Below are positions 1 to 64,000 of a DNA stretch of 64,000 nucleotides, piece by piece. The position numbers were made by a program, and so were the translations under genes. The first letter of the stretch is position 1. Each line of letters begins with the position of its first letter. The DNA comes from Deltaproteobacteria bacterium. Lineage in GTDB: Bacteria; Desulfobacterota; Binatia; DP-6. Location: NCBI GenBank assembly GCA_005879795.1, contig VBKJ01000129.1, positions 65,931 to 129,930 on the forward strand, written 5' to 3'. The notes beneath the pieces were generated by a model. The model saw only the letters and a list, made by a program, of their open reading frames with translations, was not told the DNA's origin and searched no databases.

Positions 1-849
1 CTCAGGCGCGGCGGGGTCCAGCTGATCGAGGATGCGCCCGAGCCCGAGATGGTGGACTGGCTCGCGCGCTTTCCCCACCTGATCGTCCGGCGGAGCCCCG
101 GGACCAGCGTCGATTACCTGGCGCTCAACCTCCGCGACCCGCGCCTCGCCCAGCGCCGGGTGCGCCAGGCGATCGCACTCGCCCTCGACCGGGACGCGCT
201 GGCACGCTTCATCCTCGGCGGCGCGGCCCGGCCGGCGAGCGGGCTCCTGGCGCCCGAGCACTGGGCATACGCACCGGTCCCCACCCACCGTCCCGACCCG
301 GCCCGGGCGCGGCGGCTGCTCGATCGCGCCGGCTACCCGGATCCCGACGGCCCCGGGCCCCTGCCCCGCTTCCACCTCGTCTACAAGACCTCGAATCAGC
401 CCGAGCGACGCCCGCTCGCCGGGGCGATCCAGGCCGCGCTCGCCCGGGTCGGGATCGCCGTCGAGGTGCGCACCTACGAGTGGGGCACGCTCTTCGCCGA
501 CGTGCGCAGCGGCAACTTCCAGCTCTGCGCCCTCGCCTGGGTCGGCATCGGCGATCCCGACTTCTACCATCTCGCCTTCCATTCGACCATGCGCCCGCCC
601 GCGGGCTACAACCGAGGGGGCTACGCGAGCCCGGTCATGGATCGGCTGACGGAGCGCGGGCGGCGGGTGCTCGACGTCGAGCGGCGGCGCGCCATCTACG
701 CGCGCATCCAGCGCCGCGCTGCACACGACCTGCCCGTCGTCCCGCTCTGGTGGGAGGACCGCGTGGTGGTGCAGAGCCGCCGGCTGCGGGGCTTCGAGCC
801 CTCCCCCGACGGCGACCTCCACACCCTCGCGCGCGCGTGGATGGAATGA
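1..849 (+). CDS. ABC transporter substrate-binding protein, peptide/nickel family (C-terminal part)
   Basis: The frame is open from the first base of the window, so the gene begins upstream; an ATG at 49 is internal. The visible ~282 residues match the C-terminal lobe of SBP_bac_5 (DppA/OppA/NikA-type) periplasmic binding proteins: 'DYLALNLRDPRLAQRRVRQAIALALDR' style helix, the 'ARRLLDRAGYPD' segment, and a final 'IQRRAAHDLPVVPLWW' stretch. It should bind a peptide, metal chelate or other oligomeric solute outside the inner membrane and hand it to the permeases that follow directly. The TGA stop overlaps the next ATG (ATGA), so translation is coupled. The ligand cannot be told from sequence. 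Confidence 0.85.
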   Translation, partial: LRRGGVQLIEDAPEPEMVDWLARFPHLIVRRSPGTSVDYLALNLRDPRLAQRRVRQAIALALDRDALARFILGGAARPASGLLAPEHWAYAPVPTHRPDPARARRLLDRAGYPDPDGPGPLPRFHLVYKTSNQPERRPLAGAIQAALARVGIAVEVRTYEWGTLFADVRSGNFQLCALAWVGIGDPDFYHLAFHSTMRPPAGYNRGGYASPVMDRLTERGRRVLDVERRRAIYARIQRRAAHDLPVVPLWWEDRVVVQSRRLRGFEPSPDGDLHTLARAWME

Positions 850-1772
850 CCGGCTCGCTCCTCCGCCGTCGCCTCGTGCTCCTCGTCCCGACGCTCCTGG
901 GCATCGTGACCCTCGTCTTCGCGTTCCTGCACCTCGTCCCTGGTGACCCGGTGGAGATCATGCTCGGTGAGTCGGCCGCGCCGGCGGACGTGGCAGCGCT
1001 GCGCCGCGAGCTGGGGCTCGACCGACCGCTCCCGGCGCAGTATGCCCGCTTCCTCGCGCGGGCGGCGCGCGGCGACCTGGGGCGGTCGATCGTGCTCCGC
1101 ACGTCCGTGGCGCGCGCCGTGGCCGGCCGCTACCCCGCGACGCTCGAGCTGGCCGGCGCCGCGTTCGCCCTGGCGCTCGGCCTGGCCCTGCCGCTCGGCG
1201 TAGCCGCCGCGCTCCGGCCCGGGTCGGCGGTCGATCGCGGGGCGCGCCTGGTGAGCCTCGCCGGCGCGTGCCTGCCGGGCTTCTGGCTCGGCCCGCTCCT
1301 CATCCTGCTCTTCTCGCTGCGCCTCGCCTGGCTCCCGGTGTCGGGTCGCGGCGGGCTCGCCCACCTGGTACTCCCCGCCACGACCCTCGGGCTCGGCATG
1401 TCGGCCATCCTCGTCCGCCTGGTGCGCACGAGCATGATCGCAGCGCTCGGCGAGGACTTCGTGCGCAGCGCCCGCGCCAAGGGCGCTCCCGAGTGGCGCG
1501 TGGTCGCGGTGCACGCGCTGCGCAACGCGCTCCTCCCCGTCACCACCGTGGCCGGCCTCCAGGCCGGGGCGTTGCTCGCCGGCGCGATCATCACCGAGAC
1601 CATCTTCGCCTGGCCCGGGCTCGGGCGCCTGCTCGTGCAGGCGATCGACGCGCGCGACTATCCGCTCGTCCAGGGCTGCGTGCTGGCGATCGGGCTCACC
1701 TACGTCGGCATCAACACGGCGACGGACCTGCTCCAGCGCGCGATCGACCCGCGCCTCCGCGATGCCCGCTAG
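846..1772 (+). CDS. ABC transporter permease, DppB type
   Basis: A 308-residue inner-membrane permease. The start is the ATG at 846 that overlaps the preceding stop. A first membrane helix lies near residues 9-30 (LVLLVPTLLGIVTLVFAF), followed by the usual periplasmic segment 'LVPGDPVEIMLGE...LGLDRPLPAQYARFL', and about five more helices. The EAA loop that docks on the ATPase is visible around residues 200-230 (EDFVRSARAKGAPEWRVV). Length and order are normal for DppB/OppB. It forms a heterodimer with the next gene product, whose start lies 11 bp inside this gene. No ATPase genes follow, so these are presumably upstream of the window or elsewhere. Confidence 0.9.
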   Translation: MTGSLLRRRLVLLVPTLLGIVTLVFAFLHLVPGDPVEIMLGESAAPADVAALRRELGLDRPLPAQYARFLARAARGDLGRSIVLRTSVARAVAGRYPATLELAGAAFALALGLALPLGVAAALRPGSAVDRGARLVSLAGACLPGFWLGPLLILLFSLRLAWLPVSGRGGLAHLVLPATTLGLGMSAILVRLVRTSMIAALGEDFVRSARAKGAPEWRVVAVHALRNALLPVTTVAGLQAGALLAGAIITETIFAWPGLGRLLVQAIDARDYPLVQGCVLAIGLTYVGINTATDLLQRAIDPRLRDAR

Positions 1773-2586
1773 GGGCCGGCGCGCGGTGACCGCCGGGGCC
1801 GCGGTGCTCCTCGCGCTCGCGCTCGCGGGCGCCGCCGCACCGCTCCTGGCGCCCGACCCCTACGCGACGGATCTCCGCGCCCGGCTCGCGCTCCCCCGTC
1901 CCGGCCACGCGCTCGGCCAGGACAGCCTGGGGCGCGACGTGCTGGCGCGCGTGATGCATGGCGCGCGCATCTCATTCGCCGTGGGCGCGACCGTGGTCGC
2001 GCTCTCGCTGCTCCTCGGGGTGACGGTCGGCGCGGCGGCGGGCTACCTGGGCGGGTGGTTCGACGAGGCCGTCGCCCGCGTGATCGACGTGCTCCTCGCC
2101 TTCCCGGGGCTGCTCCTCGCCATCGCGCTCGCCGCCGTCCTCGGCCCGAGTCTCGGGAACGTCGTGCTGGCGCTCAGCCTGCTCGGCTGGACGGGCTACG
2201 CGCGCCTCGCGCGCGCCGAGGTGGCGGCGCTCCGGCAGCGCGAATTCGTGCGGGCGGCGGAGGCCCTCGGCGCGGGGCCGAGCCGCATCGTCGCGCGCCA
2301 CCTGCTCCCGTTCGCCGCACCCGTCCTCCTCGTGCAGGCGACCTTCGGCATGGCCGGCGCGATCGTCGCCGAGTCGAGCCTGTCCTTCCTCGGCCTGGGC
2401 GCGCCCTCGCCGCTCGCCTCGTGGGGCGCGATGATCGACGAGGGGCGGCCGTTCCTCCTGGTGGCGCCGCAGGTGGTGGTCTGGCCGGGGATCGCGCTCG
2501 CGACGACCGTGCTCGCGCTGCAGCTCGTGGGGGACGGGCTGCGGGACCTGCTCGACGTGCGGTCGCGGGTCCCGGATCGTCCCTAG
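1762..2586 (+). CDS. ABC transporter permease, DppC type
   Basis: A 274-residue permease partner of the DppB-like gene, starting inside its 3' end (11-bp overlap). It has the DppC-type beginning: one N-terminal helix, then 'HALGQDSLGRDVLARVMHGARISF', which is characteristic of the family. The EAA loop is near residues 160-180 (REFVRAAEALGAGPSRIV). About six membrane helices are expected. Together the two permeases form the channel of a peptide, nickel or similar importer. The gene is the last visible member of the operon. Confidence 0.9.
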   Translation: MPARGRRAVTAGAAVLLALALAGAAAPLLAPDPYATDLRARLALPRPGHALGQDSLGRDVLARVMHGARISFAVGATVVALSLLLGVTVGAAAGYLGGWFDEAVARVIDVLLAFPGLLLAIALAAVLGPSLGNVVLALSLLGWTGYARLARAEVAALRQREFVRAAEALGAGPSRIVARHLLPFAAPVLLVQATFGMAGAIVAESSLSFLGLGAPSPLASWGAMIDEGRPFLLVAPQVVVWPGIALATTVLALQLVGDGLRDLLDVRSRVPDRP

Positions 2587-2811
2587 GAGGCCGTCGGCGG
2601 CCGCCCGCGACCCAGGTGCGGGCCGGAGCGCTCGGCGGGTCGTCGCGGCGCCGCGTCGACACTGGCATTTCCGCCGGCTATTAGTCGGTCGCGCAGCAGG
2701 AAGGCGATGAGGCTCGCCTGAACCGCCGCCTTCGCGGCTGATGGCCTCTACCGGTCAAACGGGTAGGGGCCCGGCTCGAGCCCCTCCCGGAACAACGAGG
2801 AGGAAGAGGGC

Positions 2812-3999
2812 ATGAGCACGTTGGCAACGGCGACGGTCCTCGGGTTCTCGATCCTCGGTGCCTCGATGCTGAGCGTCGAGCTGGGCATCTCGGTCGCGAT
2901 CATCGAGATCACGCTCGGCGTGGTCGCCGGGAATTTCTTCGGCGTGACCACGACACCCTGGATCGACTTCCTCGCCTCGTTCGGCGGGATCCTCCTGACG
3001 TTTCTCGCCGGTGCGGAGGTCGATCCCCGCCTCATGCGCGAGAAGCTCAAGGAGTCGCTCCTGATCGGCGGCCTCTCCTTCCTTCTACCGTTCATCGGCG
3101 TGGGTCTCTTCGCGTATTGCGTGGCGGGCTGGGACCTCCGCCCGGCGGAGATCGCTGGCGTTGCGCTCTCCACGACCTCGCTCGCCGTCGTCTACGCCGT
3201 CCTCGTCGAGACCGGGCTCACGAATGCGGAGATCGGCAAGATCATCATGGCGGCGACCTTCGTGACCGATCTCGGGACCGCGGTGGCTCTCTCCGCGCTC
3301 TTCATCCAGCCCTCGGCTTACTTCGTCGTCTTCATGGCGGTTTCGGCCGTCTCGGTCGCGGGCATGGTCCTCCTGCAGCCCTGGTTCTTTGCGCGCTACG
3401 GCCGCAGGGTCATCGAACCGGAGATCAAGGGAGCGTTCGCGGTGCTCTTTCTGCTCATGTGGACAGCCGACCTGGCGAAGAGCCACGCCGTGCTCCCGGC
3501 GTTTCTGCTCGGCCTCGCGGTGGCGCGCATCTTCAAGGAGCACCCGGAGGAGCAGCGGCGCTTCCGGGTGGTCGCCTTCTCGCTCCTGACTCCGTTCTTC
3601 TTCTTCAAGGGAGGCTTGAACGTCAGCCTCGCGGCGCTGGCCGCGAGTCTCCCTCTCCTCATCGGCTTCTTCGTCGCGAAGGTCGCGCTCAAGTTCCTCG
3701 GTGTGCTGCCCGTCGCGCTCCGATACGTCCGGCCTCATGCGGCGTACACCACACTCCTCATGAGCACCGGGCTCACGTTCGGAACGATCTCGTCGCTCTA
3801 CGGACTCAATGCGGGGATCATCGATCGGACACAGTTCTCGGTGCTCGTCACGACGGTGATCCTCTCCGCCGTCGTGCCGACGTATCTCGCGCAACGCTTC
3901 TTCTCGCCGCCGGTCCATGCCCTCACCGTGGACGAGATGGCCGAGGTCGAGGACGAGGAGTTCGAGCCGCCAGCGGCGCCACGGCCGAAGCGCACGTAG
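2812..3999 (+). CDS. Cation:proton antiporter, CPA2/KefB-like (Na_H_Exchanger family)
   Basis: A 395-residue integral membrane protein with about 11-12 hydrophobic segments, starting with helices at residues ~5-45. Family signatures include 'ASFGGILLTFLAGAEVDPRLM' and the 'TFVTDLGTAVALSALF' helix, whose polar TDLGT core corresponds to the ion-binding region. The length matches the bare transport domain, with no TrkA-N/RCK regulatory domain fused at the C-terminus. The end is a short acidic and Pro-rich tail. The start is set by a strong Shine-Dalgarno (GAGGAGGAAGAG) just upstream. It probably exchanges Na+ or K+ for H+; the ion is not decidable. It is a single-gene unit. Confidence 0.85.
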   Translation: MSTLATATVLGFSILGASMLSVELGISVAIIEITLGVVAGNFFGVTTTPWIDFLASFGGILLTFLAGAEVDPRLMREKLKESLLIGGLSFLLPFIGVGLFAYCVAGWDLRPAEIAGVALSTTSLAVVYAVLVETGLTNAEIGKIIMAATFVTDLGTAVALSALFIQPSAYFVVFMAVSAVSVAGMVLLQPWFFARYGRRVIEPEIKGAFAVLFLLMWTADLAKSHAVLPAFLLGLAVARIFKEHPEEQRRFRVVAFSLLTPFFFFKGGLNVSLAALAASLPLLIGFFVAKVALKFLGVLPVALRYVRPHAAYTTLLMSTGLTFGTISSLYGLNAGIIDRTQFSVLVTTVILSAVVPTYLAQRFFSPPVHALTVDEMAEVEDEEFEPPAAPRPKRT

Positions 4000-4348
4000 C
4001 CGGCGGCGACGTCCACTCTCTCCGGCGCCAGATCGCTGCCGACGGACGCGGCGCGCCTACCGCGCCCGCTACCCAGGGTGCGACCGCAGGCTCCCCCGTT
4101 TTTTCACCCGCGACTCCCGTGTCGACGTGCTAGACCGCAACCTGGAACCCCTGTGTTATGCGATCGCGTGTCGCGCGAACCCAGCGGGAGAGGAGGCCGG
4201 CGCAGCGATGCGGGAATCCGCCTCTCGGCCTCCGCGTGATGGGCCGCGGAGAGCGCCGGACCATCTCAGGGCAGAGTCCGCGGTCAGCCTCTGGCAAACC
4301 CGACCCACCATCAGCGCTGCATCGCAGCGAAAGCGTGAGGGAACGGAG
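4000..4348. other. Intergenic region without a recognised gene
   Basis: 349 nt between the antiporter and the amine oxidase. A run of six T lies at about 4100-4105 after a C-rich stretch, but no clear stem precedes it, so I do not call a terminator. The 3' end carries an AG-rich segment that can serve as the ribosome-binding site of the next gene. No ORF here looks like a protein family. Confidence 0.5.
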
Positions 4349-5821
4349 ATGGAACGCAGAGGAATCACGCGTCGCGGCCTGATCGGCGGTGCGGCGGCCG
4401 GCGCGGCCGTCGCCGCACTCCCACGGTCTGCCCGCGCGGCCGTGCGTTATGCCGACGTCATCGTCGTCGGCGCGGGGCTCGCCGGGCTCACGGCGGCGCG
4501 CACGGTCGTCAACGCCGGCCGCTCGGTGATCGTGCTCGAAGCCCGCGACCGGGTCGGAGGTCGCGTCCTCAACCACGCGCTCGCCAACGGCGCCTACACC
4601 GAGCTCGGCGGCATGTTCATCGGGCCGACGCAGGACCACATCCAGGCGCTCGCCGCGGCGGTCGGCGTCGGGACCTTCCCGACCTACAACACCGGCAACA
4701 ACGTCTTCTACGGGCCCAGGGGGCGCGAGGAGTATCCGAACGACACCCCCTTCGGCACGGCGCCGGTCGACCCCGTCGTGGATCCCGACATCGTGCTGGC
4801 CGTCGCCCAGCTCGACCAGATGTCGACGAGCGTGCCCGTCGACCGGCCCTGGGACTCCTCGAGCGCCGAGGAGTGGGACCGCCAGACGCTCGACACCTGG
4901 CTGCGCGCGAACACGAGCGGCAGCGACGAGTTCATGGCGCTCTCGTCGGCGGCCACCGAGGCGATCTTCGGCTGCGAGCCGCGCGAGCTCTCGCTCCTCT
5001 ACACGCTCTTCTACATCGCCGCCTCGGGAAACGAGCAGAACCCGGGAACCTTCGAGCGCAACTTCGACACCGCCGGCGGCGCCCAGGAGAGCCGCTTCGT
5101 CGGGGGCGCGCAGACGGTCGCGCTGCGGGTCGCCGCCCAGCTCGGACAGCGCGTCGTGCTGAGCGCGCCCGTGCGCCGCATCACGCAGTCGTCCTCCGGC
5201 GTGACCGTCGTCTCCGACCGCTCCACTGTGACCGGGCAGCGCGTGATCGTCGCCATCCCGCCCACCCTCGCGGGAAGGATCGCCTACGACCCGCCGCTGC
5301 CCCCGCTGCGCGACCAGCTCATGCAGCACATGCCGCAGGGGACGCTGATGAAGTTCGAGGCGATCTACACGACGCCCTTCTGGCGCGCCAAGGGCCTCTC
5401 CGGCCAGACCGTCAGCGAGATCGGTCCGATCAAGGTCACCTTCGACACGTCGCCGGCCGATGGCAGCGTCGGGATCATGATGGGCTTCATCGGCGGTCAC
5501 GAGGCGCGCGTGTGGGAGAACCGGTCCGACGACGAACGCCGCGCCGCCGCGCTGCGGAACCTCGCCAACTACTTCGGCGACGAAGCCCTCAGCCCGGGCG
5601 GGATCGTGGAGTTCAACTGGTCCGCCGAACCCTGGAACCGCGGCTGCCCGGTCGCCATCCTCGGGCCGGGAACGCTGATCGACTTCGGAGCCGTGCTGCG
5701 TACGCCGGCCGGGCGCATCCACTGGGCCGGCACCGAGACCTCGACCTTCTGGAACGGGTACATGGACGGCGCGGTGCGCTCGGGTGAGCGGGCGGCGCAG
5801 GAGGCGCTGGCAGCGCTCTGA
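4349..5821 (+). CDS. Tat-exported flavin monoamine oxidase
   Basis: A 490-residue FAD-dependent amine oxidase. The chosen ATG gives a twin-arginine signal peptide: basic N-region with 'ITRRGLIGG', an Ala-rich core and an 'ARA' cleavage-like site near residue 31; the longer open frame upstream has no signal. The FAD-binding beta-alpha-beta follows ('VIVVGAGLAGLTAARTV'), then the 'RVGGR' motif. The C-terminal 'IHWAGTETSTFWNGYMDGAV' block is the classic MAO flavin-binding end. It should oxidise primary or secondary amines in the periplasm, giving aldehyde, ammonia and H2O2. Tat components are encoded at 58572-59628. It converges on mutM with one base between them. Confidence 0.88.
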   Translation: MERRGITRRGLIGGAAAGAAVAALPRSARAAVRYADVIVVGAGLAGLTAARTVVNAGRSVIVLEARDRVGGRVLNHALANGAYTELGGMFIGPTQDHIQALAAAVGVGTFPTYNTGNNVFYGPRGREEYPNDTPFGTAPVDPVVDPDIVLAVAQLDQMSTSVPVDRPWDSSSAEEWDRQTLDTWLRANTSGSDEFMALSSAATEAIFGCEPRELSLLYTLFYIAASGNEQNPGTFERNFDTAGGAQESRFVGGAQTVALRVAAQLGQRVVLSAPVRRITQSSSGVTVVSDRSTVTGQRVIVAIPPTLAGRIAYDPPLPPLRDQLMQHMPQGTLMKFEAIYTTPFWRAKGLSGQTVSEIGPIKVTFDTSPADGSVGIMMGFIGGHEARVWENRSDDERRAAALRNLANYFGDEALSPGGIVEFNWSAEPWNRGCPVAILGPGTLIDFGAVLRTPAGRIHWAGTETSTFWNGYMDGAVRSGERAAQEALAAL

Positions 5822-5822
5822 G

Positions 5823-6635
5823 CTACAGCTGGCAGCGCGGGCAGTAGAAGCTCGTTCGCCCGACGATCAGCCGCCTGCGGATCGGGCCGGCGCACCGCGG
5901 GCACGGCTCGCCGGCGCGGTCGTAGACGCGGTGGCGGAGCTGGAACCAGCCCGGGCGGCCGAGGCCGTCGCGGTAGTCGGAGATCGACGAGCCGCCGCGC
6001 CGGATCGCCTCGGCGAGCACGGCGCGCGTCGCCCGCACCACGCGCGCGCACTCCTCGCGCCCCAGGCGTGACGCCCGCCGGCCCGGGCGGATGCCGGCGC
6101 GGAAGAGGAGCTCGTTCACGTAGATGTTGCCGAGGCCGGCCACCCGACGTTGATCCATGAGGAGCGCCTTGATCGGGGTGCGCCGGCCGCGCGTCAGCGC
6201 GATGAGCGCGTCGGCGGTGAAGCCCCGATCGAGCGGGTCGATCCCGTCGCCCGTCTCGGCCGACAGCGCCGCCCGCTCGATCACCGCCACGCGCCCGAAG
6301 CGCCGCGCGTCGTTGAAGGTGAGCACGCGCCCGTCGTCGAGCCCGACGACGACGTGATCGTGCCGCTCGTCGGCGCGCCCGGGCGCGGCCAGCGTGAGCC
6401 GCCCCGTCATGCCGAGGTGCACGAGCCAGAGCCGGCCGTCGTCGAGCGCGGCCAGGAGGTACTTGCCGCGCCGGGCAAGGCCCTCGATGCGGCGGCCGGC
6501 CAGGCGCGCGGCGAAGTCGGGCGCCACGCCGCCGCGCAGGCGGACGTCGCGCACGGAGACGCTCGCCACGCAGCGTCCGGTCAGCTCGGGGGCGAGGCAG
6601 CGGACGACGGTCTCGACCTCGGGCAGCTCGGGCAC
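5823..6635 (-). CDS. mutM: Formamidopyrimidine-DNA glycosylase (Fpg/MutM)
   Basis: A 270-residue base-excision repair enzyme that removes 8-oxoguanine and formamidopyrimidines and nicks the abasic site. The GTG start gives the diagnostic N-terminus PELPEVET, with the catalytic Pro2 and Glu3. The conserved lysine loop (RRGKYLL) is near residue 55, and the helix-two-turn-helix segment reads 'GLGNIYVNELLFRAGIRP'. The C-terminal zinc finger is intact (CPRC ... CPRC), with an arginine in the finger loop. A much longer open frame upstream overlaps rsmA and is a shadow. The gene begins 2 nt after rsmA stops and is the last gene of a housekeeping run. Confidence 0.95.
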   Translation of the reverse strand: MPELPEVETVVRCLAPELTGRCVASVSVRDVRLRGGVAPDFAARLAGRRIEGLARRGKYLLAALDDGRLWLVHLGMTGRLTLAAPGRADERHDHVVVGLDDGRVLTFNDARRFGRVAVIERAALSAETGDGIDPLDRGFTADALIALTRGRRTPIKALLMDQRRVAGLGNIYVNELLFRAGIRPGRRASRLGREECARVVRATRAVLAEAIRRGGSSISDYRDGLGRPGWFQLRHRVYDRAGEPCPRCAGPIRRRLIVGRTSFYCPRCQL

Positions 6636-6637
6636 GG

Positions 6638-7468
6638 CTACGCGAGGGCGCGCGCGAGGCGCCCGAAGGCCGCCAGATCGAGCGTCTCGGCGCGCGCGGT
6701 GGGGGCGACGGCGGCACGCGCCAGGGCCGCCTCGGGCAAGACACCCCGCCGCGCGGCCAGCCCGGCCAGCGCGTTGCGCAGCATCTTCCGCCGCTGCCCG
6801 AAGGCGGCGCGCACGACCTCCCGGAAGAGGTCGACGTCGTGGAGGTCCGCGCGCGGCCCGGCGCTCCAGCGGATGTCGAGGACCGCCGAGTCCACGTCCG
6901 GGCGCGGGAGAAAGCTCCGGCGCGACACGCCGAAGGCCACGCGCACCTCGGCGAAGGCCTGCACCAGGACCGAGGTGACGCCCCAGGCGGCGCTCCCGGC
7001 GCGCGCGGCGAGCCGCGCCGCCATCTCCCGCTGCAGCGTGACCACGGCGCGCGGGAAGCGGGCCCGCAGATCGAGCAGGCGGAAGAGGACGGGCGTCGCG
7101 ATGTTGTAGGGCAGGTTCGCCACCACCGTGACCGCCGGCTCGCGCACGATCTCCGCGAGCGGCAGCGCGAGGACGTCGCCCTCGACGACACGCACGCGCG
7201 GGTCGTTCGCGTGCTGCGCCGCCAGGCGGGTCGCGAGGCCGGGGTCGATCTCGATCAGGTAGAGGCGCCCGGCGCGCGCCACGAGCTCGTCCGTGAGCGC
7301 GCCCAGCCCGGGGCCGATCTCGAGCACGACCGAGCGGGGCCCGAGCTCCGCGGTGTCGACGATCCGCCGCGCGACCCCGGGGTCGCACAGGAAGTGCTGG
7401 CCCCAGCGCTTGCGCGGGCGGAGCCCGGCGGCGGCCAGCGCCTCGCGCGCCTCGCGGCGCGCTCCCAT
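6638..7468 (-). CDS. rsmA: 16S rRNA (A1518/A1519-N6)-dimethyltransferase RsmA (KsgA)
   Basis: A 276-residue SAM-dependent enzyme that dimethylates two adjacent adenosines near the 3' end of 16S rRNA. Visible are the N-terminal 'KRWGQHFL', the SAM-binding glycine motif 'VLEIGPGLGALT', and the catalytic 'NLPYN' (motif IV). The C-terminal domain carries 'RRSFLPRPDVDSAVLDI'. Length is normal. The ATG start follows the tandem-repeat spacer after tsaD. Its place between tsaD and mutM fits a translation and genome-maintenance operon. Confidence 0.95.
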   Translation of the reverse strand: MGARREAREALAAAGLRPRKRWGQHFLCDPGVARRIVDTAELGPRSVVLEIGPGLGALTDELVARAGRLYLIEIDPGLATRLAAQHANDPRVRVVEGDVLALPLAEIVREPAVTVVANLPYNIATPVLFRLLDLRARFPRAVVTLQREMAARLAARAGSAAWGVTSVLVQAFAEVRVAFGVSRRSFLPRPDVDSAVLDIRWSAGPRADLHDVDLFREVVRAAFGQRRKMLRNALAGLAARRGVLPEAALARAAVAPTARAETLDLAAFGRLARALA

Positions 7469-7472
7469 CAGC

Positions 7473-7563
7473 GATATCCTTCGCTCACGCTCACGAATAT
7501 CCTTCGCTCACGCTCACGGATATCCTTCGCTCACGCTCACGGACGTCCTTCGCTCACGCCGAC
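7473..7563. repeat. Four-copy 23-nt tandem repeat between tsaD and rsmA
   Basis: Copies begin at 7473, 7496, 7519 and 7542, each with the core ATATCCTTCGCTCACGCTCA. The first three differ at one base; the fourth is degenerate and runs into the 3' end of tsaD. On the minus (transcribed) strand the unit reads GTGAGCGTGAGCGAAGGATA. The tsaD TGA stop lies in the degenerate copy. The period is exact. No spacers of unique sequence are present, so it is not a CRISPR. Confidence 0.9.
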
Positions 7564-8579
7564 GCGCTCCAGCGGCTGCCGAGGGCGAGGTCGGCCTCGG
7601 CGTTCAGGTCGAGCCCGTCGTGGGCGCCGGCCGCGAGCCGCGGCGCGCCGGCGAGCGCGATCATGGCCGCGTTGTCGGTGCAGAGCGCGGGCCGCGGGAA
7701 GAAGACCTCGACGCCCATGGCGGCCACCGCCTCGCTCATGCGGCTCCGCAGCCGGCGGTTCGCCGCCACGCCGCCCGCGACCACGAGGCGCTCGGCGCCG
7801 GTTGCGGCGAGCGCCTCGGTCGTGCCGTCGACCAGCATGTCGACCAGCGCCTCCTGCAGGCTGGCGGCCACGTCGGGCAGCGCCTCGGGCGCCGCGGGAT
7901 GCCGGCCCAGGTATTCGCGCAGGGCGGTCTTGAACCCGCTGAAGCTGAAGTCGAAGCGCCCGCGCTTGAGCGTGGCGCGCGGGAAGCGAATCGCCTTCGG
8001 GTCGCCGTCGCGCGCGAGGCGGTCGATCACCGGCCCGCCCGGGTAGCCGAGGCCGAGCAGCTTCGCCGCCTTGTCGAACGCCTCCCCCACCGCGTCGTCG
8101 CGCGTCCGCCCGAGGCAGGCGTAGTCGCCCGCGCCGCGGGCGAGATGGAGGCCGGTATGGCCGCCCGACACGATGAGCCCCAGGAACGGGAAGGGGAGCG
8201 GATCGCCGGTCGGGCGCTCGAGGTTCACCGCGAGGAGGTGGCCCTCCAGGTGGTTCACGCCTACGAGCGGCAGCCGCCGGCGCTGCGCGATCCCCTTGGC
8301 GAGCGTGAGGCCCACGAGCAGCGAGCCGACCAGCCCGGGGCCGCAGGTGACCGCGACGCCCGCGATCTCGGAGAGGTCCACCCCGGCGCGCGCGAGCGCG
8401 GCGTCGATCACCGGCACGAGGTTGCGGATGTGGTGGCGCGAGGCGAGCTCGGGCACGACGCCGCCGTAGGGCCCGTGCACGGCGTCCTGCGAGGACACGA
8501 CCGAGGCGGCGAGCTCGCCGTCACGCAGCACCGCCGCCGCCGAGTCATCGCACGAGCTCTCGATCCCGAGGACGACCAC
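7554..8579 (-). CDS. tsaD: tRNA N6-adenosine threonylcarbamoyltransferase TsaD
   Basis: A 341-residue ASKHA-fold protein that transfers the threonylcarbamoyl group to A37 of ANN-decoding tRNAs, working with TsaB, TsaE and TsaC, none of which is in the window. The GTG start gives 'VVLGIESSCDDSAAAV', the family N-terminus. The metal-binding histidines are His110 and His114 in 'NHLEGHLLA'. The nucleotide loops 'ISGGHT'-like (VSGGHTGLHL) and 'GGVAANRRLRSRM' are present. The start codon lies one base after the degP stop, so the genes are co-transcribed. Its TGA stop falls inside the downstream tandem repeat. Confidence 0.95.
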   Translation of the reverse strand: MVVLGIESSCDDSAAAVLRDGELAASVVSSQDAVHGPYGGVVPELASRHHIRNLVPVIDAALARAGVDLSEIAGVAVTCGPGLVGSLLVGLTLAKGIAQRRRLPLVGVNHLEGHLLAVNLERPTGDPLPFPFLGLIVSGGHTGLHLARGAGDYACLGRTRDDAVGEAFDKAAKLLGLGYPGGPVIDRLARDGDPKAIRFPRATLKRGRFDFSFSGFKTALREYLGRHPAAPEALPDVAASLQEALVDMLVDGTTEALAATGAERLVVAGGVAANRRLRSRMSEAVAAMGVEVFFPRPALCTDNAAMIALAGAPRLAAGAHDGLDLNAEADLALGSRWSASA

Positions 8580-8580
8580 C

Positions 8581-10079
<1,499 letters not shown>

Positions 10080-10083
<4 letters not shown>

Positions 10084-10508
10084 CTCCCCTCCTTGATGCC
10101 ACCTCGCACCAGCTCCACGTACCGCATGCGCAGATCGTAGAGCACCGAGTCGAGGAGCGATTCTTCACCCGGCTCGAGGTTGCTTCGTGTCTTCTGCCGC
10201 AGAATGCCGAGGATGTCGATCACCTGCTTGGCCGCGCCCAGGTCGCGCTCGAGAGCGTGCGTCATCGGGTTCGGGATCTCACCCAGGTGGAGGAGGGCCT
10301 GCGTGCTGAGCCCGAGCACGAAGGTCGAGAACGTGACCGGTTCATCGGCGCGCTCGGCGGCGGGCGCGGCGCGTTCGGCGGGCGGCGGCTCGGGCAGCGG
10401 GGGCGCGGGCGTCTCCTCGGCGGCGTCGGAGCGCGCCTCTCCGCTGTCGGAGAACCGGCGGCGGTCCCTCACCTGGAACCCGCGTCGCTCCTCCTTGTCC
10501 TCGGCCAT
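10080..10508 (-). CDS. DUF1844 domain protein
   Basis: A 142-residue soluble protein. The first ~55 residues are charged, Pro- and Ala-rich and probably disordered. The second half matches DUF1844: 'VTFSTFVLGLSTQALLHLGEIPNP' followed by a helical 'AKQVIDILGILRQKTRSNL...LLDSVLYDLRMRYVEL'. The family has no established biochemical role and is common in Deltaproteobacteria and Planctomycetes-like genomes. It lies 20 nt after htpX and overlaps degP by 4 nt, so a link to envelope proteostasis is an inference from context only. Confidence 0.85.
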
Positions 10509-10528
10509 GGAAACGCTGCCGGCGCAGG

Positions 10529-11377
10529 TCAGTATGCCATCGCGCGCAGCCTCCGGATGCGCTCCTCGATGGGGGGATGGGTGCTGAACAAGCCGGCGAG
10601 CCAGTTGCCGCGCAGCGGGTTCACAATCCAGAGGTGCGCCGTCGCGGGCCCCGCGGGGAGCGGGACGCGGCCCGAGACGGCCCCGATCTTCTCGAGTGCC
10701 GCCGCGAGCGAATGCGGTGCGTGGGAGAGCTGGGCGCCGCTCGCGTCGGCCTGATATTCGCGCGCGCGCGAGATGGCGAGCTGGATCAGCATCGCCGCGA
10801 GCGGCGCCACGATGATCATCACGAGAGCTTCGAGCCCGCTGCTACCCTCCTCCCGGTCGTCACGCCGCCAGCCCCCGAACAGCATCGCCCACTGCGCCAT
10901 CCTTGCCACCATCATCACCGCGCCCGCCAGCGTGGCGGCGATGGCGCTGGTCAGCGTATCGCGGTTCCGCACGTGCGAGAGCTCGTGCGCGAGCACCCCG
11001 CGCAGCTCGTCCAGGGTGAGGAGGCGCAGGATGCCTTCGGTCACCGCGACGGCGGCGTGCTCGGGGCTGCGGCCGGTCGCGAAGGCGTTCGGCGACTCGC
11101 TCGGGATGAGGTACACTCGCGGCATCGGCATGTGCGCGCCCACGGCCAGCTCGCGCACGATGCGGAAGAGGTCGGGGGCATCTTGCTCGGGCAGCTCACG
11201 GGCCCCGTAGGCCGCGAGGACGATCCGGTCGGAGAACCAGTAGCTGCCGAAGTTCATCACGACCGCGAACACGAAGAATACGGCGAGGCCCTGCGTGCCG
11301 CCGAGGAGCTGGCCGATCCACATCAGGAGCCCGGTCAGCAGGCCGAGCAAAAGCGTCGTCTTCAGGGTGTTCGACAT
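10529..11377 (-). CDS. htpX: Membrane zinc metalloprotease HtpX
   Basis: A 282-residue M48-family inner-membrane protease that helps clear misfolded membrane proteins. Two N-terminal helices (about residues 7-45) precede the catalytic domain. The zinc motif HELSH gives His131, Glu132 and His135, and the third ligand is Glu207 in '[11 protein letters not shown]'. Two further hydrophobic segments lie between them. A TAATGA element 11 nt before the ATG with an ATGAAC box 16 nt further up is a possible promoter on the minus strand. It heads the htpX-DUF1844-degP-tsaD group, in keeping with envelope quality control. Confidence 0.93.
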
Positions 11378-11425
11378 GGGCTACGCTTTCATTAGACGGG
11401 GGCGACGGCGGTTCATTTGAGGCCG

Positions 11426-12400
11426 TCAGGAGCGTCCGGTGAGGTCGTACGTACGGACGTTAGTGTCGGGGTCCCCCCTTGTCAAGGCGAACCGCCGCGC
11501 GCACGCGGCGATCACCCGCGCCGCCGGTAGGGCCGCGAGCGGGATCCCGTCGGGACCGCCGCCGCGCGCGCCGAGCGCCACCAGGCGCCGGCCGAGCGGC
11601 CGCCAGCGGCGCGGGTCCGTCGGCCCGAAGAGCACCACGCCCGACGCGCCGACCGCGCCGGCCAGGTGGCTCACGCCGCTGTCGTTGCCGAGGTAGAGCG
11701 CCGCGCGCGCGAGGACGGCGGCGAGGTCCACGAGCGGCCAGTCCCGCACCTCAGGCGCACCGAGGGCCGGGGGCTCACCGGCCTCGGCCGGCCCGGCGAT
11801 CGTGGCCACCGACCCGCCGCGCGACCGCCACCAGTGCGCCACCTGCACGAAGCCGGCGATGTCCCAGCGCTTGGCGCGCCCGCCCGCACCGGGATGCAGC
11901 GCGAGGATCGGAGCAGCGAGTTGCGCGCAGAGCGCGTCGGCCGCGACCGAGGGCGCGGGAACGAGCCGCGTGGCCGCCGCGAGCGCGTCGGCGTCCGCCG
12001 GCGCACCCACGGCGCGCGCGTAGGCGACGGCCGCGTGCATCGCTGACCGTCCGCGCTCGACGCCGAAGAAGCGGGCGCCGCTCGCCGCCGCCGCGACGCG
12101 CGCGCGCATCTCGTCGTCCCCGCCGCCGAGCCAGCTGTAGACGAACGGACGGCCGTCGAGCCAGGACGGCAGCCGCTCGCCGCCGAAGAGGAGCGCCGTG
12201 TCGGCGCTCTCGAGCGCGGCGGTCACGTGGGCGACGCCCGCGAGCTCGACCAGCGCGCGCAGGGGTTCACCAACCACCGCGGTGACGCCCGCGCCGGCGT
12301 GGCGCGCCCGCAGCGCGCGCAGCGCCGGCAGCGCGAGCAGCAGGTCGCCGAGCGCTCCCGGGAAGACGATGACGACGCGTTCAATTGACTCCCCGCGCAC
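11426..12400 (-). CDS. Glycosyltransferase family 9 (LPS heptosyltransferase-like)
   Basis: A 324-residue GT-B enzyme of the ADP-heptose:LPS heptosyltransferase family. The N-terminal '[21 protein letters not shown]' and the C-terminal donor-site block '[32 protein letters not shown]' are diagnostic. '[23 protein letters not shown]' starts the second Rossmann domain. It probably adds a sugar to lipopolysaccharide core; acceptor and donor are not decidable. The GTG start overlaps the cysK promoter on the other strand. It stands 48 nt upstream of htpX and may be the first gene of that run. Confidence 0.85.
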
Positions 12401-12414
12401 CCCATCTATATGAT
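12385..12414 (+). promoter_or_regulatory. Sigma-70-type promoter of cysK-larE
   Basis: TTGACT at 12385-12390, 18-nt spacer, TATGAT at 12409-12414. Transcription would begin near 12421. The ATG at 12410 lies inside the -10 box and cannot be the start, which supports the cysK start at 12446. The promoter covers the start codon of the divergent glycosyltransferase gene. Confidence 0.6.
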
Positions 12415-12445
12415 CTGCGCCTCCAGCGTCCGCAACGCAGCGCGC

Positions 12446-13390
12446 ATGCCGCTCCCGTCCTACGTCGCCCGCTCACCCCTCGACCTGATCGGCTCGACGC
12501 CGGTCGTCCGCCTGACGCGCCTGCCGCAGCTCGACGGCGTCGGCGCCCAGGTGTGGGCGAAGCTCGAGAACTTCAACCCGGCCGGGAGCGTGAAGGACCG
12601 CATCTGCCGCGCCATGATCGAGGCGGCCGAGCGCGACGGGCTCATCCGGCCGGGCGGCACGATCATCGAGCCGACGAGCGGGAACACCGGCATCGGCCTC
12701 GCGCTGGTGGCGTCGGTCAAGGGCTACCGCCTCGTGCTCACCATGCCGGACACCATGAGCGAGGAGCGTCGCGCCCTCCTCGTCGCCTACGGGGCGACGC
12801 TCGTGCTCACGCCCGACACCAAGGGCATGCACGGCGCCATCCGCAAGGCCGAGGAGATGCTCGCCGAGCACCCCGACTGGTACATGCCGCAGCAGTTCAC
12901 GAATCCCGCCAACCCGGAGATCCACCGCCGCACGACCGCGCGCGAGATCCTGGCCCAGCTCCCGCAGGTCGACGCCTTCGTGGCCGGGGTCGGCACGGGC
13001 GGCACCATCACCGGCGTCGGGCAGGTACTGCGCAGCGAGCGTCCCGACGTGCGTATCTACGCCGTCGAGCCGGCCGCGTCGCCCGTGCTCTCGGGCGGCG
13101 AGCCGGGCTTTCACCACATCCAGGGGATCGGCGCGGGCTTCGTGCCCGAGATCCTCGACACCGCCATCTACGACGAGGTGATCGCGGTCCCGGACGAGGA
13201 AGCCGTAAAGCACACGCGCGCGCTGGCGCGCTACGAAGGGCTCCTGGTCGGCATCTCCTCCGGGGCAGCGTGCGCGGCGGCGACCCGCGTCGCGCGGAAG
13301 CTCGGACGGGGCGCCGTGGTACTCACCGTCTTCCCCGACACCGGTGAGCGCTACCTCACCACCGACCTCTTCCACGCCGAGGGAATCTGA
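12446..13390 (+). CDS. cysK: Cysteine synthase A (O-acetylserine sulfhydrylase)
   Basis: A 314-residue PLP enzyme that makes cysteine from O-acetylserine and sulfide. The PLP lysine lies in 'NPAGSVKDR', the substrate loop is '[11 protein letters not shown]', the phosphate loop '[10 protein letters not shown]', and the PLP N1-binding serine is in '[10 protein letters not shown]'. I use the ATG at 12446 because the upstream ATG (12410) falls in the -10 element. The stop shares a base with the larE start, tying sulfide assimilation to a sulfur-transfer enzyme. Some sequences of this type act as cystathionine beta-synthases, but length and motifs favour CysK. Confidence 0.92.
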
Positions 13391-14199
13391 TGGAGGTGGC
13401 GCCGAAGCTCGACCGGCTGCGCGGGCTCCTCGCCGACCTGCCCTCCGCCCTGGTCGCCTTCTCGGGCGGGGTCGATTCGAGCTTCCTCCTGCGCGTCGCC
13501 CACGAGGTGCTCGGCGAGCGTTGCCTCGCGCTCACCACCGTCTCGCCGACCATGCCGGCGGACGACCTGGCGGCGGCCAGGGAGCTGGCGGCACGGCTCG
13601 GCGTCGCGCACCTCCTGGTCGAGGCGAACGAGCTCGACATTCCGGGCTACGCGGAAAACCCGGCCAACCGCTGCTACTTCTGCAAGGACCACCTGTTCAC
13701 CATCTGCGTGGCCGAGGCGGGCCGGCGCGGGCTCGCGGCCGTGCTCGACGGCGCCAACCTCGACGACCTGCGCGACCACCGGCCGGGCCTCCAGGCGGCG
13801 GCCGAGCGCGGCGTCCGGCACGTGCTGGTCGAGGCCGGGCTCGGCAAGGCCGACATCCGGGCGGCGAGCCGGGCACTCGGCCTCCCCACCTGGGACCGGC
13901 CGGCGAGCCCATGCCTCTCCTCGCGCTTCCCGTACGGCACGCGCATCACGCTCGAGGACCTCCAGCGCGTGGAGGCCGCCGAGCGCTTTCTGCGGGCCCG
14001 GGGCCTCCGCGAGCTGCGCGTCCGCTTCCACGATCAGGTCGCGCGCCTGGAGGTTCCCGTCGCCGAAATGCCCCGCCTCCTCGAGCCGACGATGCGCGAA
14101 GAGGTGGTGCGCGAGCTGAAACGCCTCGGCTTCACCTACGTCGCCCTAGACCTCCAGGGCTTCCGCAGCGGCAGCCTCAACGAGCCCCTGCGCTCATAA
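13390..14199 (+). CDS. larE: ATP-dependent sacrificial sulfur transferase LarE-like
   Basis: A 269-residue adenine nucleotide alpha-hydrolase-like protein. The PP-loop SGGVDS lies at residues 25-30. Cys175 in 'ASPCLSSRFPYG' corresponds to the sacrificial cysteine of Lactobacillus LarE (Cys176), which donates its sulfur to the nickel-pincer cofactor precursor. An additional pair Cys95/Cys98 (RCYFCK) is also present. No larA, larB or larC is visible, so a different sulfur acceptor is possible. The ATG overlaps the cysK TGA by one base, and CysK could supply the cysteine context; that is inference. Confidence 0.85.
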   Translation: MEVAPKLDRLRGLLADLPSALVAFSGGVDSSFLLRVAHEVLGERCLALTTVSPTMPADDLAAARELAARLGVAHLLVEANELDIPGYAENPANRCYFCKDHLFTICVAEAGRRGLAAVLDGANLDDLRDHRPGLQAAAERGVRHVLVEAGLGKADIRAASRALGLPTWDRPASPCLSSRFPYGTRITLEDLQRVEAAERFLRARGLRELRVRFHDQVARLEVPVAEMPRLLEPTMREEVVRELKRLGFTYVALDLQGFRSGSLNEPLRS

Positions 14200-14244
14200 G
14201 CGCGCCGAGACGCGACGGCGTCGAAGGCGGGGTCCCTACATACA

Positions 14245-14278
14245 CGAGGGGCCGGGGGGATCGACCCCCGGCCCCTCG
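14245..14278. terminator. Bidirectional hairpin terminator between larE and carD
   Basis: A perfect 14-bp stem (14245-14258 with 14265-14278), all G/C-rich, with a 6-nt loop. It sits between two convergent genes. There is no U-tract on either side, so it may need Rho or act by strength of the stem alone. Confidence 0.65.
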
Positions 14279-14307
14279 CATCCGCTAGGCACGCGGGACG
14301 GACCAGT

Positions 14308-14799
14308 TCAGTTCGCGAAGATGCCCCGCAGCTCCTCCATGATCTTCTCCTCGCTGTGCGACTTCGCAATGGCGAGCTCCTTGACGAGGAGGTTGCGGGC
14401 GGTGTCGAGCATCTTGCGCTCGCCGAAGGAGAGCTCCTTGTCCCCCTTCAGCACGAAGAGATCGCGCAGCACCTTGGCGATCTCGAGCACGCTGCCGGTC
14501 TTGATCTTCTCGGTGTACTCCCGGTAGCGGCGGTTCCAGGTCTGCTGGTCGATCTCGACCTTCTTGTCGCGCAGGATCTTGTAGACCTTGGCAACCATGT
14601 CCTTGCCGATGATGCGGCGGAGCCCGACCGACTGGACGTTCTCGGTCGGGATCATGATGGTCATGTCGCTGTCGATGATGCGCAGCATGTAGAATTTACG
14701 CTCGCTGCCGGAGATGACCTTGGTCTGGACCCCCTCGATGACGCCGACGCCGTGCGCCGGGTAGACGACCTTCTCACCAACTTTGAACGTACCGACCAT
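14308..14799 (-). CDS. carD: CarD family transcriptional regulator
   Basis: A 163-residue protein with the CarD/TRCF RNA-polymerase-interacting Tudor-like domain at the N-terminus ('FKVGEKVVYPAHGVGVIEGV', residues 4-65) and an all-helical DNA-binding domain behind it. CarD stabilises open promoter complexes, notably at rRNA promoters, by binding the RNAP beta subunit. The start is the ATG at 14799 with a GGAGG 9 nt upstream; an in-frame TTG at 14814 is just the start of that Shine-Dalgarno region. It is monocistronic, with its own promoter and a terminator hairpin downstream. Confidence 0.92.
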   Translation of the reverse strand: MVGTFKVGEKVVYPAHGVGVIEGVQTKVISGSERKFYMLRIIDSDMTIMIPTENVQSVGLRRIIGKDMVAKVYKILRDKKVEIDQQTWNRRYREYTEKIKTGSVLEIAKVLRDLFVLKGDKELSFGERKMLDTARNLLVKELAIAKSHSEEKIMEELRGIFAN

Positions 14800-14831
14800 T
14801 CCGCGGGCCTCCAACGCCGTAAAGCCAACCC

Positions 14832-14860
14832 ATTCTAGGGGCTTAACCCCTTTCCGTCAA
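14832..14860 (-). promoter_or_regulatory. Strong sigma-70-type promoter of carD
   Basis: On the minus strand: TTGACG (14860-14855), a 17-nt spacer, TAGAAT (14837-14832). Predicted start of transcription near 14825, giving a 26-nt leader with a GGAGG before the ATG at 14799. Confidence 0.65.
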
Positions 14861-15017
14861 CGATACTTTGGCTCCAGTAAGGCAGTGGATGGGGCACGCC
14901 TCTCCCATCCAGGAAGAACATGAGGTCCGGCTCCACAACCTCCGAATAAAAAAGCGTCTTGGATGTATCGTCGATCGGCGGCTCACCCGCGCCAGCCGGT
15001 CTTTCCGCTCGGAACGC

Positions 15018-15045
15018 TTGGCGGCCGGCATCCCGGTGCTAAAAG
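15018..15045 (+). promoter_or_regulatory. Possible groEL promoter
   Basis: TTGGCG (15018-15023), 16-nt spacer, TAAAAG (15040-15045), about 35 nt of leader before the Shine-Dalgarno. The match is moderate. I see no CIRCE inverted repeat (TTAGCACTC-N9-GAGTGCTAA) and no convincing sigma-32 boxes in the 220 nt upstream of groEL. Confidence 0.35.
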
Positions 15046-15086
15046 GGGGCACCCCGGCACCCGCCCGGGACCAGGGAGGAGGAGCG

Positions 15087-16718
15087 ATGCCTGCCAAGCT
15101 CGTGCTGCTTCATGCCAGGAGCCGTGAGGGCATCCTGGCCGGCGTGAACCTGCTCGCCGACGCCGCGCGGGTGACGCTCGGGCCCCGCGGGCGCAACGTC
15201 ATGCTCCAGAAGAGCTGGGGCGCCCCCACGGTGACCAAGGACGGGGTCACGGTCGTCAAGGAGATCGAGCTCGAGGACCGGTTCGAGAACATCGGCGCCC
15301 GGATGGTGCGCGAGGTCGCGCAGAAGACCTCCGACGTCGCGGGGGACGGGACCACCACCGCGACCATCCTCGCCCGCGCCATCTTCCGCGAGGGCCTCCG
15401 CCTCCTCGCCGCGGGCTTCGACGCCATGGAGCTGAAGCGCGGCATCGACGCGGCCGTCGAGAAGGCGGTCGAGGCGGTGAAGGCCCAGGCGAAGCCGGTC
15501 AAGGAGCGGGAGCGCATCGCCCAGGTCGGCACGGTCTCCGCCAACGGCGACGCCACCATCGGGGAGCTGTTCGCCGAGGCCATGGACAAGGTGGGTCAGG
15601 ACGGCGTGATCACGGTCGAGGAGGCGAAGGGGCTCGACACCACCCTCGAGGTGGTGGAGGGCCTGCGCTTCGACCGTGGCTACCTGTCGCCCTACTTCGT
15701 GACCAACCCCGACAGGATGACGGTCGAGCTCGAGGATCCCTTCCTCCTCTTCTTCGAGAAGAAGATCTCGAGCATGCGCGACCTCCTGCCCCTGCTCGAG
15801 CGCGTCGCGCAGGCCGGCAAGCCGATCGTGATCGTCGCCGAGGAGGTCGACGGCGAGGCGCTGGCCACGCTGGTCGTCAACAAGCTGCGCGGGACGCTCC
15901 GCTGCGCGGCCGCCAAGGCCCCCGGCTTCGGCGATCGGCGCAAGGCGATGCTGGAGGACATGGCGATCCTGACCGGCGGGCGGCTCATCGCCGAGGAGAT
16001 CGGGGCCAAGCTCGAGAACGTCACCCCCAAGGACCTCGGACGCGCGACCCGCGTCGTCATGGACAAGGACAACACCACCATCGTCGGCGGCGCGGGCAAG
16101 AAGCCAGACATCCAGGGACGCATCCGGCAGCTCAAGACGCAGATCGAGGAGACGACGTCCGATTACGATCGCGAGAAGCTCGAGGAGCGGGTCGCCAAGC
16201 TCGCGGGTGGCGTCGCGGTCATCAAGGTGGGCGCGGCCACCGAGGTCGCCATGAAGGAGAAGAAGGCGCGCGTCGAGGACGCGATGCACGCCACGCGCGC
16301 GGCGGTCGAGGAAGGTATCGTCCCGGGCGGCGGCGTGGCCCTCGTGCGCGCGCAGAAGGCGCTCGAGGGCCTGAAGTTCGAGGGCGATCGCGCCCAGGGC
16401 GTGGCGGTGGTGCGCGGCGCGATGGAGGAGCCGCTCAAGCAACTCAGCGCCAACGCCGGGCACGAGCCGGCGGTGGTCCTGGCGCGCGTGCGCGATGGCA
16501 AGGACGACTTCGGCTTCAACGCCGTCACCGAGACCTACGAGCCGCTCGTGAAGGCAGGCGTCATCGACCCCGCCAAGGTGGTGCGCACGGCGCTCCAGAA
16601 CGCCGCCAGCGTCGCCGGCCTGCTCCTCACCACCGAGGCGGCGATCGCCGAGAAGCCGGAGAAGAAGAAGGGCGCCGGCGCGGCGCCCGGCGGCGAGGAC
16701 CTGGACGACGACTACTAG
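15087..16718 (+). CDS. groEL: Chaperonin GroEL (Cpn60), solitary and atypical at both ends
   Basis: A 543-residue chaperonin subunit. Conserved blocks are present: '[17 protein letters not shown]', the ATPase loop '[15 protein letters not shown]', '[17 protein letters not shown]' with the catalytic aspartate, and '[16 protein letters not shown]'. The start has a strong AGGGAGGAGGAG. There is no groES next to it. The C-terminus is a Lys/Gly/Ala stretch ending in an acidic tail instead of the GGM repeats of canonical GroEL. The N-terminus ([16 protein letters not shown]) also departs from the usual 'AKEI.F...AR'. It is probably a second GroEL paralogue. The TAG stop lies in the inverted repeat that follows. 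Confidence 0.92.
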
Positions 16719-16881
16719 TGTCCCGGACCCGAAGTCCGTTGCCAAAGTCGGGGGCGTCTCGGCGACGCTGGCTGCGTTGCTCCTCCTCGGAATAGCGCCG
16801 ACTATTCCTCGTCGTCGCGCCTGGCCAGCGCCGCCGATCCACCCCCGACTTTGGCAACGGACTTCGGGTCCGGGACACTAG
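16715..16881. mobile_element. 167-bp palindromic element with 40-bp perfect terminal inverted repeats (MITE-like)
   Basis: Bases 16715-16754 are the exact reverse complement of 16842-16881 (40 of 40). The interior is also largely self-complementary: CGCTGGC (16766-16772) with GCCAGCG (16824-16830), flanked by GGCG/CGCC, and an apex GGAATAG (16789-16795) with CTATTCC (16802-16808) around a 6-nt loop. Both ends are CTAG, and the left CTAG supplies the groEL stop codon. There is no internal ORF. This fits a non-autonomous transposon (CTAG or TA target duplication) or a large palindromic unit; as RNA it would be a very stable hairpin at the end of the groEL message. Confidence 0.75.
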
Positions 16882-16986
16882 CTTTGCGGGCGGGGATCGC
16901 CTTGCTCGGCCACGCCTTTTGTGACAAGAGGGGGGCGCTTTTTCCGGCCCCCCGGCTGGGGTGACCAACAACAGGGAGGTAGCGGG

Positions 16987-17226
16987 ATGCGCTTACGGTC
17001 GATCGGTGCCAGTGTAGCAAGCCTGATGCTCGTGACGGTGATTGGTGCTGGGTGCGCGCACGAGGACAAGGGGACGACCACCCGGGCCGAGCAGGCGGCG
17101 ACCCGGGCCGAGGACGCCGCCAAGCGGGCGGAATCCGCGGCGAGCCGTGTCGAGGCGGCAGCGAGCCGCGCCGAGGCGGCGGCGGAGAAGGCCGAGCGGG
17201 CCCTCATGCACCACGTCCGGAAGTAA
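16987..17226 (+). CDS. Small Ala-zipper lipoprotein (Lpp-like)
   Basis: A 79-residue protein with a type II signal peptide: hydrophobic core 'SLMLVTVIGAGC' and lipobox cysteine near residue 23. The mature part is one long helix of AXXAA/EXA heptads ('AEDAAKRAESAASRVEAAASRAEAAAEKAE'), as in murein lipoprotein Lpp-type coiled coils. The end is 'LMHHVRK'; Lpp also ends in a basic residue used for peptidoglycan attachment, so a similar role is conceivable. A GGGAGGTAG precedes the ATG. A perfect terminator follows. It resembles the small gene at 40840-41082 in composition and repeat. Confidence 0.8.
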   Translation: MRLRSIGASVASLMLVTVIGAGCAHEDKGTTTRAEQAATRAEDAAKRAESAASRVEAAASRAEAAAEKAERALMHHVRK

Positions 17227-17250
17227 GCGGCTCGGACATGCGAGCCCGAA

Positions 17251-17283
17251 AAAGGCGACGGCTTGGCGGCCGTCGCCTTTTTT
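17251..17283 (+). terminator. Rho-independent terminator after the lipoprotein gene
   Basis: A 12-bp perfect stem (17251-17262 with 17269-17280), 6-nt loop, and a run of six T ending at 17283. The A-run on the other side makes it usable in both directions for the convergent aspC. Confidence 0.9.
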
Positions 17284-17302
17284 GTCGGTGGCGTACGGGG
17301 CG

Positions 17303-18490
17303 CTAGCGAAGCGCGGCCAGCGCCCGCTTGACGCGCGCCAGGCCCTCCTCCAGAAGCAGGCGCGCGGCGGCGTAGGAGAAGCGGACGTGCGCGGGGGCAC
17401 CGAAGCCCTCGCCAGGCACGCTGGCGACGCCGGCGCGGCGCAGGAGGTACATGGAGAGATCGGTCGCGCTTCCGATCGCGCCATCGGGGCCGCGCCGCCC
17501 GAAGAACCCGCTCACGTCCGGGAAGACGTAGAACGCGCCCTGCGGCGGCGCCAGGCGCACGCCCGGCATCGTGCCGAACCCTTCGACCATCAGCGCGAGC
17601 CGCTGCGTGAACTCGCGCGCCATCACCGCGACGCTGTCCTGGGGGCCGGTGAGCGCTGCCGCCGCGGCTGCCTGCGCGATCGAGGTCGGGTTGGTCGTGG
17701 TCTGCCCCTGGAGCACGGTCATGGCGCGGATCAGCTCTGCGGGCGCCGCCGTGTAGCCGATACGCCAGCCGGTCATCGCGTATGACTTGGAGACGGAGTT
17801 GACGACGACCAGATTCGGCCGGAGCGCGGGCACGAGCGTGCCGATGTGCGCCACGGGATGCGCGGTCAGCCGCTCGTAGATGTCGTCGGTGACCACGACC
17901 AGCTTCCGCCGCAGCGCCACCTCGCCCAGCGCGCGCAGCTCGTCGGCCGAATAGGCCGCGCCGGTCGGATTGCTCGGGCTGTTCAGGATGACGGCCACGG
18001 TGCGCGGGCCGAGCGCCGCCTCGAGCTCCTCGGCCGACATGCGGAAGCCGCGCGCGACCGCCGTCGTCACGATGCGCGGCACCGCCCCGGCGAGCGCCAG
18101 CATCTCGGGGTAGCTCACCCAGTACGGCGCAGGCAGCACGACCTCGTCGCCCTCGTCGAAGAGGGCGTGGAAGGCGGTGTAGAGCGCGTGCTTACCGCCG
18201 CAGCTCGCCATCACCTCCGTCACCCCGTACTCGAGACCGTTGTCGCGCCGGAGCTTGGTCGAGATGGCGTCCTTCAGCTCGTCCGTGCCGCCGATCGGCG
18301 TGTACTTGGTGAGGCCGCGCGCCATCGCCTCGCGCGCCGCGGCCTTCACGTGCTCGGGCGTGTCGAAGTCGGGCTCGCCGACCGACAGGTCGACGACGTC
18401 CCGGCCCTGCTTGCGGAGCACGGTCGCCTCGGCCGCCATCGCAAAGGTGGCCGACGGCTTCACGACCCCGAGCCGCGCGGAGGTCTTCAC
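17303..18490 (-). CDS. aspC: Aspartate/aromatic aminotransferase, class I
   Basis: A 395-residue fold-type I PLP enzyme. Visible are 'LSVGEPDFDTP' near the N-terminus, 'NSPSNPTGAAYSADEL' and the PLP lysine in 'VNSVSKSYAMTGWRIGY'. The conserved carboxylate-binding arginine is in the C-terminal 'HVRFSYA'. It interconverts aspartate and oxaloacetate with 2-oxoglutarate; some relatives also take prephenate or aromatic acids. The GTG start overlaps the coaD stop (GTGA), and longer upstream frames are antisense to coaD. It is the last gene of the rsmD remnant-coaD-aspC run. Confidence 0.92.
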   Translation of the reverse strand: MKTSARLGVVKPSATFAMAAEATVLRKQGRDVVDLSVGEPDFDTPEHVKAAAREAMARGLTKYTPIGGTDELKDAISTKLRRDNGLEYGVTEVMASCGGKHALYTAFHALFDEGDEVVLPAPYWVSYPEMLALAGAVPRIVTTAVARGFRMSAEELEAALGPRTVAVILNSPSNPTGAAYSADELRALGEVALRRKLVVVTDDIYERLTAHPVAHIGTLVPALRPNLVVVNSVSKSYAMTGWRIGYTAAPAELIRAMTVLQGQTTTNPTSIAQAAAAAALTGPQDSVAVMAREFTQRLALMVEGFGTMPGVRLAPPQGAFYVFPDVSGFFGRRGPDGAIGSATDLSMYLLRRAGVASVPGEGFGAPAHVRFSYAAARLLLEEGLARVKRALAALR

Positions 18491-18990
18491 GTCCCCGCCT
18501 TGAAGCGCTTCGCCCGCTCGACCAGGAGCGGGACCACGTTGTCGGGCAGGAGGCCGGCCACGTTGCCGCCCAGGCTCACGACCTCCTTCACGAGGCGCGA
18601 GCTGGTGTAGAAGTGCGACTCGCCGGTCATCATGAAGATGGTCTCGACCTGCGGCGTGAGATGGCGGTTCATCATCGTCATCTGGAACTCGTACTCGAAA
18701 TCCGCGACCGCGCGGAGCCCGCGCACGATCACCTTGGCTGCCTTGGCATGCGCGAAGTCGACCGTCAGCCCGGAGAAGGCGTCGGCGACGATCCGGCTGC
18801 CCTCTTTCCGAAAGGTCTCCCGAATCATGGCGACGCGCTCCTCGGGCGTGAACCACGACGAGTCCTTGTTCGGGTTGAAGGCCACGCCCACGATCACCAT
18901 GTCGAAGACCTGGAGGCTCCGCCGCACGATATCGACGTGCCCGTTGGTGATGGGGTCGAAGGAACCGGGGTAGACGGCCGTCGTGCTCAT
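18487..18990 (-). CDS. coaD: Phosphopantetheine adenylyltransferase
   Basis: A 167-residue nucleotidyltransferase that makes dephospho-CoA from 4'-phosphopantetheine and ATP. The signature 'YPGSFDPITNGHVDIV' holds the (T/N)xGH ATP motif near residue 14-17, and the second nucleotide motif 'YTSSRLVKEV' (ISS-like) is near residue 128. Length is typical. The ATG overlaps the stop of the rsmD remnant (ATGA), the usual rsmD-coaD gene order, and its own stop overlaps the aspC GTG. Confidence 0.95.
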   Translation of the reverse strand: MSTTAVYPGSFDPITNGHVDIVRRSLQVFDMVIVGVAFNPNKDSSWFTPEERVAMIRETFRKEGSRIVADAFSGLTVDFAHAKAAKVIVRGLRAVADFEYEFQMTMMNRHLTPQVETIFMMTGESHFYTSSRLVKEVVSLGGNVAGLLPDNVVPLLVERAKRFKAGT

Positions 18991-19196
18991 CGCGGACCCT
19001 CCCGCCGGGCGAGCAGCGTCACCGCGGTGCGCCCGTGGCGGCGCGACTGCACGACGGCGAACTCCGCCGGTGCCGCCGGCGCCTCGTCGAGCCGGTGCTC
19101 GAGGGCCACCCAGGCGCCCGGCGCGAGCACGTCCGCCTCGCCGAGGGGGGCCAGCCATCCACGTTGTTCGCGGCCGGCGATCACCCGAAGAGCCAT
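18987..19196 (-). pseudogene. rsmD: RsmD (16S rRNA m2G966 methyltransferase) with internal deletion
   Basis: A 69-residue frame whose first ~14 residues (ALRVIAGREQRGWLAP) match the start of RsmD and whose remainder ('EADVLAPGAWVALEH...SRRHGRTAVTLLARRE') matches its last ~50 residues. The middle ~120 residues, including the SAM-binding motif and the catalytic (D/N)PPY, are missing although the reading frame is kept. The stop overlaps coaD exactly as in intact rsmD-coaD operons. The ATG at 19196 is used; another at 19202 or a GTG at 19256 are possible. Either the gene is decayed here or an assembly deletion removed ~360 bp. Confidence 0.7.
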
Positions 19197-19271
19197 GGCC
19201 ATTGGCGGGACGGGCTCATAGCAGGGCTGCCCGCGCGCCCGCAACCGACATTCCACGAGCGGCGCATGGCG

Positions 19272-19391
19272 TCACTTCTTCTGCTGCATCTCCGTCCCGC
19301 AGCACTTGATCGTGCCGGCGCCCCCCTTGGTCACGATGACCTGCGCGCCGCACTTGGAGCACACGTAGATCTTGCCGATCTGGTTCGCCAT
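19272..19391 (-). CDS. Desulforedoxin-like mini zinc/iron ribbon protein
   Basis: A 39-residue protein too short for usual gene finders. It reads as a desulfoferrodoxin N-terminal (Dx) fold: 'YVCSKCGAQVIVTKGG' followed by 'IKCCGTEMQ', giving the CxxC...CC ligand set for one rubredoxin-like Fe(SCys)4 or Zn site. A strong Shine-Dalgarno (AAGGAGGAGG) stands 12 nt before the ATG. It lies 21 nt after the crotonase gene and closes the acyl-CoA operon. A paralogue opens the same operon at 22518-22661. An electron-transfer or metal-ribbon role is inferred from the fold only. Confidence 0.75.
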   Translation of the reverse strand: MANQIGKIYVCSKCGAQVIVTKGGAGTIKCCGTEMQQKK

Positions 19392-19412
19392 GCGCCCGAA
19401 GTCCTCCTCCTT

Positions 19413-20225
19413 CTATCGCCCGCCGAAGCGGGGCTTCCGGCGCGCGAGGAAGGCCTCGATTCCCACCCGCCGGTCCGCGGTGGTCTGGAGCAACACGTAG
19501 AGGTCGTGCTCCAACCTGATCCCGTCCGCGAGCGGGAGGTCAAGGGCCCGCAACACGGCCTCCTTCCCCAGCCGGAGCGCGAGCGGCCCCTTCTGTGCGA
19601 GCGTGCGCGCTGTCTCCTCGACCGTGGAGACGAAGCGGGCCGGCGTCACCGCCGCGCTCACCAGACCCCACGCCGCCGCGGCGGCCGCCGGGAGACGCGT
19701 GCCGAGGAGCACGAGCTCCATGGCGCGCGCCGTGCCGATCATGCGCGGCAGCCGCTGCGTCACCCCCCCGCCGGGAAAGCGCCGCTCGCCGATCTCGGGC
19801 ACGGCCAGCACCGCCGCCGTGGACGCGACGCGGAGGTCGCAGGCGAGCGCCAGCGCGAGGCCCCAGCCGACCGCGGCGCCCTGGATCGCCGCGATCACGG
19901 GCTTGGTGAGAGTCCCGAGCGCGCCCACGCCGTCGGGCCAGGAGCGCTCCGGCCAGCGGCACCTGCGCGGCAGCCCGAGCGAGAACGCCGGCCCGCGCGC
20001 CCCCAGCACGACGACGCGCACCCCGTCGTCGTCCTCGGCCGCGGCGGCGGCCTCGACGAGGGCGCCGAGCAGCTCTGCGTCCAGGCGGTTGCCCGACGCC
20101 GGGCGGGCGAGCGTCATCCAGGCGACGCCGTCGCGCACCACGAGCTCGACGGCGGGACCGGAGGCGGGGCGCGGATGGCGGCTCGGGGGTCGCCGCGCGC
20201 GGCTCGGGCCGCGGCCGGGCCTCAC
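19413..20225 (-). CDS. Enoyl-CoA hydratase/isomerase family protein (crotonase fold)
   Basis: About 270 residues. The crotonase core is clear: 'GVAWMTLARPASGNRLDAEL', the first oxyanion loop 'GARGPAFSLG', the second 'GAAVGWGLALALACDL', and 'VPEIGERRFPGGGVTQRLPRMIG'. Of the two catalytic glutamates of enoyl-CoA hydratase, the Glu164 position (PEI) is kept but the Glu144 position is alanine, so hydration is doubtful; an isomerase, hydrolase or CoA-binding role is as likely. The GTG start is chosen because it overlaps the ligase stop (GTGA). This adds a ~27-residue basic, Pro-rich leader; an internal GTG is an alternative. Confidence 0.8.
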   Translation of the reverse strand: MRPGRGPSRARRPPSRHPRPASGPAVELVVRDGVAWMTLARPASGNRLDAELLGALVEAAAAAEDDDGVRVVVLGARGPAFSLGLPRRCRWPERSWPDGVGALGTLTKPVIAAIQGAAVGWGLALALACDLRVASTAAVLAVPEIGERRFPGGGVTQRLPRMIGTARAMELVLLGTRLPAAAAAAWGLVSAAVTPARFVSTVEETARTLAQKGPLALRLGKEAVLRALDLPLADGIRLEHDLYVLLQTTADRRVGIEAFLARRKPRFGGR

Positions 20226-21760
20226 ACGCTCTCGAGCTGCGCGCGCAGGTCGCGCCGGAGGATCTTGCCCATCGGGTTCTTCGGCAGCTCGGCGACGAAG
20301 CGGATCACCTCGGGCTTCTTGAAGGTCGCGAGCCGCTGGCGGCAGAAGTCGCCGAGCGCCTCGGCGCTGAGCGATGCCCCTGGGCGGAGCACGACGAAGG
20401 CCGCCACGCGCTGGCCCCACTCGAGGTCGGGCACGCCGACCACCGCCGCCTCCTCCACGGCGGGATGGGACTGGAGCGTCGCCTCGACCTCGGCCGGCGC
20501 GATGTTCTCGCCGCCGCGGATGATCATGTCGTCCTTGCGCCCGGCGATGTAGAGGTAGCCGTCTTCGTCGACCCAGCCCATGTCCCGCGTCGGGAGCCAG
20601 CCGTCGCGCACGAGCGGCGACTCGCCGCCCGCGTACCCCTTCATGACCCGCGGGGTGCGCACGCAGATCTCGCCCACCGCGCCGGGCGGGAGGATCGTCC
20701 CGTCGTCACCCACGATCTGCACCTCCACGTCGGGCAGCGGACGCCCGATGGAGGTGAGGCGCTTCGTCCGCTTCTCGATCTCGTCCGGCGTACCCTCGAG
20801 GCGGTGGTCGTCGGGGCCGAGAATCGTGAGCGTGGAGGTTGTCTCGGTCTGCCCGAAGGCGTTCACGAAGCCGACGTTCGGGGGGAAGCGTTCGATCGCA
20901 CGGCGGATCACCGGGAACGGCATCGCCGCGCCGCCATAGGAGAGGATCTCCAGGCTCGAGAGGTCGCGCCGCCCGAGGTCCGGCTCGTCGAGGAGACGCT
21001 TCAGCATGGTGGGCACGAGGAAGGCGTGCGTGATGCGCTCGCGCTCCACCATCTCGAGCCAGCCCCGCGGGTCGAACTGCGGCATGAGGACGAGCCGGCG
21101 CCCCGTCCAGAGCGTGGTCATCATGTTGGTCGCACCGGCGATGTGGTAGAGCGGTACGCAGAGGAGCGCCGCGCCGCGCGGCGTGCCGTCGGCCAGCTCG
21201 ACGTTGGCGGTCACGTAGGCCGTGAAGTCGTGGTGCGTCAGCATGACGCCCTTGGGGAGCGCCGTCGTGCCGCTCGTGTACATGAGGATGGTTAGGTCGT
21301 CGTCCTCGACCTCGGCCTCCTCCTCGTGCTCGGCGGAGCCGGCGATCAGCTCCTCGTAGCCCGCGTGACCGAGTGCCGGGCGGTCGAAGGCGATCAGGAC
21401 CGCCGGCTTCGACCGCACCGACTCGACCAGCTCGAGGTAGCGCTCGCCCACGAGGAGGACGCGCGGCTTCCCGGTCGCGAGCATGTGCTCCAGCTCGGGC
21501 GTCTTGGCGCGGTAGTTGAGCGGGACGAAGACGCCCCCCAGGAGCGCGGTCGCGTAGTACGCCTCGACGTAGCGGTGCGAGTTCACGTTGAGCGCGGCGA
21601 CGCGCGTGCCGCGCCCGACGCCGAGGCGCGCGAGGGCGGACGCCAGCCGGCGGACGCGCGCCCACGTCTCGGCATAGGTGAAGCGGGCTCCCTCGCACAC
21701 CAGCGCCTCCTGGCCGGGCACGATACCCGCCGGGATGGAGAGGAAGGCCGCCGCATTCAC
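20222..21760 (-). CDS. Acyl-CoA synthetase (AMP-forming, class I adenylate-forming)
   Basis: A 512-residue ligase. The P-loop-like motif 'ILMYTSGTTALPKGVM' is near residue 160, the A5 'NAFGQTETTS', the A7 'RDMGWVDEDGYLYIAGRKDD' and the C-terminal catalytic lysine in 'LPKNPMGKILRR'. It activates a carboxylic acid to its CoA thioester through an acyl-adenylate; chain length or ring specificity is not readable. The GTG start overlaps the upstream crotonase stop (GTGA), and its own stop overlaps the next crotonase, so the three genes are translationally coupled. Confidence 0.92.
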   Translation of the reverse strand: MNAAAFLSIPAGIVPGQEALVCEGARFTYAETWARVRRLASALARLGVGRGTRVAALNVNSHRYVEAYYATALLGGVFVPLNYRAKTPELEHMLATGKPRVLLVGERYLELVESVRSKPAVLIAFDRPALGHAGYEELIAGSAEHEEEAEVEDDDLTILMYTSGTTALPKGVMLTHHDFTAYVTANVELADGTPRGAALLCVPLYHIAGATNMMTTLWTGRRLVLMPQFDPRGWLEMVERERITHAFLVPTMLKRLLDEPDLGRRDLSSLEILSYGGAAMPFPVIRRAIERFPPNVGFVNAFGQTETTSTLTILGPDDHRLEGTPDEIEKRTKRLTSIGRPLPDVEVQIVGDDGTILPPGAVGEICVRTPRVMKGYAGGESPLVRDGWLPTRDMGWVDEDGYLYIAGRKDDMIIRGGENIAPAEVEATLQSHPAVEEAAVVGVPDLEWGQRVAAFVVLRPGASLSAEALGDFCRQRLATFKKPEVIRFVAELPKNPMGKILRRDLRAQLESV

Positions 21761-22488
21761 GGGCGGCGTTGTAGCGCGAGCGCGAGTCGGCGCTCAAGGG
21801 CGATGCCGGCCTCGAGCGACAGGTCGTGCGCGCCGCGGACGGCGCGGCGGAGGGCCTGCACCTCGGCCGGATCGAGGCGCACCAGGCGGCGCGCAAGGGC
21901 GAGCGCCGCCGCCTCGAGCCGGGCGCGCGCCACCACTCGCTGGACGAGGCCGGCCGCCAGCGCCGCGCGGGCATCGAGCCAGCGTCCGGTGAGGACGAGG
22001 TCTAGCGCGCGCGCCGCCCCGGCCTTGCGGGGCAGGGTCTGCGTGCCCCCCACGCCCGGGATCATGCCGAGCCCGGTCTCTGGCAGCGCGAAGCGCGCGT
22101 CGTCGGCCGCCACGCACAGGTCGCAGAGGAGCGCCATCTCCATACCGCCGCCCACGGCGTAGCCGTGCACGGCGGCGATCGTCGCCGCCCGCAGCTCGAG
22201 GAGCCGCCCCCACACGTCGCGCCGCCAGCGGACGGCGCGCGCGACGAAGGGTGACGGCGCCGTCCCGAACTCGCGCACGTCGCCGCCGGTCGAGAAGGCC
22301 GGGCCGCGGCCACAGAGCACGAGCGCGCGCACCTCGGGGTCCTCGTCGGCGGCCCCGAGGGCGGCGTGGAGGTCGTCGCGCATGGCGACGTTGTAGGCGT
22401 TCAGCACCTCGGGGCGGTCGAGGGCCACGACCGCGACCGCCCCGCGCTTCTCGTAGCGCAGGGTCGCGAACGGCCTCACGAGGGTCAC
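21757..22488 (-). CDS. Enoyl-CoA hydratase
   Basis: About 243 residues with a complete crotonase active site: oxyanion loops 'GRGPAFSTGGD' and 'GYAVGGGMEMALLCDL', the Glu144-equivalent in GGGMEMA and the Glu164-equivalent in 'LPETGLGMIPGVGGTQ'. It should hydrate a trans-2-enoyl-CoA in beta-oxidation. The start is uncertain: GTG at 22488 (used) or 22479; the frame cannot extend past the mini-ribbon gene at 22518 without overlapping it. It is coupled to the acyl-CoA synthetase downstream. Confidence 0.85.
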   Translation of the reverse strand: MTLVRPFATLRYEKRGAVAVVALDRPEVLNAYNVAMRDDLHAALGAADEDPEVRALVLCGRGPAFSTGGDVREFGTAPSPFVARAVRWRRDVWGRLLELRAATIAAVHGYAVGGGMEMALLCDLCVAADDARFALPETGLGMIPGVGGTQTLPRKAGAARALDLVLTGRWLDARAALAAGLVQRVVARARLEAAALALARRLVRLDPAEVQALRRAVRGAHDLSLEAGIALERRLALALQRRP

Positions 22489-22517
22489 GACCCGCGCGTT
22501 CTCGAGCAGCCGACGAT

Positions 22518-22661
22518 TCAGTCGGAGGAGGGCAGCGGCTTCGCCTCCTTGACCTTCATCTCGTGGTCGCAGCACGTGACGCTGCCCGTCCCAGGCTTGT
22601 TGCACAGGATCTCGGTCCCACAGGTGTCGCACAGGTAGCGCTTGCCGAGCTGTGTGGCCAT
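22518..22661 (-). CDS. Desulforedoxin-like mini zinc/iron ribbon protein, second copy
   Basis: A 47-residue protein, paralogous to the one at 19272-19391: 'LGKRYLCDTCGTEI' and 'VTCCDHEMKV' give the same CxxC...CC site. It has a short Lys/Pro/Ser C-terminal tail. It is the first gene of the minus-strand acyl-CoA operon, about 30 nt before the enoyl-CoA hydratase. Having one ribbon gene at each end of the same operon suggests a functional link with the CoA enzymes, for instance a small redox partner; no direct evidence is visible. Confidence 0.72.
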   Translation of the reverse strand: MATQLGKRYLCDTCGTEILCNKPGTGSVTCCDHEMKVKEAKPLPSSD

Positions 22662-22781
22662 GGCGGCCGGTTAGCAGAAAGCGCCCCGGCGGGGAAGGCG
22701 GCCGCCCATCGAGCGCCGCATGGGCCGTGAGCGCTGCAATCCAGATCTCTCCTCGCGATCGACGGGGGGCCGGACTCCTGC

Positions 22782-22811
22782 TTGACGCATCCCGCGGCGC
22801 GGACATACGGT
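22782..22811 (+). promoter_or_regulatory. Promoter of the secreted esterase gene
   Basis: TTGACG (22782-22787), 18-nt spacer, TACGGT (22806-22811). A leader of about 42 nt would follow, with ACGGAGG before the ATG at 22860. Confidence 0.45.
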
Positions 22812-22859
22812 CATGTGCACCCGGCGACGCTCATCCGCACCCCACGGAGGCGACGACAG

Positions 22860-24659
22860 ATGAGACGAGCCCGAGCATCTGCGATCTGCCTGGCCCTGGC
22901 GGTCACCGGGAGCACGCTCGCAGGCGAGCCAGCCCGGACCGCCCCCTACCCCGCCAACACGTGCGTCGGTCGCAAGCAGAAGGAGGCGGGGAAGTACTGC
23001 AAGGCCGTCCTTCGCGCCTGGAGCGCCTGGGATAGGAGCCAGAACGACCGGAAGCGCGACCGCTCGCTCGCGAATGCCGCCAAGCAGCTCGCTACCCGCT
23101 GGGCGCGGGCCGAGGCGGACGCCCTCGGCCAGGGAACGGACTGCGCCGAGACGACGCTCTCGAGCGGGGCCGCGCAGAGCCTGATCGACGGGGCAGCGGG
23201 CGGCGTGGCGACCGCGATCAACGCGGGTCTCGACCTCCGCCGCGCGGGCAACGCGCGCTGCGGGAGCGCGCTCCTGAACGCCGCGGCGCTCGAGTGTGGC
23301 CGCATCCTCGCGGCAGAGGGCGCTCACGTCAGGGACCTCCAGGGAGATGCCGACGGGACCGCACGCGATGCCGCGCGCGCCGCCGCCAGCGCAGCGTTCG
23401 GCAGGGCCTGGACGGCCCAGATCAGCGCCGGCTGCCCAACCACCGCCGCGCAGGCGGACCTCGGGAGCCAGATCGACGGCGTCACCGCCGACCTCGTCTT
23501 CGATACCGTCGTGTCGCCGAATGTCGACGACACGCAGTTCACGGCCTATCCCGCAACCGGGACGACGCGCTACCTCGGCAGGGACTTCACCCCGATCTGC
23601 ATGAACGGCTCGCCGTACTACTTCTTCGCCAAGCGCGGCACCGTGAACAAGCTCGTCGTGTACTACCAGGGCGGCGGTGCGTGCTGGGACAGCCTGACGT
23701 GCGGGCTTCCCTCCTGCGACGCGACGGTGGACCCGAGCCCGACCGGCTCGGACAACCCGAACAACTACCACGCGGGGTTCGCCGATCTCGCCAACCCGAG
23801 CAACCCATTCAGGGACTGGAACATCGTCTTCGTATCGTACTGCAGCTGCGACGTCCACTTCGGGGACTCGGCGAAGGACTATCCCCCTCACGTCGAGCAC
23901 CGGGGCTACCAGAACTCGCGGGTGGTGGAGAAGTGGGCGCGCGAGCACTTCGTCGACCCCGACCAGGTGTTCGTCACCGGCTCCAGCGCGGGCGCGTACG
24001 GCGCCTGGTTCAACGCGGTGCTGCACGAGCGGGTGTGGCCCGCCTCGAAGTTCGAGGTGCTCGCCGACGCCGGCAACGGCGTCATCACCCAGAGCTTCCT
24101 CGACAACTACTTCCCGAACTGGAACTTCGCGGCCAACATTCCGACGGACATCCCGGGGCTCACCGACGTGCTCACCAACGGCACCGGCATCGTGGGCTAC
24201 ACGGAGGTCGTCGCAAACTTCTTCCCGCGCACACGCTGGGCGCAGTACTCGGCGGCGTACGACGGGGGGTTCGGCGGCCAGACGAGCTTCTACAACATCA
24301 TGCTGAACGACAACGACCCGATCGCCGCCGTGACCTGGTGGAACGCGAGCTGCGCGTTCAACACGCAGATGGTGGCGCAGGCGCTCGCGACCGCGGCCGC
24401 GGTCCCCTCGAACTACCGCTACTACATCGGGACCGGAAGCCGGCACACGATGTGGGGCAGCGACAAGGTCTACACCGACACGACGGGCGGCGTGCCGACG
24501 CTGGTCGACTGGCTCAACGCGATGCTCGCGGGCACGCCGGCGTGGACCAACGTCGAGTGCACGAACTGCGGCCTCCTCCTGCCCGGCGATCCGGCGCCCA
24601 GGCCGCTCCGGGCGCCGTTCTCGATGATCGGGTCGGATATCGTCGTGACCTGCCCGTAG
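22860..24659 (+). CDS. Secreted pectinacetylesterase/Notum-family hydrolase with N-terminal Cys-rich domain
   Basis: A 599-residue exported protein. The ATG follows a GGAGG and begins a Sec signal peptide (RRARASAICLALAVTGSTLA). Residues ~30-200 form a helical, Ala-rich domain with regularly placed cysteines that I do not recognise. From ~230 the alpha/beta-hydrolase core matches the PAE/Notum family: 'LVVYYQGGGACWDSLTC', the nucleophile elbow 'TGSSAGAYGAWFNAV' and a late histidine in 'GTGSRHTMWG'. Family members deacetylate pectin or lipidated proteins; relatives in environmental bacteria are poorly known. Many cysteines suggest disulfides in an oxidising compartment. Confidence 0.8.
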   Translation: MRRARASAICLALAVTGSTLAGEPARTAPYPANTCVGRKQKEAGKYCKAVLRAWSAWDRSQNDRKRDRSLANAAKQLATRWARAEADALGQGTDCAETTLSSGAAQSLIDGAAGGVATAINAGLDLRRAGNARCGSALLNAAALECGRILAAEGAHVRDLQGDADGTARDAARAAASAAFGRAWTAQISAGCPTTAAQADLGSQIDGVTADLVFDTVVSPNVDDTQFTAYPATGTTRYLGRDFTPICMNGSPYYFFAKRGTVNKLVVYYQGGGACWDSLTCGLPSCDATVDPSPTGSDNPNNYHAGFADLANPSNPFRDWNIVFVSYCSCDVHFGDSAKDYPPHVEHRGYQNSRVVEKWAREHFVDPDQVFVTGSSAGAYGAWFNAVLHERVWPASKFEVLADAGNGVITQSFLDNYFPNWNFAANIPTDIPGLTDVLTNGTGIVGYTEVVANFFPRTRWAQYSAAYDGGFGGQTSFYNIMLNDNDPIAAVTWWNASCAFNTQMVAQALATAAAVPSNYRYYIGTGSRHTMWGSDKVYTDTTGGVPTLVDWLNAMLAGTPAWTNVECTNCGLLLPGDPAPRPLRAPFSMIGSDIVVTCP

Positions 24660-24662
24660 GCG

Positions 24663-25712
24663 TCACGCGAGCGGGAGCTCGGCGACGCGGGCGACGGTCA
24701 CGGCGTGCCCGTGGCGGACCCGGAGCTCGGTGCCCGCCTCCCAGCATTCGCGGCGCACGAAGCCGAGGGCGGCCAGGCCGCCCGCGGCGAAGGCGCGCGC
24801 GACCGACGTGAGCCGGCCCACCTCTTTCCCGTCGCGCACGAGGGGTGCGCCGGGCGGGGGCTCCGGCCCTTCCAGGCGCAGCCCGACCAGGCGGCGGTTC
24901 ACGTGCCCGCGCGCCGTCCCGCGCGCGACCACCTCCTGCCCCAGGTAGCAGCCCTTGGTCGCGCTGATCGCGTCCTCGACCGGCACCTCGAGCGCGAGCG
25001 TCGCGCCGTCCATGTCGACGCCGATACGCGGCACGCCGACCTCGATCCGCCGCGACTCGAGCGCCTCCATGCCGCACGGCCGCGCCCCCGCGGCGCTGAG
25101 TGCGTCCCACGCCGCGGCCGCGCGCACCGCCGGCACCTGGAGCACGAAGCCCGGGCCGCGCACCTCGCTCGCGCGCTGCGCGCGCACCGGCACGCCCCCG
25201 AGCGTGACCACGGCGTGCGCGTAGGGGGCGAGGCCCGCGGCATCGGGCAGCAGCCGCGCGGCGCCGGGTCCCTCGACCCCGATCAGGGCGAGCGGCTCGC
25301 CCGGCTCCCCCAGCTCGACGTCGTCCGCGATGATGAGCTTCTCGAGCGCTTCCACGAGCGCCCCTCGCGCCCGCACGTCCACGTCGAGGAGGACTAGGTC
25401 CGCGAGCGCAAGGACACGCAGGTCGGCCGTGACCCGGCCCTGGATGGTGAGGAGCAGCGCGGGGCAGCCGGCGCCGGGCGTGAGTGACGCGACGTCGTTG
25501 GTGAGCATGCCCTGCAGGAACGTCACCCGGTCCGCGCCCGTCGCGTGCGCGACGACGCGGAAGCCCAGGTCGACGAGCGCCGCGTCCTCGCGCAGCGCCG
25601 CGTACTCGGCCGCAGGGTCGTCACCGAAGCGGCGCGGCAGGGCGACGCCACGCTCCTCGGCGTGCACGGCGCCGCGTGCGGCGAGATGCGAGTGCAGCGC
25701 GGTCTCCAGCAT
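24663..25712 (-). CDS. ygfZ: Folate-binding protein YgfZ/GcvT-like
   Basis: A 349-residue GcvT-fold protein. The family signature K-G-C-Y-x-G-Q-E is present as 'ATKGCYLGQEVVAR' near residue 250, with the cysteine essential for YgfZ function. YgfZ binds tetrahydrofolate and helps maintain Fe-S enzymes, including MiaB. The early 'RVTFLQGMLTNDVASL' block is also typical. The ATG at 25712 is chosen; the open frame further upstream runs into the divergent CoA-transferase promoter region. It converges on the esterase gene with 3 nt between stops. Confidence 0.9.
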   Translation of the reverse strand: MLETALHSHLAARGAVHAEERGVALPRRFGDDPAAEYAALREDAALVDLGFRVVAHATGADRVTFLQGMLTNDVASLTPGAGCPALLLTIQGRVTADLRVLALADLVLLDVDVRARGALVEALEKLIIADDVELGEPGEPLALIGVEGPGAARLLPDAAGLAPYAHAVVTLGGVPVRAQRASEVRGPGFVLQVPAVRAAAAWDALSAAGARPCGMEALESRRIEVGVPRIGVDMDGATLALEVPVEDAISATKGCYLGQEVVARGTARGHVNRRLVGLRLEGPEPPPGAPLVRDGKEVGRLTSVARAFAAGGLAALGFVRRECWEAGTELRVRHGHAVTVARVAELPLA

Positions 25713-25758
25713 CGCGCCTGAAGCTATGCGCCGCCCCGTCCGCCTTGACAAGCGACCC

Positions 25759-27069
25759 ATGCCGGGCGATGCCGCGCCCGTGGGGTGGCGCGAGCGGCTC
25801 GTGACCGCGGAGGAGGCGCTCCGCGTCGTCCGCGCGGGCGACTCGGTCGCGGTCGCCTCGTTCAGCAACACGCCGTACACGCTCTGCCGCGCGCTCGCCG
25901 CGCGCGCGGGCGAGCTCGGCGGCGTGCGCATCGATCATCTCGCCTCGCTCTTTCCCTGGGACGCGGACGCCTTCGCGCTCACCACCAACTACGCCACCGC
26001 CGCCGACCGCGTCGCGGTGAACGCCGGGCGCGTCGGGTATCTTCCCATCAGCCACTGGCACGCGGATGCCCTCCCGCCCGGCGTGTCGCCGACCCCGGAC
26101 GTCTACCTCGTGCCGGTGTCGCCGCCCGACGTCGCGGGACGCTGCAGCTTCGGCACCGGCGCGTGGTTCTCGCCCGTCTACTGCCGCGCCGCGTGTACCG
26201 TCATCGGCGAGGTGCACGAGGACTTCATCCGCACCGGCGGCGACAGCTGGGCGCCGGTCGAGCGCTTCCGCTACCTCGTCACCGCCGACCAGCCGACCGG
26301 CACGGCGACGACGGCGCCGCGGACCGAGGAGGAGACCGCCGCCACGGAGGTCATCTGCACCCTGGTCGCACACGAGCTGGTGCGCGACCGCGACACGCTC
26401 CAGATCGGCATCGGCACGGTCTCCTCCGCCCTCGGGCTCTACCTCGATCATCGCCACGACCTCGGCGTGCAGTCCGAGGCGATCACCGCGGGCATCCCGA
26501 GCCTGGTGCGGAAGGGCGTGGTCACCGGGCGGCACAAGGTCCTCCACCCGGGCGTCGTGGTGGGCTCGTTCATGACGGGCCTCACGCCCGAGGACCTCGC
26601 CTTCGTCGACGGGCACCCGGGATTCGCACTCTACAGCTTCGGCACCACCGACGACGTGACCGTGCTCGTAGGCGAGCGGAACCTCACCGCCGTGAACAAC
26701 GCGCTGCTCGTCGATTTGACCGGGCAGGTCGCCTCCGAGGGCATCGGCACCCAGCTCTGGTCCGGCGTCGGCGGCCAGACGGCGTTCGCGATCGCGGCGG
26801 CGTACTCGCCCGGCGGGCGCGCGATCTTCGTCCTGCCCTCGGCGCACCGGACAGCGGAGGGGCTGCGCTCGCGTATCGTGCCCGTGCTGCCTCCGGGGAC
26901 GCCGGTCACGCTAGCGCGCGGGTTCGTCGACCACGTGGTGACGGAGCACGGGATCGCGACGCTCGGGGGGAAGACGCTCGGGCAGCGGGTGGGGGAGCTG
27001 GTGGCGGTCGCCCATCCGGACTTCCGCACGGAGCTGCGGGCGGAGGCGAGACGGCTCTATCGCTGCTAG
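25759..27069 (+). CDS. Acetyl-CoA hydrolase/4-hydroxybutyrate CoA-transferase family protein
   Basis: A 436-residue family I CoA-transferase of the Cat1/Ach1/AbfT group. The catalytic glutamate lies in 'LGVQSEAITAGI', the glycine-rich loop is 'IGIGTVSSALG', and the C-terminal 'TLGGKTLGQRVGELVAVAHPDFR' is diagnostic. It would move CoA between short-chain acids (acetate, butyrate, 4-hydroxybutyrate or similar). The ATG at 25759 is preferred to 25726 because the conserved 'WRERLVTAEEALRVV' begins shortly after. The donor and acceptor are unknown. The next gene, a BadI/MenB-like crotonase, follows after 75 nt. Confidence 0.88.
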   Translation: MPGDAAPVGWRERLVTAEEALRVVRAGDSVAVASFSNTPYTLCRALAARAGELGGVRIDHLASLFPWDADAFALTTNYATAADRVAVNAGRVGYLPISHWHADALPPGVSPTPDVYLVPVSPPDVAGRCSFGTGAWFSPVYCRAACTVIGEVHEDFIRTGGDSWAPVERFRYLVTADQPTGTATTAPRTEEETAATEVICTLVAHELVRDRDTLQIGIGTVSSALGLYLDHRHDLGVQSEAITAGIPSLVRKGVVTGRHKVLHPGVVVGSFMTGLTPEDLAFVDGHPGFALYSFGTTDDVTVLVGERNLTAVNNALLVDLTGQVASEGIGTQLWSGVGGQTAFAIAAAYSPGGRAIFVLPSAHRTAEGLRSRIVPVLPPGTPVTLARGFVDHVVTEHGIATLGGKTLGQRVGELVAVAHPDFRTELRAEARRLYRC

Positions 27070-27144
27070 ACGAAACGCCTCGGGGGAGCATGATATGTCG
27101 TACGCGGCCGGGCCGGCGTAACAGGCCGCGAGCCAGGAGACCCC

Positions 27145-27930
27145 ATGCCCTACGACGACATCCTCTACGAGGCCCGCGACGGCGTCGCCTGGATCACCAT
27201 CAACCGCCCCGAGGTCCGCAACGCCTTCCGTGCCCAGACGGTCGACGAGCTGATCGCAGCCTTCCGCGCCGCGTGGGCCGACCCCGAGGTCGGCGTCGTC
27301 GTCCTGACGGGCGCCGGCGACAAGGCGTTCTCCGCGGGCGGCGACCAGCGCGAGCGCACGAGAAGCGGCTATGGCGGTGCGGGCGGGATCGGGATCGACA
27401 TGCACGGGCTCCACGGCGTGATCCGCGCCATCCCGAAGCCCGTGATCGCGATGGTGAACGGCTACGCCATCGGCGGCGGGCACGTGCTCCACGTCCTCTG
27501 CGACTTGACGCTCGCCGCGGACACCGCCGTCTTCGGCCAGGTGGGGCCGCGCGTCGGGAGCGTCGACCCCGGCTTCGGCACCGCGTATCTCGCGCGCATC
27601 GTGGGCGAGAAGAAGGCGCGGGAGCTCTGGTACCTCTGCCGGCAGTACAGCGCCGCGGAGGCGCTCGCGATGGGGCTCGTGAACAAGGTCGTGCCGGCCG
27701 CGGAGCTGCGCGCCGAGACCGAGCGCTGGTGCCGCGACCTGCTCGAGAAGAGTCCCACGGCGCTCCGCCTGGCCAAACAGTCGTTCAACGCCGACACCGA
27801 GCACATCGCGGGGATCACCGAGCTCGGCTTCAGCGCGCTCCAGCTCTACTACCAGACCGAGGAGGCGCTCGAGGGGCGCAACGCCTTCCTCGAGAGGCGC
27901 CCGCCCCGGTTCCGCAAGCCGCGCTCATGA
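27145..27930 (+). CDS. BadI/MenB-like crotonase (2-ketocyclohexanecarboxyl-CoA hydrolase candidate)
   Basis: A 261-residue crotonase-fold enzyme. The 'AFSAGGDQ' oxyanion loop and '[33 protein letters not shown]' place it in the MenB/BadI branch. From memory of the family, the closest wording is that of BadI of Rhodopseudomonas: '[16 protein letters not shown]', '[18 protein letters not shown]' and a '[11 protein letters not shown]' end. BadI opens the ring of 2-ketocyclohexanecarboxyl-CoA in anaerobic benzoate or cyclohexanecarboxylate breakdown; MenB closes a ring in menaquinone synthesis. No men genes are near, and the neighbours are CoA enzymes, so I favour BadI. A GGAG precedes the ATG. 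Confidence 0.75.
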
Positions 27931-27970
27931 GGGGCGATCGTGCGCGGCGACACGTGCTCTAGCGGGCTAG

Positions 27971-28276
27971 CTAGACCGCGACCAGGACCGCTTCGTCCTC
28001 GACCTTCACGTCGTACTTCTCCACCCGCTCGCTCTCGTCCATGGTGTTGCAACCGGTGGTGACGTCGTACTGCCAGCCGTGCCACGGGCAGGTGACGATC
28101 GCCCCCTCGAGCTCGCCCTCGCCGAGCGGGCCGCCGCGGTGGAGGCAGGTGTTGTCGATGGCGTGGAACGCGCCGCCGACGTTGAAGAGCGCGATCTGCT
28201 TGCCGCCCGCCTCGACGCACTTGCCCGTCCCCGGCGGGACGTCGCCAGCGGCGGCGACCTTCACGAAATTCGGCAT
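27971..28276 (-). CDS. Rieske [2Fe-2S] ferredoxin
   Basis: A 101-residue soluble Rieske protein. Both cluster motifs are intact: CxH in 'NTCLHRGGPLGEG' and CxxH in 'VTCPWHGWQYD'. It is the size of oxygenase ferredoxins and NirD-like proteins. A 'TTGCNTMDESERVEKYDVKVED' tail matches the assimilatory/biphenyl type. It would carry electrons for an oxygenase or reductase not found nearby. It is the last gene of the rmuC-DGQHR-GST-Rieske run, 32 nt after the GST stop. Confidence 0.88.
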   Translation of the reverse strand: MPNFVKVAAAGDVPPGTGKCVEAGGKQIALFNVGGAFHAIDNTCLHRGGPLGEGELEGAIVTCPWHGWQYDVTTGCNTMDESERVEKYDVKVEDEAVLVAV

Positions 28277-28308
28277 GGGGCGGCTTCTGACACGCGCCCC
28301 GGGACCGG

Positions 28309-29097
28309 TCAAGACGCGAGCGCGGCGGCGATGGGCGGGAGCGTGCCCAGGCGGTCGAGCCACTCGACGACCACGGGGACCTCCTCGACCAGCCGGGCCT
28401 CGGCGTAGCCCCGCAGGCCCGCGAGCTGGGCGAAGACCGCCACGTCCGCAATCGTTGGAGTCCGCCCGAGGAGATGGGGCTTGCCCGCGAGGAGGGTGGC
28501 GAGCCCGGCCAGGCTCGCGCGCAGGCGATCCTCGAGCCGGTCGAGCGAGTGGGCCGTGTAGCCGGCGGCAGCATGGCGTCGGCGCATCCATGCCACGAGG
28601 AGCCGGCCGAGCAGCGGCCGAAGCGGCGCGCTCGCCATCTCGGTCACGGTGTTCGCGAGCGCGGCCACCCGGTTCTCGGGGTTGAGCCATTTGCACGCCC
28701 CGACCACGGGGGCGAGCACCCCATCCGCCCACTCCTCGACGAGCCCGGCGTACGCCCGGGCCTCGGCACCGAGCGGGACGAGCAGCGGCTCGGGGTACAC
28801 CTCGTCGAGATGGTGCGCGATGCGGCTCTGGTCCGCGATGACCGTCTCGCCGTGCACCAGGACGGGCACCCGGCCGAGCGGGCTCAAGCGGCGGAGCTCC
28901 CGGCGCCGGCCCAGGGTCACGGTCACGCGGCGGAAGGGCACGCCCTTCAGCTGGAGGCAGATGCGCGCCTTCAGACAGAACGGCGAGTCGCTCAGCTCGT
29001 AGAGCAGCGCTTCGTCGGGGACGAAGACGACGGAGCGCCGCGACGGCACCGCTTCCGGAACAGGCGGCTCCTCCGGCATCGGGTGGGCCGGCCTCAT
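28309..29097 (-). CDS. Glutathione S-transferase-like protein
   Basis: About 262 residues. After a ~25-residue charged leader, the thioredoxin-fold N-domain reads 'YELSDSPFCLKARICLQLKGVPFRRVTV' with a Ser/Cys pair in the active-site region, then 'LSPLGRVPVLVHGETVIADQSRIAHHLDEVYPEP', which contains the cis-Pro and the GSH gamma-Glu-binding segment. The helical C-domain includes 'LLGRTPTIADVAVFAQL', the GST N-capping motif. The ATG overlaps the stop of the DGQHR gene (ATGA). The substrate is unknown. Confidence 0.82.
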   Translation of the reverse strand: MRPAHPMPEEPPVPEAVPSRRSVVFVPDEALLYELSDSPFCLKARICLQLKGVPFRRVTVTLGRRRELRRLSPLGRVPVLVHGETVIADQSRIAHHLDEVYPEPLLVPLGAEARAYAGLVEEWADGVLAPVVGACKWLNPENRVAALANTVTEMASAPLRPLLGRLLVAWMRRRHAAAGYTAHSLDRLEDRLRASLAGLATLLAGKPHLLGRTPTIADVAVFAQLAGLRGYAEARLVEEVPVVVEWLDRLGTLPPIAAALAS

Positions 29098-30227
29098 CCG
29101 CGCAGCGCCGTCCGCAGCTCGCGCGCCAGCAGCTCGACCGTGCCGCGCGTGCCGCCGGCCTGCTTCTGGCGCCACTCGCCCTCGGTCTCGAAGCGGGCGT
29201 CGCCGACCAGGAGCCCCCACGGCTTGATCGTCTGCCGGATGGCGTGCGCGTCGAGCGGGTCGCCGCCGCCGTCACGGATCGTCTTCAGCACGTCGGGCAC
29301 CACGCGCAGGAAGGCGCGCAGCGCCACACCGGTCTTGATGCTGTACTTGCGACCCACCCAGGCGCGCGGGAAGACGGCCGCGATCTGCTTGAAGTAGTTC
29401 AAGAAGAAGCGCTGCGCCGACTCCCGGAAGCGGTCCGACTGCCGGCCGCCCAGGGCGTCGAGGGCGGTGAAGATGCCCTTCAACTCCTCGGCGAGCGGTG
29501 CCTGCGCCACCCGCCCGTGCCCGACGCCGAAGAGCTTGATGTCGCCGTGGAGCGGCGAGTCCGCGTACTCGTTCAGGGTGCGGATGATGTCGTGGCTCGC
29601 GGCGAGCTGCTTGTCGGGGTAGAGGCGCCGCCCGGCCAGGCTGATCAGGTGGGACGGGTTCAGCTTCGTGTGCTTGGCGTTGATGGTGACGAACAGCTCC
29701 ACCACCTGGTCCGGCGTCAGGCGGTCGAAGATCACGGCCGGCACCTGCACGTCCTCGGCCTGCCCGGCGGCGATCAGCTGGTGCAGCGCCAGCAGGCGGT
29801 GCTGGCCGTCGAGCGCACGCAGCACGCCCTCCTCGGAGGGAATCTCGAGCACTCCGAGCACGCGGTGCGAGCTGGTGGGCGTGAACTCGAGGCGCCGGTC
29901 CGCGACCAGGAGGACGGCGCCCGGGATGGCGGGCAGGTTCCCGGTCTCCGAGCACTGCGTGTAGTAGTCGACCAGCTCGGCGATCTTCTTCTTGATGATC
30001 GGGCGCTGGTAGGCCTCCGCGCTGGCCGCGATGCGCTTCTCGAGCAGCTCCCAGTTGACGCGCGCGGCCTTCTTCGACTTGCGCTTCGCGTCCCCCGGCG
30101 GGTGCCCAGTGGTGTCGTAGGAGAGCACCTCGAAGCGCACCAGCCGGTCGACGTCACGCGCGCCGAGGATCGCCTGGTAGAGGAAGACGCCGAACTGGTG
30201 GAGCCGGACGGCCGGGACGCTGATCAT
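29094..30227 (-). CDS. DGQHR domain protein (DndB-like)
   Basis: A 377-residue protein with the defining motif 'RALDGQHRLLAL' near residue 143 and the following 'FVTINAKHTKLNPSHLISL' block. DGQHR proteins include DndB, the negative regulator of DNA phosphorothioation operons, and relatives in other DNA-modification or defence loci; they belong to a ParB/Srx-like fold superfamily. A Lys-rich segment (KRKSKKAARVNW) near residue 50 may contact nucleic acid. The ATG has an AGAGAGGAGG upstream. No dndACDE is near. It sits between rmuC and a GST gene, an unusual setting. Confidence 0.8.
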   Translation of the reverse strand: MISVPAVRLHQFGVFLYQAILGARDVDRLVRFEVLSYDTTGHPPGDAKRKSKKAARVNWELLEKRIAASAEAYQRPIIKKKIAELVDYYTQCSETGNLPAIPGAVLLVADRRLEFTPTSSHRVLGVLEIPSEEGVLRALDGQHRLLALHQLIAAGQAEDVQVPAVIFDRLTPDQVVELFVTINAKHTKLNPSHLISLAGRRLYPDKQLAASHDIIRTLNEYADSPLHGDIKLFGVGHGRVAQAPLAEELKGIFTALDALGGRQSDRFRESAQRFFLNYFKQIAAVFPRAWVGRKYSIKTGVALRAFLRVVPDVLKTIRDGGGDPLDAHAIRQTIKPWGLLVGDARFETEGEWRQKQAGGTRGTVELLARELRTALRG

Positions 30228-30245
30228 GCTGCACGCCTCCTCTCT

Positions 30246-31361
30246 CTACGACGAGCGGAGCAGGAGCGCCTGCCGCGGCGCGTCCTCGGCGGGCTCCTCA
30301 CCGCCGATGGCCGTCAGCTTGCCGCCCAGCCGCTCCATGCGGCGCTCGGCCGCCCCGTACGCCGCCGCCGCGTTGGTCAGGTGCTTGCCCACCAGGCGGA
30401 AGTCCTCCTTCAGGCGACCCAGGTCGCCTCCGAGACGCGCCAGGAGACCCATCACCTCCTGCGCGCGCGCCTCGATGCGCAGGCCGCGCAGCCCGAGCGC
30501 TATCGCCTGGAGGTAGGCGTAGAAACAGTTGGGCGACACCGGGATGACCTTTCGGGCGATGGCGTAGGCGGCCAGGCCGGGCTCGTCGTCGCGGATGATG
30601 GTCTCGTAGTAGACGTTCTCGGCCGGGATGTACATCAGGGCGAAGTCGTAGGTGCCCTCGTCCGGGAGCACGTACTTGGTCGCGATGTCGTCGACGTGTC
30701 TCCGCACCCGGGCGACGAAGGCCTTGCGGGCGCGCGCGCGCTCGTCGTCGTCCGCGGCCTCGAGCAGGCGCCGGAAGTCCTCGAGCGGGAACTTGGCGTC
30801 GACGGGGACGAGCCCGTCGCCCAGGCGGACGACCGCATCGACCCGCTCGCCGCTCCGGAAGGCGTGCTGGAGCGTGAAGTGGGCGGAGGGCAACACCTGC
30901 GCCAGGAGGTCCCCCAAGAGGAACTCGCCCAGTCCACCGCGGAGCTTCGGGGCGCGCAGGATGTCGTGCAGCGAGGCGACGTCGCGCCCGACCTCGTAGA
31001 CCTTGGAGGCCGCCTCGCGCAACTCGCCGAGGCCCTTCTGCACTTCCCCCACCACGCGCGAGGTGTTATCGAGCCGCTCGCCGACGGCGGCCTGGCTGCA
31101 CTGCACCACCTCGAGGCTCTCGCGCAGGCGGTCGTTCATCTGCCCCGTGAGCCGCGCGAGCTGCTGACCGACGAGCTCCCCCTGGCCGGCGAGCGCCTCC
31201 GCCACCTGGGCGCGGAGGGCGTCGAGCTGCTGCTGGAGGAGGAGCAGCGCCCCGGTGTCGTCGCGCGGGGCGCGGGTGCGGCGAACCTCCCGGGCGAGCA
31301 CCACGAGCGCCCCGCCCACCACGATCGCCGCCGCGACCATCCACGCTTCGATCGTCACCAC
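30246..31361 (-). CDS. rmuC: DNA recombination protein RmuC
   Basis: A 371-residue protein with one N-terminal membrane helix (residues ~7-22), a long coiled coil (~40-130: 'LLLLQQQLDALRAQVAEAL') and a PD-(D/E)XK-like nuclease domain: 'LGEFLLGDLLAQVLP' then 'VDAKFPLEDFRRLLEA', with Asp and Lys of the VDAKFP motif as catalytic residues. RmuC limits rearrangements at inverted repeats and has been linked to restricting mobile DNA. The GTG start is one of two adjacent GTGs. It is 18 nt upstream of the DGQHR gene. Confidence 0.92.
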   Translation of the reverse strand: MVTIEAWMVAAAIVVGGALVVLAREVRRTRAPRDDTGALLLLQQQLDALRAQVAEALAGQGELVGQQLARLTGQMNDRLRESLEVVQCSQAAVGERLDNTSRVVGEVQKGLGELREAASKVYEVGRDVASLHDILRAPKLRGGLGEFLLGDLLAQVLPSAHFTLQHAFRSGERVDAVVRLGDGLVPVDAKFPLEDFRRLLEAADDDERARARKAFVARVRRHVDDIATKYVLPDEGTYDFALMYIPAENVYYETIIRDDEPGLAAYAIARKVIPVSPNCFYAYLQAIALGLRGLRIEARAQEVMGLLARLGGDLGRLKEDFRLVGKHLTNAAAAYGAAERRMERLGGKLTAIGGEEPAEDAPRQALLLRSS

Positions 31362-31382
31362 CCCTCCCCGCCCGGGCGGCCC

Positions 31383-31595
31383 CTACCCCAGGGCGCTCGC
31401 GTACTCTTCGAGCTGCTCGAGCTTCCGCAGGCGGGCAATCCGCACCGGCCGCTCGGGTGCGGGCGCGCCAACCAGCTCCGCCCGCGCCGCCGTGATCGCC
31501 GCCGCAATCAGGATCCGGCAGCGAGCGTGCACGGCACGTGCGACGCGCTGCCGTCGCATGCGGACGATCTCCGCGAATGCGATCACCTCGCCCAC
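31383..31595 (-). CDS. Small hypothetical protein upstream of rmuC
   Basis: A 70-residue frame starting at GTG, mostly helical and Arg-rich: 'MGEVIAFAEIVRMRRQRVARAVHARCRILIAAAITAARAE' (read in parts). It ends 21 nt before rmuC on the same strand, so it could lead the operon. I do not recognise a family. The frame is short enough to be chance in GC-rich DNA; the position and a regular amphipathic pattern are the only support. Confidence 0.4.
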   Translation of the reverse strand: MGEVIAFAEIVRMRRQRVARAVHARCRILIAAAITAARAELVGAPAPERPVRIARLRKLEQLEEYASALG

Positions 31596-31672
31596 GGCCG
31601 GCGTACCCTACCATGGCCGTGCGCGGAGTTGTAGCAGGTCTCCGGCGGCGCTGTCTCGTTGTCATCCCCACG

Positions 31673-31701
31673 TTGATCCAGTTGGGGCTGCGGGTTACAA
31701 G
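31673..31701 (+). promoter_or_regulatory. Promoter of the truncated metallophosphoesterase copy
   Basis: TTGATC (31673-31678), 17-nt spacer, TACAAG (31696-31701), then 6 nt to the GTG. The intact copy at 34786 has the same arrangement, so the promoter was probably duplicated with the gene. Confidence 0.45.
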
Positions 31702-31707
31702 GATACC

Positions 31708-31914
31708 GTGCGGCTCGTCTGCTTCGGTGACATTCACATGGCACTTCGAGCCATCGGACGGCTCGCGCCAGAGCTCTCGACCGCCGACGCAGCGATCCTC
31801 GTGGGCGACCTGACGCACTTCGGCGACCCGGCGGATGCCTTCCGGGGCATCGCAGCGGTGCGCGCGTTCTGCCCGCAGGTGCTCGCCGTCACCGGGAACC
31901 TCGACTTCGTTTGA
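31708..31914 (+). pseudogene. 5' fragment of a YfcE-like metallophosphoesterase gene
   Basis: A 68-residue frame equivalent to the first 66 residues of the intact gene at 34786-35457. It keeps 'LVCFGDIHMALRAI', 'GDLTHFGDPADAF' and 'VLAVTGNLD' but stops right after, so it lacks the histidine-rich metal motifs of the second half. The two copies share a 28-nt identical stretch at the start but differ widely elsewhere, so the duplication is old. It lies at the left border of the toxin-antitoxin/IS91 segment. A short stable peptide is possible; catalysis is not. Confidence 0.75.
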
Positions 31915-32067
31915 GGGACGAACTCAGCAGCACGCCGAGCAACAGCCCCGCACAATTTCAGGGTTGGAACGCTCCTCGCCTACTCGTTGAGTGCGGGGTG
32001 GTTCGGATGCCGTGGTAGCAGGGCGGTAGCAACGGCGTCCTGGCAAGAGGATCCACCCGGGACACGG

Positions 32068-32508
32068 TCAGGGCGACGGCGGCACGACCGACAAACCCGG
32101 AAGGTGACGCTGGATCCTGGCAAACTCGTCGACGTTCGCGGTGACGACCGTGGCGCCGATCCTCCACGCGCTCAGCCCGATCAGCAGGTCGTTCACGATG
32201 CCGAGCCGGTCTCGCAGCCCCCGTCCGTCACCGTGGAGGGCCCTGAAGAGGACCGCGGCACGGTCGAACAGATCGGGCGCCGGACCGATCAGCCGTTGCG
32301 CCGGAAAGGCTCCCTTGATCCGATCGACCGCACGACGGCGTGGAAGGGTGTCCGCCCCGAGACGGAGCTCCATGAGCACCACCGAGGAGAGGAAGCGCAC
32401 GGTCCGCTGCGCCGGGCCGGTGACCCACTGGGCGTGCGCGCCCAGGCGCAGGTAGTCGATGAAGACGTTGGTGTCGAGGAGGACCTTGCGACCTACCGGT
32501 ACGGCCAC
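32068..32508 (-). CDS. vapC: PIN-domain ribonuclease toxin, VapC family
   Basis: A 146-residue PIN protein. The acidic metal-binding residues are in place: Asp12 in 'VLLDTNVFIDYL', Glu47 in 'VLMELRLGA', Asp near 107 in 'GIVNDLLIGLSA', and Asp near 127 in 'VTANVDEFARI'. VapC toxins cleave RNA, often initiator tRNA or the sarcin-ricin loop of 23S rRNA. The gene overlaps the antitoxin gene by 16 nt, the standard order antitoxin then toxin. The base composition here is lower in GC than the surroundings, consistent with horizontal acquisition. Confidence 0.88.
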   Translation of the reverse strand: MAVPVGRKVLLDTNVFIDYLRLGAHAQWVTGPAQRTVRFLSSVVLMELRLGADTLPRRRAVDRIKGAFPAQRLIGPAPDLFDRAAVLFRALHGDGRGLRDRLGIVNDLLIGLSAWRIGATVVTANVDEFARIQRHLPGLSVVPPSP

Positions 32509-32699
32509 GGCCGCTCGTCACCCTTGAGGATTCCCTTGAGCGGCCTCAGGCGCCGACCGATCCGCTCCTCATCCATCAGGAGCGCGAGCGCTCGTTCGAT
32601 CGCCTCCTGCTCCGAGTCGACACCGAAGTACCGTTTCGCGAAGTCGATTTTGCTCTGGTCGAGCTTCAGGTGCTTGTGGCGAACCGCGGACGTCCGCAT
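32493..32699 (-). CDS. vapB: Antitoxin of the VapBC-type module
   Basis: A 68-residue protein. The N-terminus 'HKHLKLDQSKIDFAKRYFGVDSEQEAIERALALLMDEE' fits a ribbon-helix-helix or related DNA-binding dimer, and the C-terminal 'RRLRPLKGILKGDERPWPYR' should wrap the toxin. The ATG at 32699 is chosen: the alternative start at 32726 lies in the palindromic operator. It overlaps vapC by 16 nt. Confidence 0.8.
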   Translation of the reverse strand: MRTSAVRHKHLKLDQSKIDFAKRYFGVDSEQEAIERALALLMDEERIGRRLRPLKGILKGDERPWPYR

Positions 32700-32705
32700 G
32701 TGGCC

Positions 32706-32728
32706 TCGTGTACATGACGTGTACACGA
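32706..32728. promoter_or_regulatory. Palindromic operator of the vapBC module
   Basis: TCGTGTACA (32706-32714), 5-nt spacer, TGTACACGA (32720-32728): a perfect 9-bp inverted repeat ending 7 nt upstream of the antitoxin ATG. It overlaps the predicted -10 box, as expected for conditional autorepression by the VapBC complex. Confidence 0.75.
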
Positions 32729-32746
32729 ACAGACCTGGGCGATCAA
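32718..32746 (-). promoter_or_regulatory. Predicted vapBC promoter
   Basis: Minus strand: TTGATC (32746-32741), 17-nt spacer, TACACG (32723-32718). The -10 match is weak, but it falls on the right arm of the operator, so repression by occlusion is plausible. Confidence 0.4.
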
Positions 32747-33168
32747 GAACGGCTGGCCCTGACGCTGGAAGTGAATGCAGTTCCCCCGTCTCGCGCGGTT
32801 ACGCGGCATGGTGTTCCATCCGCCCCGCGCCGAAACACTTCGTTGCGCGGGCGGTCGGACTCGCGCCGACCCTTCGTGCACCGAGGGCCGCTCCAGAGGT
32901 CATCGATGGCGGTGGCGCGTCGCACGTTGCAACGATGTGCTGTCGCGATGTGGGTTAAACCGGGAAGTCTACGTAACGTCCGAAGTCAGACCCTCGCCCC
33001 AAGGCCCCCCGGCTCGCGCGGGGCGTATAATGCCCAAGGCGACGTGGTCACAGACACGGCGCGTTGTGAAGTCTGCGTGCTCCGGGACACGGGGTGAACG
33101 GGAGAGCCGATCCTGGCACCAGCTTCCGGGCGAAGCGATGCGTGGCGGGCGGGGGAGCGGGCCAGCTT
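32729..33168. other. Gene-free stretch between vapBC and the IS91-type transposase
   Basis: About 440 nt without a convincing gene. It should contain the 3' end of the IS91-type element. A C-rich/G-rich stem (33004-33023) is followed by a perfect TATAAT at 33026-33031, but without a matching -35. The motif 'CATCCGCC...GCG..GAAAC' at about 32817 resembles one at about 34696 on the other side of the transposase gene; whether these mark the element's ends I cannot tell. Confidence 0.45.
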
Positions 33169-34630
33169 CTATTCCGAGGGGCTGTCGGCCCACGGCGACG
33201 CCCGCGCAGGCGGTAATGCCTCTCCGGCCTCCATGGACAGCCCGAGGTGCGTGAGGATCCGCCGGATCACCGCGGGGTCCTCGATCGTCGCCAGCACGAT
33301 CATGCGCCCGCCGCATTTCGGACAGGCGAGGACGTCGGCTTCAAACGCCCGGCGCATGAGGTCGGCCCAGGCGCGATACTTCGGGCGCGCGCGACGATGC
33401 GTCGCATCGTCACGCGGGTCGTCGGCGGGCGGCGGCGATGGGACCGTGCCAGCCTCGGGTTCGGCGCGCGCCACCACCGCCCGGCGCCACGGCGCGTTCG
33501 GCGCCAGGACGCCGTGATAGAAGTATCAGGTTGGTCCGCGGCCGGGGCACCAGCGGGACGAGCCGCTCCAGCAGCTCCACCGGTGTGAAGACGAGATGGG
33601 TCGTCCCGTCTGCCCATGGGCGCTGCAGGGCGACGGCGATCCGCCCGTCGCGCAGCCGGTGCAGTCGCCCCTGCCCGAGCGGCGGACGGCAGAGGTACTG
33701 GCAGAGCCGCTCGCGGTCGCCCGCGGCGACGTGCACGGCGGCATGCAGGTCGAAGCCGGCTTCGTGCGCGTGAAGCGGCACGTGGCGCTCGACCCACGGC
33801 GCATCGGGGTCCGCGCCGATCCGCACGGGCCGCCGCCCCGCGCGCGGGCCCAGGGCGCCCCGGCCGAGGATCGCCGCCCGGGAGAGGGCCGCCAGCGCCG
33901 CGGACTCGTCCGCGAGCGGATCAGGGTCCTCGGCAGCGCTCGCCGTCCCCGTCACGCCGAGGCGCTCGAGCCGCCGCCGCACGCGCGCGACGACGCGGTG
34001 CACGTCCTCGTCCGTGGGCGGCGACGCTTGGCGGAAGCGCAGCGTGCCGTCCCCGTCGCGCACGAAGACGCCGTCGAGGACGAGCGTGTGGAAGTGAAGG
34101 TGCACGTTCACGGCCCCGCCGAAGCGCTGCACGCTCGTCGCCATGCCGGTCTCTCCGCCCGCCAGCCCCTGACGCCGCGCCTGGCGGCGATAGGCGCTGC
34201 GCAGCGCGCGCACGGAGACGTGCAGCACGGTGCGACACAGGCGGTGATCGTAGGCGAGCCGGTAGCGCAGCCGGTGCGGGACCGAGAGGACCCACTGGCG
34301 GACCGGCACGTCGGCAGGCAGCACGCGATCCACGAGGTGTGCCGCGCGCTCGGCCATCCGCCGTCCGCCGCAGCTCGGACAGACCGCGCGGCCCTTGCAC
34401 GAGAAGGGAACCAGGCGCTCGAACGCACGGTGCCCGCAGCGTACTCGCGCGAAGCCGTGGGCCAACACCCCGCAGCGGAGGAATTTTCGGAACTCGTTCA
34501 CGACAAACCCGGGGAGGCCACTGCCATCCGTCTGTGCGTCTACGGCGGCGAGGAAATCGGTGAGGTGTGTGCGCACGACGCCGTAGAGCACGCCGGTCGT
34601 CGGCGATCGCGGCACGTAGACGGCGGCCAT
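33169..34630 (-). pseudogene. IS91-family transposase, frameshifted
   Basis: The N-terminal ~370 residues read 'FRKFLRCGVLAHGFARVRC', a zinc-binding set (CGH...C...CPSCGGRRM), 'VLSVPHRLRYRLAYD', and the HUH-type motif 'VNVHLHFHTLVLDGVF', all typical of IS91/IS801 Y2 transposases. Near 33518-33528 the frame must shift by one base: the expected 'YHGVLAPNAPWRRAVVAR' is read in another frame, which then continues to the family's C-terminus ('LACPKCGGRMIVLATIEDPAVIRRILTHLGL'). One extra base therefore splits the gene. It is either inactive or relies on ribosomal slippage. The start has no strong Shine-Dalgarno. Confidence 0.85.
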
Positions 34631-34748
34631 GCAGAGCGCCCGTAGCGGGCGAGCGGCCAGCCCCGGGCGAGCGGTCTCAACGGGCGCGAAGTTTCATCCG
34701 CCGCGCGGCGAAACGATCCGTTACCCCGAAGGAACACGCCACGGCTCG

Positions 34749-34777
34749 TTGCGACGACATCGGGCGGCAGCTAAAAC
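34749..34777 (+). promoter_or_regulatory. Promoter of the metallophosphoesterase operon, leaderless type
   Basis: TTGCGA (34749-34754), 17-nt spacer, TAAAAC (34772-34777), then 8 nt to the GTG at 34786. Transcription would begin at or within two bases of the start codon. Confidence 0.5.
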
Positions 34778-34785
34778 CGCGGTCG

Positions 34786-35457
34786 GTGCGACTCGTCTGC
34801 TTCGGTGACATTCACATGGCCTTCCGGGCCATCGAACGACTCGGCCCCGTGCTCCGCGAGGCCGAGTGCGCGATCCTCACCGGCGACCTCACCCACTTCG
34901 GAGACCCTCCCGACGCCTTCCGGGTCGTCGATGCGGTCAGGCAGTTTTGCCCAAGCGTGCTAGCAGTTACTGGAAACCTCGACATGCCGTCGGTGATCGA
35001 CGCGCTCGAGGCCGAGGGCATCTCGCTCCACGGCGAGGGACGGCGGCTCGGCGACCTCGGCATCTTCGGCTGCGGCGGCTCGAACATCACCCCCATGGAC
35101 ACGCCGACCGAGCTCGAGGAGGACGAGCTGCGGGCCGTCCTCGAGCGCGGCCACGCGGCGGTGGCGGACGCGCCCCGGCGCCTCATGGTCTGCCACGCGC
35201 CGCCCTTCGACACGCGCCTCGATCGCCTCATGAACGGCCGCCCGGTGGGAAGCCCGGCGGTGCGCGCCTTCATCGAGGTGCGGCGGCCCGACCTCGCCGT
35301 CGTCGGGCACATTCACGAGGGACGGGGCACCGAGCGCGTGGGCGAGACGCTCGTGCTCAACGCGGGCCCGCTGCGCGACGGCGGCTACGTCGTGGTCGAG
35401 AACGGCGCGGACGGCCTGACGGCCGAGCTCCGGAACTTCCGCGCCGCAGGCGCCTGA
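34786..35457 (+). CDS. Metallophosphoesterase, YfcE/MJ0936-like
   Basis: A 223-residue calcineurin-fold phosphoesterase. All metal motifs are present: GDIH (residues ~7-10), 'GDLTHFGD', 'GNLD', 'CHAPPFDT' and 'GHIHEG'. Substrates of this group are phosphodiesters, but the natural one is unknown. The GTG start follows the -10 box by 8 nt and there is no Shine-Dalgarno. A truncated divergent copy lies 3 kb upstream (31708-31914), with a toxin-antitoxin and an IS91-type gene between them. The VOC gene begins 5 nt after its stop. Confidence 0.85.
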   Translation: MRLVCFGDIHMAFRAIERLGPVLREAECAILTGDLTHFGDPPDAFRVVDAVRQFCPSVLAVTGNLDMPSVIDALEAEGISLHGEGRRLGDLGIFGCGGSNITPMDTPTELEEDELRAVLERGHAAVADAPRRLMVCHAPPFDTRLDRLMNGRPVGSPAVRAFIEVRRPDLAVVGHIHEGRGTERVGETLVLNAGPLRDGGYVVVENGADGLTAELRNFRAAGA

Positions 35458-35462
35458 CCCCG

Positions 35463-36362
35463 GTGGGCCCGTCCTTTCCCGCTCTCCGAGTCGACCACGT
35501 GTCGATCGCGGTCGGGGCCATCGCCCCGGCCCTCGCCTTCTTCCGGCGCGTGCTCCCCATCCGCATGCGTGTCGAGCCACGCTCCGGGTACGATGACCAG
35601 TTCGTGTGGACCGACTTCCTCGTCGGCGACTGGAAGCTCGAGCTGATCGAGAGCGCGCGCCCGGCGAGCTTCGTCGAGCGTTTCCTCGCCCGCCGCGGCG
35701 AGGGCATGCATCATCTCTCGATCGATGTCGAGGAGGGCCGGCTCGGCGCCTACACCGCGGCCCTCGAGCGCGCGGGCCTCCGTATCGTCGACCGCGGCGA
35801 CTACGGGAACGGCGACGAGACCGCCTTCATCTCGCCGCGCACCGCGCCGGGCATCCTGATCCAGTTCTGGCAGGTGCCGGGCTTCCACGGCGCGCCGCCC
35901 GCGGATCACCCGACCGACCCGGTCGCGGCGCGCGACGGGGTGCGCTTCCGTGTCGATCACGTGGCGCTCGCCGTGCGCTCGATCGACGCGACGCTCGGCT
36001 GGTTCCGGCGCCTCTTCCCGATCGAGGCGCCGCGGCCGAAGCAGCGCGGCTGGGACGGCGCGCACGCCTTCCAGAGGTTCTGGCTCGCGGGCTGCAAGAT
36101 GGAGCTGATCGAGAGCGCGCGCCCGGCGAGCTTCGTCGAGCGTTTCCTCGCCCGCCGCGGCGAGGGATTTCATCACCTCGCGATCGACGTCGACCGGCTG
36201 GACCCACTGGTGCGCCGCCTGGAGGCCGATGGCATCGAGCTGATCGGCAGGGCGGAGATACCGGGGGGCCGCCGGACCGCCGTCATCCATCCGCGCCACG
36301 CGCACGGCGTGCTGATCCAGTTCTGGGAGGAGCCCGAGTTCGGCGGGCCGCGACGACCCTGA
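35463..36362 (+). CDS. Two-domain VOC (glyoxalase/HPPD-like) protein
   Basis: A 299-residue protein made of two vicinal-oxygen-chelate repeats. Each begins 'V(D)HV(S/A)(I/L)AV..I...L.(F/W)FRR' (residues ~10 and ~165), each contains the same block 'ELIESARPASFVERFLARRGEG' followed by HHL, and each ends 'G(I/V)LIQFW'. The paired His/His/Glu pattern fits a metal site as in HPPD-like dioxygenases or methylmalonyl-CoA epimerase. A 65-nt stretch is identical in the two halves (35640-35704 and 36102-36166). The GTG start lies 5 nt after the phosphoesterase stop, and the stop overlaps the HAD gene. Confidence 0.82.
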   Translation: MGPSFPALRVDHVSIAVGAIAPALAFFRRVLPIRMRVEPRSGYDDQFVWTDFLVGDWKLELIESARPASFVERFLARRGEGMHHLSIDVEEGRLGAYTAALERAGLRIVDRGDYGNGDETAFISPRTAPGILIQFWQVPGFHGAPPADHPTDPVAARDGVRFRVDHVALAVRSIDATLGWFRRLFPIEAPRPKQRGWDGAHAFQRFWLAGCKMELIESARPASFVERFLARRGEGFHHLAIDVDRLDPLVRRLEADGIELIGRAEIPGGRRTAVIHPRHAHGVLIQFWEEPEFGGPRRP

Positions 36363-37075
36363 TGCGTCTCGAGGCGGTCACGCTCGACGCGGTCGGCACG
36401 CTCTTCGCGGTGGCCGAGCCGGTCGGGCGGACCTACGCCCGCTTCGCGGCCCGGCACGGAATCACGCTCGCGCCCGCTCGGGCCGAGAGGGACTTCGGCG
36501 AGGCGCTCGTCGCCGCCCCCTCGCTCGCCTTCCCCGGTGTCGGCCGCGCCCGTCTCGCCGAGCGCGAGCGCGCGTGGTGGCACGCGGTCGTGCGCCGGGC
36601 ATTCGGGCCCGCCGCGGAACGGCCGTCTTTCGAGACGTGCTTCGCGGAGCTGTTCGCCCACTACGGCCGCCGAGAGGCGTGGCGGGTCTTCCCCGAGGTG
36701 GCGGAGGCGCTCCGCCTGCTCCGCGCGCAGGGCCTCAAGCTTGCCGTCGTCTCCAACTTCGATGGACGCCTCCCGCCCCTCCTCGCCGCCCTCGGCCTGC
36801 GCCCGCTCCTCGACCTCGTGCTCCACTCGACCGCCGCGGCTGCGGCCAAGCCGGACCCGGCGATCTTTCGGAGCGCGTCGAGCGCGCTCGGCGTCGCGCC
36901 AGCCGCGACCGTCCACGCCGGCGACGGCCTCGTGGCCGACGTCGAGGGCGCCCGCCGCGCCGGGCTTCGCGCCATCCTCGTCGACCGCCGCGACCAGCGT
37001 CCGCGCCTCCCCGCCGGCGTGAGCAGGATCACGACGCTGAGCGAGCTGCCCGCGCTCGTCTTCGGGCTCGACTGA
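36362..37075 (+). CDS. HAD-superfamily hydrolase, HDHD3-like
   Basis: A 237-residue HAD protein. The nucleophile motif reads 'VTLDAVGTLF': the first aspartate is kept but the second, the usual general acid/base, is valine, as in HDHD3-type sequences. Motif II is 'VVSNFDGR', motif III lysine lies in 'AAKPDPAIF', and motif IV is 'HAGDGLVADVEGARRAG'. Phosphatase activity may be weak or altered. The ATG shares a base with the VOC stop, so phosphoesterase, VOC and HAD genes form one unit. Confidence 0.83.
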   Translation: MRLEAVTLDAVGTLFAVAEPVGRTYARFAARHGITLAPARAERDFGEALVAAPSLAFPGVGRARLAERERAWWHAVVRRAFGPAAERPSFETCFAELFAHYGRREAWRVFPEVAEALRLLRAQGLKLAVVSNFDGRLPPLLAALGLRPLLDLVLHSTAAAAAKPDPAIFRSASSALGVAPAATVHAGDGLVADVEGARRAGLRAILVDRRDQRPRLPAGVSRITTLSELPALVFGLD

Positions 37076-37194
37076 CGACGCCGTCGGCCGCGCCGCTGGG
37101 CGAAGGCCCGGATGCCGGTATGGCCATGGCACGCTGCGTCATATAGGACTCCGACCCGTGCAGAACGGGAAGGCTGAAGGAGGTGCTTTGACCG

Positions 37195-38226
37195 ATGTAT
37201 TTCCTGAGCCAGTTCAAAGATATGGCCGTCGACAGGCTCGCGTGGTCGGCAGCCCGCAGCGCAGTGGACGCCGTTCGCTACCAGCCCGCGCACGTGAAGC
37301 TCCTCATGGCCTGCAGCGCAACCCAGGCCGACGGTTCGCAGCGCTGGGTGGACGGCGTCGCCGCGCTTCTGGCGCGGCCGTCTGTGGCGCGGTGGCTCGA
37401 CCTCCCGCACCGGGGCGTCCGGTCGGTTGCGGCCGTTGCGGCGCGCTGCTTCGGGCCCACCGCCTCGGCGCTCGTCCGCTTCTCTTCGGGCGTTGCCGCC
37501 GCGGCCGCCGATCGACTGAGCGCCCTCATCCTGGAGAGCGCGCTGCGCGCTCGCGCGCATCCCGGGCTGCTCGTGCCACACGCGCACGACGCGGGCGTGC
37601 TCGCGGTCGACATGCGCGGCTTCTCGCAGCTCACCCTGGCCCTGGGCGACACCGACGACCTTGCCGGTCTTCTCGAGGAGTACCTGACCGCGCTGACCGC
37701 CGTGGTGGAGCGCCATCGCGGTCTGGTCTTCCAGTACACGGGTGACGGCTTGCTCGCCCTCTTCATCGCCGAACTGGCCGGTGGGCCACCCGGGAGAATG
37801 CTCGATCGCCTGGTGAACGAGATGTGCCCGGTGCTCCACCGGGAGTTCGACGCGCTCCGAGAGCGCTGGCGGGCCGACTGGCAGGCGGCAGGACGGCCGC
37901 AGGTCGCCGTCGGCCTCGGGGCCGGCTTGAGTTTCGGCCGGGTCACGATGGGCTACATCGGCCCCTACGGCAAGAAGCAGTTCGGCGCGCTCGGTGAGCC
38001 CGTGAATCTCGCCGCCATTCTCTGCGCCGAGGCGGAGGCCGGGACGGTGCTGGTCGATCGGGGCTCGTTCGAGCGCGCCGGCTTCGAGCCGCTACGCGCA
38101 AAGACGGTGCGCCTCCGGTCGCGCAAGCTCCGGCAGCGACTCGAGGCCGCTTGCCTCCACTACGGGGCCCAGCGACCGGTCTGGTTGCCGACCGCGCAGC
38201 TGCCCTCGCCGGCCGAGAGCCCGTAG
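37195..38226 (+). CDS. Class III adenylate/guanylate cyclase domain protein
   Basis: A 343-residue protein with a C-terminal cyclase homology domain. 'GVLAVDMRGFSQLTLALG' carries the first metal aspartate, 'FQYTGDGLLALF' the second, and 'YIGPYGKKQFGALGEPVNLAA' the later substrate-binding region. The ~130-residue N-terminal part is helical without a recognised sensor domain or clear membrane helix. It should make a cyclic nucleotide; the base specificity is not clear. A GAAGGAGGTG precedes the ATG. It stands alone between the HAD gene and a small unknown gene. Confidence 0.82.
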   Translation: MYFLSQFKDMAVDRLAWSAARSAVDAVRYQPAHVKLLMACSATQADGSQRWVDGVAALLARPSVARWLDLPHRGVRSVAAVAARCFGPTASALVRFSSGVAAAAADRLSALILESALRARAHPGLLVPHAHDAGVLAVDMRGFSQLTLALGDTDDLAGLLEEYLTALTAVVERHRGLVFQYTGDGLLALFIAELAGGPPGRMLDRLVNEMCPVLHREFDALRERWRADWQAAGRPQVAVGLGAGLSFGRVTMGYIGPYGKKQFGALGEPVNLAAILCAEAEAGTVLVDRGSFERAGFEPLRAKTVRLRSRKLRQRLEAACLHYGAQRPVWLPTAQLPSPAESP

Positions 38227-38452
38227 CAGCCCGGGCGGGCGCAGGGCGTTCTCGCGCACCGGCGCACTCCCCGCACGCTTGCAAGGGCTTGAACCCTGAA
38301 TGTCGATTTTACAACGTCTCGACTGCTCGAAAACGAGGCACCGTGCGTATCATTCCGCCCGCAGCGGGGGGAGGAGCGCCGGCGTTCGCCGCACCTCGGC
38401 CTCGCACCGCCCGGCACGAGGCTTGCTTCCTAAGCGAGTGAGGGTTGAGAAA

Positions 38453-38680
38453 ATGCTCGACCGAAGCCTTGGCGGATTTCGCTGCCTCACCGCGCGCCCG
38501 ATCGCGCATCACGGGGGCTACCTGCCGGGGAAGCTGGCCGGCACCATACGTTACACGACCGAGAACCTCGGCCGGACGCTCGTGCACGTCGACTTCGACT
38601 CGGGGGAGTCGTTGATGGTGCTGCCCGACGACGTCGTTCTCGACCCCGGGCCCGAGCCCAGCGCCCGCAAGGACACCTAG
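38453..38680 (+). CDS. Small conserved-looking protein with SH3-like C-terminus
   Basis: A 75-residue protein: 'GFRCLTARPIAHHGGYLPGKLAGTIRYTTENLGRTLVHVDFDSG' (read in parts) followed by 'ESLMVLPDDVVLDP'. The alternating beta pattern with 'G(T)IRY..ENLGR.LV.V.F.SG....LP.D' looks like a small barrel domain seen in many environmental genomes, with no known function. The upstream ~150 nt are AT-richer than usual. It converges on the carboxypeptidase gene with 3 nt between stops. Confidence 0.6.
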   Translation: MLDRSLGGFRCLTARPIAHHGGYLPGKLAGTIRYTTENLGRTLVHVDFDSGESLMVLPDDVVLDPGPEPSARKDT

Positions 38681-38683
38681 CTG

Positions 38684-39817
38684 TCAGCGCGCCGTCGCGC
38701 TCGTCAGCCCGCGGTTCCAGAGCCAGGACAGCCAGCCGGTCGCCGGCACCTCGTGGTCCGCCACCACCGCCACGCGCCCGAGTTCCTCCTCGCCGCGGCG
38801 GACGACAACGTCGCCCAGCGGCTGGCGCACCTTGACCGGCGCCTGGAGCTGGCGCGGGACGTGCGCCTCGACGACCACGTCCTTGTCCGCGCCGCGTTTC
38901 AGGAGCACGCGGAGATCGCTCAGAGCCACCGCCTTGACGCTCGGCTCGCTCCCGCCCGCGACCGGCACCTGCCCCACCGGCGCCCCCCGGCGCGCCGCTG
39001 CCACGACCCGGTAGGCGGCGAAGTTCTCGTTCAGCAGGCGCGCCGCCTCGGTGAAGCTCTCCTGCTTGGTAGGGAGCCCGAGCACGACCGCGATCAGGTC
39101 GAGGTCGTTGCGGATGGCGGTCGCCGTGACGGAGAAGCCGGCCTCGCGGTAGTAGCCGGTCTTCAGGCCGGTCGCGCCGGCATAGGTCCGGATGAGGTGG
39201 TTCGTATTCGCCATCACGAGCGTGTCGTTGCGGAAGCCGGCGCTCGCCGTCCCGGCCCAGCGCATCACCTCGGAGAAGCGCATGAGCTCGCGGGCGAGAA
39301 CGGCCAGGTCGTGCGCGCTGGTCAGGTCTGCCGTCTGCCCCTTGCCGGGCGGGAGGCCGTGCGGGCTCTGATAGGTGGTGTCCGCGAGCCCGAGCGCCGC
39401 GGCACGCGGGTTCATGAGCTGGACGAACGCCGCGCTCGAGCCCGCGATGTGCTCAGCCACCGCCACCGCCGCATCGTTGGCGGACTCGATCATCACCGCC
39501 TTCAGCAGCTCGCCGAGCGGGAACGTCTCGCCCTCGGCGAGATAGACCTGCGAGCCGCCGATGCGGCTCGCCCACGCCGAGGTGCGCACCGGCGTGTCGA
39601 GCGACAGCGCGCCGTCGCGCACCCGCTCCATGGCGACGAGGACCGTCATCATCTTCGCCATCGAGGCGGGCGGCCAGCGCTTGTGCGCCTCGTGCTCTGC
39701 GAGGATCGTGCCGCTCTCAGCATCCATGACGACGTAGGCCACGGGCGCCGCCGTCTCGCGCGCGAGCACCACGCGCGCCGCCGCGATCAGCACCGCCAGA
39801 GCCGCCACCTTCCGCAT
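38684..39817 (-). CDS. D-alanyl-D-alanine carboxypeptidase (DacF/PBP5 family)
   Basis: A 377-residue secreted S11 peptidase. A signal peptide occupies residues 1-20. The active-site motifs are SxxK in 'PPASMAKMMTVL', SxN in 'MIESANDAAVAV' and KTG in 'GATGLKTGYYREAG'. The C-terminal beta-domain is present ('VEAHVPRQLQAPVKVRQPLG'), with a terminal hydrophobic/aromatic helix 'TGWLSWLWNRGLTSA' that probably anchors it to the inner membrane. It trims pentapeptides in peptidoglycan. The ATG is preceded by GGAGGGGAAG. Confidence 0.92.
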   Translation of the reverse strand: MRKVAALAVLIAAARVVLARETAAPVAYVVMDAESGTILAEHEAHKRWPPASMAKMMTVLVAMERVRDGALSLDTPVRTSAWASRIGGSQVYLAEGETFPLGELLKAVMIESANDAAVAVAEHIAGSSAAFVQLMNPRAAALGLADTTYQSPHGLPPGKGQTADLTSAHDLAVLARELMRFSEVMRWAGTASAGFRNDTLVMANTNHLIRTYAGATGLKTGYYREAGFSVTATAIRNDLDLIAVVLGLPTKQESFTEAARLLNENFAAYRVVAAARRGAPVGQVPVAGGSEPSVKAVALSDLRVLLKRGADKDVVVEAHVPRQLQAPVKVRQPLGDVVVRRGEEELGRVAVVADHEVPATGWLSWLWNRGLTSATAR

Positions 39818-39863
39818 CACTTCCCCTCCGCGACCGCCGGCGCCCACCACCCGGGCGCGGGGC

Positions 39864-40310
39864 TCAGGAGCCGAGAGCCGAGAGCGCGTCCGTCCGCCGA
39901 ACGAGCTGGTCGGGCTCGGCTCGAATCACGTGCCCGTCGCCGTCGAGCTCGCCGTCCAGCAGGAGCCCGCCCACGTCGCCTGCCCGGCGCAGGAACGAGA
40001 CGAACCCCTGGCGCGTGAGCCGCTGGGCCACGTAGCCCCGCCCGTTCACCAGCTCGCACCACACGGGCCCCACGGCGGCGTCGTTCGTCCACACGAAGAT
40101 CGTCCAGCCCCAGTCCCACCGGCCGCCCAGGTACTCGGCCGCGCTGTACCGCGCAGGCGGCCGCCAGAACACGAGGAAGCCGGAAGAGCGTCCGAGGGCC
40201 TGCAGCGCCGGCAGCGGAAGCGGGGACGGCACGGGGGCGCGCACGCGCGCCGCGGCGCGCATGCGGCGCCGGGCCGCGAAGTCGACCGGGATGACCTTGG
40301 CGCGCTGCAT
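39864..40310 (-). CDS. Hypothetical protein
   Basis: A 148-residue protein of unknown family. It starts 'MQRAKVIPVDFAARRRMRAAARVR' (basic), followed by an aromatic-rich middle 'SSGFLVFWRPPARYSAAEYLGGRWDWGWTIFVW' and an acidic end. The ATG at 40310 is supported by the promoter at 40329-40358: the in-frame TTG at 40358 is part of the -35 box. No signal peptide or membrane helix is clear. Confidence 0.55.
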   Translation of the reverse strand: MQRAKVIPVDFAARRRMRAAARVRAPVPSPLPLPALQALGRSSGFLVFWRPPARYSAAEYLGGRWDWGWTIFVWTNDAAVGPVWCELVNGRGYVAQRLTRQGFVSFLRRAGDVGGLLLDGELDGDGHVIRAEPDQLVRRTDALSALGS

Positions 40311-40328
40311 ATCCTGCAAAGCGCGCGG

Positions 40329-40358
40329 ACCGTACCAGAGCGGCCCGAGCGAGGTCAA
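40329..40358 (-). promoter_or_regulatory. Promoter of the hypothetical gene at 39864-40310
   Basis: Minus strand: TTGACC (40358-40353), 18-nt spacer, TACGGT (40334-40329). The leader would be short, with a GCAGGA just before the ATG. A T-run (TTTTTT) lies directly upstream and may end transcription of the gene at 40389-40754. Confidence 0.5.
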
Positions 40359-40388
40359 CGCAAAAAAGACGGCACCACGGGGGTCGAA

Positions 40389-40754
40389 CTAGTTCCCGCC
40401 GTAGCGCGCGTCCGCCTGCAGTGCGAAGTGCTCCAGCAGGCGCTGCTCGGCCTGCCGGAAGGCGATCGCGCGCAGCATCTCCTGGGTCTGCTGGGCCAGC
40501 GGGACCGAGGCGATCACGCCGGCCAGCTCGGCGGGAGAGAGCTGAGCGATCGCCACCTCCATCGCATCGAGGACCCCGTCGGGCAGCTCCCCGATCTCCA
40601 CCTTCTGGGCGAGGGCGAGCGCGTGCTCGAAGCGGCTCGCGAACTGCTCCTTGGCTTCGGCTCGCTCCTCGGGAGTGCACACGACGTTCAGCTTCTTCGC
40701 GGCGGCGTCGAAGAGGCGATCGAAGGCTCGCAAAAGGGCTTCGCGTCCGGTCAT
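40389..40754 (-). CDS. Hypothetical helical protein
   Basis: A 121-residue, mostly alpha-helical soluble protein: 'REALLRAFDRLFDAAAKKLNVVCTPEERAEAKEQF', then repeated amphipathic helices with 'LPDGVLDAMEVAIAQLSPAELAGVIASVP'. No motif I recognise. The ATG at 40754 is preferred over a TTG three codons upstream. It is divergent from the small exported protein gene at 40840. Confidence 0.6.
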   Translation of the reverse strand: MTGREALLRAFDRLFDAAAKKLNVVCTPEERAEAKEQFASRFEHALALAQKVEIGELPDGVLDAMEVAIAQLSPAELAGVIASVPLAQQTQEMLRAIAFRQAEQRLLEHFALQADARYGGN

Positions 40755-40804
40755 TGGCGCCAAAGTCTAGCCACGCGGCGCCCGTCTGTCACCCCCTGCG
40801 CCGG

Positions 40805-40833
40805 TTGACTCCTCCGCGCGCACCGCCTAGCGT
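40805..40833 (+). promoter_or_regulatory. Leaderless-type promoter of the gene at 40840
   Basis: TTGACT (40805-40810), 17-nt spacer, TAGCGT (40828-40833), then 6 nt to the ATG at 40840. No room for a Shine-Dalgarno on the message. Confidence 0.5.
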
Positions 40834-40839
40834 CGATCG

Positions 40840-41082
40840 ATGCGCTTCGGCGCTTTAGGCTCGGCCAGCGCCGCCGCTGCGCTGCTGGTGGCGCTCGCCG
40901 GGCGGGCGCACGGCGATGACCCGGCCGCGCGGGCCGAGGCTGCCGCGGGACGGGCCGAGGCTGCCGCGGCGCGCGCGGAGTCGGCCGCCACCCGCACCGA
41001 GGAAGCGATCGAACGTCTCGAGCGCATCCTCGACCGAGCCGCGCCCCGCGAGGACCGCCGCCGCCGTTCCCGCCCGCGGTAG
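40840..41082 (+). CDS. Small exported Ala-zipper protein
   Basis: An 80-residue protein with a signal peptide (RFGALGSASAAAALLVALAGRAHG) and a mature region of heptad-like 'ARAEAAAGRAEAAAARAESAATRTEEAIERLERIL', ending in a strongly basic tail (REDRRRRSRPR). The composition and repeat echo the lipoprotein at 16987-17226, but the lipobox cysteine is absent. It would be a periplasmic coiled coil. It ends 37 nt before the ThDP enzyme gene. Confidence 0.6.
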   Translation: MRFGALGSASAAAALLVALAGRAHGDDPAARAEAAAGRAEAAAARAESAATRTEEAIERLERILDRAAPREDRRRRSRPR

Positions 41083-41119
41083 CTTGCGAGCGGCGCACCC
41101 GGCTTGGTACAGCCGGTGT

Positions 41120-42859
41120 ATGGACGGCACACGCAAGATGGGGGAGTCGCTGGCGAAGCCGGCCGCCGCCGGCGCGGCGCACGTCGACGGCGGCGCGCTC
41201 GTCGGCCAGGTGCTCGCGGAGCAGCGGGTCCGCCACCTGTTCACCATCAACGGCGGTCACATCTGGCCGATCCTCTCGCACCTCCGCGAACACGGCATCC
41301 AGATGGTCCACATGCGCCACGAGCAGTCGTGCGCCTACGCGGCCGACGCCTACGCCCGCACGAGCGGCCGCCCCGGCGTGCTCTCGGTCACGGCGGGCTG
41401 CGGGCTCACCAACGCCGTGACGGGACTTTGCGTCGCCGGCCTGACCGGCAGCCCCGTCGTCTGCCTCGCCGGGCAGCACCCCACCACCGAGGACCAGCTC
41501 GGCTCGTTCCAGGAAGCGTACGGCGTGGACATCTGCCGCACGTTCTCCAAGTTCACCAAGCGCGTCCTTGCCTGGTCGACGATCGCCGCGGACGTCCGCC
41601 TCGCCTTCCGCGAGGCGATGAGCCCGCCGCCCGGTCCGACCCTGGTCGAGATCCCGACCAACATCCTCTACCACCACGACGAACCGGCGAAGCAGCGCCG
41701 CGGCGCGCGCGTCTACGCGCCCGCCGAGCTGCGCAGCGCTGGCAACCCCGTGGCGGTCGAGCGCGCGCTGGAGGCGCTCGCCCGCGCCGAGCGTCCGCTC
41801 ATCGTCGCCGGCGACGGCGTGTTCTGGTCGGACGCGGCGGCCGAGCTGGGCGAACTCGCGCGGCGGCTGCAGGTTCCCGTTTACACCCGTCGCGCGGGTC
41901 AGGGCGCGCTCCCCGAGGACGACCGGCTCGCCGTGCGCGGGGCATGGAAGAAGCCGTTCACCGGGCGGGCCGACCTGATCCTCGCCGTCGGCTTCAAGTT
42001 CTGGAGCGGCGAGCACTTCGGCCAGCCGCCGACGTGGAACGCCGAGGCAACCTACATCCAGGTCGACGCGGCGCCCGAGCGCGTCGGCTGGCACGTGCCC
42101 GCCGAGATCCCGATCGTCGGCGATCCGAAGCTCGTGCTCCGGCAGCTCTGCGACCTCGCCGCTGCGCGCCGGATCGCGCGCCAGGGCGGCGCCTGGCTGG
42201 CCGAGGTGGCGGGCATGCGCGCGCAGTTCGACCAGGCGCTCCGCGCGCAGGAGGCCGAGGTGCACGAGCGCACCCCGATCCATCCCGCGCGCGTGACGCG
42301 CGACCTGCTCGAGCTGATGGACCGTGACGCGACGCTCGTGATCGACAGCTTCACGCTCTCGGGCTGGCTCTCGCAGTGGTTCGGGGCGCGCTTCGCAGGG
42401 CAGATCGTGGACGCAGGGCCGCTCGCGCCCGTCGGTCACGGCATCGGCATGGGGATCGGCGTCCAGCTCGCGCGCCCGGGCAAGCAGGTGATCGTCGTCA
42501 TCGGCGACGGCGGCTTCGGCATCGGCGGCATGGAGCTCGAGACCGCGCTCAAGCACCGGCTCCCCATCGTGACCCTCCTCTGGAACAACAGCTCGTGGGG
42601 CCCCGGCTTCGAGGAGATGCCGATGCTGCGCGGCCGCGTCGATCCCTTCGACATGCTGCCCGAGCTCCGCTACGATCGCATGTTCGAGGCCATCGGCTGC
42701 CACGGCGAGCACGTGACGCGCCCGGAGGAGATCCGGCCGGCGCTCGAGCGCGCCTTCGCGGCGGGGAAGGCGTCGGTGATCAACGTGATCGGCGATCCTC
42801 GCGTCGGGCACGCGCGGCTCGGCGGGAACCTGCTCGGGTCGACCACGATCGAGAGCTAG
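41120..42859 (+). CDS. ThDP-dependent lyase/decarboxylase (2-hydroxyacyl-CoA lyase / oxalyl-CoA decarboxylase-like)
   Basis: A 579-residue enzyme of the acetohydroxyacid-synthase-like superfamily. The cofactor glutamate is Glu68 in 'VHMRHEQSCAYAADAYARTSG'. The ThDP/Mg motif 'VIGDGGFGIGGMELETALKHRLPIVTLLWNNSSWG' is near residue 455, and the central domain is present. The overall wording is nearest to 2-hydroxyacyl-CoA lyases and oxalyl-CoA decarboxylases; acetolactate synthase is less likely, as no regulatory subunit is near. The ATG at 41120 follows a weak TTGCGA-18-TACAGC promoter by 6 nt; an ATG at 41138 is the alternative. Confidence 0.82.
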   Translation: MDGTRKMGESLAKPAAAGAAHVDGGALVGQVLAEQRVRHLFTINGGHIWPILSHLREHGIQMVHMRHEQSCAYAADAYARTSGRPGVLSVTAGCGLTNAVTGLCVAGLTGSPVVCLAGQHPTTEDQLGSFQEAYGVDICRTFSKFTKRVLAWSTIAADVRLAFREAMSPPPGPTLVEIPTNILYHHDEPAKQRRGARVYAPAELRSAGNPVAVERALEALARAERPLIVAGDGVFWSDAAAELGELARRLQVPVYTRRAGQGALPEDDRLAVRGAWKKPFTGRADLILAVGFKFWSGEHFGQPPTWNAEATYIQVDAAPERVGWHVPAEIPIVGDPKLVLRQLCDLAAARRIARQGGAWLAEVAGMRAQFDQALRAQEAEVHERTPIHPARVTRDLLELMDRDATLVIDSFTLSGWLSQWFGARFAGQIVDAGPLAPVGHGIGMGIGVQLARPGKQVIVVIGDGGFGIGGMELETALKHRLPIVTLLWNNSSWGPGFEEMPMLRGRVDPFDMLPELRYDRMFEAIGCHGEHVTRPEEIRPALERAFAAGKASVINVIGDPRVGHARLGGNLLGSTTIES

Positions 42860-42902
42860 GCGCGCGGACGAGCTGCCGGGGCGCGGTGTGGCGGCGGGTC
42901 GC

Positions 42903-43439
42903 CTAGCGGATCTTCACGAACGGGTGCTGCGTGCGGAGCGCGCGTGTGACGACGGCGATTCCGGCTTCGTCGCCGATGGTTTCGATCACCAGCACGGCGT
43001 CCGGGTCCTTGAAGTCGACGCGCGGGGTGTGGCCGCGCGCCTCGAGGGCGCGCCAGACGTGGTCGCCGAGCGCCCGCTCGACGGTGGGCGTGTGGAGCCG
43101 GCCCTTCAAGCCGCGGCGCTCGAGGCGGACGAAGAAGGAGCCGCCCGCGAGACGCTGGATGAACGGGGCGGCGGCGGCGGCGAGGGTTTCGACGGCGGTC
43201 GGCCCCTCGAAGCGCACCGTCGCCTCGATGGGGACCATCCGGGCGAGCGCGGTGGGGAGGAGCGGATCGACCTCGAGCGCCGCGCGCACGCAGGCGAGGA
43301 ACTCGTCCACGCGCTCCACCTCGCCGACCACGACGTTGCGGTAGCCGCCGCGACGGAACTTTCCGAGGCGCCGGAGCGCGATCAGGAGGGCGTCCCGCCG
43401 GCCCTCGAGCGAGGTGGCGAGGACGTTCCAGGAGCCCAC
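42903..43439 (-). CDS. THUMP-domain protein
   Basis: A 178-residue protein. Residues ~70-178 show the THUMP RNA-binding pattern: 'FFVRLERRGLKGRLHTPTVERALGDHVWRALEARG' and 'VDFKDPDAVLVIETIGDEAGIAVV'. THUMP domains normally sit next to a tRNA-modifying catalytic domain; here none is fused, as in the archaeal/eukaryal Tan1 partner of tRNA acetyltransferases. It probably binds tRNA. The GTG start lies 7 nt after the crotonase stop, so it is co-transcribed with it. Confidence 0.75.
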   Translation of the reverse strand: MGSWNVLATSLEGRRDALLIALRRLGKFRRGGYRNVVVGEVERVDEFLACVRAALEVDPLLPTALARMVPIEATVRFEGPTAVETLAAAAAPFIQRLAGGSFFVRLERRGLKGRLHTPTVERALGDHVWRALEARGHTPRVDFKDPDAVLVIETIGDEAGIAVVTRALRTQHPFVKIR

Positions 43440-43446
43440 GGGGTCC

Positions 43447-44235
43447 TCAGCGGCCGGTGAAACGTGGTGGACGGCGCTCGGCCAGCGCGCGCGCCCCCTC
43501 GCGCGCGTCCTCGCTGCGCAGGAGCACGCTCTGCGCGAGGAGCTCCATGGCGAGGAAGGTGTGCTTGTCGACGTTGCTGCCGAGATCGACCAGGCGCTTG
43601 GCGAGCCCGACCGCGAGCGGGGCGTTGGCCGCGATCACCTCCGCCAGCCGCGCGGCGGCCGCCACGTGCTCGCCCGGCGGCACGACCTGGTTGACGAGGC
43701 CGATCGCGAGCGCCTCCGCAGCCCCGATCATGCGCCCGGTCAGGATGAGGTCCTTCGCCCTGGCGTAGCCCACGGTGCGCACGAGGCGCGTCGTACCGCC
43801 CACGTCGGGCACGAGGCCGACCCGCACCTCGGGCAGTCCGAGCTCGCAGTCGGCGGTCGCGACGCGTAGATCGAAGGCCAGCGCCAGCTCGAGCCCGAGG
43901 CCCGGCACGTAACGATGGAGCGCGCCCACGACCGGCTTCTCGAGCGCCTCCAGGCGGGAGAGGGCCGCCTGCATGTCGCCGACGAGCGCACGGAACGGGA
44001 GCGCGCGCTCCCCGCTGACATCGCCCGCGAGCATCGCGAAGTCGACGCCCGCGGAGAAGACGGGCCCCTCGCCGTAGACCACGACCGCGCGCACGTCCGG
44101 CTCGCGCTCGGCCGCCGCGATCGCGTCGACCAGCGCGAGCAGCAACTCCCGGTGGATGGCGTTGCGCTTCTCGGGCCGGTTGAGCGCCACGTAGAGCAGC
44201 GCCGCCTCGCGGCGGCTGGTGACGAGCGCGGGCAT
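43447..44235 (-). CDS. Enoyl-CoA hydratase/isomerase
   Basis: A 262-residue crotonase. Oxyanion loops 'GEGPVFSAGVDF' and 'RYVPGLGLELALAFDL', with the Glu144-equivalent kept in GLGLELA, and the Glu164-equivalent in 'GLPEVRVGLVPDVGGT'. The 'PDVGGTTRLVRTVG' end of that loop is common in delta-isomerase-like members, so double-bond shift is also possible. The ATG has a GAGGAGG 5 nt upstream and a promoter at 44260-44288. The THUMP gene follows. Confidence 0.87.
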   Translation of the reverse strand: MPALVTSRREAALLYVALNRPEKRNAIHRELLLALVDAIAAAEREPDVRAVVVYGEGPVFSAGVDFAMLAGDVSGERALPFRALVGDMQAALSRLEALEKPVVGALHRYVPGLGLELALAFDLRVATADCELGLPEVRVGLVPDVGGTTRLVRTVGYARAKDLILTGRMIGAAEALAIGLVNQVVPPGEHVAAAARLAEVIAANAPLAVGLAKRLVDLGSNVDKHTFLAMELLAQSVLLRSEDAREGARALAERRPPRFTGR

Positions 44236-44259
44236 GGCACCTCCTCGGTCGAAGTCAGG

Positions 44260-44288
44260 ATTATGCGCGGCCGGTGCGCCGCTCGCAA
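44260..44288 (-). promoter_or_regulatory. Promoter of the crotonase-THUMP unit
   Basis: Minus strand: TTGCGA (44288-44283), 17-nt spacer, CATAAT (44265-44260). Gives a leader of about 18 nt with a good Shine-Dalgarno. The divergent beta-propeller promoter begins 5 bp away. Confidence 0.5.
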
Positions 44289-44292
44289 TCGC

Positions 44293-44321
44293 TTCACGCA
44301 CCCCGGCGCGGTTGCTATAAG
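44293..44321 (+). promoter_or_regulatory. Promoter of the beta-propeller gene, near-leaderless
   Basis: TTCACG (44293-44298), 17-nt spacer, TATAAG (44316-44321), then 10 nt to the ATG at 44332, leaving a leader of only about four bases. Confidence 0.5.
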
Positions 44322-44331
44322 TCGCCGCCTC

Positions 44332-45597
44332 ATGCGCTCCGTGATCGATGGACTCTTCGTCGCGCTGCTCGTCGCCGAGCCGGCGCTGGCGGGCTCGATC
44401 CTCTACGCGACCGCCGCCAGCCAGCAGCGGATCGACGGCTTCTGCCTGGGGGCGGACGGCGCGCTCGCCGCCAGCCCCAGTGTGCAGGTCGGCACGCAAG
44501 GCCGGCTACCGCGGCGCGTGCTGGTCGGGAAGGACGTCCTCGGCAAACCCGTCCTCTACGTCGCTGAGGCCGACCGCATCGAGGCGTTCAAGATCGGCGA
44601 CCACGGTGGGCTCAGCAGCCTCGGCGACACCAGGGCGGTCCGGAACCCGCAGGACTTGGCGCTCAGCCCCGACGGGAAGACGCTCTACGTCACGCACCAG
44701 GGGTTCCTCGAGGCCTTCGCGCTCGCCGCCGACGGCAGCCTGCCCACGCCGCCGCGGGGGGGCAGTCCTGACCCCTTCACGAGCTGCATCCAGGGCGAGC
44801 CCACCAACACCTTCCTCGACGCGCAGGCGACCAGCGGCCTCCTCTACGTGAGCGCGGACGACATCCCCGGGCGCATCGCGATCTACCGGCTCAACCCCGA
44901 CGGCAGCCTGCCCCAGACCGGCTGCCGCCTGAACAACACGGACGCGTCCAAGGTCAAGACGCCGGACTCGGAGCGCAAGCGCCTCCAGAGGCCGAAGGCC
45001 TTCCTCGTCGTCGGCGACTTCGTCTACGTCGAGGAGCGCGCGCTCCGCCGCTTGACCGCCTTCCGCCTGCAGCCCGACGGCACCTTCTGCGACAGGGGCA
45101 AGGACGCGAACGGGAACGTCGTTGCCGAGAGCTGCGGCGACATCGCGTACTTCCTGCCCACGCCGGCATGCGCGCGCCGGCAGGCGAAGAAGCAGCGCCA
45201 GCAGTGCGCGGCGAGCACGACCGGGCGCATCCTCCAGTACGAGGGTCTCGTGCTCCACCCGGGCGGCGACACGCTGCTCGGCACGGAGTTCTTCAAGGGA
45301 CGGGTCGACGCCTATCGTCTCAAGCCCGAGCCGCGTCTCGCGGGCGCGCCCATGGTCCGGCTGCCGAGGGGGCCGACGCGCTTCTCCGAGGCGAACCCGG
45401 TCATGACGCCGGTCAAGCTGACCGCCACCGAAAAGGCCGTCTACGTCGCCGGCGGCGAGCTCGATCGCGTGATCGCCCTTCGCCTCAGGGCGGACGGCGT
45501 GCTCGCCGACGCGACGCCCTTCAGTCGGACCGACGAGCAGACCGATTCCTTCCCGAACGACGTAGCGGTCGCCACACTCTTGGGTTCCTGCCAGTAG
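44332..45597 (+). CDS. Secreted beta-propeller (lactonase/YncE-like) protein
   Basis: A 421-residue exported protein with a signal peptide (SVIDGLFVALLVAEPALAG). The mature part has repeated propeller blades: 'ILYATAASQQRIDGFCLGADGAL', 'RNPQDLALSPDGKTLYVTHQGFLEAFALAADGSL', 'GRIAIYRLNPDGSLP', 'RLTAFRLQPDGTFCD', 'RVIALRLRADGVL'. The 'SPDGKTLYV' type matches 6-phosphogluconolactonase-like/YncE repeats. A Lys/Arg/Gln-rich insert with cysteines lies near residue 280. No catalytic residues can be assigned; it may bind or cleave a lactone or act as a scaffold. Confidence 0.72.
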   Translation: MRSVIDGLFVALLVAEPALAGSILYATAASQQRIDGFCLGADGALAASPSVQVGTQGRLPRRVLVGKDVLGKPVLYVAEADRIEAFKIGDHGGLSSLGDTRAVRNPQDLALSPDGKTLYVTHQGFLEAFALAADGSLPTPPRGGSPDPFTSCIQGEPTNTFLDAQATSGLLYVSADDIPGRIAIYRLNPDGSLPQTGCRLNNTDASKVKTPDSERKRLQRPKAFLVVGDFVYVEERALRRLTAFRLQPDGTFCDRGKDANGNVVAESCGDIAYFLPTPACARRQAKKQRQQCAASTTGRILQYEGLVLHPGGDTLLGTEFFKGRVDAYRLKPEPRLAGAPMVRLPRGPTRFSEANPVMTPVKLTATEKAVYVAGGELDRVIALRLRADGVLADATPFSRTDEQTDSFPNDVAVATLLGSCQ

Positions 45598-45766
45598 AGC
45601 GGCCTGGCGGGCCCCGAGGCGCGCCGAGATGGGACACTATCCACACGTGTCGAGAAACCTCCTGTCACCCTGATCCAGGTACACTTCCAACCATCCAGCA
45701 GGCAGCGAATACACCGGAGCACCGAGCCCAACCTGCCAGGTCCTGATCGGGGCCGGGTATTCCTAG

Positions 45767-45794
45767 TTGATAAATCGCGCCGCGGGGCTATGCT
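45767..45794 (+). promoter_or_regulatory. Promoter of the zinc-ribbon gene at 45838
   Basis: TTGATA (45767-45772), 16-nt spacer, TATGCT (45789-45794). Leader of about 37 nt with GGAAGGGAGGAG before the ATG. The rest of the 240-nt gap (45598-45837) shows no gene. Confidence 0.55.
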
Positions 45795-45837
45795 CCGAGC
45801 GTCGTCCGCCAGCTCGAAAGGGGGAAGGGAGGAGAGC

Positions 45838-46083
45838 ATGCTCTCGGAGACGCTACCCTTGGTGCGCTGCAAGAAGTGCGGGATCGGCACCATGCTGCCG
45901 CTCTCGGACTACGGGCAGGACGGCGCCGCGATCCTCTACAAGGCATGGGTCTGCGACAGTCCGACCTGCGGCTACAACCTCCGCATCGACCGGGGCCAGG
46001 TGACCTACGGCGACTTGGTGCAGCCGAAGGCGCAGGAGCCCCGCAGCGGGATCCTGCCGTCCGGGCGGGCCGCAGCCTCCTAG
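45838..46083 (+). CDS. Small zinc-ribbon protein
   Basis: An 81-residue protein with one ribbon: 'VRCKKCGIGTMLPLSDYGQDGAAI' then 'AWVCDSPTCGYNLRI', giving CxxC...CxxxxC ligands. The fold recalls the RNA polymerase/TFIIS-type or rubredoxin-type knuckle. The C-terminal ~25 residues look disordered. The ATG at 45838 has the better Shine-Dalgarno; an ATG at 45790 lies in the -10 box region. It is followed after 4 nt by another small gene. Confidence 0.65.
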   Translation: MLSETLPLVRCKKCGIGTMLPLSDYGQDGAAILYKAWVCDSPTCGYNLRIDRGQVTYGDLVQPKAQEPRSGILPSGRAAAS

Positions 46084-46087
46084 CGGG

Positions 46088-46426
46088 ATGACCGAGAAGC
46101 ACGACGAGCCGCGGCCGAACGAGGCGGATCGCCGCGACACAGTCCGCGACCAGGACGAACTCGAACGCGCGCGGGGCCGGCGCCACTCGCCGCTCGAGCA
46201 GCGGAAGGACCTGATGCCCGGCACGCGGGCCTGGCGGACAGACCACACCGAGGTCATGCTGGTCGAGACCCCGGGCTCCGAGGAGAGCGAGGTCTACCTC
46301 CGCGTGACCGACATCACGACCGGCCGCTACGTCCAGGCCCCGGTGACGGCCGACGACTTGGAGATCGTTGCCCATGTCCTCCAGCTTCACGCGGCGCGGC
46401 TCCGCCGCCTCGGGGAGCGGCGCTAA
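46088..46426 (+). CDS. Small hypothetical protein
   Basis: A 112-residue protein. The first ~45 residues are highly charged and likely disordered; the rest ('TEVMLVETPGSEESEVYLRVTDITTGRYVQAPVTADDLEIVAHVLQLH') suggests a small alpha/beta unit. No family recognised. It lies 4 nt after the zinc-ribbon gene and is followed by a perfect 8-bp hairpin. Confidence 0.55.
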   Translation: MTEKHDEPRPNEADRRDTVRDQDELERARGRRHSPLEQRKDLMPGTRAWRTDHTEVMLVETPGSEESEVYLRVTDITTGRYVQAPVTADDLEIVAHVLQLHAARLRRLGERR

Positions 46427-46445
46427 GTCACCGCTGGGCGGTGAC
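46427..46445. terminator. Hairpin after the small hypothetical gene
   Basis: GTCACCGC (46427-46434), 3-nt loop, GCGGTGAC (46438-46445), starting right behind the TAA stop. There is no T-run, so it may terminate poorly or protect the 3' end. A second small stem, CCCGA/TCGGG, lies at 46468-46483. Confidence 0.45.
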
Positions 46446-46547
46446 TGTACGGGTATCAGAGAAGCTCCCCGAAAATACTCGGGCGTTCCGACCCTAGGCA
46501 TCACCTCGCCTTGCAACACGCGCGCCGGGGCCCCATGCTCGCACCGC

Positions 46548-46769
46548 ATGGCGCGCCGCCCGCCTCCCGCAGTGGTGAACCGGCTCCCGATCCTGCTCGG
46601 TCGCCACGGCATGTCCTGGGGCGAGCTCGAGCGGCGAACGCTACTCCCGCCGCGCCTGCTCGCCCGCCTGCGCGTGCCCGGCGCCAACCCGCGCCTCGAG
46701 GTTGCCGAGCGCATCGCGGCCGCCCTCGGCGTGCCGGTCGAGGCGCTCTGGGTCCGCGGGCGCCCATGA
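46548..46769 (+). CDS. Mini XRE-family helix-turn-helix regulator, first of a pair
   Basis: A 73-residue protein that is little more than one Cro/CI-type HTH: 'LPILLGRHGMSWGELERRTLLPPRLLARLRVPGANPRLEVAERIAAALGVPVEALW'. The order (helix 2 'SWGELERRT', recognition helix 'PRLLARLR', then 'VAERIAAALGVPVEALW') is that of the family. The ATG follows a TTGCAA-17-CATGCT promoter-like pair by 8 nt. Its TGA overlaps the ATG of the second XRE gene. Confidence 0.7.
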   Translation: MARRPPPAVVNRLPILLGRHGMSWGELERRTLLPPRLLARLRVPGANPRLEVAERIAAALGVPVEALWVRGRP

Positions 46770-47038
46770 CGCGGAACGCGATCGCCCGCCTGCTCGCCGC
46801 CCGCGACTGGAGCGACGCCCAGCTCGCCGCCCGCGCGGGCGTGGGTCGCGCGCACCTGAACCAGGTGAAGAACGGGCGCGCTCTTCCCACCGTCGCCAGC
46901 GCGCTCGCCATCGCGCACGCGCTCGGCGTACCGGTGGCGATCGCCTTCCCGCCCGGCTCGAGCGCACGGCGGCGGCCGCCCCGCGCCGCCCGAGGACGCT
47001 CGTCCCACGGGCGGCAGCAGACGACGCCATCCGCCTGA
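46766..47038 (+). CDS. Mini XRE-family helix-turn-helix regulator, second of a pair
   Basis: A 90-residue protein with an N-terminal Cro/CI-type HTH: 'IARLLAARDWSDAQLAARAGVGRAHLNQVKNGRALPTVASALAIAHALGVPVAIAF', followed by an Arg/Ser-rich tail of ~25 residues. It is coupled to the first by a 4-nt overlap. Two bare HTHs in tandem could form a heterodimer or be a toxin-antitoxin/phage remnant; no toxin is next to them. It converges on the SBP56-like gene. Confidence 0.7.
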   Translation: MTRNAIARLLAARDWSDAQLAARAGVGRAHLNQVKNGRALPTVASALAIAHALGVPVAIAFPPGSSARRRPPRAARGRSSHGRQQTTPSA

Positions 47039-47076
47039 TGCTCGCTACATCATGTCGCCGTTCATGAGCCCCGGCA

Positions 47077-48426
47077 TCATTCCCCCTCGCGGCGTCCCTT
47101 CGCGGGCGGCGGCTCGGGGGTGACGAAGAGGAGGCCTGCCGGCCGTGCCGGGCCGGTCTCCCCGTGCGGCCAGCTTGCGCGCTCGAAGCTCACGCCGACC
47201 TCGCCCGACAGCTCGTCCTGGAAGGCGCCGTCGATGCGCAGCCGCCCCGTCGCCGGGTCGAGGCGTAGCAGGTAGACGCGATGGTCGCCGTCCTGCCGGT
47301 AGCCAGGAACGTCCGCGGTGTAGTCGGCGACGGCGAGGCGCGTCCCATCGGCACTCATGGCGAGGCCGTGCGGCCCGCCGCGGCGCGCCTTGCCCGGGTC
47401 GAGCGGATCGCGGTCGAGGCGAACCGCGGAAACGAGCTTCGGGTGCCAGGGGTCGCCCAGGTCGAGCGAGACGACACGGCTCGAGCCGCCGAGGACTTCC
47501 ACCAGGAAGCGGTCGTCGGGAGTGATCGCCGTCCCGCCGCCGAGCGCCCCCGGGCCGAAGTCGAAGACCAGCTGGAACACCGGGTTCGAGGTGTTGATCG
47601 AGTCGGAGGCGTAGAGCGCCCCGCCCTGGTCGGTGCTCACGTAGAGGACGGGCTTGCGGTTCATGAAGCGCGCCGTGGCGGGCCCCAGGTTCTCCTCACC
47701 CCGCTTGTCGGCGTCGATGACGGCGGTCTTCAGCAGGCGGAGGCCGTCGAGCGTCCACACCTGCACGCTGATGCCCGGCATGCGCTCGCCGCGCGTCGTC
47801 GCGGCGTAGCCGTGCCCGGCGTTGGTCGTGACCAGGCGGCCGATGGAGGGCGAGGCGGCCGCGCCGAAGGGCGCGATGATGAGGTGGCGCGCCGCAGGGT
47901 CGGCGGCGGGAATCTCCCGCACGAAGCCGCCGTCGGCGTCGAGCTCGACGAGGCCGCCGGGCGCGCCCAGGATCTCGCGCGGCTCGCCCCGATAGCGCAG
48001 CGGATCGGCGCAGGTGGCGACCACGTGCCCGTTCGGGAGCGTGACGTAGTCGTGCGGCGCGCCGAAACGGCGGCCCGGCCCCGGCTCGTCGATGTGGACG
48101 AGGCGGGCCGCGAGCGGCTGGCGCACGTCGAACACGAAGGTCCGGTCGGTGAGCACGCCGCTCGCGAACACGTGGCGGTCCGCGCGCGGCGCCGCGATGA
48201 GGGCCTGCGGCTCGTTGCCGCGGGAACGCACCGGGTAGGTCCTGAGGACCTTGCCGTAGGAGGGCGAGGTCGGGTCGCCGTCGAGCACGGCCAGGAAGTC
48301 GCTGTTCTGCCGGTCAGCGTCGCCCGCCCACACGAGGAGATAGGGCTCGCCCGTGAAGAGCGGCGTCTCCGGATGCCGCGCACACGCGGAGAGGAGGACG
48401 AGGATCGCCGCCGCCCACTCCCGCAT
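47077..48426 (-). CDS. Selenium-binding protein 56/methanethiol oxidase-like lipoprotein
   Basis: A 449-residue protein with a short lipoprotein signal ('AAILVLLSACARH', lipobox Cys15). The body is a beta-propeller with the SBP56 wording: 'FGAPHDYVTLPNGHVVATC', 'GGLVELDADGGFVREIPA', 'VQVWTLDGLRLLKTAVID', 'DPWHPKLVSAVRLD' and 'GGPHGLAMSADGTRLAVADYT'. Bacterial members (MtoX) oxidise methanethiol with a copper centre; histidines are available here but I cannot assign them. It is 7 nt downstream of the SDR gene on the same strand. Confidence 0.72.
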   Translation of the reverse strand: MREWAAAILVLLSACARHPETPLFTGEPYLLVWAGDADRQNSDFLAVLDGDPTSPSYGKVLRTYPVRSRGNEPQALIAAPRADRHVFASGVLTDRTFVFDVRQPLAARLVHIDEPGPGRRFGAPHDYVTLPNGHVVATCADPLRYRGEPREILGAPGGLVELDADGGFVREIPAADPAARHLIIAPFGAAASPSIGRLVTTNAGHGYAATTRGERMPGISVQVWTLDGLRLLKTAVIDADKRGEENLGPATARFMNRKPVLYVSTDQGGALYASDSINTSNPVFQLVFDFGPGALGGGTAITPDDRFLVEVLGGSSRVVSLDLGDPWHPKLVSAVRLDRDPLDPGKARRGGPHGLAMSADGTRLAVADYTADVPGYRQDGDHRVYLLRLDPATGRLRIDGAFQDELSGEVGVSFERASWPHGETGPARPAGLLFVTPEPPPAKGRREGE

Positions 48427-48433
48427 CGTCCCC

Positions 48434-49246
48434 CTACGTGTGGAAGCCGCCGTTCGGGCTCACCACCTGCCCGGTCACGAAGCTCGCCTCGTCCGAGACC
48501 AGGAAGAGCGCCACCGCGGCGATGTCCTCCGGCGTCCCGCTGCGGCCGAGCGGCGTGCGCATGAGCACCATCTGCCGGACCACCGGCGGCATGTCGGCGG
48601 TCATCGGCGTGTCGATCAGGCCGGGCGCGATCGCGTTCACGCGGATGTTCGCGCCGCCCACCTCGAGCGCCACCGACTTGGTGAAGCCGATGATCCCCGC
48701 CTTGGCCGCGCCGTAGTGCGGGGAGCCCGGGATGCCCGCGAGCCCCGCAACGGAGGCCATGTTGACGATCGCGCCCCGACCCCGCTCCTCCATGATGCGG
48801 AGGGCCGCGCGCGTGCAGGCGAAGGTGCCGAAGAGGTGGACGTCGAGCATGCGACGCCACTCGGCGTCGTCCATGTGGCGGGTGATGCCGAGAGAGAGGC
48901 GGGCGCCGCCCAGCAGCGCCTGGAGGGCCTGCGCGACCTGCGCCCTGAGCGGCGGGGAGAGCTCCCCGATGCCGGCGTTGTTGGAGAGGACGTCGACCGT
49001 CTGCCACTCGCGCACGACGCGCGCGAAGAGCGCGTCCACCTGCGCGCTGTCGGCCACGTCGGTGGGGACGGCGATGGCCGTGCCGCCGGCGGCCACGATC
49101 TCGGCGCCGACGCGCTCCCCACCCTCGCGATTCAGGTCCGCCACCGCGACCCGCGCGCCCTCGGCCGCGAAGGAACGCGCGATCGCGCGCCCGATCCCCG
49201 AGCCGCCGCCCGTGACCACCGCGACGCGCCCCGCGAGCCTGCCCAT
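48434..49246 (-). CDS. Short-chain dehydrogenase/reductase (SDR)
   Basis: A 270-residue classical SDR. The NAD(P) motif TGxxxGIG is 'VTGGGSGIGRAIA', the structural 'NNAGIG' and the catalytic Ser-Tyr-Lys set ('MASVAG...HYGAAKAG') are present. 'RVNAIAPGLIDTPM' and 'SDEASFVTGQVVSPNGG' complete the family pattern. An Asp after beta-2 ('VAVADLN') suggests NAD(H). The insert near residue 105-125 (LRAQVAQALQALLGGARLSLGI) is unusual. The ATG at 49246 is supported by a possible promoter 8 nt upstream. Confidence 0.9.
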   Translation of the reverse strand: MGRLAGRVAVVTGGGSGIGRAIARSFAAEGARVAVADLNREGGERVGAEIVAAGGTAIAVPTDVADSAQVDALFARVVREWQTVDVLSNNAGIGELSPPLRAQVAQALQALLGGARLSLGITRHMDDAEWRRMLDVHLFGTFACTRAALRIMEERGRGAIVNMASVAGLAGIPGSPHYGAAKAGIIGFTKSVALEVGGANIRVNAIAPGLIDTPMTADMPPVVRQMVLMRTPLGRSGTPEDIAAVALFLVSDEASFVTGQVVSPNGGFHT

Positions 49247-49254
49247 GAGGCGCG

Positions 49255-49283
49255 TGTCTACAATCCACCAGCCCCAAAGTCCA
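49255..49283 (-). promoter_or_regulatory. Possible leaderless-type promoter of the SDR gene
   Basis: Minus strand: TGGACT (49283-49278), 17-nt spacer, TAGACA (49260-49255), then 8 nt to the ATG. The boxes are imperfect; the spacing is that seen at the other leaderless candidates. Confidence 0.35.
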
Positions 49284-49339
49284 CGAGCCACCGGCGCAGC
49301 GGGCCAGGGCGGCGGGCGCGCCGGTCGGTTGGGTGCCGC

Positions 49340-51190
49340 CTACGCCGGCAGCTCGACGCGCACCCCCTCGGTGCTGACGATCCCAGCACCGAGGTACTCG
49401 GCCCGCGCTTCCTCGTCGCCCACGACGCGCCGGCGCGCCTCGGGCCTGACGCCCTTCTGCCAGAGCCCGCCCAGCATCGGGTGGCGGCCGGCGCGATAGC
49501 TGTAGAAGTAGTAGAGCCGCTGCCGCGTCATGGCGCTCCGCGCCGGCCAGCTGAGACCCGGTACGCGGTGCCAGGTGAGGAGCGAGCGGAGCGTGTTCCG
49601 CGCCGAGTAGAAGCTCAGGTAGGCGTCGCGATATGCCCGTTCAACCTCGGCCGGCGTCATGCACCGGTGGTACGACACCATGTGCTGCGAGTCGTACTGA
49701 TTGAAGTCCCAGTCGGCGATCGTGCCCTCGCGTACCGCTTTGTCGTGGTCCTCGGTGCCGGGCAGCGGCGTCACGATGAAGAACGAGGCCAGGTCGACGC
49801 CCACCTCGAGCAGCCACTCGGCGGACTGGCGGCCGATCTCCGGCCCGTCGAAGGGGAAGCCGATCATGTAGCCGCAGTGCACCGCCACGCCGTGCCGATG
49901 CCAGTTGCGGCACACCCGGCGGTACTTCTCCTTGACGGCCTGCAGGGCGGCCGCAGCGGCCGCCCCCTCTTTGCGCTGGCGGTGCTCCTTCTCGAGGTTC
50001 TGCACCTTGGTGACGGCGAGGAGGTTCTGCGGGTTGAAAGTCTCGAAGCCGACGAACGCCGAGTAGCAGCCGGCCGCGGCCGCGAGGCGCAGGAAGCGCT
50101 CGCACTTCTGCCGCTGGCTCGACGGTTTCTCGCCGGGTCCGAGATCGTCGAAGGCGGCCGCCTCGGCGTCGACCTGCATCATGAAGGAGAGCCGGTTCCC
50201 CTTGCGGCGGTAGTCGGCCATGCCCTCGAGGATCGGCTCCCAGGACGGGCTGCGGAAGAAGTCGTCGTCCACGATGAAGAGCGAGTCGATGCCGTGATGC
50301 TCGCCCGCGTCGCGGATCCAGCGCACGACCGCCTCGGGGTCCCGCGCCCGCATCGTGCGCCCCATGACGTTCTTCACGCTGCAGTACGAGCAGGTGAACG
50401 GACACCCGCGCGAGGTATCGACCGTCGTCATGTTGGGCGAGGCGAAGCGGCGGAGATAGGGGTCGTTGATAGCGGGGAGCTGCGCCTCGGTGATGAGCGG
50501 CACGGTGATCTCGCCCGAGCCGGTCCTGGCACGGATGCCCTCCGTCACGCTGTAGCTCGGCGCGAGCTCGCCGCCGAGATAGTCGTCGAGGATGTCGCCC
50601 CAGATGGTCTCGGCCTCGCCCACCACGGTGGTGATGCCGCAGCTCTCGAGGAAGGCGCGCGACTCGGGATGGCCGCTCACGTGAAAGCCGCCGAACAGGA
50701 CCGGGAAGCCGGCACGGCGACACTGGAGCGCCAGGTCGCGCCCGCGCGGATACTGGTTCGTCTGCACGCCGGCCAGGCCGACGATCACCTCGACACCGTC
50801 TTCGAGCGCCTTCTCCTGGATGCTCTGGATGGTCGCCGGCAGCACGGGCCCGTCGACCTGCTCGTCCCAGATGACGGTCTCGACGTAGACGCCGTCATCG
50901 TCGCGCAGGCGATTGTAGGCCTCGTTCAGCGCGGCCAGCACGGTGAGCGTATTGTTCGGCAGCACGCCCTTCCAGAAGTGCGCCACGCGCCCGCGGTCGT
51001 CGTACTTGGAGGGCTTGATGAAGTAAACGCGCAGCGTCCGGCAGAGGACGGGGGGGTGCTGCGGGACGGCCGCGGCGGGGCTCACCGCGAGCGGCACGAT
51101 CTCGCGGGCCTCGCGCCGCGCGCGCCGGAGAAGCGGCCAGAGGGCGGCGACGAGCAGGATGCCTGAGAGCGCCGTGGCGGCGAGCAGCAT
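49340..51190 (-). CDS. Membrane-anchored cobalamin-binding radical SAM protein
   Basis: A 616-residue class B-type radical SAM enzyme. A single N-terminal membrane helix (residues ~3-21, followed by RRARREAR) is unusual for the class. A B12-binding Rossmann domain (about 50-200) includes 'VIVGLAGVQTNQYPRG' and 'GFPVLFGGFHVSGHPE'. The [4Fe-4S] cysteines are Cys263, Cys267 and Cys270 (RGCPFTCSYC). The C-terminal helical region contains 'HRCMTPAEVERAYRDAYLSFYSARN'. Relatives methylate unactivated carbons (for example in hopanoids or antibiotics) or rearrange tetrapyrroles. The substrate is unknown. It has its own strong promoter and no obvious partner genes. Confidence 0.82.
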   Translation of the reverse strand: MLLAATALSGILLVAALWPLLRRARREAREIVPLAVSPAAAVPQHPPVLCRTLRVYFIKPSKYDDRGRVAHFWKGVLPNNTLTVLAALNEAYNRLRDDDGVYVETVIWDEQVDGPVLPATIQSIQEKALEDGVEVIVGLAGVQTNQYPRGRDLALQCRRAGFPVLFGGFHVSGHPESRAFLESCGITTVVGEAETIWGDILDDYLGGELAPSYSVTEGIRARTGSGEITVPLITEAQLPAINDPYLRRFASPNMTTVDTSRGCPFTCSYCSVKNVMGRTMRARDPEAVVRWIRDAGEHHGIDSLFIVDDDFFRSPSWEPILEGMADYRRKGNRLSFMMQVDAEAAAFDDLGPGEKPSSQRQKCERFLRLAAAAGCYSAFVGFETFNPQNLLAVTKVQNLEKEHRQRKEGAAAAAALQAVKEKYRRVCRNWHRHGVAVHCGYMIGFPFDGPEIGRQSAEWLLEVGVDLASFFIVTPLPGTEDHDKAVREGTIADWDFNQYDSQHMVSYHRCMTPAEVERAYRDAYLSFYSARNTLRSLLTWHRVPGLSWPARSAMTRQRLYYFYSYRAGRHPMLGGLWQKGVRPEARRRVVGDEEARAEYLGAGIVSTEGVRVELPA

Positions 51191-51234
51191 GGGACGCCTC
51201 CTCGATGTCCCGGTGCGTAGAGCCGGTCTAGTGG

Positions 51235-51263
51235 CTTGTAGACGCCGGGCGCGGCGCTGTCAA
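51235..51263 (-). promoter_or_regulatory. Strong promoter of the radical SAM gene
   Basis: Minus strand: TTGACA (51263-51258, consensus), 17-nt spacer, TACAAG (51240-51235). Leader of about 38 nt with GAGGAGGCG before the ATG at 51190. Confidence 0.65.
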
Positions 51264-51294
51264 CGCGACGTTCGTCACGGCGTCCGGTCGGGTC

Positions 51295-53712
51295 CTAGTG
51301 ATACATCTCCATGAGCTCGATGATGCCGAGGCTCTTCATCCCGTCGAAGAGGTAGCCCTTCACCTCCTTGACGGTCGCCATCTCGAGCACGTCGCGCGCG
51401 ATGTTGCGCGCCGCCGGGTAGGAGACCGAGCGGATGATGCGCTTGATGACCGGGATGAAGAACGGGCCCATGGAGAGGTCGTCGAGCCCGAAGCCGAGGA
51501 GGACCAGCGTGCATTGCGGGTCGGCGGCCATCTCGCCGCACATGCCGACCCACTTGCCGGCACCCTTGGCCGCCTGCACCACCTCGTGCACCGCGCTCAG
51601 CACGGCCGGATGGAGCGGCTCGTAGAGCGGCGCGACTTTTCGGTTGTTCCTGTCGACCGCGAGCAGGTACTGGATCAGGTCGTTGGTGCCGATCGAGAAG
51701 AAGTCGACCTCGCGGATCAGCTGGTGGGCGAGCGCCACCGCCGACGGCACCTCCACCATCATCCCGACCTGCACCCCGGGCTCGAATTCGCGGCCCTCGC
51801 GCGCGAGCTCCTCCTTCGCCTCCGCGAGCAGCTCCTTGGCGCGCCGGATCTCCTCCACGCTCGAGATCATCGGGAACATGACGCGCACGCGGCCGAGCAC
51901 GGCGGCGCGCAGGATGGCGCGCAGCTGCATCTTGAAGAACTCCGGTATCTCCAGCGAGATCCTGATCGACCGCCAGCCGAGGTACGGGTTGTCCTCGCGC
52001 GGCACCTGCATGTAGGCGGGGTACTTGTCGGCGCCCACGTCGAGCGTGCGGATGGTGACCGGCCGGCCCTCCATGCCGCGCACCACGCGCGCGTAGAGCT
52101 GGTACTGCTCCTCCTCGTTGGGGAACTCGCGGTAGGTGAGGAAGGGGAACTCGGTGCGGTAGAGGCCCACCCCCTGGGCGCCGTGGCGGTGGGCTAAGAG
52201 CAGATCCGCGATCAGGCCGATGTTGGCGTAGAGGGAGAGGCGCCGGCCGTCGCTCGTCTCGGCCGGGAGGTGCTTCAGCGTCTCCAGCTGTTGGTTGAAG
52301 GCGCTGTACTCGCGCTCTAGGCGCTCGTACTCGCGCGCCACGTCGACCGGCGGGTTCACGTACACCACGCCCGAGTTGCCGTCGACGATCAGGTCGTCGC
52401 CCTCCTGCACGGTCTCGGTCAGGTGCTCGCAGCCGACGACGGTGGGGATCTCGAACGACTTGGCGAGGATCGAGGCGTGCGAGGTGACGCCGCCGGTGGC
52501 GAGGGCGATGCCACACAGGTGCTCGTGCTCGATGAGCGACAGGTCGGAGAGCGTCAGCTCCTCCGCGACCAGCACGCTGTCCTTGTCGAGCGGGCGCTCG
52601 GGCTCGGGGACCCCGCGCAGGTTGCGCAGGATGCGGAGGCCGACGTCCTTCACGTCGACCGCCCGGTCGCGCAGGTAGCCGTCCGACATGCGCACGAACT
52701 GCTCGACGTATTCCTCGACCACGCCCTTGAGCGCCGCCTCGGCCGCCAGGCCGCCGTGGACCGCGGCCTCGACCTTGCGCCCGAAGCCCGGGTCCTCGAG
52801 CATCAGGCGGTGGGCGTCGATGATGCCGCCGTCGAACTCGGGGAGCCGCTTCGCGAGCCGCTCCTTCAGGTGGTCGAGCTCGGCCATCGACTGCTTGAGC
52901 GCGCGCTTGAAGCGCCGCTTCTCCTCCTCGGGATGGTCGGCGCGCTTCTCCTCGACCAGCTCGAAGCTGACCGGCGGCTCGAGGAGGTGCGCCCGGCCGC
53001 GGCCGAAGCCGGGGGCCGCGGGCAGCCCGTTGAGCCGCGCGCGCCCGGGCGCCGCCGCCTCGGCCCGGTCCGGGGCCTTCTCGTAGGCCTGGAGGCGCTT
53101 GATGGCCGCCACCATCCGGCGCCGGAACTCGCGCCGCTCGTTCTCCTTGCTCTTCAGGTCCTCCATCAGGCGCGCGGTCACGATGATCGGGCCCACCTTG
53201 GTGGCGATCTCGCGCAGGATGCGGATCTCGTGCGGGGAGAACCTGCGGCGCCGGAGCGTCTGCACGACCAGCACGCCGATCGGCGTGCCGCGCTCGATGA
53301 TCGGCACGCCGAGGAAGGAGTGGTACTTCTCCTCGCCGGTCTCCGGGAAGAACTTGAAGCGAGGGTGCGTGATCGCATCCACCGCCAGCACCGGCTCGAG
53401 CTTCTCGATCGCCATACCGGTGAGCCCCTCCTCGACGCTCATCGTCACCTTGCCGATGGAGCCTCGATCGAGGCCGATGGTCGCCCACAGCGTGAGGCGC
53501 TGCGCGCGCGGATCGAGGATGTAGAGCGAGCAGACGTCGGTGCCTACCCGCTCGGCGACCACCTCGACGATGCGCTGGAGGGTCTCCTGGAGGTCCTCGG
53601 AGCGCGCCGTGATGGCGCTGATGTCCTCGAGGACGGTGAGGCCGTGCGCGCGCTTCGCCGTCTTCTCGGCACGGCGCCGCGCCCGAGCCTGCCTGCGAGT
53701 CTCCGCCTCCAT
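51295..53712 (-). CDS. ptsP: Phosphoenolpyruvate-protein phosphotransferase PtsP (EI-Ntr)
   Basis: An 805-residue nitrogen-PTS enzyme I. Order: a GAF domain (residues ~20-165, 'LEDISAITARSEDLQETLQRIVEVVAERVGTDVCSLYIL' region), the EI N-domain, the phosphohistidine swivel 'LATGGVTSHASILAKSFEIPTVVG' and the PEP-binding TIM barrel with 'VGLYRTEFPFL', 'IRTLDVGADK' and 'FSIGTNDLIQYLLAVDR'. It passes phosphate from PEP to NPr, linking nitrogen or potassium status to transcription. NPr and IIA-Ntr are not in the window. Compared with the usual ~750 residues there is extra sequence after the GAF domain. Confidence 0.93.
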   Translation of the reverse strand: MEAETRRQARARRRAEKTAKRAHGLTVLEDISAITARSEDLQETLQRIVEVVAERVGTDVCSLYILDPRAQRLTLWATIGLDRGSIGKVTMSVEEGLTGMAIEKLEPVLAVDAITHPRFKFFPETGEEKYHSFLGVPIIERGTPIGVLVVQTLRRRRFSPHEIRILREIATKVGPIIVTARLMEDLKSKENERREFRRRMVAAIKRLQAYEKAPDRAEAAAPGRARLNGLPAAPGFGRGRAHLLEPPVSFELVEEKRADHPEEEKRRFKRALKQSMAELDHLKERLAKRLPEFDGGIIDAHRLMLEDPGFGRKVEAAVHGGLAAEAALKGVVEEYVEQFVRMSDGYLRDRAVDVKDVGLRILRNLRGVPEPERPLDKDSVLVAEELTLSDLSLIEHEHLCGIALATGGVTSHASILAKSFEIPTVVGCEHLTETVQEGDDLIVDGNSGVVYVNPPVDVAREYERLEREYSAFNQQLETLKHLPAETSDGRRLSLYANIGLIADLLLAHRHGAQGVGLYRTEFPFLTYREFPNEEEQYQLYARVVRGMEGRPVTIRTLDVGADKYPAYMQVPREDNPYLGWRSIRISLEIPEFFKMQLRAILRAAVLGRVRVMFPMISSVEEIRRAKELLAEAKEELAREGREFEPGVQVGMMVEVPSAVALAHQLIREVDFFSIGTNDLIQYLLAVDRNNRKVAPLYEPLHPAVLSAVHEVVQAAKGAGKWVGMCGEMAADPQCTLVLLGFGLDDLSMGPFFIPVIKRIIRSVSYPAARNIARDVLEMATVKEVKGYLFDGMKSLGIIELMEMYH

Positions 53713-53726
53713 GAGGAACGCGCGCG

Positions 53727-53755
53727 ATCTTAGCGGGCGGCCCTCCGAGCCTCAA
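53727..53755 (-). promoter_or_regulatory. Promoter of ptsP, short leader
   Basis: Minus strand: TTGAGG (53755-53750), 17-nt spacer, TAAGAT (53732-53727), then 14 nt to the ATG, leaving a leader of about 7-8 nt without a Shine-Dalgarno. Confidence 0.5.
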
Positions 53756-53878
53756 TGCGCGCCGCGGCGAACGATCCGCCCGGCACGGCCGGCACCGCGA
53801 GCGCCTCCACGACCGTCTCCAACCCGCCCGGGGCCCGTCCCCGGGGAAGGCTCCCACGGGACACGGGGAAGGGAGACG

Positions 53879-54742
53879 TCACGCGGCCAGCGCGAAGGCC
53901 ACCGCCGCGTAGCTGACGCTTTGCTCGTAGTCGCCGGTCACCTCGAGCGAGGTCGTGTACGCGAGCCGCTCGCCGCGCGCGCCGGCCGGCAGAGCGCGCA
54001 GCAGCACCTCGATCGGGTGCCGCCCGCAGATGGTGGCCCCGGTCTCCTCGACCCAGGCGACGAAACCGTCGGCGTCGCACGCGACGATGCGCTCGAGCGC
54101 GCCCTCGTCCAGGCGACGCACCGCCGCCGCGACGGTTCGCGCGTCCGTCGGCGGCACGGGCAGGTAGTCGAAGCGGCGACCGTAGTGGACGAGGTCCGAG
54201 CTCGCGACCAGGAGCGTCCCGGGCCCGAGCAGGGAACGGAGCGCGGGGGCGAGGGCCACCGCGTCGCCGGGCTCCAGTGCGCCCACGAGGAGCGGCACGA
54301 GCGCGCACTCGGGCGCCAGGCCCTGGAGCAGCGGGAGCTGGATCTCCAGCGCGTGTTCGCGCATGAAGACCGCCGGGTTCGGACGCACGAGCGGCGCGCG
54401 CGCGAGGGCCGCCGCCGCCTCGGCGTCGATCGGCACGACCCCGAGCGGCGTGCGGTAGCCGCTCATCGGCAGGAGGGCCGCGCCGCGGAAATCCGCGAAG
54501 TGGCTCGGACCGAGCACGACGGCACGGCGGACGCCGGCGCCGGCCGCGGCGAAGCCGCGGGCCGCGGTCGGCCCGGAGTATTGATAGGCCGCGTGCGGGA
54601 CGACGACGGCGACCACGCCGGGCTGCGGGGCGCCCCCGGCGTCGAGCAGCTCGCGGACAATTCGGTCGAGGGCATGCCGATCCGCCGGGTACCAGCGGCC
54701 CGCGAGGTGCGACTCCTTGATCGACGGGAGGGGCCCGGCCAT
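53879..54742 (-). CDS. MEMO1-family protein (AmmeMemoRadiSam system protein B-like)
   Basis: A 287-residue member of the MEMO/extradiol-dioxygenase-like superfamily. Visible are 'LAGRWYPAD' near the N-terminus, 'VVPHAAYQYSGPTAARGFA' with the first histidine, 'VVLGPSHFADFRGAAL', 'REHALEIQLPLLQGLAPEC' and 'VASSDLVHYG'. Human MEMO1 binds a metal at the equivalent His/Asp/Cys site. In bacteria it often sits with AmmeMemoRadiSam A and a radical SAM gene; these are not adjacent here. The ATG overlaps the stop of the upstream zinc-ribbon gene (ATGA). Confidence 0.88.
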   Translation of the reverse strand: MAGPLPSIKESHLAGRWYPADRHALDRIVRELLDAGGAPQPGVVAVVVPHAAYQYSGPTAARGFAAAGAGVRRAVVLGPSHFADFRGAALLPMSGYRTPLGVVPIDAEAAAALARAPLVRPNPAVFMREHALEIQLPLLQGLAPECALVPLLVGALEPGDAVALAPALRSLLGPGTLLVASSDLVHYGRRFDYLPVPPTDARTVAAAVRRLDEGALERIVACDADGFVAWVEETGATICGRHPIEVLLRALPAGARGERLAYTTSLEVTGDYEQSVSYAAVAFALAA

Positions 54743-55041
54743 CAGGGTCCGCCCCCTGCGCTCATGCCGCCGAGCTCTCCGCGGTCGCCGAAGGCGAGCC
54801 ACAGGCGCTGCACGTCGGGGCGGGTGAAGCAGGCGGGACAGCTCACCACCTCGAGGGTGTCGAGGAGCCGGCGGTACGTGAGCGGCGCCTCGTCGTCGCG
54901 GCGACGGCGGGTCGCCTCGCCCGTGCGCCCCGTGTGCAGGACGTAGTGCCCGACGGTGTAGCCGGTACGCGTGTGGCGGGTGCCCCGGACCGTGGCACCG
55001 CACTGGCTGCAGCGGAGCCCGCCGCTCTCCTCCGGACCCAT
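54742..55041 (-). CDS. Small zinc-ribbon protein coupled to MEMO1
   Basis: A 99-residue protein with 'LRCSQCGATVRGTRHTRTGYTVGHYVLHTGRTGE' and, further on, 'EVVSCPACFTRP', giving a CxxC...CxxC set with a long, His- and Arg-rich insert. I do not recognise a named family. Its stop overlaps the MEMO1 start. The ATG follows a promoter-like pair by 7 nt and the gene is divergent from PBP1A. Confidence 0.6.
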   Translation of the reverse strand: MGPEESGGLRCSQCGATVRGTRHTRTGYTVGHYVLHTGRTGEATRRRRDDEAPLTYRRLLDTLEVVSCPACFTRPDVQRLWLAFGDRGELGGMSAGGGP

Positions 55042-55048
55042 CGCCCGA

Positions 55049-55078
55049 GCTGTACGGAGAAAGGCGTCGGCGAGTCAA
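55049..55078 (-). promoter_or_regulatory. Leaderless-type promoter of the zinc-ribbon-MEMO1 unit
   Basis: Minus strand: TTGACT (55078-55073), 18-nt spacer, TACAGC (55054-55049), then 7 nt to the ATG at 55041. Confidence 0.45.
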
Positions 55079-55101
55079 CCGCGCGGTGCGCCCGAGCGCC
55101 T

Positions 55102-55131
55102 TTGACCGCCCCCCGGCGCAGCCGCTAACTT
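55102..55131 (+). promoter_or_regulatory. Promoter of the PBP1A gene
   Basis: TTGACC (55102-55107), 18-nt spacer, TAACTT (55126-55131), then 14 nt to the ATG at 55146, which is preceded by GAAGG. Confidence 0.4.
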
Positions 55132-55145
55132 GCCGGCCGCGAAGG

Positions 55146-57470
55146 ATGGCGAGGCGACGGCGACGTTTCGGGTTGCTCGGGCGCATCGCCCTGTGGACCG
55201 CCGCGGTGGGCGGGCTGGCGGCGGGCCTCCTGGGCTTCGTCCTCTATCGGGAGATCACGGCCGACCTGCCGCCGGTCGACCAGATCCTGCACTACAAGCC
55301 GCCGGTCACCACCCGCATCTACGCCGACGACGGCACCCTGATCGGCGAGTTCTACGTCGAGCGCCGCTATCTGGTCCCACTCGACCGCATCCCGCAGCAC
55401 GTGCGGCTGGCGTTCCTGGCCGCCGAGGACGCCGACTTCTACCGCCACCGCGGCGTCGACCCCGAGGGCATCGCGCGCGCCCTGGTGGCGAACCTCTTTC
55501 ACGGCCACGTAGTCCAGGGCGGCAGCACGATCACGCAGCAGGTGGTGAAGGCTCTCCTGCTCAGTCCGGAGCGGAGCTACGAGCGCAAGCTGAAGGAGCT
55601 CGTCCTGGCGTTCCGTCTCGAGGCGAAGCTCTCCAAGGACGACATCCTCTACCTCTATCTGAACCAGATCTACTTCGGGGCGGGCGCCTACGGCGTGGCC
55701 GCCGCGGCGCGCGAGTTCTTCGACACGAGCCTCGAGGACCTGACGATCGCGCAGGCGGCGGTCCTGGCCGGCCTGCCGCAGGCGCCGAGCCGCTACGATC
55801 CGCAGCGCCACCCCCAGCACGCGGTCGCGCGGCAGCACTACGTCCTCCAGCGCATGCGCGAGAACGGATTCATCACCCCCCAGCAGCAGGCGGCGGCGCT
55901 CACCGAGCAGCTCGTGTTCGCGCCGCGCCGGCCGGCGACCTACCTCGCCGCGCCCTGGTACGTCGAGCACGTCCGGCGGCTGCTCGAGGAGCGCTACGGC
56001 GGCACGGCGCCCTACCAGCTCGGCCTCCAGGTCTACACGGCGGTCGACGTCGGCATACAGAAGGCGGCCGAGGACGCGGTGCGCGCCGGCCTCCGCGAGC
56101 TCGACGCCCGGCAGGGCTTCCGCGGGCCGCTCCGCCACCTCGATCCCAAGAAGATCGACGCCCTCCTCGCCCGCGAAGCCGCCACCAAGCCGCTCGATGC
56201 GGGCCGCGCGCGCGGCGTGGTCACCGAGCTGCGCCCGCAGGCGCTCGGCATCCGCACGGCGTGGGAGAAGGGATGGCTGCCGGCCTCCGCGCTCACCTGG
56301 GGCACGCGGCGGCTCGCGCCGAGCGCCTTCAAGCCGGGCGACGTGATCGCGGTCACCGTCACCGAGGAGGCGGTCGGCGGCGAGGCGCGCTTCGCGCTCG
56401 ACCAGGAGCCGCAGGTGGAGGGCGCGCTGGTCGCGATCGACCCCTACACCGGCCAGGTGAAGGCGATGGTCGGCGGCTACGACTTCCGCCGCAGCCAGTT
56501 CAACCGGGCCGTGCAGGCGAGGCGGCAGCCCGGCTCGGCCTTCAAACCGCTCATCTACGCGTGCGCGATCGACCACGGCTACACCCCGGCGTCGATCGTG
56601 CTCGACGCGCCGATCACGCTCCCGGACGGCAACCGGCCGCCCTGGATGCCGCGCAACTTCGAGGAGAAGTACTACGGGCCGACGCCGCTCCGCTACGCGC
56701 TCGCCCGCTCGCTCAACACGGTCACCGTGCGGCTCGTCGACCAGATGGGGCTCAAGGAGGTGCTCCGCTCGCTGTCCCGCTTCGGGCTCTCGGGCGTGCC
56801 GCCGCCCAACCTCTCGATCGCCCTCGGCAGCATGGAGACGACGCCGCTCGACCTCGTGCGCGCCTACGGCGTGTTCGCGACCCTCGGCAAGCGCTTCGAG
56901 CCCATCTTCATTACGCGCGTGACCGACCTCGAAGGCAACCCGCTCGACTTCTCCGGCACGCGTCCCCGCTTCGAGCGCGTCATGAGCCCGGCGACCGCGT
57001 ACGTCATGACGAGCATGCTCGAGACGGTCGTGCAGCACGGCACCGGGCGCCGGGCGGCCGAGCTCGGGCGGCCCGTGGCGGGCAAGACGGGCACCACCAA
57101 CGACACGCACGACGCCTGGTTCATCGGCTTCACGCCGGACCTGCTCGCCGGCGTGTGGGTGGGCTTCGACGCGGAACGCTCGCTCGGCAAGCCGGAGACG
57201 GGCGGCCACGCCGCGGCGCCCATCTGGACCGCGTTCATGAAGCAGGCGGTGGCCGGCCGGCCGGTGATCGACTTCCCCGTGCCCGAGGGCGTGACCTTCG
57301 CGCAGATCGACCGCGCCACGGGGCTCCGCGCCGTGGCGGGACGGGAGTCGGAGCTCGAGGTGTTCGTGAAGGGCTCCGAGCCGACGGAGTACGCGGCGGC
57401 ACCCGAGGCGGAGCCGGCGAACCCGGAGCTGGAGCAGGAGCAGGATGGCGTGCCGGAGGGCGCGGACTGA
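55146..57470 (+). CDS. mrcA: Penicillin-binding protein 1A (bifunctional transglycosylase/transpeptidase)
   Basis: A 774-residue cell-wall synthase. One membrane helix (residues ~13-33) is followed by the GT51 domain with 'AFLAAEDADFYRHRGVDPEGIARA', where the catalytic Glu lies in AAED, and 'GGSTITQQVVKALLL'. A long linker/OB-like insert (~300-430) is typical of PBP1A. The transpeptidase motifs are SxxK in 'RQPGSAFKPLIYA', SxN in 'ARSLNTVTVRLV' and KTG in 'VAGKTGTTNDTHDAWFIG'. The end is an acidic, Glu/Pro-rich tail. It converges on the deacetylase gene with 1 nt between stops. Confidence 0.94.
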   Translation: MARRRRRFGLLGRIALWTAAVGGLAAGLLGFVLYREITADLPPVDQILHYKPPVTTRIYADDGTLIGEFYVERRYLVPLDRIPQHVRLAFLAAEDADFYRHRGVDPEGIARALVANLFHGHVVQGGSTITQQVVKALLLSPERSYERKLKELVLAFRLEAKLSKDDILYLYLNQIYFGAGAYGVAAAAREFFDTSLEDLTIAQAAVLAGLPQAPSRYDPQRHPQHAVARQHYVLQRMRENGFITPQQQAAALTEQLVFAPRRPATYLAAPWYVEHVRRLLEERYGGTAPYQLGLQVYTAVDVGIQKAAEDAVRAGLRELDARQGFRGPLRHLDPKKIDALLAREAATKPLDAGRARGVVTELRPQALGIRTAWEKGWLPASALTWGTRRLAPSAFKPGDVIAVTVTEEAVGGEARFALDQEPQVEGALVAIDPYTGQVKAMVGGYDFRRSQFNRAVQARRQPGSAFKPLIYACAIDHGYTPASIVLDAPITLPDGNRPPWMPRNFEEKYYGPTPLRYALARSLNTVTVRLVDQMGLKEVLRSLSRFGLSGVPPPNLSIALGSMETTPLDLVRAYGVFATLGKRFEPIFITRVTDLEGNPLDFSGTRPRFERVMSPATAYVMTSMLETVVQHGTGRRAAELGRPVAGKTGTTNDTHDAWFIGFTPDLLAGVWVGFDAERSLGKPETGGHAAAPIWTAFMKQAVAGRPVIDFPVPEGVTFAQIDRATGLRAVAGRESELEVFVKGSEPTEYAAAPEAEPANPELEQEQDGVPEGAD

Positions 57471-57471
57471 T

Positions 57472-58497
57472 CTACAGCCGCCAGTACGGTGCCTGCGCGG
57501 CGCGCACCGGCGCTAGCACGCGCTCGGCCCGCCGGGCGTCGCCCGTCATCGGGGGCGGCGGGCGCTCCGCGCCGCGCATCGCCGCCAGTGTCGCGTCCAC
57601 GCCCTCGACGATCGCCGCGAGATCGTAGCCGCCCTCGAGCACGGCGGCGAGGCGGCCGCGGGCGCACTCCCCGGCGAGCTCGACGCAGGCGCGCGCCATC
57701 GCTGCGAAGCCCGCGGGCGTCACCTCCATCCCGCCCAGCGGATCGCGATGGTCGCAGTCGAAGCCGGCGGAGACGAGCACGAACCCGGGCGCGAACTGGC
57801 GCAGCACGGGAGCCACGACTTCCGTGAACGCCCGCACGTACTCCGCGTCCCCGAAGCCGGCGGGGAACGGCAGGTTGAGCGTCCGCCCCGCGCCCGGGCC
57901 GCGCCCCACCTCGTCGGCCGCTCCGGTCCCCGGGTAGTACGGATACTGGTGGGTCGAGACGTAGAGCACGTCGGGATCGCTCTCGAAGAGGTGTTGCGTG
58001 CCGTTGCCGTGATGCAGGTCCCAGTCGACGATCGCCACGCGCCCGACGCCCCGGGTCCTGAGCCACGCGGCCGCGAGCGCCACGTTGTTGAAGAGGCAGA
58101 AGCCCATGGCGCGCTCGCGCTCGGCGTGGTGCCCCGGCGGGCGCACGAGCGCGAAGCCGTTCTGCACCTGCCCCGCCAGCACCGCCTCGCACACGACGAG
58201 GAGGCTTCCCGCCGCGAGCCGCGCGGCCTCCCAGGAGTCGGCCGAAGTCGCGGTGTCCGGATCGAAGACGACGCGCGCGCGCCCGGCGCTCGCCGCCACG
58301 CGCTCGATGTGGGCCGCGGGATGGACGAGCGCGAGCTCCTCCTCGGCGGCGGCTCGCGCGCCCAGATGGACCAGGTCGCGCGCGTCGCCGAGATGGTCGA
58401 GCAGCACGCGCAGGCGGTCGGGCCGCTCGGGGTGGCCGCGCCCCGGATCGTGCGCCAGCATGCGCCGGTCGACGACGACCGCCGTACCGCCTGCCAT
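57472..58497 (-). CDS. Histone deacetylase-superfamily protein (AcuC/APAH-like)
   Basis: A 341-residue arginase/deacetylase-fold zinc hydrolase. The active-site blocks are 'VRPPGHHAERERAMGFCLFNNVALAA' (the His-His pair), 'VDWDLHHGNGTQHLF' (zinc Asp and His), 'SAGFDCDHRDPLGGMEV' (second zinc Asp) and 'LEGGYDLAA'. Bacterial members deacetylate acetyl-lysine (AcuC on acetyl-CoA synthetase) or acetylpolyamines. With several CoA ligases in the window, an AcuC-like role is attractive but unproven. The ATG follows a TATCGT -10 box by 8 nt, back to back with the tatB promoter. Confidence 0.88.
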   Translation of the reverse strand: MAGGTAVVVDRRMLAHDPGRGHPERPDRLRVLLDHLGDARDLVHLGARAAAEEELALVHPAAHIERVAASAGRARVVFDPDTATSADSWEAARLAAGSLLVVCEAVLAGQVQNGFALVRPPGHHAERERAMGFCLFNNVALAAAWLRTRGVGRVAIVDWDLHHGNGTQHLFESDPDVLYVSTHQYPYYPGTGAADEVGRGPGAGRTLNLPFPAGFGDAEYVRAFTEVVAPVLRQFAPGFVLVSAGFDCDHRDPLGGMEVTPAGFAAMARACVELAGECARGRLAAVLEGGYDLAAIVEGVDATLAAMRGAERPPPPMTGDARRAERVLAPVRAAQAPYWRL

Positions 58498-58505
58498 CGC
58501 TGCCG

Positions 58506-58534
58506 ACGATAGCAGAGGGGTCGCGCGCGGTGAA
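58506..58534 (-). promoter_or_regulatory. Leaderless-type promoter of the deacetylase gene
   Basis: Minus strand: TTCACC (58534-58529), 17-nt spacer, TATCGT (58511-58506), then 8 nt to the ATG at 58497. Its -35 box touches the -35 box of the tatB promoter. Confidence 0.5.
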
Positions 58535-58563
58535 TTGACACCACGCATCCTTTTCCTTACGCT
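58535..58563 (+). promoter_or_regulatory. Leaderless-type promoter of tatB-tatC
   Basis: TTGACA (58535-58540, consensus), 17-nt spacer, TACGCT (58558-58563), then 8 nt to the ATG at 58572. No Shine-Dalgarno is possible on such a message. Confidence 0.6.
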
Positions 58564-58571
58564 CGCGCGCG

Positions 58572-58844
58572 ATGTTCGGGATCGGGATGCCCGAGCTGCT
58601 CGTGATCCTGGTGGTCGCGCTCGTGGTGCTCGGTCCGAAGCGACTGCCGGAGGTGGCGCGCACGCTGGGCAAGACGCTGGCCGAGTTCCGCCGTCAGACC
58701 GCCGACATCGTGGACGAGTTCCAGGTCCAGGCGATGCTCGAGGACGAGCCGCCGCGCCGGCCGCCCGGGCCCGCGCCGGCCCCCGGCGCGACGCCGACCA
58801 CGGCCCCGGCCGCTCCTGCCAAGCCGGAATCGGGCAGCGCCTGA
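58572..58844 (+). CDS. tatB: Sec-independent translocase subunit TatB (TatA/B family)
   Basis: A 90-residue protein with one N-terminal helix ('MPELLVILVVALVVLGPKRLPEVARTLGK'), the FG-like hinge GPKRLPE, then an amphipathic helix ('LAEFRRQTADIVDEFQVQAML') and a Pro/Ala-rich tail. The Glu in the helix and the length favour TatB over TatA. It delivers folded proteins with twin-arginine signals, such as the amine oxidase at 4349-5821, to TatC, whose gene starts 7 nt on. Confidence 0.88.
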   Translation: MFGIGMPELLVILVVALVVLGPKRLPEVARTLGKTLAEFRRQTADIVDEFQVQAMLEDEPPRRPPGPAPAPGATPTTAPAAPAKPESGSA

Positions 58845-58851
58845 CCCGCCC

Positions 58852-59628
58852 GTGCCCGGCCGCGTGGGGCCAGAGCACGATGTGCGCATGCCCCTCACCG
58901 CGCACCTCGAGGAGCTGCGCTGGCGCATCATCCGCGTCCTGGTGGCGCTCGGGCTCGCCTTCGGCGTCTGCTACTGGTTCGCCGAGGCGCTCTTCGGGTT
59001 CCTGCTCCGCCCGCTCGCCGCGGTCCACCCCGACCAGGCGCTCGTCATCGGCACCGGCGTGACCGAGGCCTTCTTCACCAAGCTCAAGGTCTCGTTCATC
59101 GCCGCCGTCTTCCTGGCGAGCCCGATCGTCTTCTTCCAGGCCTGGCGCTTCGTGGCGCCCGGGCTCTACGACAGCGAGAGGCGCCTCGCCCTCCCCTTCG
59201 CGGGGGCGGCGTCGTTCTTCTTCGTGCTCGGCGCCTCGTTCTGTTACGGGCTCGTCTTCCCGGTCGGCTTCCGCTTCTTCCTCGCCGAATACGCGTCGAT
59301 AGGCGTGTCGCCCGAGATCCGCATCAGCGAGTACCTGACCTTCGCGAGCCGCATGCTGCTCGCCTTCGGCATCACCTTCGAGCTGCCGGTGGTGACCTTC
59401 TTCCTGGCGCGCGTGGGGCTGGTCACCCACCGGACGCTCCTCGGGACGTGGCGCTACGCGACCGTCGTCATCTTCATCGTGGCCGCCGCGCTGACGCCGG
59501 GCCCCGATGTCGCCTCCCAGCTCCTCATGGCCACGCCGCTCCTGGTGCTCTACTGGCTCAGCATCGGGATCGCGTGGCTCGTGGCGCGTCCCGCGCCGGC
59601 GGTGGTGGCGGCGCGGAGCGAGGGCTAG
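58852..59628 (+). CDS. tatC: Sec-independent translocase subunit TatC
   Basis: A 258-residue protein with six membrane helices. The family N-terminus is 'MPLTAHLEELRWRIIRVL', the periplasmic loop carries 'FFTKLKVSFIAAVFLASPIVFFQAWRFVAPGLY', and 'PDVASQLLMATPLLVLYWLSI' ends it. TatC recognises the RR motif and nucleates TatA assembly. The GTG at 58852 gives 12 extra residues before 'MPLTAHLEEL'; the ATG at 58888 is an equally good start. The stop TAG lies in an 11-bp palindrome. Confidence 0.93.
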   Translation: MPGRVGPEHDVRMPLTAHLEELRWRIIRVLVALGLAFGVCYWFAEALFGFLLRPLAAVHPDQALVIGTGVTEAFFTKLKVSFIAAVFLASPIVFFQAWRFVAPGLYDSERRLALPFAGAASFFFVLGASFCYGLVFPVGFRFFLAEYASIGVSPEIRISEYLTFASRMLLAFGITFELPVVTFFLARVGLVTHRTLLGTWRYATVVIFIVAAALTPGPDVASQLLMATPLLVLYWLSIGIAWLVARPAPAVVAARSEG

Positions 59629-59648
59629 GAGTCCGGACGGACTCCTAG
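59625..59648. terminator. Perfect 11-bp palindrome at the tatC stop
   Basis: CTAGGAGTCCG (59625-59635), 2-nt centre, CGGACTCCTAG (59638-59648). The stop codon TAG is part of the left arm. No T-run follows. The CTAG ends and stop-codon overlap parallel the larger palindrome behind groEL. Confidence 0.5.
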
Positions 59649-59747
59649 GACGCGATCGGGGGACGCCGCCGGCCCTGCGCACGGGATGGAGGGTAGCGGG
59701 CCGGCCGGTTAGCGTCGTCGTGAAGCCGCACGACAGGAGGATCCCCG

Positions 59748-59978
59748 ATGATGTTTGCTCGTCTTCTCGCGCTCGTCTCCTTGGCATGCTGCGCGAGCGG
59801 CTGCGTCGTGACCAAGCTCCTGACGATGCCGATGCGCCTCGGCGGCGCGACGCTGTGCCTGGGCGGCGCCGTGGTCAGCATCGCGCCGGTCGTCGGTAAT
59901 CCAGCGAACGACGCGCTCAGGGAGGCGGACGACGCCGTCAATACCGCTGCCGACAAGGTGGACGAGCTCCCTTTCTGA
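59748..59978 (+). CDS. Small lipoprotein
   Basis: A 76-residue lipoprotein. Signal: 'FARLLALVSLACCASGC' with the lipobox Cys19. The mature part is a hydrophobic, Gly-rich stretch ('LGGATLCLGGAVVSIAPVVGNP') that could insert in a membrane, then a short acidic helix 'DDAVNTAADKVDELPF'. No family with known function. The Shine-Dalgarno is ACAGGAGG. Its 3' end overlaps the convergent DUF4911 gene by 41 bp. Confidence 0.65.
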   Translation: MMFARLLALVSLACCASGCVVTKLLTMPMRLGGATLCLGGAVVSIAPVVGNPANDALREADDAVNTAADKVDELPF

Positions 59979-60288
59979 GCGGCTCCACCCCGCCGTCAGC
60001 GCGCGGCCGATCGCCCTCTTCCGGCCCCAGCCAGTCGCCGTCGAATCCCGGCGGCGGCCCGGTCTCCGCGCAGGCCCCTTCCTCGACCAGGGACCGGACG
60101 ACGGCGCGCGCGGCGGCCTCGAAGTCCGGCGCGGCCAGCACCACCAGCCGCGCCGCGTGGCGCTCGAGCGTCCGCACCACCGCCACCCCGTCGTACGACT
60201 CGAAGACGAACTTGACGTACGCGATCTCGTGCGGCGGGAGCAGGAGGTAGATCGGGACGACGTCGGCCACGCGCTGGGTCACTGGCAC
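59938..60288 (-). CDS. DUF4911 domain protein
   Basis: About 116 residues from a GTG. Residues ~10-65 match DUF4911: 'VPIYLLLPPHEIAYVKFVFESYDGVAVVRTLERHAARLVVLAAPDF'. The C-terminal ~45 residues (Pro, Asp and Arg-rich) are not part of the domain. The family, common in Deltaproteobacteria-like genomes, has no known function. The start is one base after the stop of the outer-membrane gene on the same strand. Its 3' end overlaps the small lipoprotein gene tail to tail. Confidence 0.65.
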   Translation of the reverse strand: MPVTQRVADVVPIYLLLPPHEIAYVKFVFESYDGVAVVRTLERHAARLVVLAAPDFEAAARAVVRSLVEEGACAETGPPPGFDGDWLGPEEGDRPRADGGVEPLRKGARPPCRQRY

Positions 60289-60289
60289 C

Positions 60290-61810
60290 TCAGAAGCTGT
60301 AGCGCGCCTGGAGCACCACCTCGTCGTTCTTGCGGAACTGTCCCAGGAGGGAGGCGCGCGGGCCGCCGATCGCGAGGTAGCCGAGGCGCACGCGGAGGTC
60401 GTCGGTCACGAGGTAGGAGGCGCGCGGGAAGACGAACCACGCCTGACGCTCGATGGCGTACGTGCCCTTCACCTCGAGCTCGAGCCGCTCGGCGAGGAGC
60501 TTCTTGCGGAGCGTGGCGGAAGGGCGCGTCTCGGGGTCGTGGATCAGGAGACGCGGCGCGCGGTCGAGGAGGGCGATCTGGTTCAGCTGCACGAGCGGCG
60601 TGAAACCGCCGATCAGGTAGTCCGCGCCGATCCCCCACTCGACGGCGTCGAGGGTCGGGAAGAGGTCGCCGATCGGCACGGCGGCGCGCCCGCGGCGCCG
60701 CAGCTGCTGGGCGACACGCTTCACCGCCGCGGGCGCCGTCGCCTGGCGGACGAGGTCGCTCGCCAGGCGGAGGTAGGGGCGGTCGTCGAGGTACGCCGCT
60801 TCGGCGCGGACCGTGAAGCCGCCGAACGCCCTCGACACGTCCGCGCCCGTCATGTGGATCACGTCGTGCGCCTGGCGGAGGAAGCTCACGGCGCGCAGGC
60901 GGAAGGGCGCCATCGACACGAGCCGGATCTCGGAACGCAGGTCGGCATCGGGGCCGGTCTCGGGACCGGTGTAGTGGTAGAGGTCCCAGTCGCTCTCGCG
61001 CCAGGTGCCGCCCAGGCGCAGCGCGATGCCGCCCGCGTCGAGCCGGCGGGGCGGGCGGTGATCGAGTGTCCCGAACTTGATCGGGATGATGAGGTCGCCG
61101 GGCAGCGGGACGCCGAGGGCGCGCGAGGCGAGAGCCCGCGGCACCACCACCGCAGGCGGCGGCACGGTGCTGGCCGGGAACCAGCGCTCCTCGCGCAGCG
61201 CGAGCCGCGGCGGCACGGCGAGCGGTACGTAGACGAGCGTCGCGCGCAGCTCCGAGAGGGCGAGGCGCGGCAGGTCGGGGAGGTAGTAGGTCCCGGCGAG
61301 CGCGGGAATGCCGATCTTGCGCTCCTCGAAGTCCTCGACCAGCGGGTCGTGGAAATCCCGCGGATTGACGATGTCGGTCGGCGGGATACCGTCGAGCTTG
61401 CCCCACGCGAGCTTCTGGATGCCGAGGCGCAGGTCCGCGCGCCGGAGGTGCACGTCGACCCAGGCCTCGCTCGCCTCGAGAGACGGCGAGCGGTTCTGGA
61501 ACTCGTGGTCGAAGTCGTAGACCCCCGGATGCCCGCCCTCGAACGGCCCGCCGGCGCGCGCGCGTAGATCCAGGCGAGCGCCCAGCCAGGGCGCGGCGCG
61601 GCCGTCCAGGTGGAGATCGAGGAGCGCCGCCGGGCGCTCGCGCGGCCCGCCCTCGGTCTCGGCGACGGCGAGCCCGTCGAGGTAGCCGCCCGCGACCACG
61701 CGCCCGCCCGTCCCCGGCACCTCGACCGCGCCGGCGGCGCCGACCACCAGGAGCAGACCGAGCGCCGCAACTGCGTTGAACGGCAGAAACCGCCTCTCTA
61801 TACTCCGCAC
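60290..61810 (-). CDS. Outer-membrane beta-barrel protein (DUF1302/porin-like)
   Basis: A 506-residue exported protein. The GTG start gives a signal peptide ('FLPFNAVAALGLLLVVGAAGAVEV'). The body alternates short beta-strands of amphipathic type. A conserved-looking block 'DLRLGIQKLAWGKLDGIPPTDIVNPRDFHDPL' resembles DUF1302-type barrels ('R.G.Q...WG......VNP.D'). The C-terminus ends in an aromatic residue preceded by a beta pattern ('DEVVLQARYSF'), the usual outer-membrane assembly signal. Cargo is unknown. Its start codon abuts that of the divergent gene at 61811, so the promoter must lie in that gene. Confidence 0.72.
   Translation of the reverse strand: MRSIERRFLPFNAVAALGLLLVVGAAGAVEVPGTGGRVVAGGYLDGLAVAETEGGPRERPAALLDLHLDGRAAPWLGARLDLRARAGGPFEGGHPGVYDFDHEFQNRSPSLEASEAWVDVHLRRADLRLGIQKLAWGKLDGIPPTDIVNPRDFHDPLVEDFEERKIGIPALAGTYYLPDLPRLALSELRATLVYVPLAVPPRLALREERWFPASTVPPPAVVVPRALASRALGVPLPGDLIIPIKFGTLDHRPPRRLDAGGIALRLGGTWRESDWDLYHYTGPETGPDADLRSEIRLVSMAPFRLRAVSFLRQAHDVIHMTGADVSRAFGGFTVRAEAAYLDDRPYLRLASDLVRQATAPAAVKRVAQQLRRRGRAAVPIGDLFPTLDAVEWGIGADYLIGGFTPLVQLNQIALLDRAPRLLIHDPETRPSATLRKKLLAERLELEVKGTYAIERQAWFVFPRASYLVTDDLRVRLGYLAIGGPRASLLGQFRKNDEVVLQARYSF
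61776..61804 (+). promoter_or_regulatory. Leaderless-type promoter of the gene at 61811
   Basis: TTGAAC (61776-61781), 17-nt spacer, TATACT (61799-61804), then 6 nt to the ATG, so the message would start at the A of the start codon. The whole promoter lies within the first codons of the outer-membrane gene on the other strand. Confidence 0.65.
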
Positions 61811-62050
61811 ATGGACGAGCGCGCGCTGGAGAAGGACCTCGACCGCCAGATCGTGGCCACCCACCGCCGCCTCGTGAAGGCGATGGACGGGCGGCTCGGC
61901 AACATGAGCGCCGACAGCAAGGAGCGCTACTTCGCCGTCCTCTCGACGCTCGTCGCCAAGCTCGAGACCGCCGAGAAGCCGATGCGCGAGATCATGCACG
62001 AGATGATGACCGAGGCGGCGAGCCTGATCCTGCAGGAGCTGCAGGGCTAG
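61811..62050 (+). CDS. Small helical protein of unknown function
   Basis: A 79-residue, wholly alpha-helical acidic/basic protein: 'LEKDLDRQIVATHRRLVKAMDGRLGNMSADSKERYFAVLSTLVAKLETAEKPMREIMHEMMTEAASLILQEL' (read in parts). It could form a coiled coil. No known family. The promoter geometry predicts a leaderless mRNA. It converges on the HAD gene. Confidence 0.65.
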   Translation: MDERALEKDLDRQIVATHRRLVKAMDGRLGNMSADSKERYFAVLSTLVAKLETAEKPMREIMHEMMTEAASLILQELQG

Positions 62051-62054
62051 CCTC

Positions 62055-62735
62055 CTAGAACAGCGACGCGAGCCGATCCCACCCCGCCTCCCCCAGCGAG
62101 CCGACGATCAGGTCGGCCCCGCGCAGCGCGTCGGCCGGATGGGAGTTGGTGACCGCGAGGCAGCGCATGCCGGCGCGCCGCGCGCTCTCGACGCCGGGCT
62201 GCGAGTCCTCGATCACCAGACACTCGCCGGGCACCAGGTCCGGGAGCCGCCCGCGCAGCCGCTCGAGCGCGCAGAGGAAGCTCTCGGGCGACGGCTTGCC
62301 CGCGCGCACGTCCTCGGCGCTGACGATGGCGGCGAAGAGATCGGCCAGCCTCGCCTGCGCGAGGATCAGCTCGATCTCGTGCCGGAGCGCGCCCGAGGCG
62401 ACGGCGAGCGGGACGCGCGCCGCAGCGTCGCGCACGAAGGCCGGTACGCCCGGGAAGAGCGGCGCGCCGGCGCGCACCAGGCGGAGGAACGCGTCCGCCT
62501 TGGCGGCCATGAGCGCGCGCACGCGCTCCGGCGGCGCGGGCCGGCCCGCCTCGCGCAGCGCCTCGACCACCGCGTCGCGGTCGTCGAAGCCGAGGTAGCG
62601 CGCGTAGTAGCTCTCGCGGGTGAGCGCGATGCCCGCGGCCGCGAGCGCCTCCTGGAACGCGGCCAGGTGCAGCGGCTCGTCGTCGGCGATCACGCCGTCG
62701 AAATCGAAGATGAGCGCGCGCGGGCCCCGCGGCAT
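62055..62735 (-). CDS. HAD-superfamily phosphatase, beta-phosphoglucomutase-like
   Basis: A 226-residue HAD subfamily IA protein. Motif I is complete: 'LIFDFDGVIADDEPLH' with both aspartates. Motif II is 'VASGAL' (Ser), motif III lysine lies in 'VRAGKPSPESF', and motif IV is 'CLVIEDSQPGVESARRAGM'. The cap domain is the alpha-helical type of beta-phosphoglucomutase and phosphoglycolate phosphatase. Substrate not decidable. ATG start; it is divergent from the MBL-fold gene. Confidence 0.88.
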   Translation of the reverse strand: MPRGPRALIFDFDGVIADDEPLHLAAFQEALAAAGIALTRESYYARYLGFDDRDAVVEALREAGRPAPPERVRALMAAKADAFLRLVRAGAPLFPGVPAFVRDAAARVPLAVASGALRHEIELILAQARLADLFAAIVSAEDVRAGKPSPESFLCALERLRGRLPDLVPGECLVIEDSQPGVESARRAGMRCLAVTNSHPADALRGADLIVGSLGEAGWDRLASLF

Positions 62736-62806
62736 GGGCGCGTCTTATAGCCGGCCCGGGCCACGCTGGCCAAGGACGGCACGGCTCCATAGAATCCCCG
62801 CGCTCC

Positions 62807-63832
62807 ATGAAGACGACCTTCCGCCCTCGCCTGCTGAACGGCCAGACGGGTGACCCGGCGCTCCTCGTGTCGCTGCGCTGGCAGGGGCGAGCGCTGCTCG
62901 CCGACCTCGGGCGCATCGACCGCACGCCGGCGGCCACGCTTCTCCCCATCGAGGCGGTGTTCGTGTCGCACACGCACATGGACCACTTCATGGGCTTCGA
63001 TCAGCTCCTCCGCCTCTTCCTGGCCCGCGAGGCGACCCTCCGCCTCTACGGCCCGACGGGGCTCGCGGAGTGCGTGGCGGGCAAGCTCGCCGGCTACACC
63101 TGGAACCTGACCGACGAGTACACCTTCACGCTGGAGGTGACGGAGATCGGCGCGGCCGAGATGACGAGCTGGCGTTTCCCGGCCCGCCGGCGCTTTGCAC
63201 GCGAGCCGCTCGGCCCGCCCCGCCCGTTCACGGGCGTGGTGGTCGCCGACCCGGTGTTCAGGGTCGAGGCGGCGCCGCTCGACCACAAGATCGTCTCGAT
63301 GGCGTACGCGATGATCGAGCGGACGCACCTGAACGTACGGCCCGAGGCGCTCGCCGCCGCCGGGCTCGAGCCGGGCCCGTGGCTCAACGCGCTCAAGCAG
63401 GCGATCCGCACCGGCCTCCCCGACGACACGCCGATCGCGGTCAGGCCCGCCGACCGGCGGCCGCTCGGCGCGCTGCGCGCCGAGCTCGTCACCGTGACGC
63501 CCGGCCAGAAAGTCGCCTACGTGGTCGACGCCCTCTTCTCGCCTGCCAACGCGGCCGCGGTGGTCCGGCTTGCCGCCGGCGCCGACGTCTTCTTCTGCGA
63601 GGCGCCGTTCCTGGAGGAGGACTTGGAGCAGGCCGCGCGCCGCTACCACCTGACGGCCCGGCAGGCGGGTGCCCTGGCGCGCGCCGCGCGCGTGCGGCGC
63701 CTCCAGGTTTTCCACTTCTCGCCCCGCTACGAAGGCCGGTACGGGGAGATCGTCGCCGAGGCGCAGGCCGAGTTCGCGGGCCAGGAGGTGCGTTATGGCG
63801 AGCTGGACCGCCGAGGCGCGGCAGTTCCTTGA
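62807..63832 (+). CDS. MBL-fold metal hydrolase (RNase Z-like)
   Basis: A 341-residue metallo-beta-lactamase-fold protein. The zinc motif is 'VFVSHTHMDHFMGFDQLL' (HxHxDH with Met), and a late histidine lies in 'LQVFHFSPRYEGR', as in RNase Z-type enzymes. 'GPTGLAECVAGKL' and 'VAYVVDALF' are consistent with that group. A tRNA 3'-processing or related phosphodiesterase role is possible. A TAGAAT at 62790-62795 with a weak TGGCCA 17 nt upstream may be the promoter. The next gene starts within its 3' end. Confidence 0.82.
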   Translation: MKTTFRPRLLNGQTGDPALLVSLRWQGRALLADLGRIDRTPAATLLPIEAVFVSHTHMDHFMGFDQLLRLFLAREATLRLYGPTGLAECVAGKLAGYTWNLTDEYTFTLEVTEIGAAEMTSWRFPARRRFAREPLGPPRPFTGVVVADPVFRVEAAPLDHKIVSMAYAMIERTHLNVRPEALAAAGLEPGPWLNALKQAIRTGLPDDTPIAVRPADRRPLGALRAELVTVTPGQKVAYVVDALFSPANAAAVVRLAAGADVFFCEAPFLEEDLEQAARRYHLTARQAGALARAARVRRLQVFHFSPRYEGRYGEIVAEAQAEFAGQEVRYGELDRRGAAVP

Positions 63833-64000
63833 GGCGCACCGGGTCGGCCACCTCGCCACCGCCGGGCCCGACGGCGCGCCGCACGTGATCCCCGTCTGCT
63901 ATGCGCTCGACGACGTCGCTCTCTACTTCGTCGCCGACGAGAAGCCGAAGCGGCGGCCGGCACGCGAGCTCCTGCGCCTGCGCAACCTGCGCGCGAACCC
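63795..64000 (+). CDS. PPOX-class (F420-dependent type) oxidoreductase, N-terminal part
   Basis: The frame starts at an ATG with CCAGGAGGTG upstream and runs off the window after 68 residues. 'EARQFLEAHRVGHLATAGPDGAPHVIPVCYALDDVALYFVADEKPKR' is the split-barrel flavin/F420-binding fold, wording close to the TIGR03668 group of F420-dependent PPOX-like proteins. The segment 'RLRNLRAN' continues the pattern. It overlaps the end of the MBL gene by 38 bp. Cofactor (FMN or F420) cannot be told from this part. Confidence 0.75.
   Translation, partial: MASWTAEARQFLEAHRVGHLATAGPDGAPHVIPVCYALDDVALYFVADEKPKRRPARELLRLRNLRAN

Follow-up and report, generated by a model that had tools for sequence, protein, structure and literature searches.

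The window analysed here, a stretch of 64,000 nucleotides of contig VBKJ01000129.1, belongs to a genome of Candidatus Binatota/Binatia (4.1 Mb in 280 contigs, 72% GC), and a search with its tatC found relatives mostly in Candidatus Binatia MAGs and in MAGs labelled Deltaproteobacteria, with a top identity of 76%. On the plus strand it carries the protein-export gene tatB together with tatC, and on the minus strand a gene for a histone-deacetylase-family protein (Table 1). The deacetylase gene starts at 58497 on the minus strand and tatB at 58572 on the plus strand, both with ATG; the gap between them, positions 58498-58571, comprises the 74 bp reported in the original prediction. The TatB N-terminus reads MFGIG, and its first codon is ATG in all relatives read except one, which uses TTG.

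Table 1. Genes and promoter elements of the window, with positions counted from its first nucleotide.
Feature	Position	Strand	Remarks
tatB	58572..58844	+	Pfam TatA_B_E; first codon at predicted mRNA 5' end
tatC	58888..59628	+	Pfam TatC; start from gene model; in-frame GTG at 58852
histone-deacetylase-family protein	57472..58497	-	Pfam Hist_deacetyl
-35 box TTGACA of tatB	58535..58540	+	ATTGAC invariant in family alignment
-10 box TACGCT of tatB	58558..58563	+	17 nt after -35, 8 nt ahead of ATG
proposed -35 TTCACC of deacetylase	58529..58534	-	abuts tatB -35; present, not conserved in relatives
extended -10 TGCTATCGT of deacetylase	58506..58514	-	8 nt ahead of ATG; same or close form at same place in family
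-10 hexamer TATCGT of deacetylase	58511-58506	-	17-nt spacer from TTCACC, 8 nt to ATG
leaderless-type promoter TTGAAC-17-TATACT of 61811 gene	61776..61804	+	6 nt to ATG; score 17.3
leaderless-type promoter TTGACT-18-TACAGC of 55041 gene	55049..55078	-	7 nt to ATG; score 10.0
TTGACT-17-TAGCGT of 80-aa ORF 40840-41082	40805..40833	+	6 nt to ORF; score 13.0
-10 TAGACT of divergent gene 40389-40754	40764..40769	-	9 nt to ATG; score 13.6; absent from the original list

Both hexamer pairs of this gap, their 17-nt spacers, their 8-nt distances to the ATG and the touching -35 hexamers can be read directly from the sequence, as had been claimed. In the family alignment the region upstream of tatB contains two conserved blocks, ATTGAC and TA(C/G)(G/C)CTC, which are separated by a 17-nt spacer of variable sequence, and TA(C/G)(G/C)CT stands 7-9 nt ahead of the tatB ATG in every family member read. 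On the opposite strand an extended -10 element of the deacetylase gene resembling TGCTATCGT is conserved. The assignment of TTCACC/TATCGT to the deacetylase holds in so far as both hexamers are present, but it is the extended -10 that is kept in the family, and TTCACC was rejected as a conserved -35 box since it shows no conservation in relatives.

The original prediction cited eight starts of the window as sharing this architecture. Scored with a bipartite sigma70 matrix that was fixed from general knowledge rather than trained on the host genome, all eight reach 7.7-17.3, and scores as high are found at 0.01-1.1% of 55,147 random intergenic positions of the same genome; six of the eight fall within the top 0.3%, and 49246 is the weakest. 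Of the eight, only tatB, the deacetylase, 40840 and 61811 have TANNNT in its strict form, while the boxes at 31708 (TACAAG), 34786 (TAAAAC), 55041 (TACAGC) and 49246 (TAGACA) are looser and lack the final T. In six of seven family genomes the 61811 ortholog has TATACT 6-9 nt ahead of its ATG, and in the seventh a weaker TAGAAG; the promoter-to-ATG distance is kept in spite of N-termini that vary by up to 8 codons, so that in this gene promoter and start codon shift together. A similar promoter precedes the ATG of the 55041 gene by 7-10 nt in four genomes, and ortholog N-termini support the start codons of tatB, the deacetylase, 61811 and 55041.

Some of these genes deserve a brief description. 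The gene at 61811-62050, which has the strongest leaderless-type promoter of the window, encodes a 79-aa protein without a Pfam match and was found in all 7 family genomes searched. The ORFs at 31708 and 34786 lie near each other on the plus strand and have almost identical 5' ends (GTGCGRCTCGTCTGCTTCGGTGACATTCACATGG) and matches to metallophosphoesterase Pfam families; the former, with only 68 aa, resembles a truncated duplicate. A second divergent leaderless-type pair, with 85 bp between the genes, lies at 40754-40840. Its minus-strand gene (40389-40754) encodes a protein of 121 aa that matches no Pfam family; its plus-strand member (40840-41082), an ORF of 80 aa with a hydrophobic stretch at the N-terminus, was missed by the gene finder used here.

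This gene finder is home-made, blind to upstream sequence and based on a 3-periodic fourth-order model with dynamic programming; it was run on 1.58 Mb of the host genome, and all genome-wide start codons given below are its calls, which are uncertain in a genome of 72% GC. An earlier codon-only gene finder was dropped because it fused the deacetylase with the tatBC region, as was an EM motif search, which converged on G+C-rich sequence. Of the 645 genes that have 40 nt or more free upstream, 47 have a TANNNT starting at -15 to -12, where other positions have about 2 each, and TTGAC has its peak at -41 to -35. With at least 60 nt free upstream (564 genes), a sigma70-type site whose -10 box starts at -15 to -12 is found in 79 cases versus 13.2 expected, an excess of about 12% (9-14%, depending on the threshold); promoter-like sites peak at this distance and at no other, with a modal -10 start of -14. 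In the same 564 genes strict TANNNT lies at -15 to -12 in 41, while a circular-shift null had a mean of 8.3 and a maximum of 19 in 2,000 shifts, and the predicted enrichment at gene starts is thereby confirmed. No -10 peak was seen at 3,621 non-start intergenic ATGs of the host genome or in the rhizobial replicon S. meliloti pSymB, and the same pipeline returned a peak in a small sample of Deinococcus plasmids, there with strict TANNNT at -12. Such a promoter occurs at only 2 of 430 genes closely following a co-directional neighbour. The exact pattern TTGACA-17-TANNNT-7-ATG has a single match in the host genome and is too strict for counting. Taken with the conserved boxes and ATG distances in relatives, the genome-wide peak and its clean controls give good support to the original view of leaderless-type promoters as a recurring architecture.

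Genes with a near promoter also differ in their Shine-Dalgarno content: tetramers of this kind precede 9 of 82 such genes, which is near background, versus 101 of 435 others (p=0.012). For tatB across the class, a Shine-Dalgarno sequence is present in 0 of 16 loci in which the best-scoring -10 box is near (starting at -17 to -10) and in 15 of 20 loci with a distant promoter, counts that are not independent since all loci are related and some are near-identical copies. Promoter-ATG distance thus varies together with Shine-Dalgarno presence, which makes tatB a traceable case of a gene moving between initiation modes. Four tatB orthologs (L004, L005, L007 and L170) lack a Shine-Dalgarno sequence and have their strong promoter at -25 to -29; they represent a third state between leaderless and Shine-Dalgarno-led.

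The boxes, their position peak, their conservation and the scarcity of Shine-Dalgarno sequences are seen in the DNA, and from them we infer promoter activity, the position of the transcription start and the use of a 5'-terminal start codon by the ribosome. In the reading we prefer, to which we assign a probability of roughly 0.85, sigma70-type promoters set the RNA start at the start codon or no more than about 3 nt away from it, and tatB, the deacetylase gene and about one in eight non-operon genes would yield leaderless or almost leaderless mRNAs whose translation proceeds without a Shine-Dalgarno sequence. RNA polymerase with the housekeeping sigma factor would bind the -35 and -10 boxes, in the case of the deacetylase mainly the extended -10, the RNA would begin at or just ahead of the start codon with a leader of 0-3 nt, and the ribosome would initiate on the 5'-terminal codon without a Shine-Dalgarno helix, as it does in known leaderless systems. 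With the usual spacing between -10 box and transcription start, most sites would have their 5' end at -3 to 0. The original wording that transcription should begin at the start codon is therefore too strict, since a modal -10 at -14 combined with ordinary promoter geometry predicts a 5' end 0-3 nt upstream of the ATG.

The peak at -14 rather than -12 leaves room for a leader of 1-3 nt, and it could also be taken to mean that the transcripts are not strictly leaderless and carry short leaders of 4-10 nt, set by a longer discriminator and read by an unrecognised translation route independent of Shine-Dalgarno sequences. The modal start of -12 in the small Deinococcus sample and the four tatB orthologs with a promoter at -25 to -29 would fit this explanation, which we nevertheless consider improbable, given that the spacing mentioned above places most 5' ends at -3 to 0. 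Less probable still, and only a slim chance in our estimate, is that the true start codons lie further downstream and that the boxes are ordinary promoters with normal leaders. Start-codon calling is uncertain at this GC content and tatB has an in-frame ATG at codon 6, but no Shine-Dalgarno sequence lies ahead of that codon, the Pfam domain begins at residue 4, the first codon is a start codon also in those relatives read that lack Met at residue 6, and the promoters of the 61811 orthologs stay tied to differing first codons. That the TA hexamers arise by chance from the nucleotide composition, from stop codons upstream or from the TA within extended Shine-Dalgarno sequences (TAAGGAGG) is scarcely credible and, taken over the whole genome, refuted. 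Sequences of the TAGGAGG type do account for part of the raw excess of TA dinucleotides at -13 to -12, but 51 sites versus 8.8 expected are left once Shine-Dalgarno-like TA has been discarded and only -10 boxes with a -35 box at a distance of 16-19 nt are counted, and both the circular-shift null and the conservation of the boxes contradict this explanation, although the individual weak sites 49246, 31708 and 34786 could be due to chance.

Leaderless-type promoters also appear to be spread beyond the host genome. In 118 genomes of the class the pattern TTGACN{17,19}TANNNT was counted 1654 times at 6-8 nt before an ATG versus 626 times at the control distance of 12-14 nt; the former count exceeds the latter in 105 of the 118 genomes, and the difference is significant in 12 of 16 families. 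The corresponding counts for a further 39 genomes of the phylum sample were 992 and 713. Direct promoter profiling of stretches from two further genomes, G092 (same family, 106 genes) and G214 (other family, 162 genes), yielded an excess of only about 1-2%, so that the leaderless share in other genomes is poorly measured, while the pattern-count ratios of both are above 3. Poor start calls in G092, in which GTG outnumbers ATG, may explain part of this weak excess.

The original prediction knew of no report of leaderless genes for a lineage like this one, which is overstated. In 2011 a survey of 953 bacterial genomes predicted them for 8 of the 33 delta-Proteobacteria genomes, at a mean of 15.8%, and for 3 of 3 Acidobacteria (PMC3160421), and a paper from 2021 quotes a figure of 21.6% of bacterial species with leaderless genes (PMC9581028). 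The lack of precedent holds no further than the phylum: leaderless genes, Shine-Dalgarno sequences and promoters all go unmentioned in a Binatota genome paper (PMC8262859), and in the open-licence literature we found no report of leaderless genes in Binatota and nothing relevant on leaderless genes in candidate phyla or on divergent leaderless promoters. The closest likeness is to the TA-led genes of the 2011 survey, which have TANNNT about 12 nt before the start, are strongest in high-GC genomes and account for about 10-20% of the genes of Acidobacteria and, in some delta-Proteobacteria, for about 6-21%, similar to the share in the host genome; the published table has no Binatota group (PMC3160421), and the modal position here is -14. 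In Deinococcus-Thermus the -10 box likewise lies directly ahead of the ORF (PMC12340547), but strict TANNNT is at -12 there and at -14 here, the predicted leaderless share is larger (35.9-46.1%; PMC3160421), and the architecture was tested by experiment there (PMC12340547) and is predicted from sequence here. Mycobacterium tuberculosis, whose leaderless transcriptome has been described (PMC3898074), resembles the present case in combining leadered and leaderless genes in a high-GC genome, with 5' ends that were mapped there and are predicted here. The proposed way of starting genes is thus a known one, and what is new is the sequence evidence for it in Binatota, which would extend leaderless gene expression to a phylum described as yet uncultured. 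Where start codons are called from Shine-Dalgarno sequences, some Binatota genes may consequently have been given wrong starts.

The arrangement of divergent genes shows a further regularity. In stretches of the host genome 169 divergent pairs have a mild spacing mode at 70-90 bp, with 26 pairs at 70-89 bp, 15 at 50-69 bp and 14 at 90-109 bp, and a score above 7 is reached by half of the starts at 70-79 bp, versus 6% of those beyond 250 bp. This spacing is about twice the roughly 37 nt needed per leaderless promoter. We tentatively suggest, as a possibility we hold to be rather unlikely to apply in full, that in high-GC Binatota two leaderless promoters whose -35 boxes touch or overlap form a minimal bidirectional unit, about 70-90 bp long, round which divergent genes are packed, and that within the class individual genes, tatB among them, changed repeatedly between the leaderless and the Shine-Dalgarno-led state while a recognisably similar promoter was kept. 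In several divergent pairs both genes have such a promoter, and in some of these the -35 boxes overlap or are palindromic; examples of divergent pairs are 58498-58571 of the window, L116 15127-15204 and L128 12153-12228.
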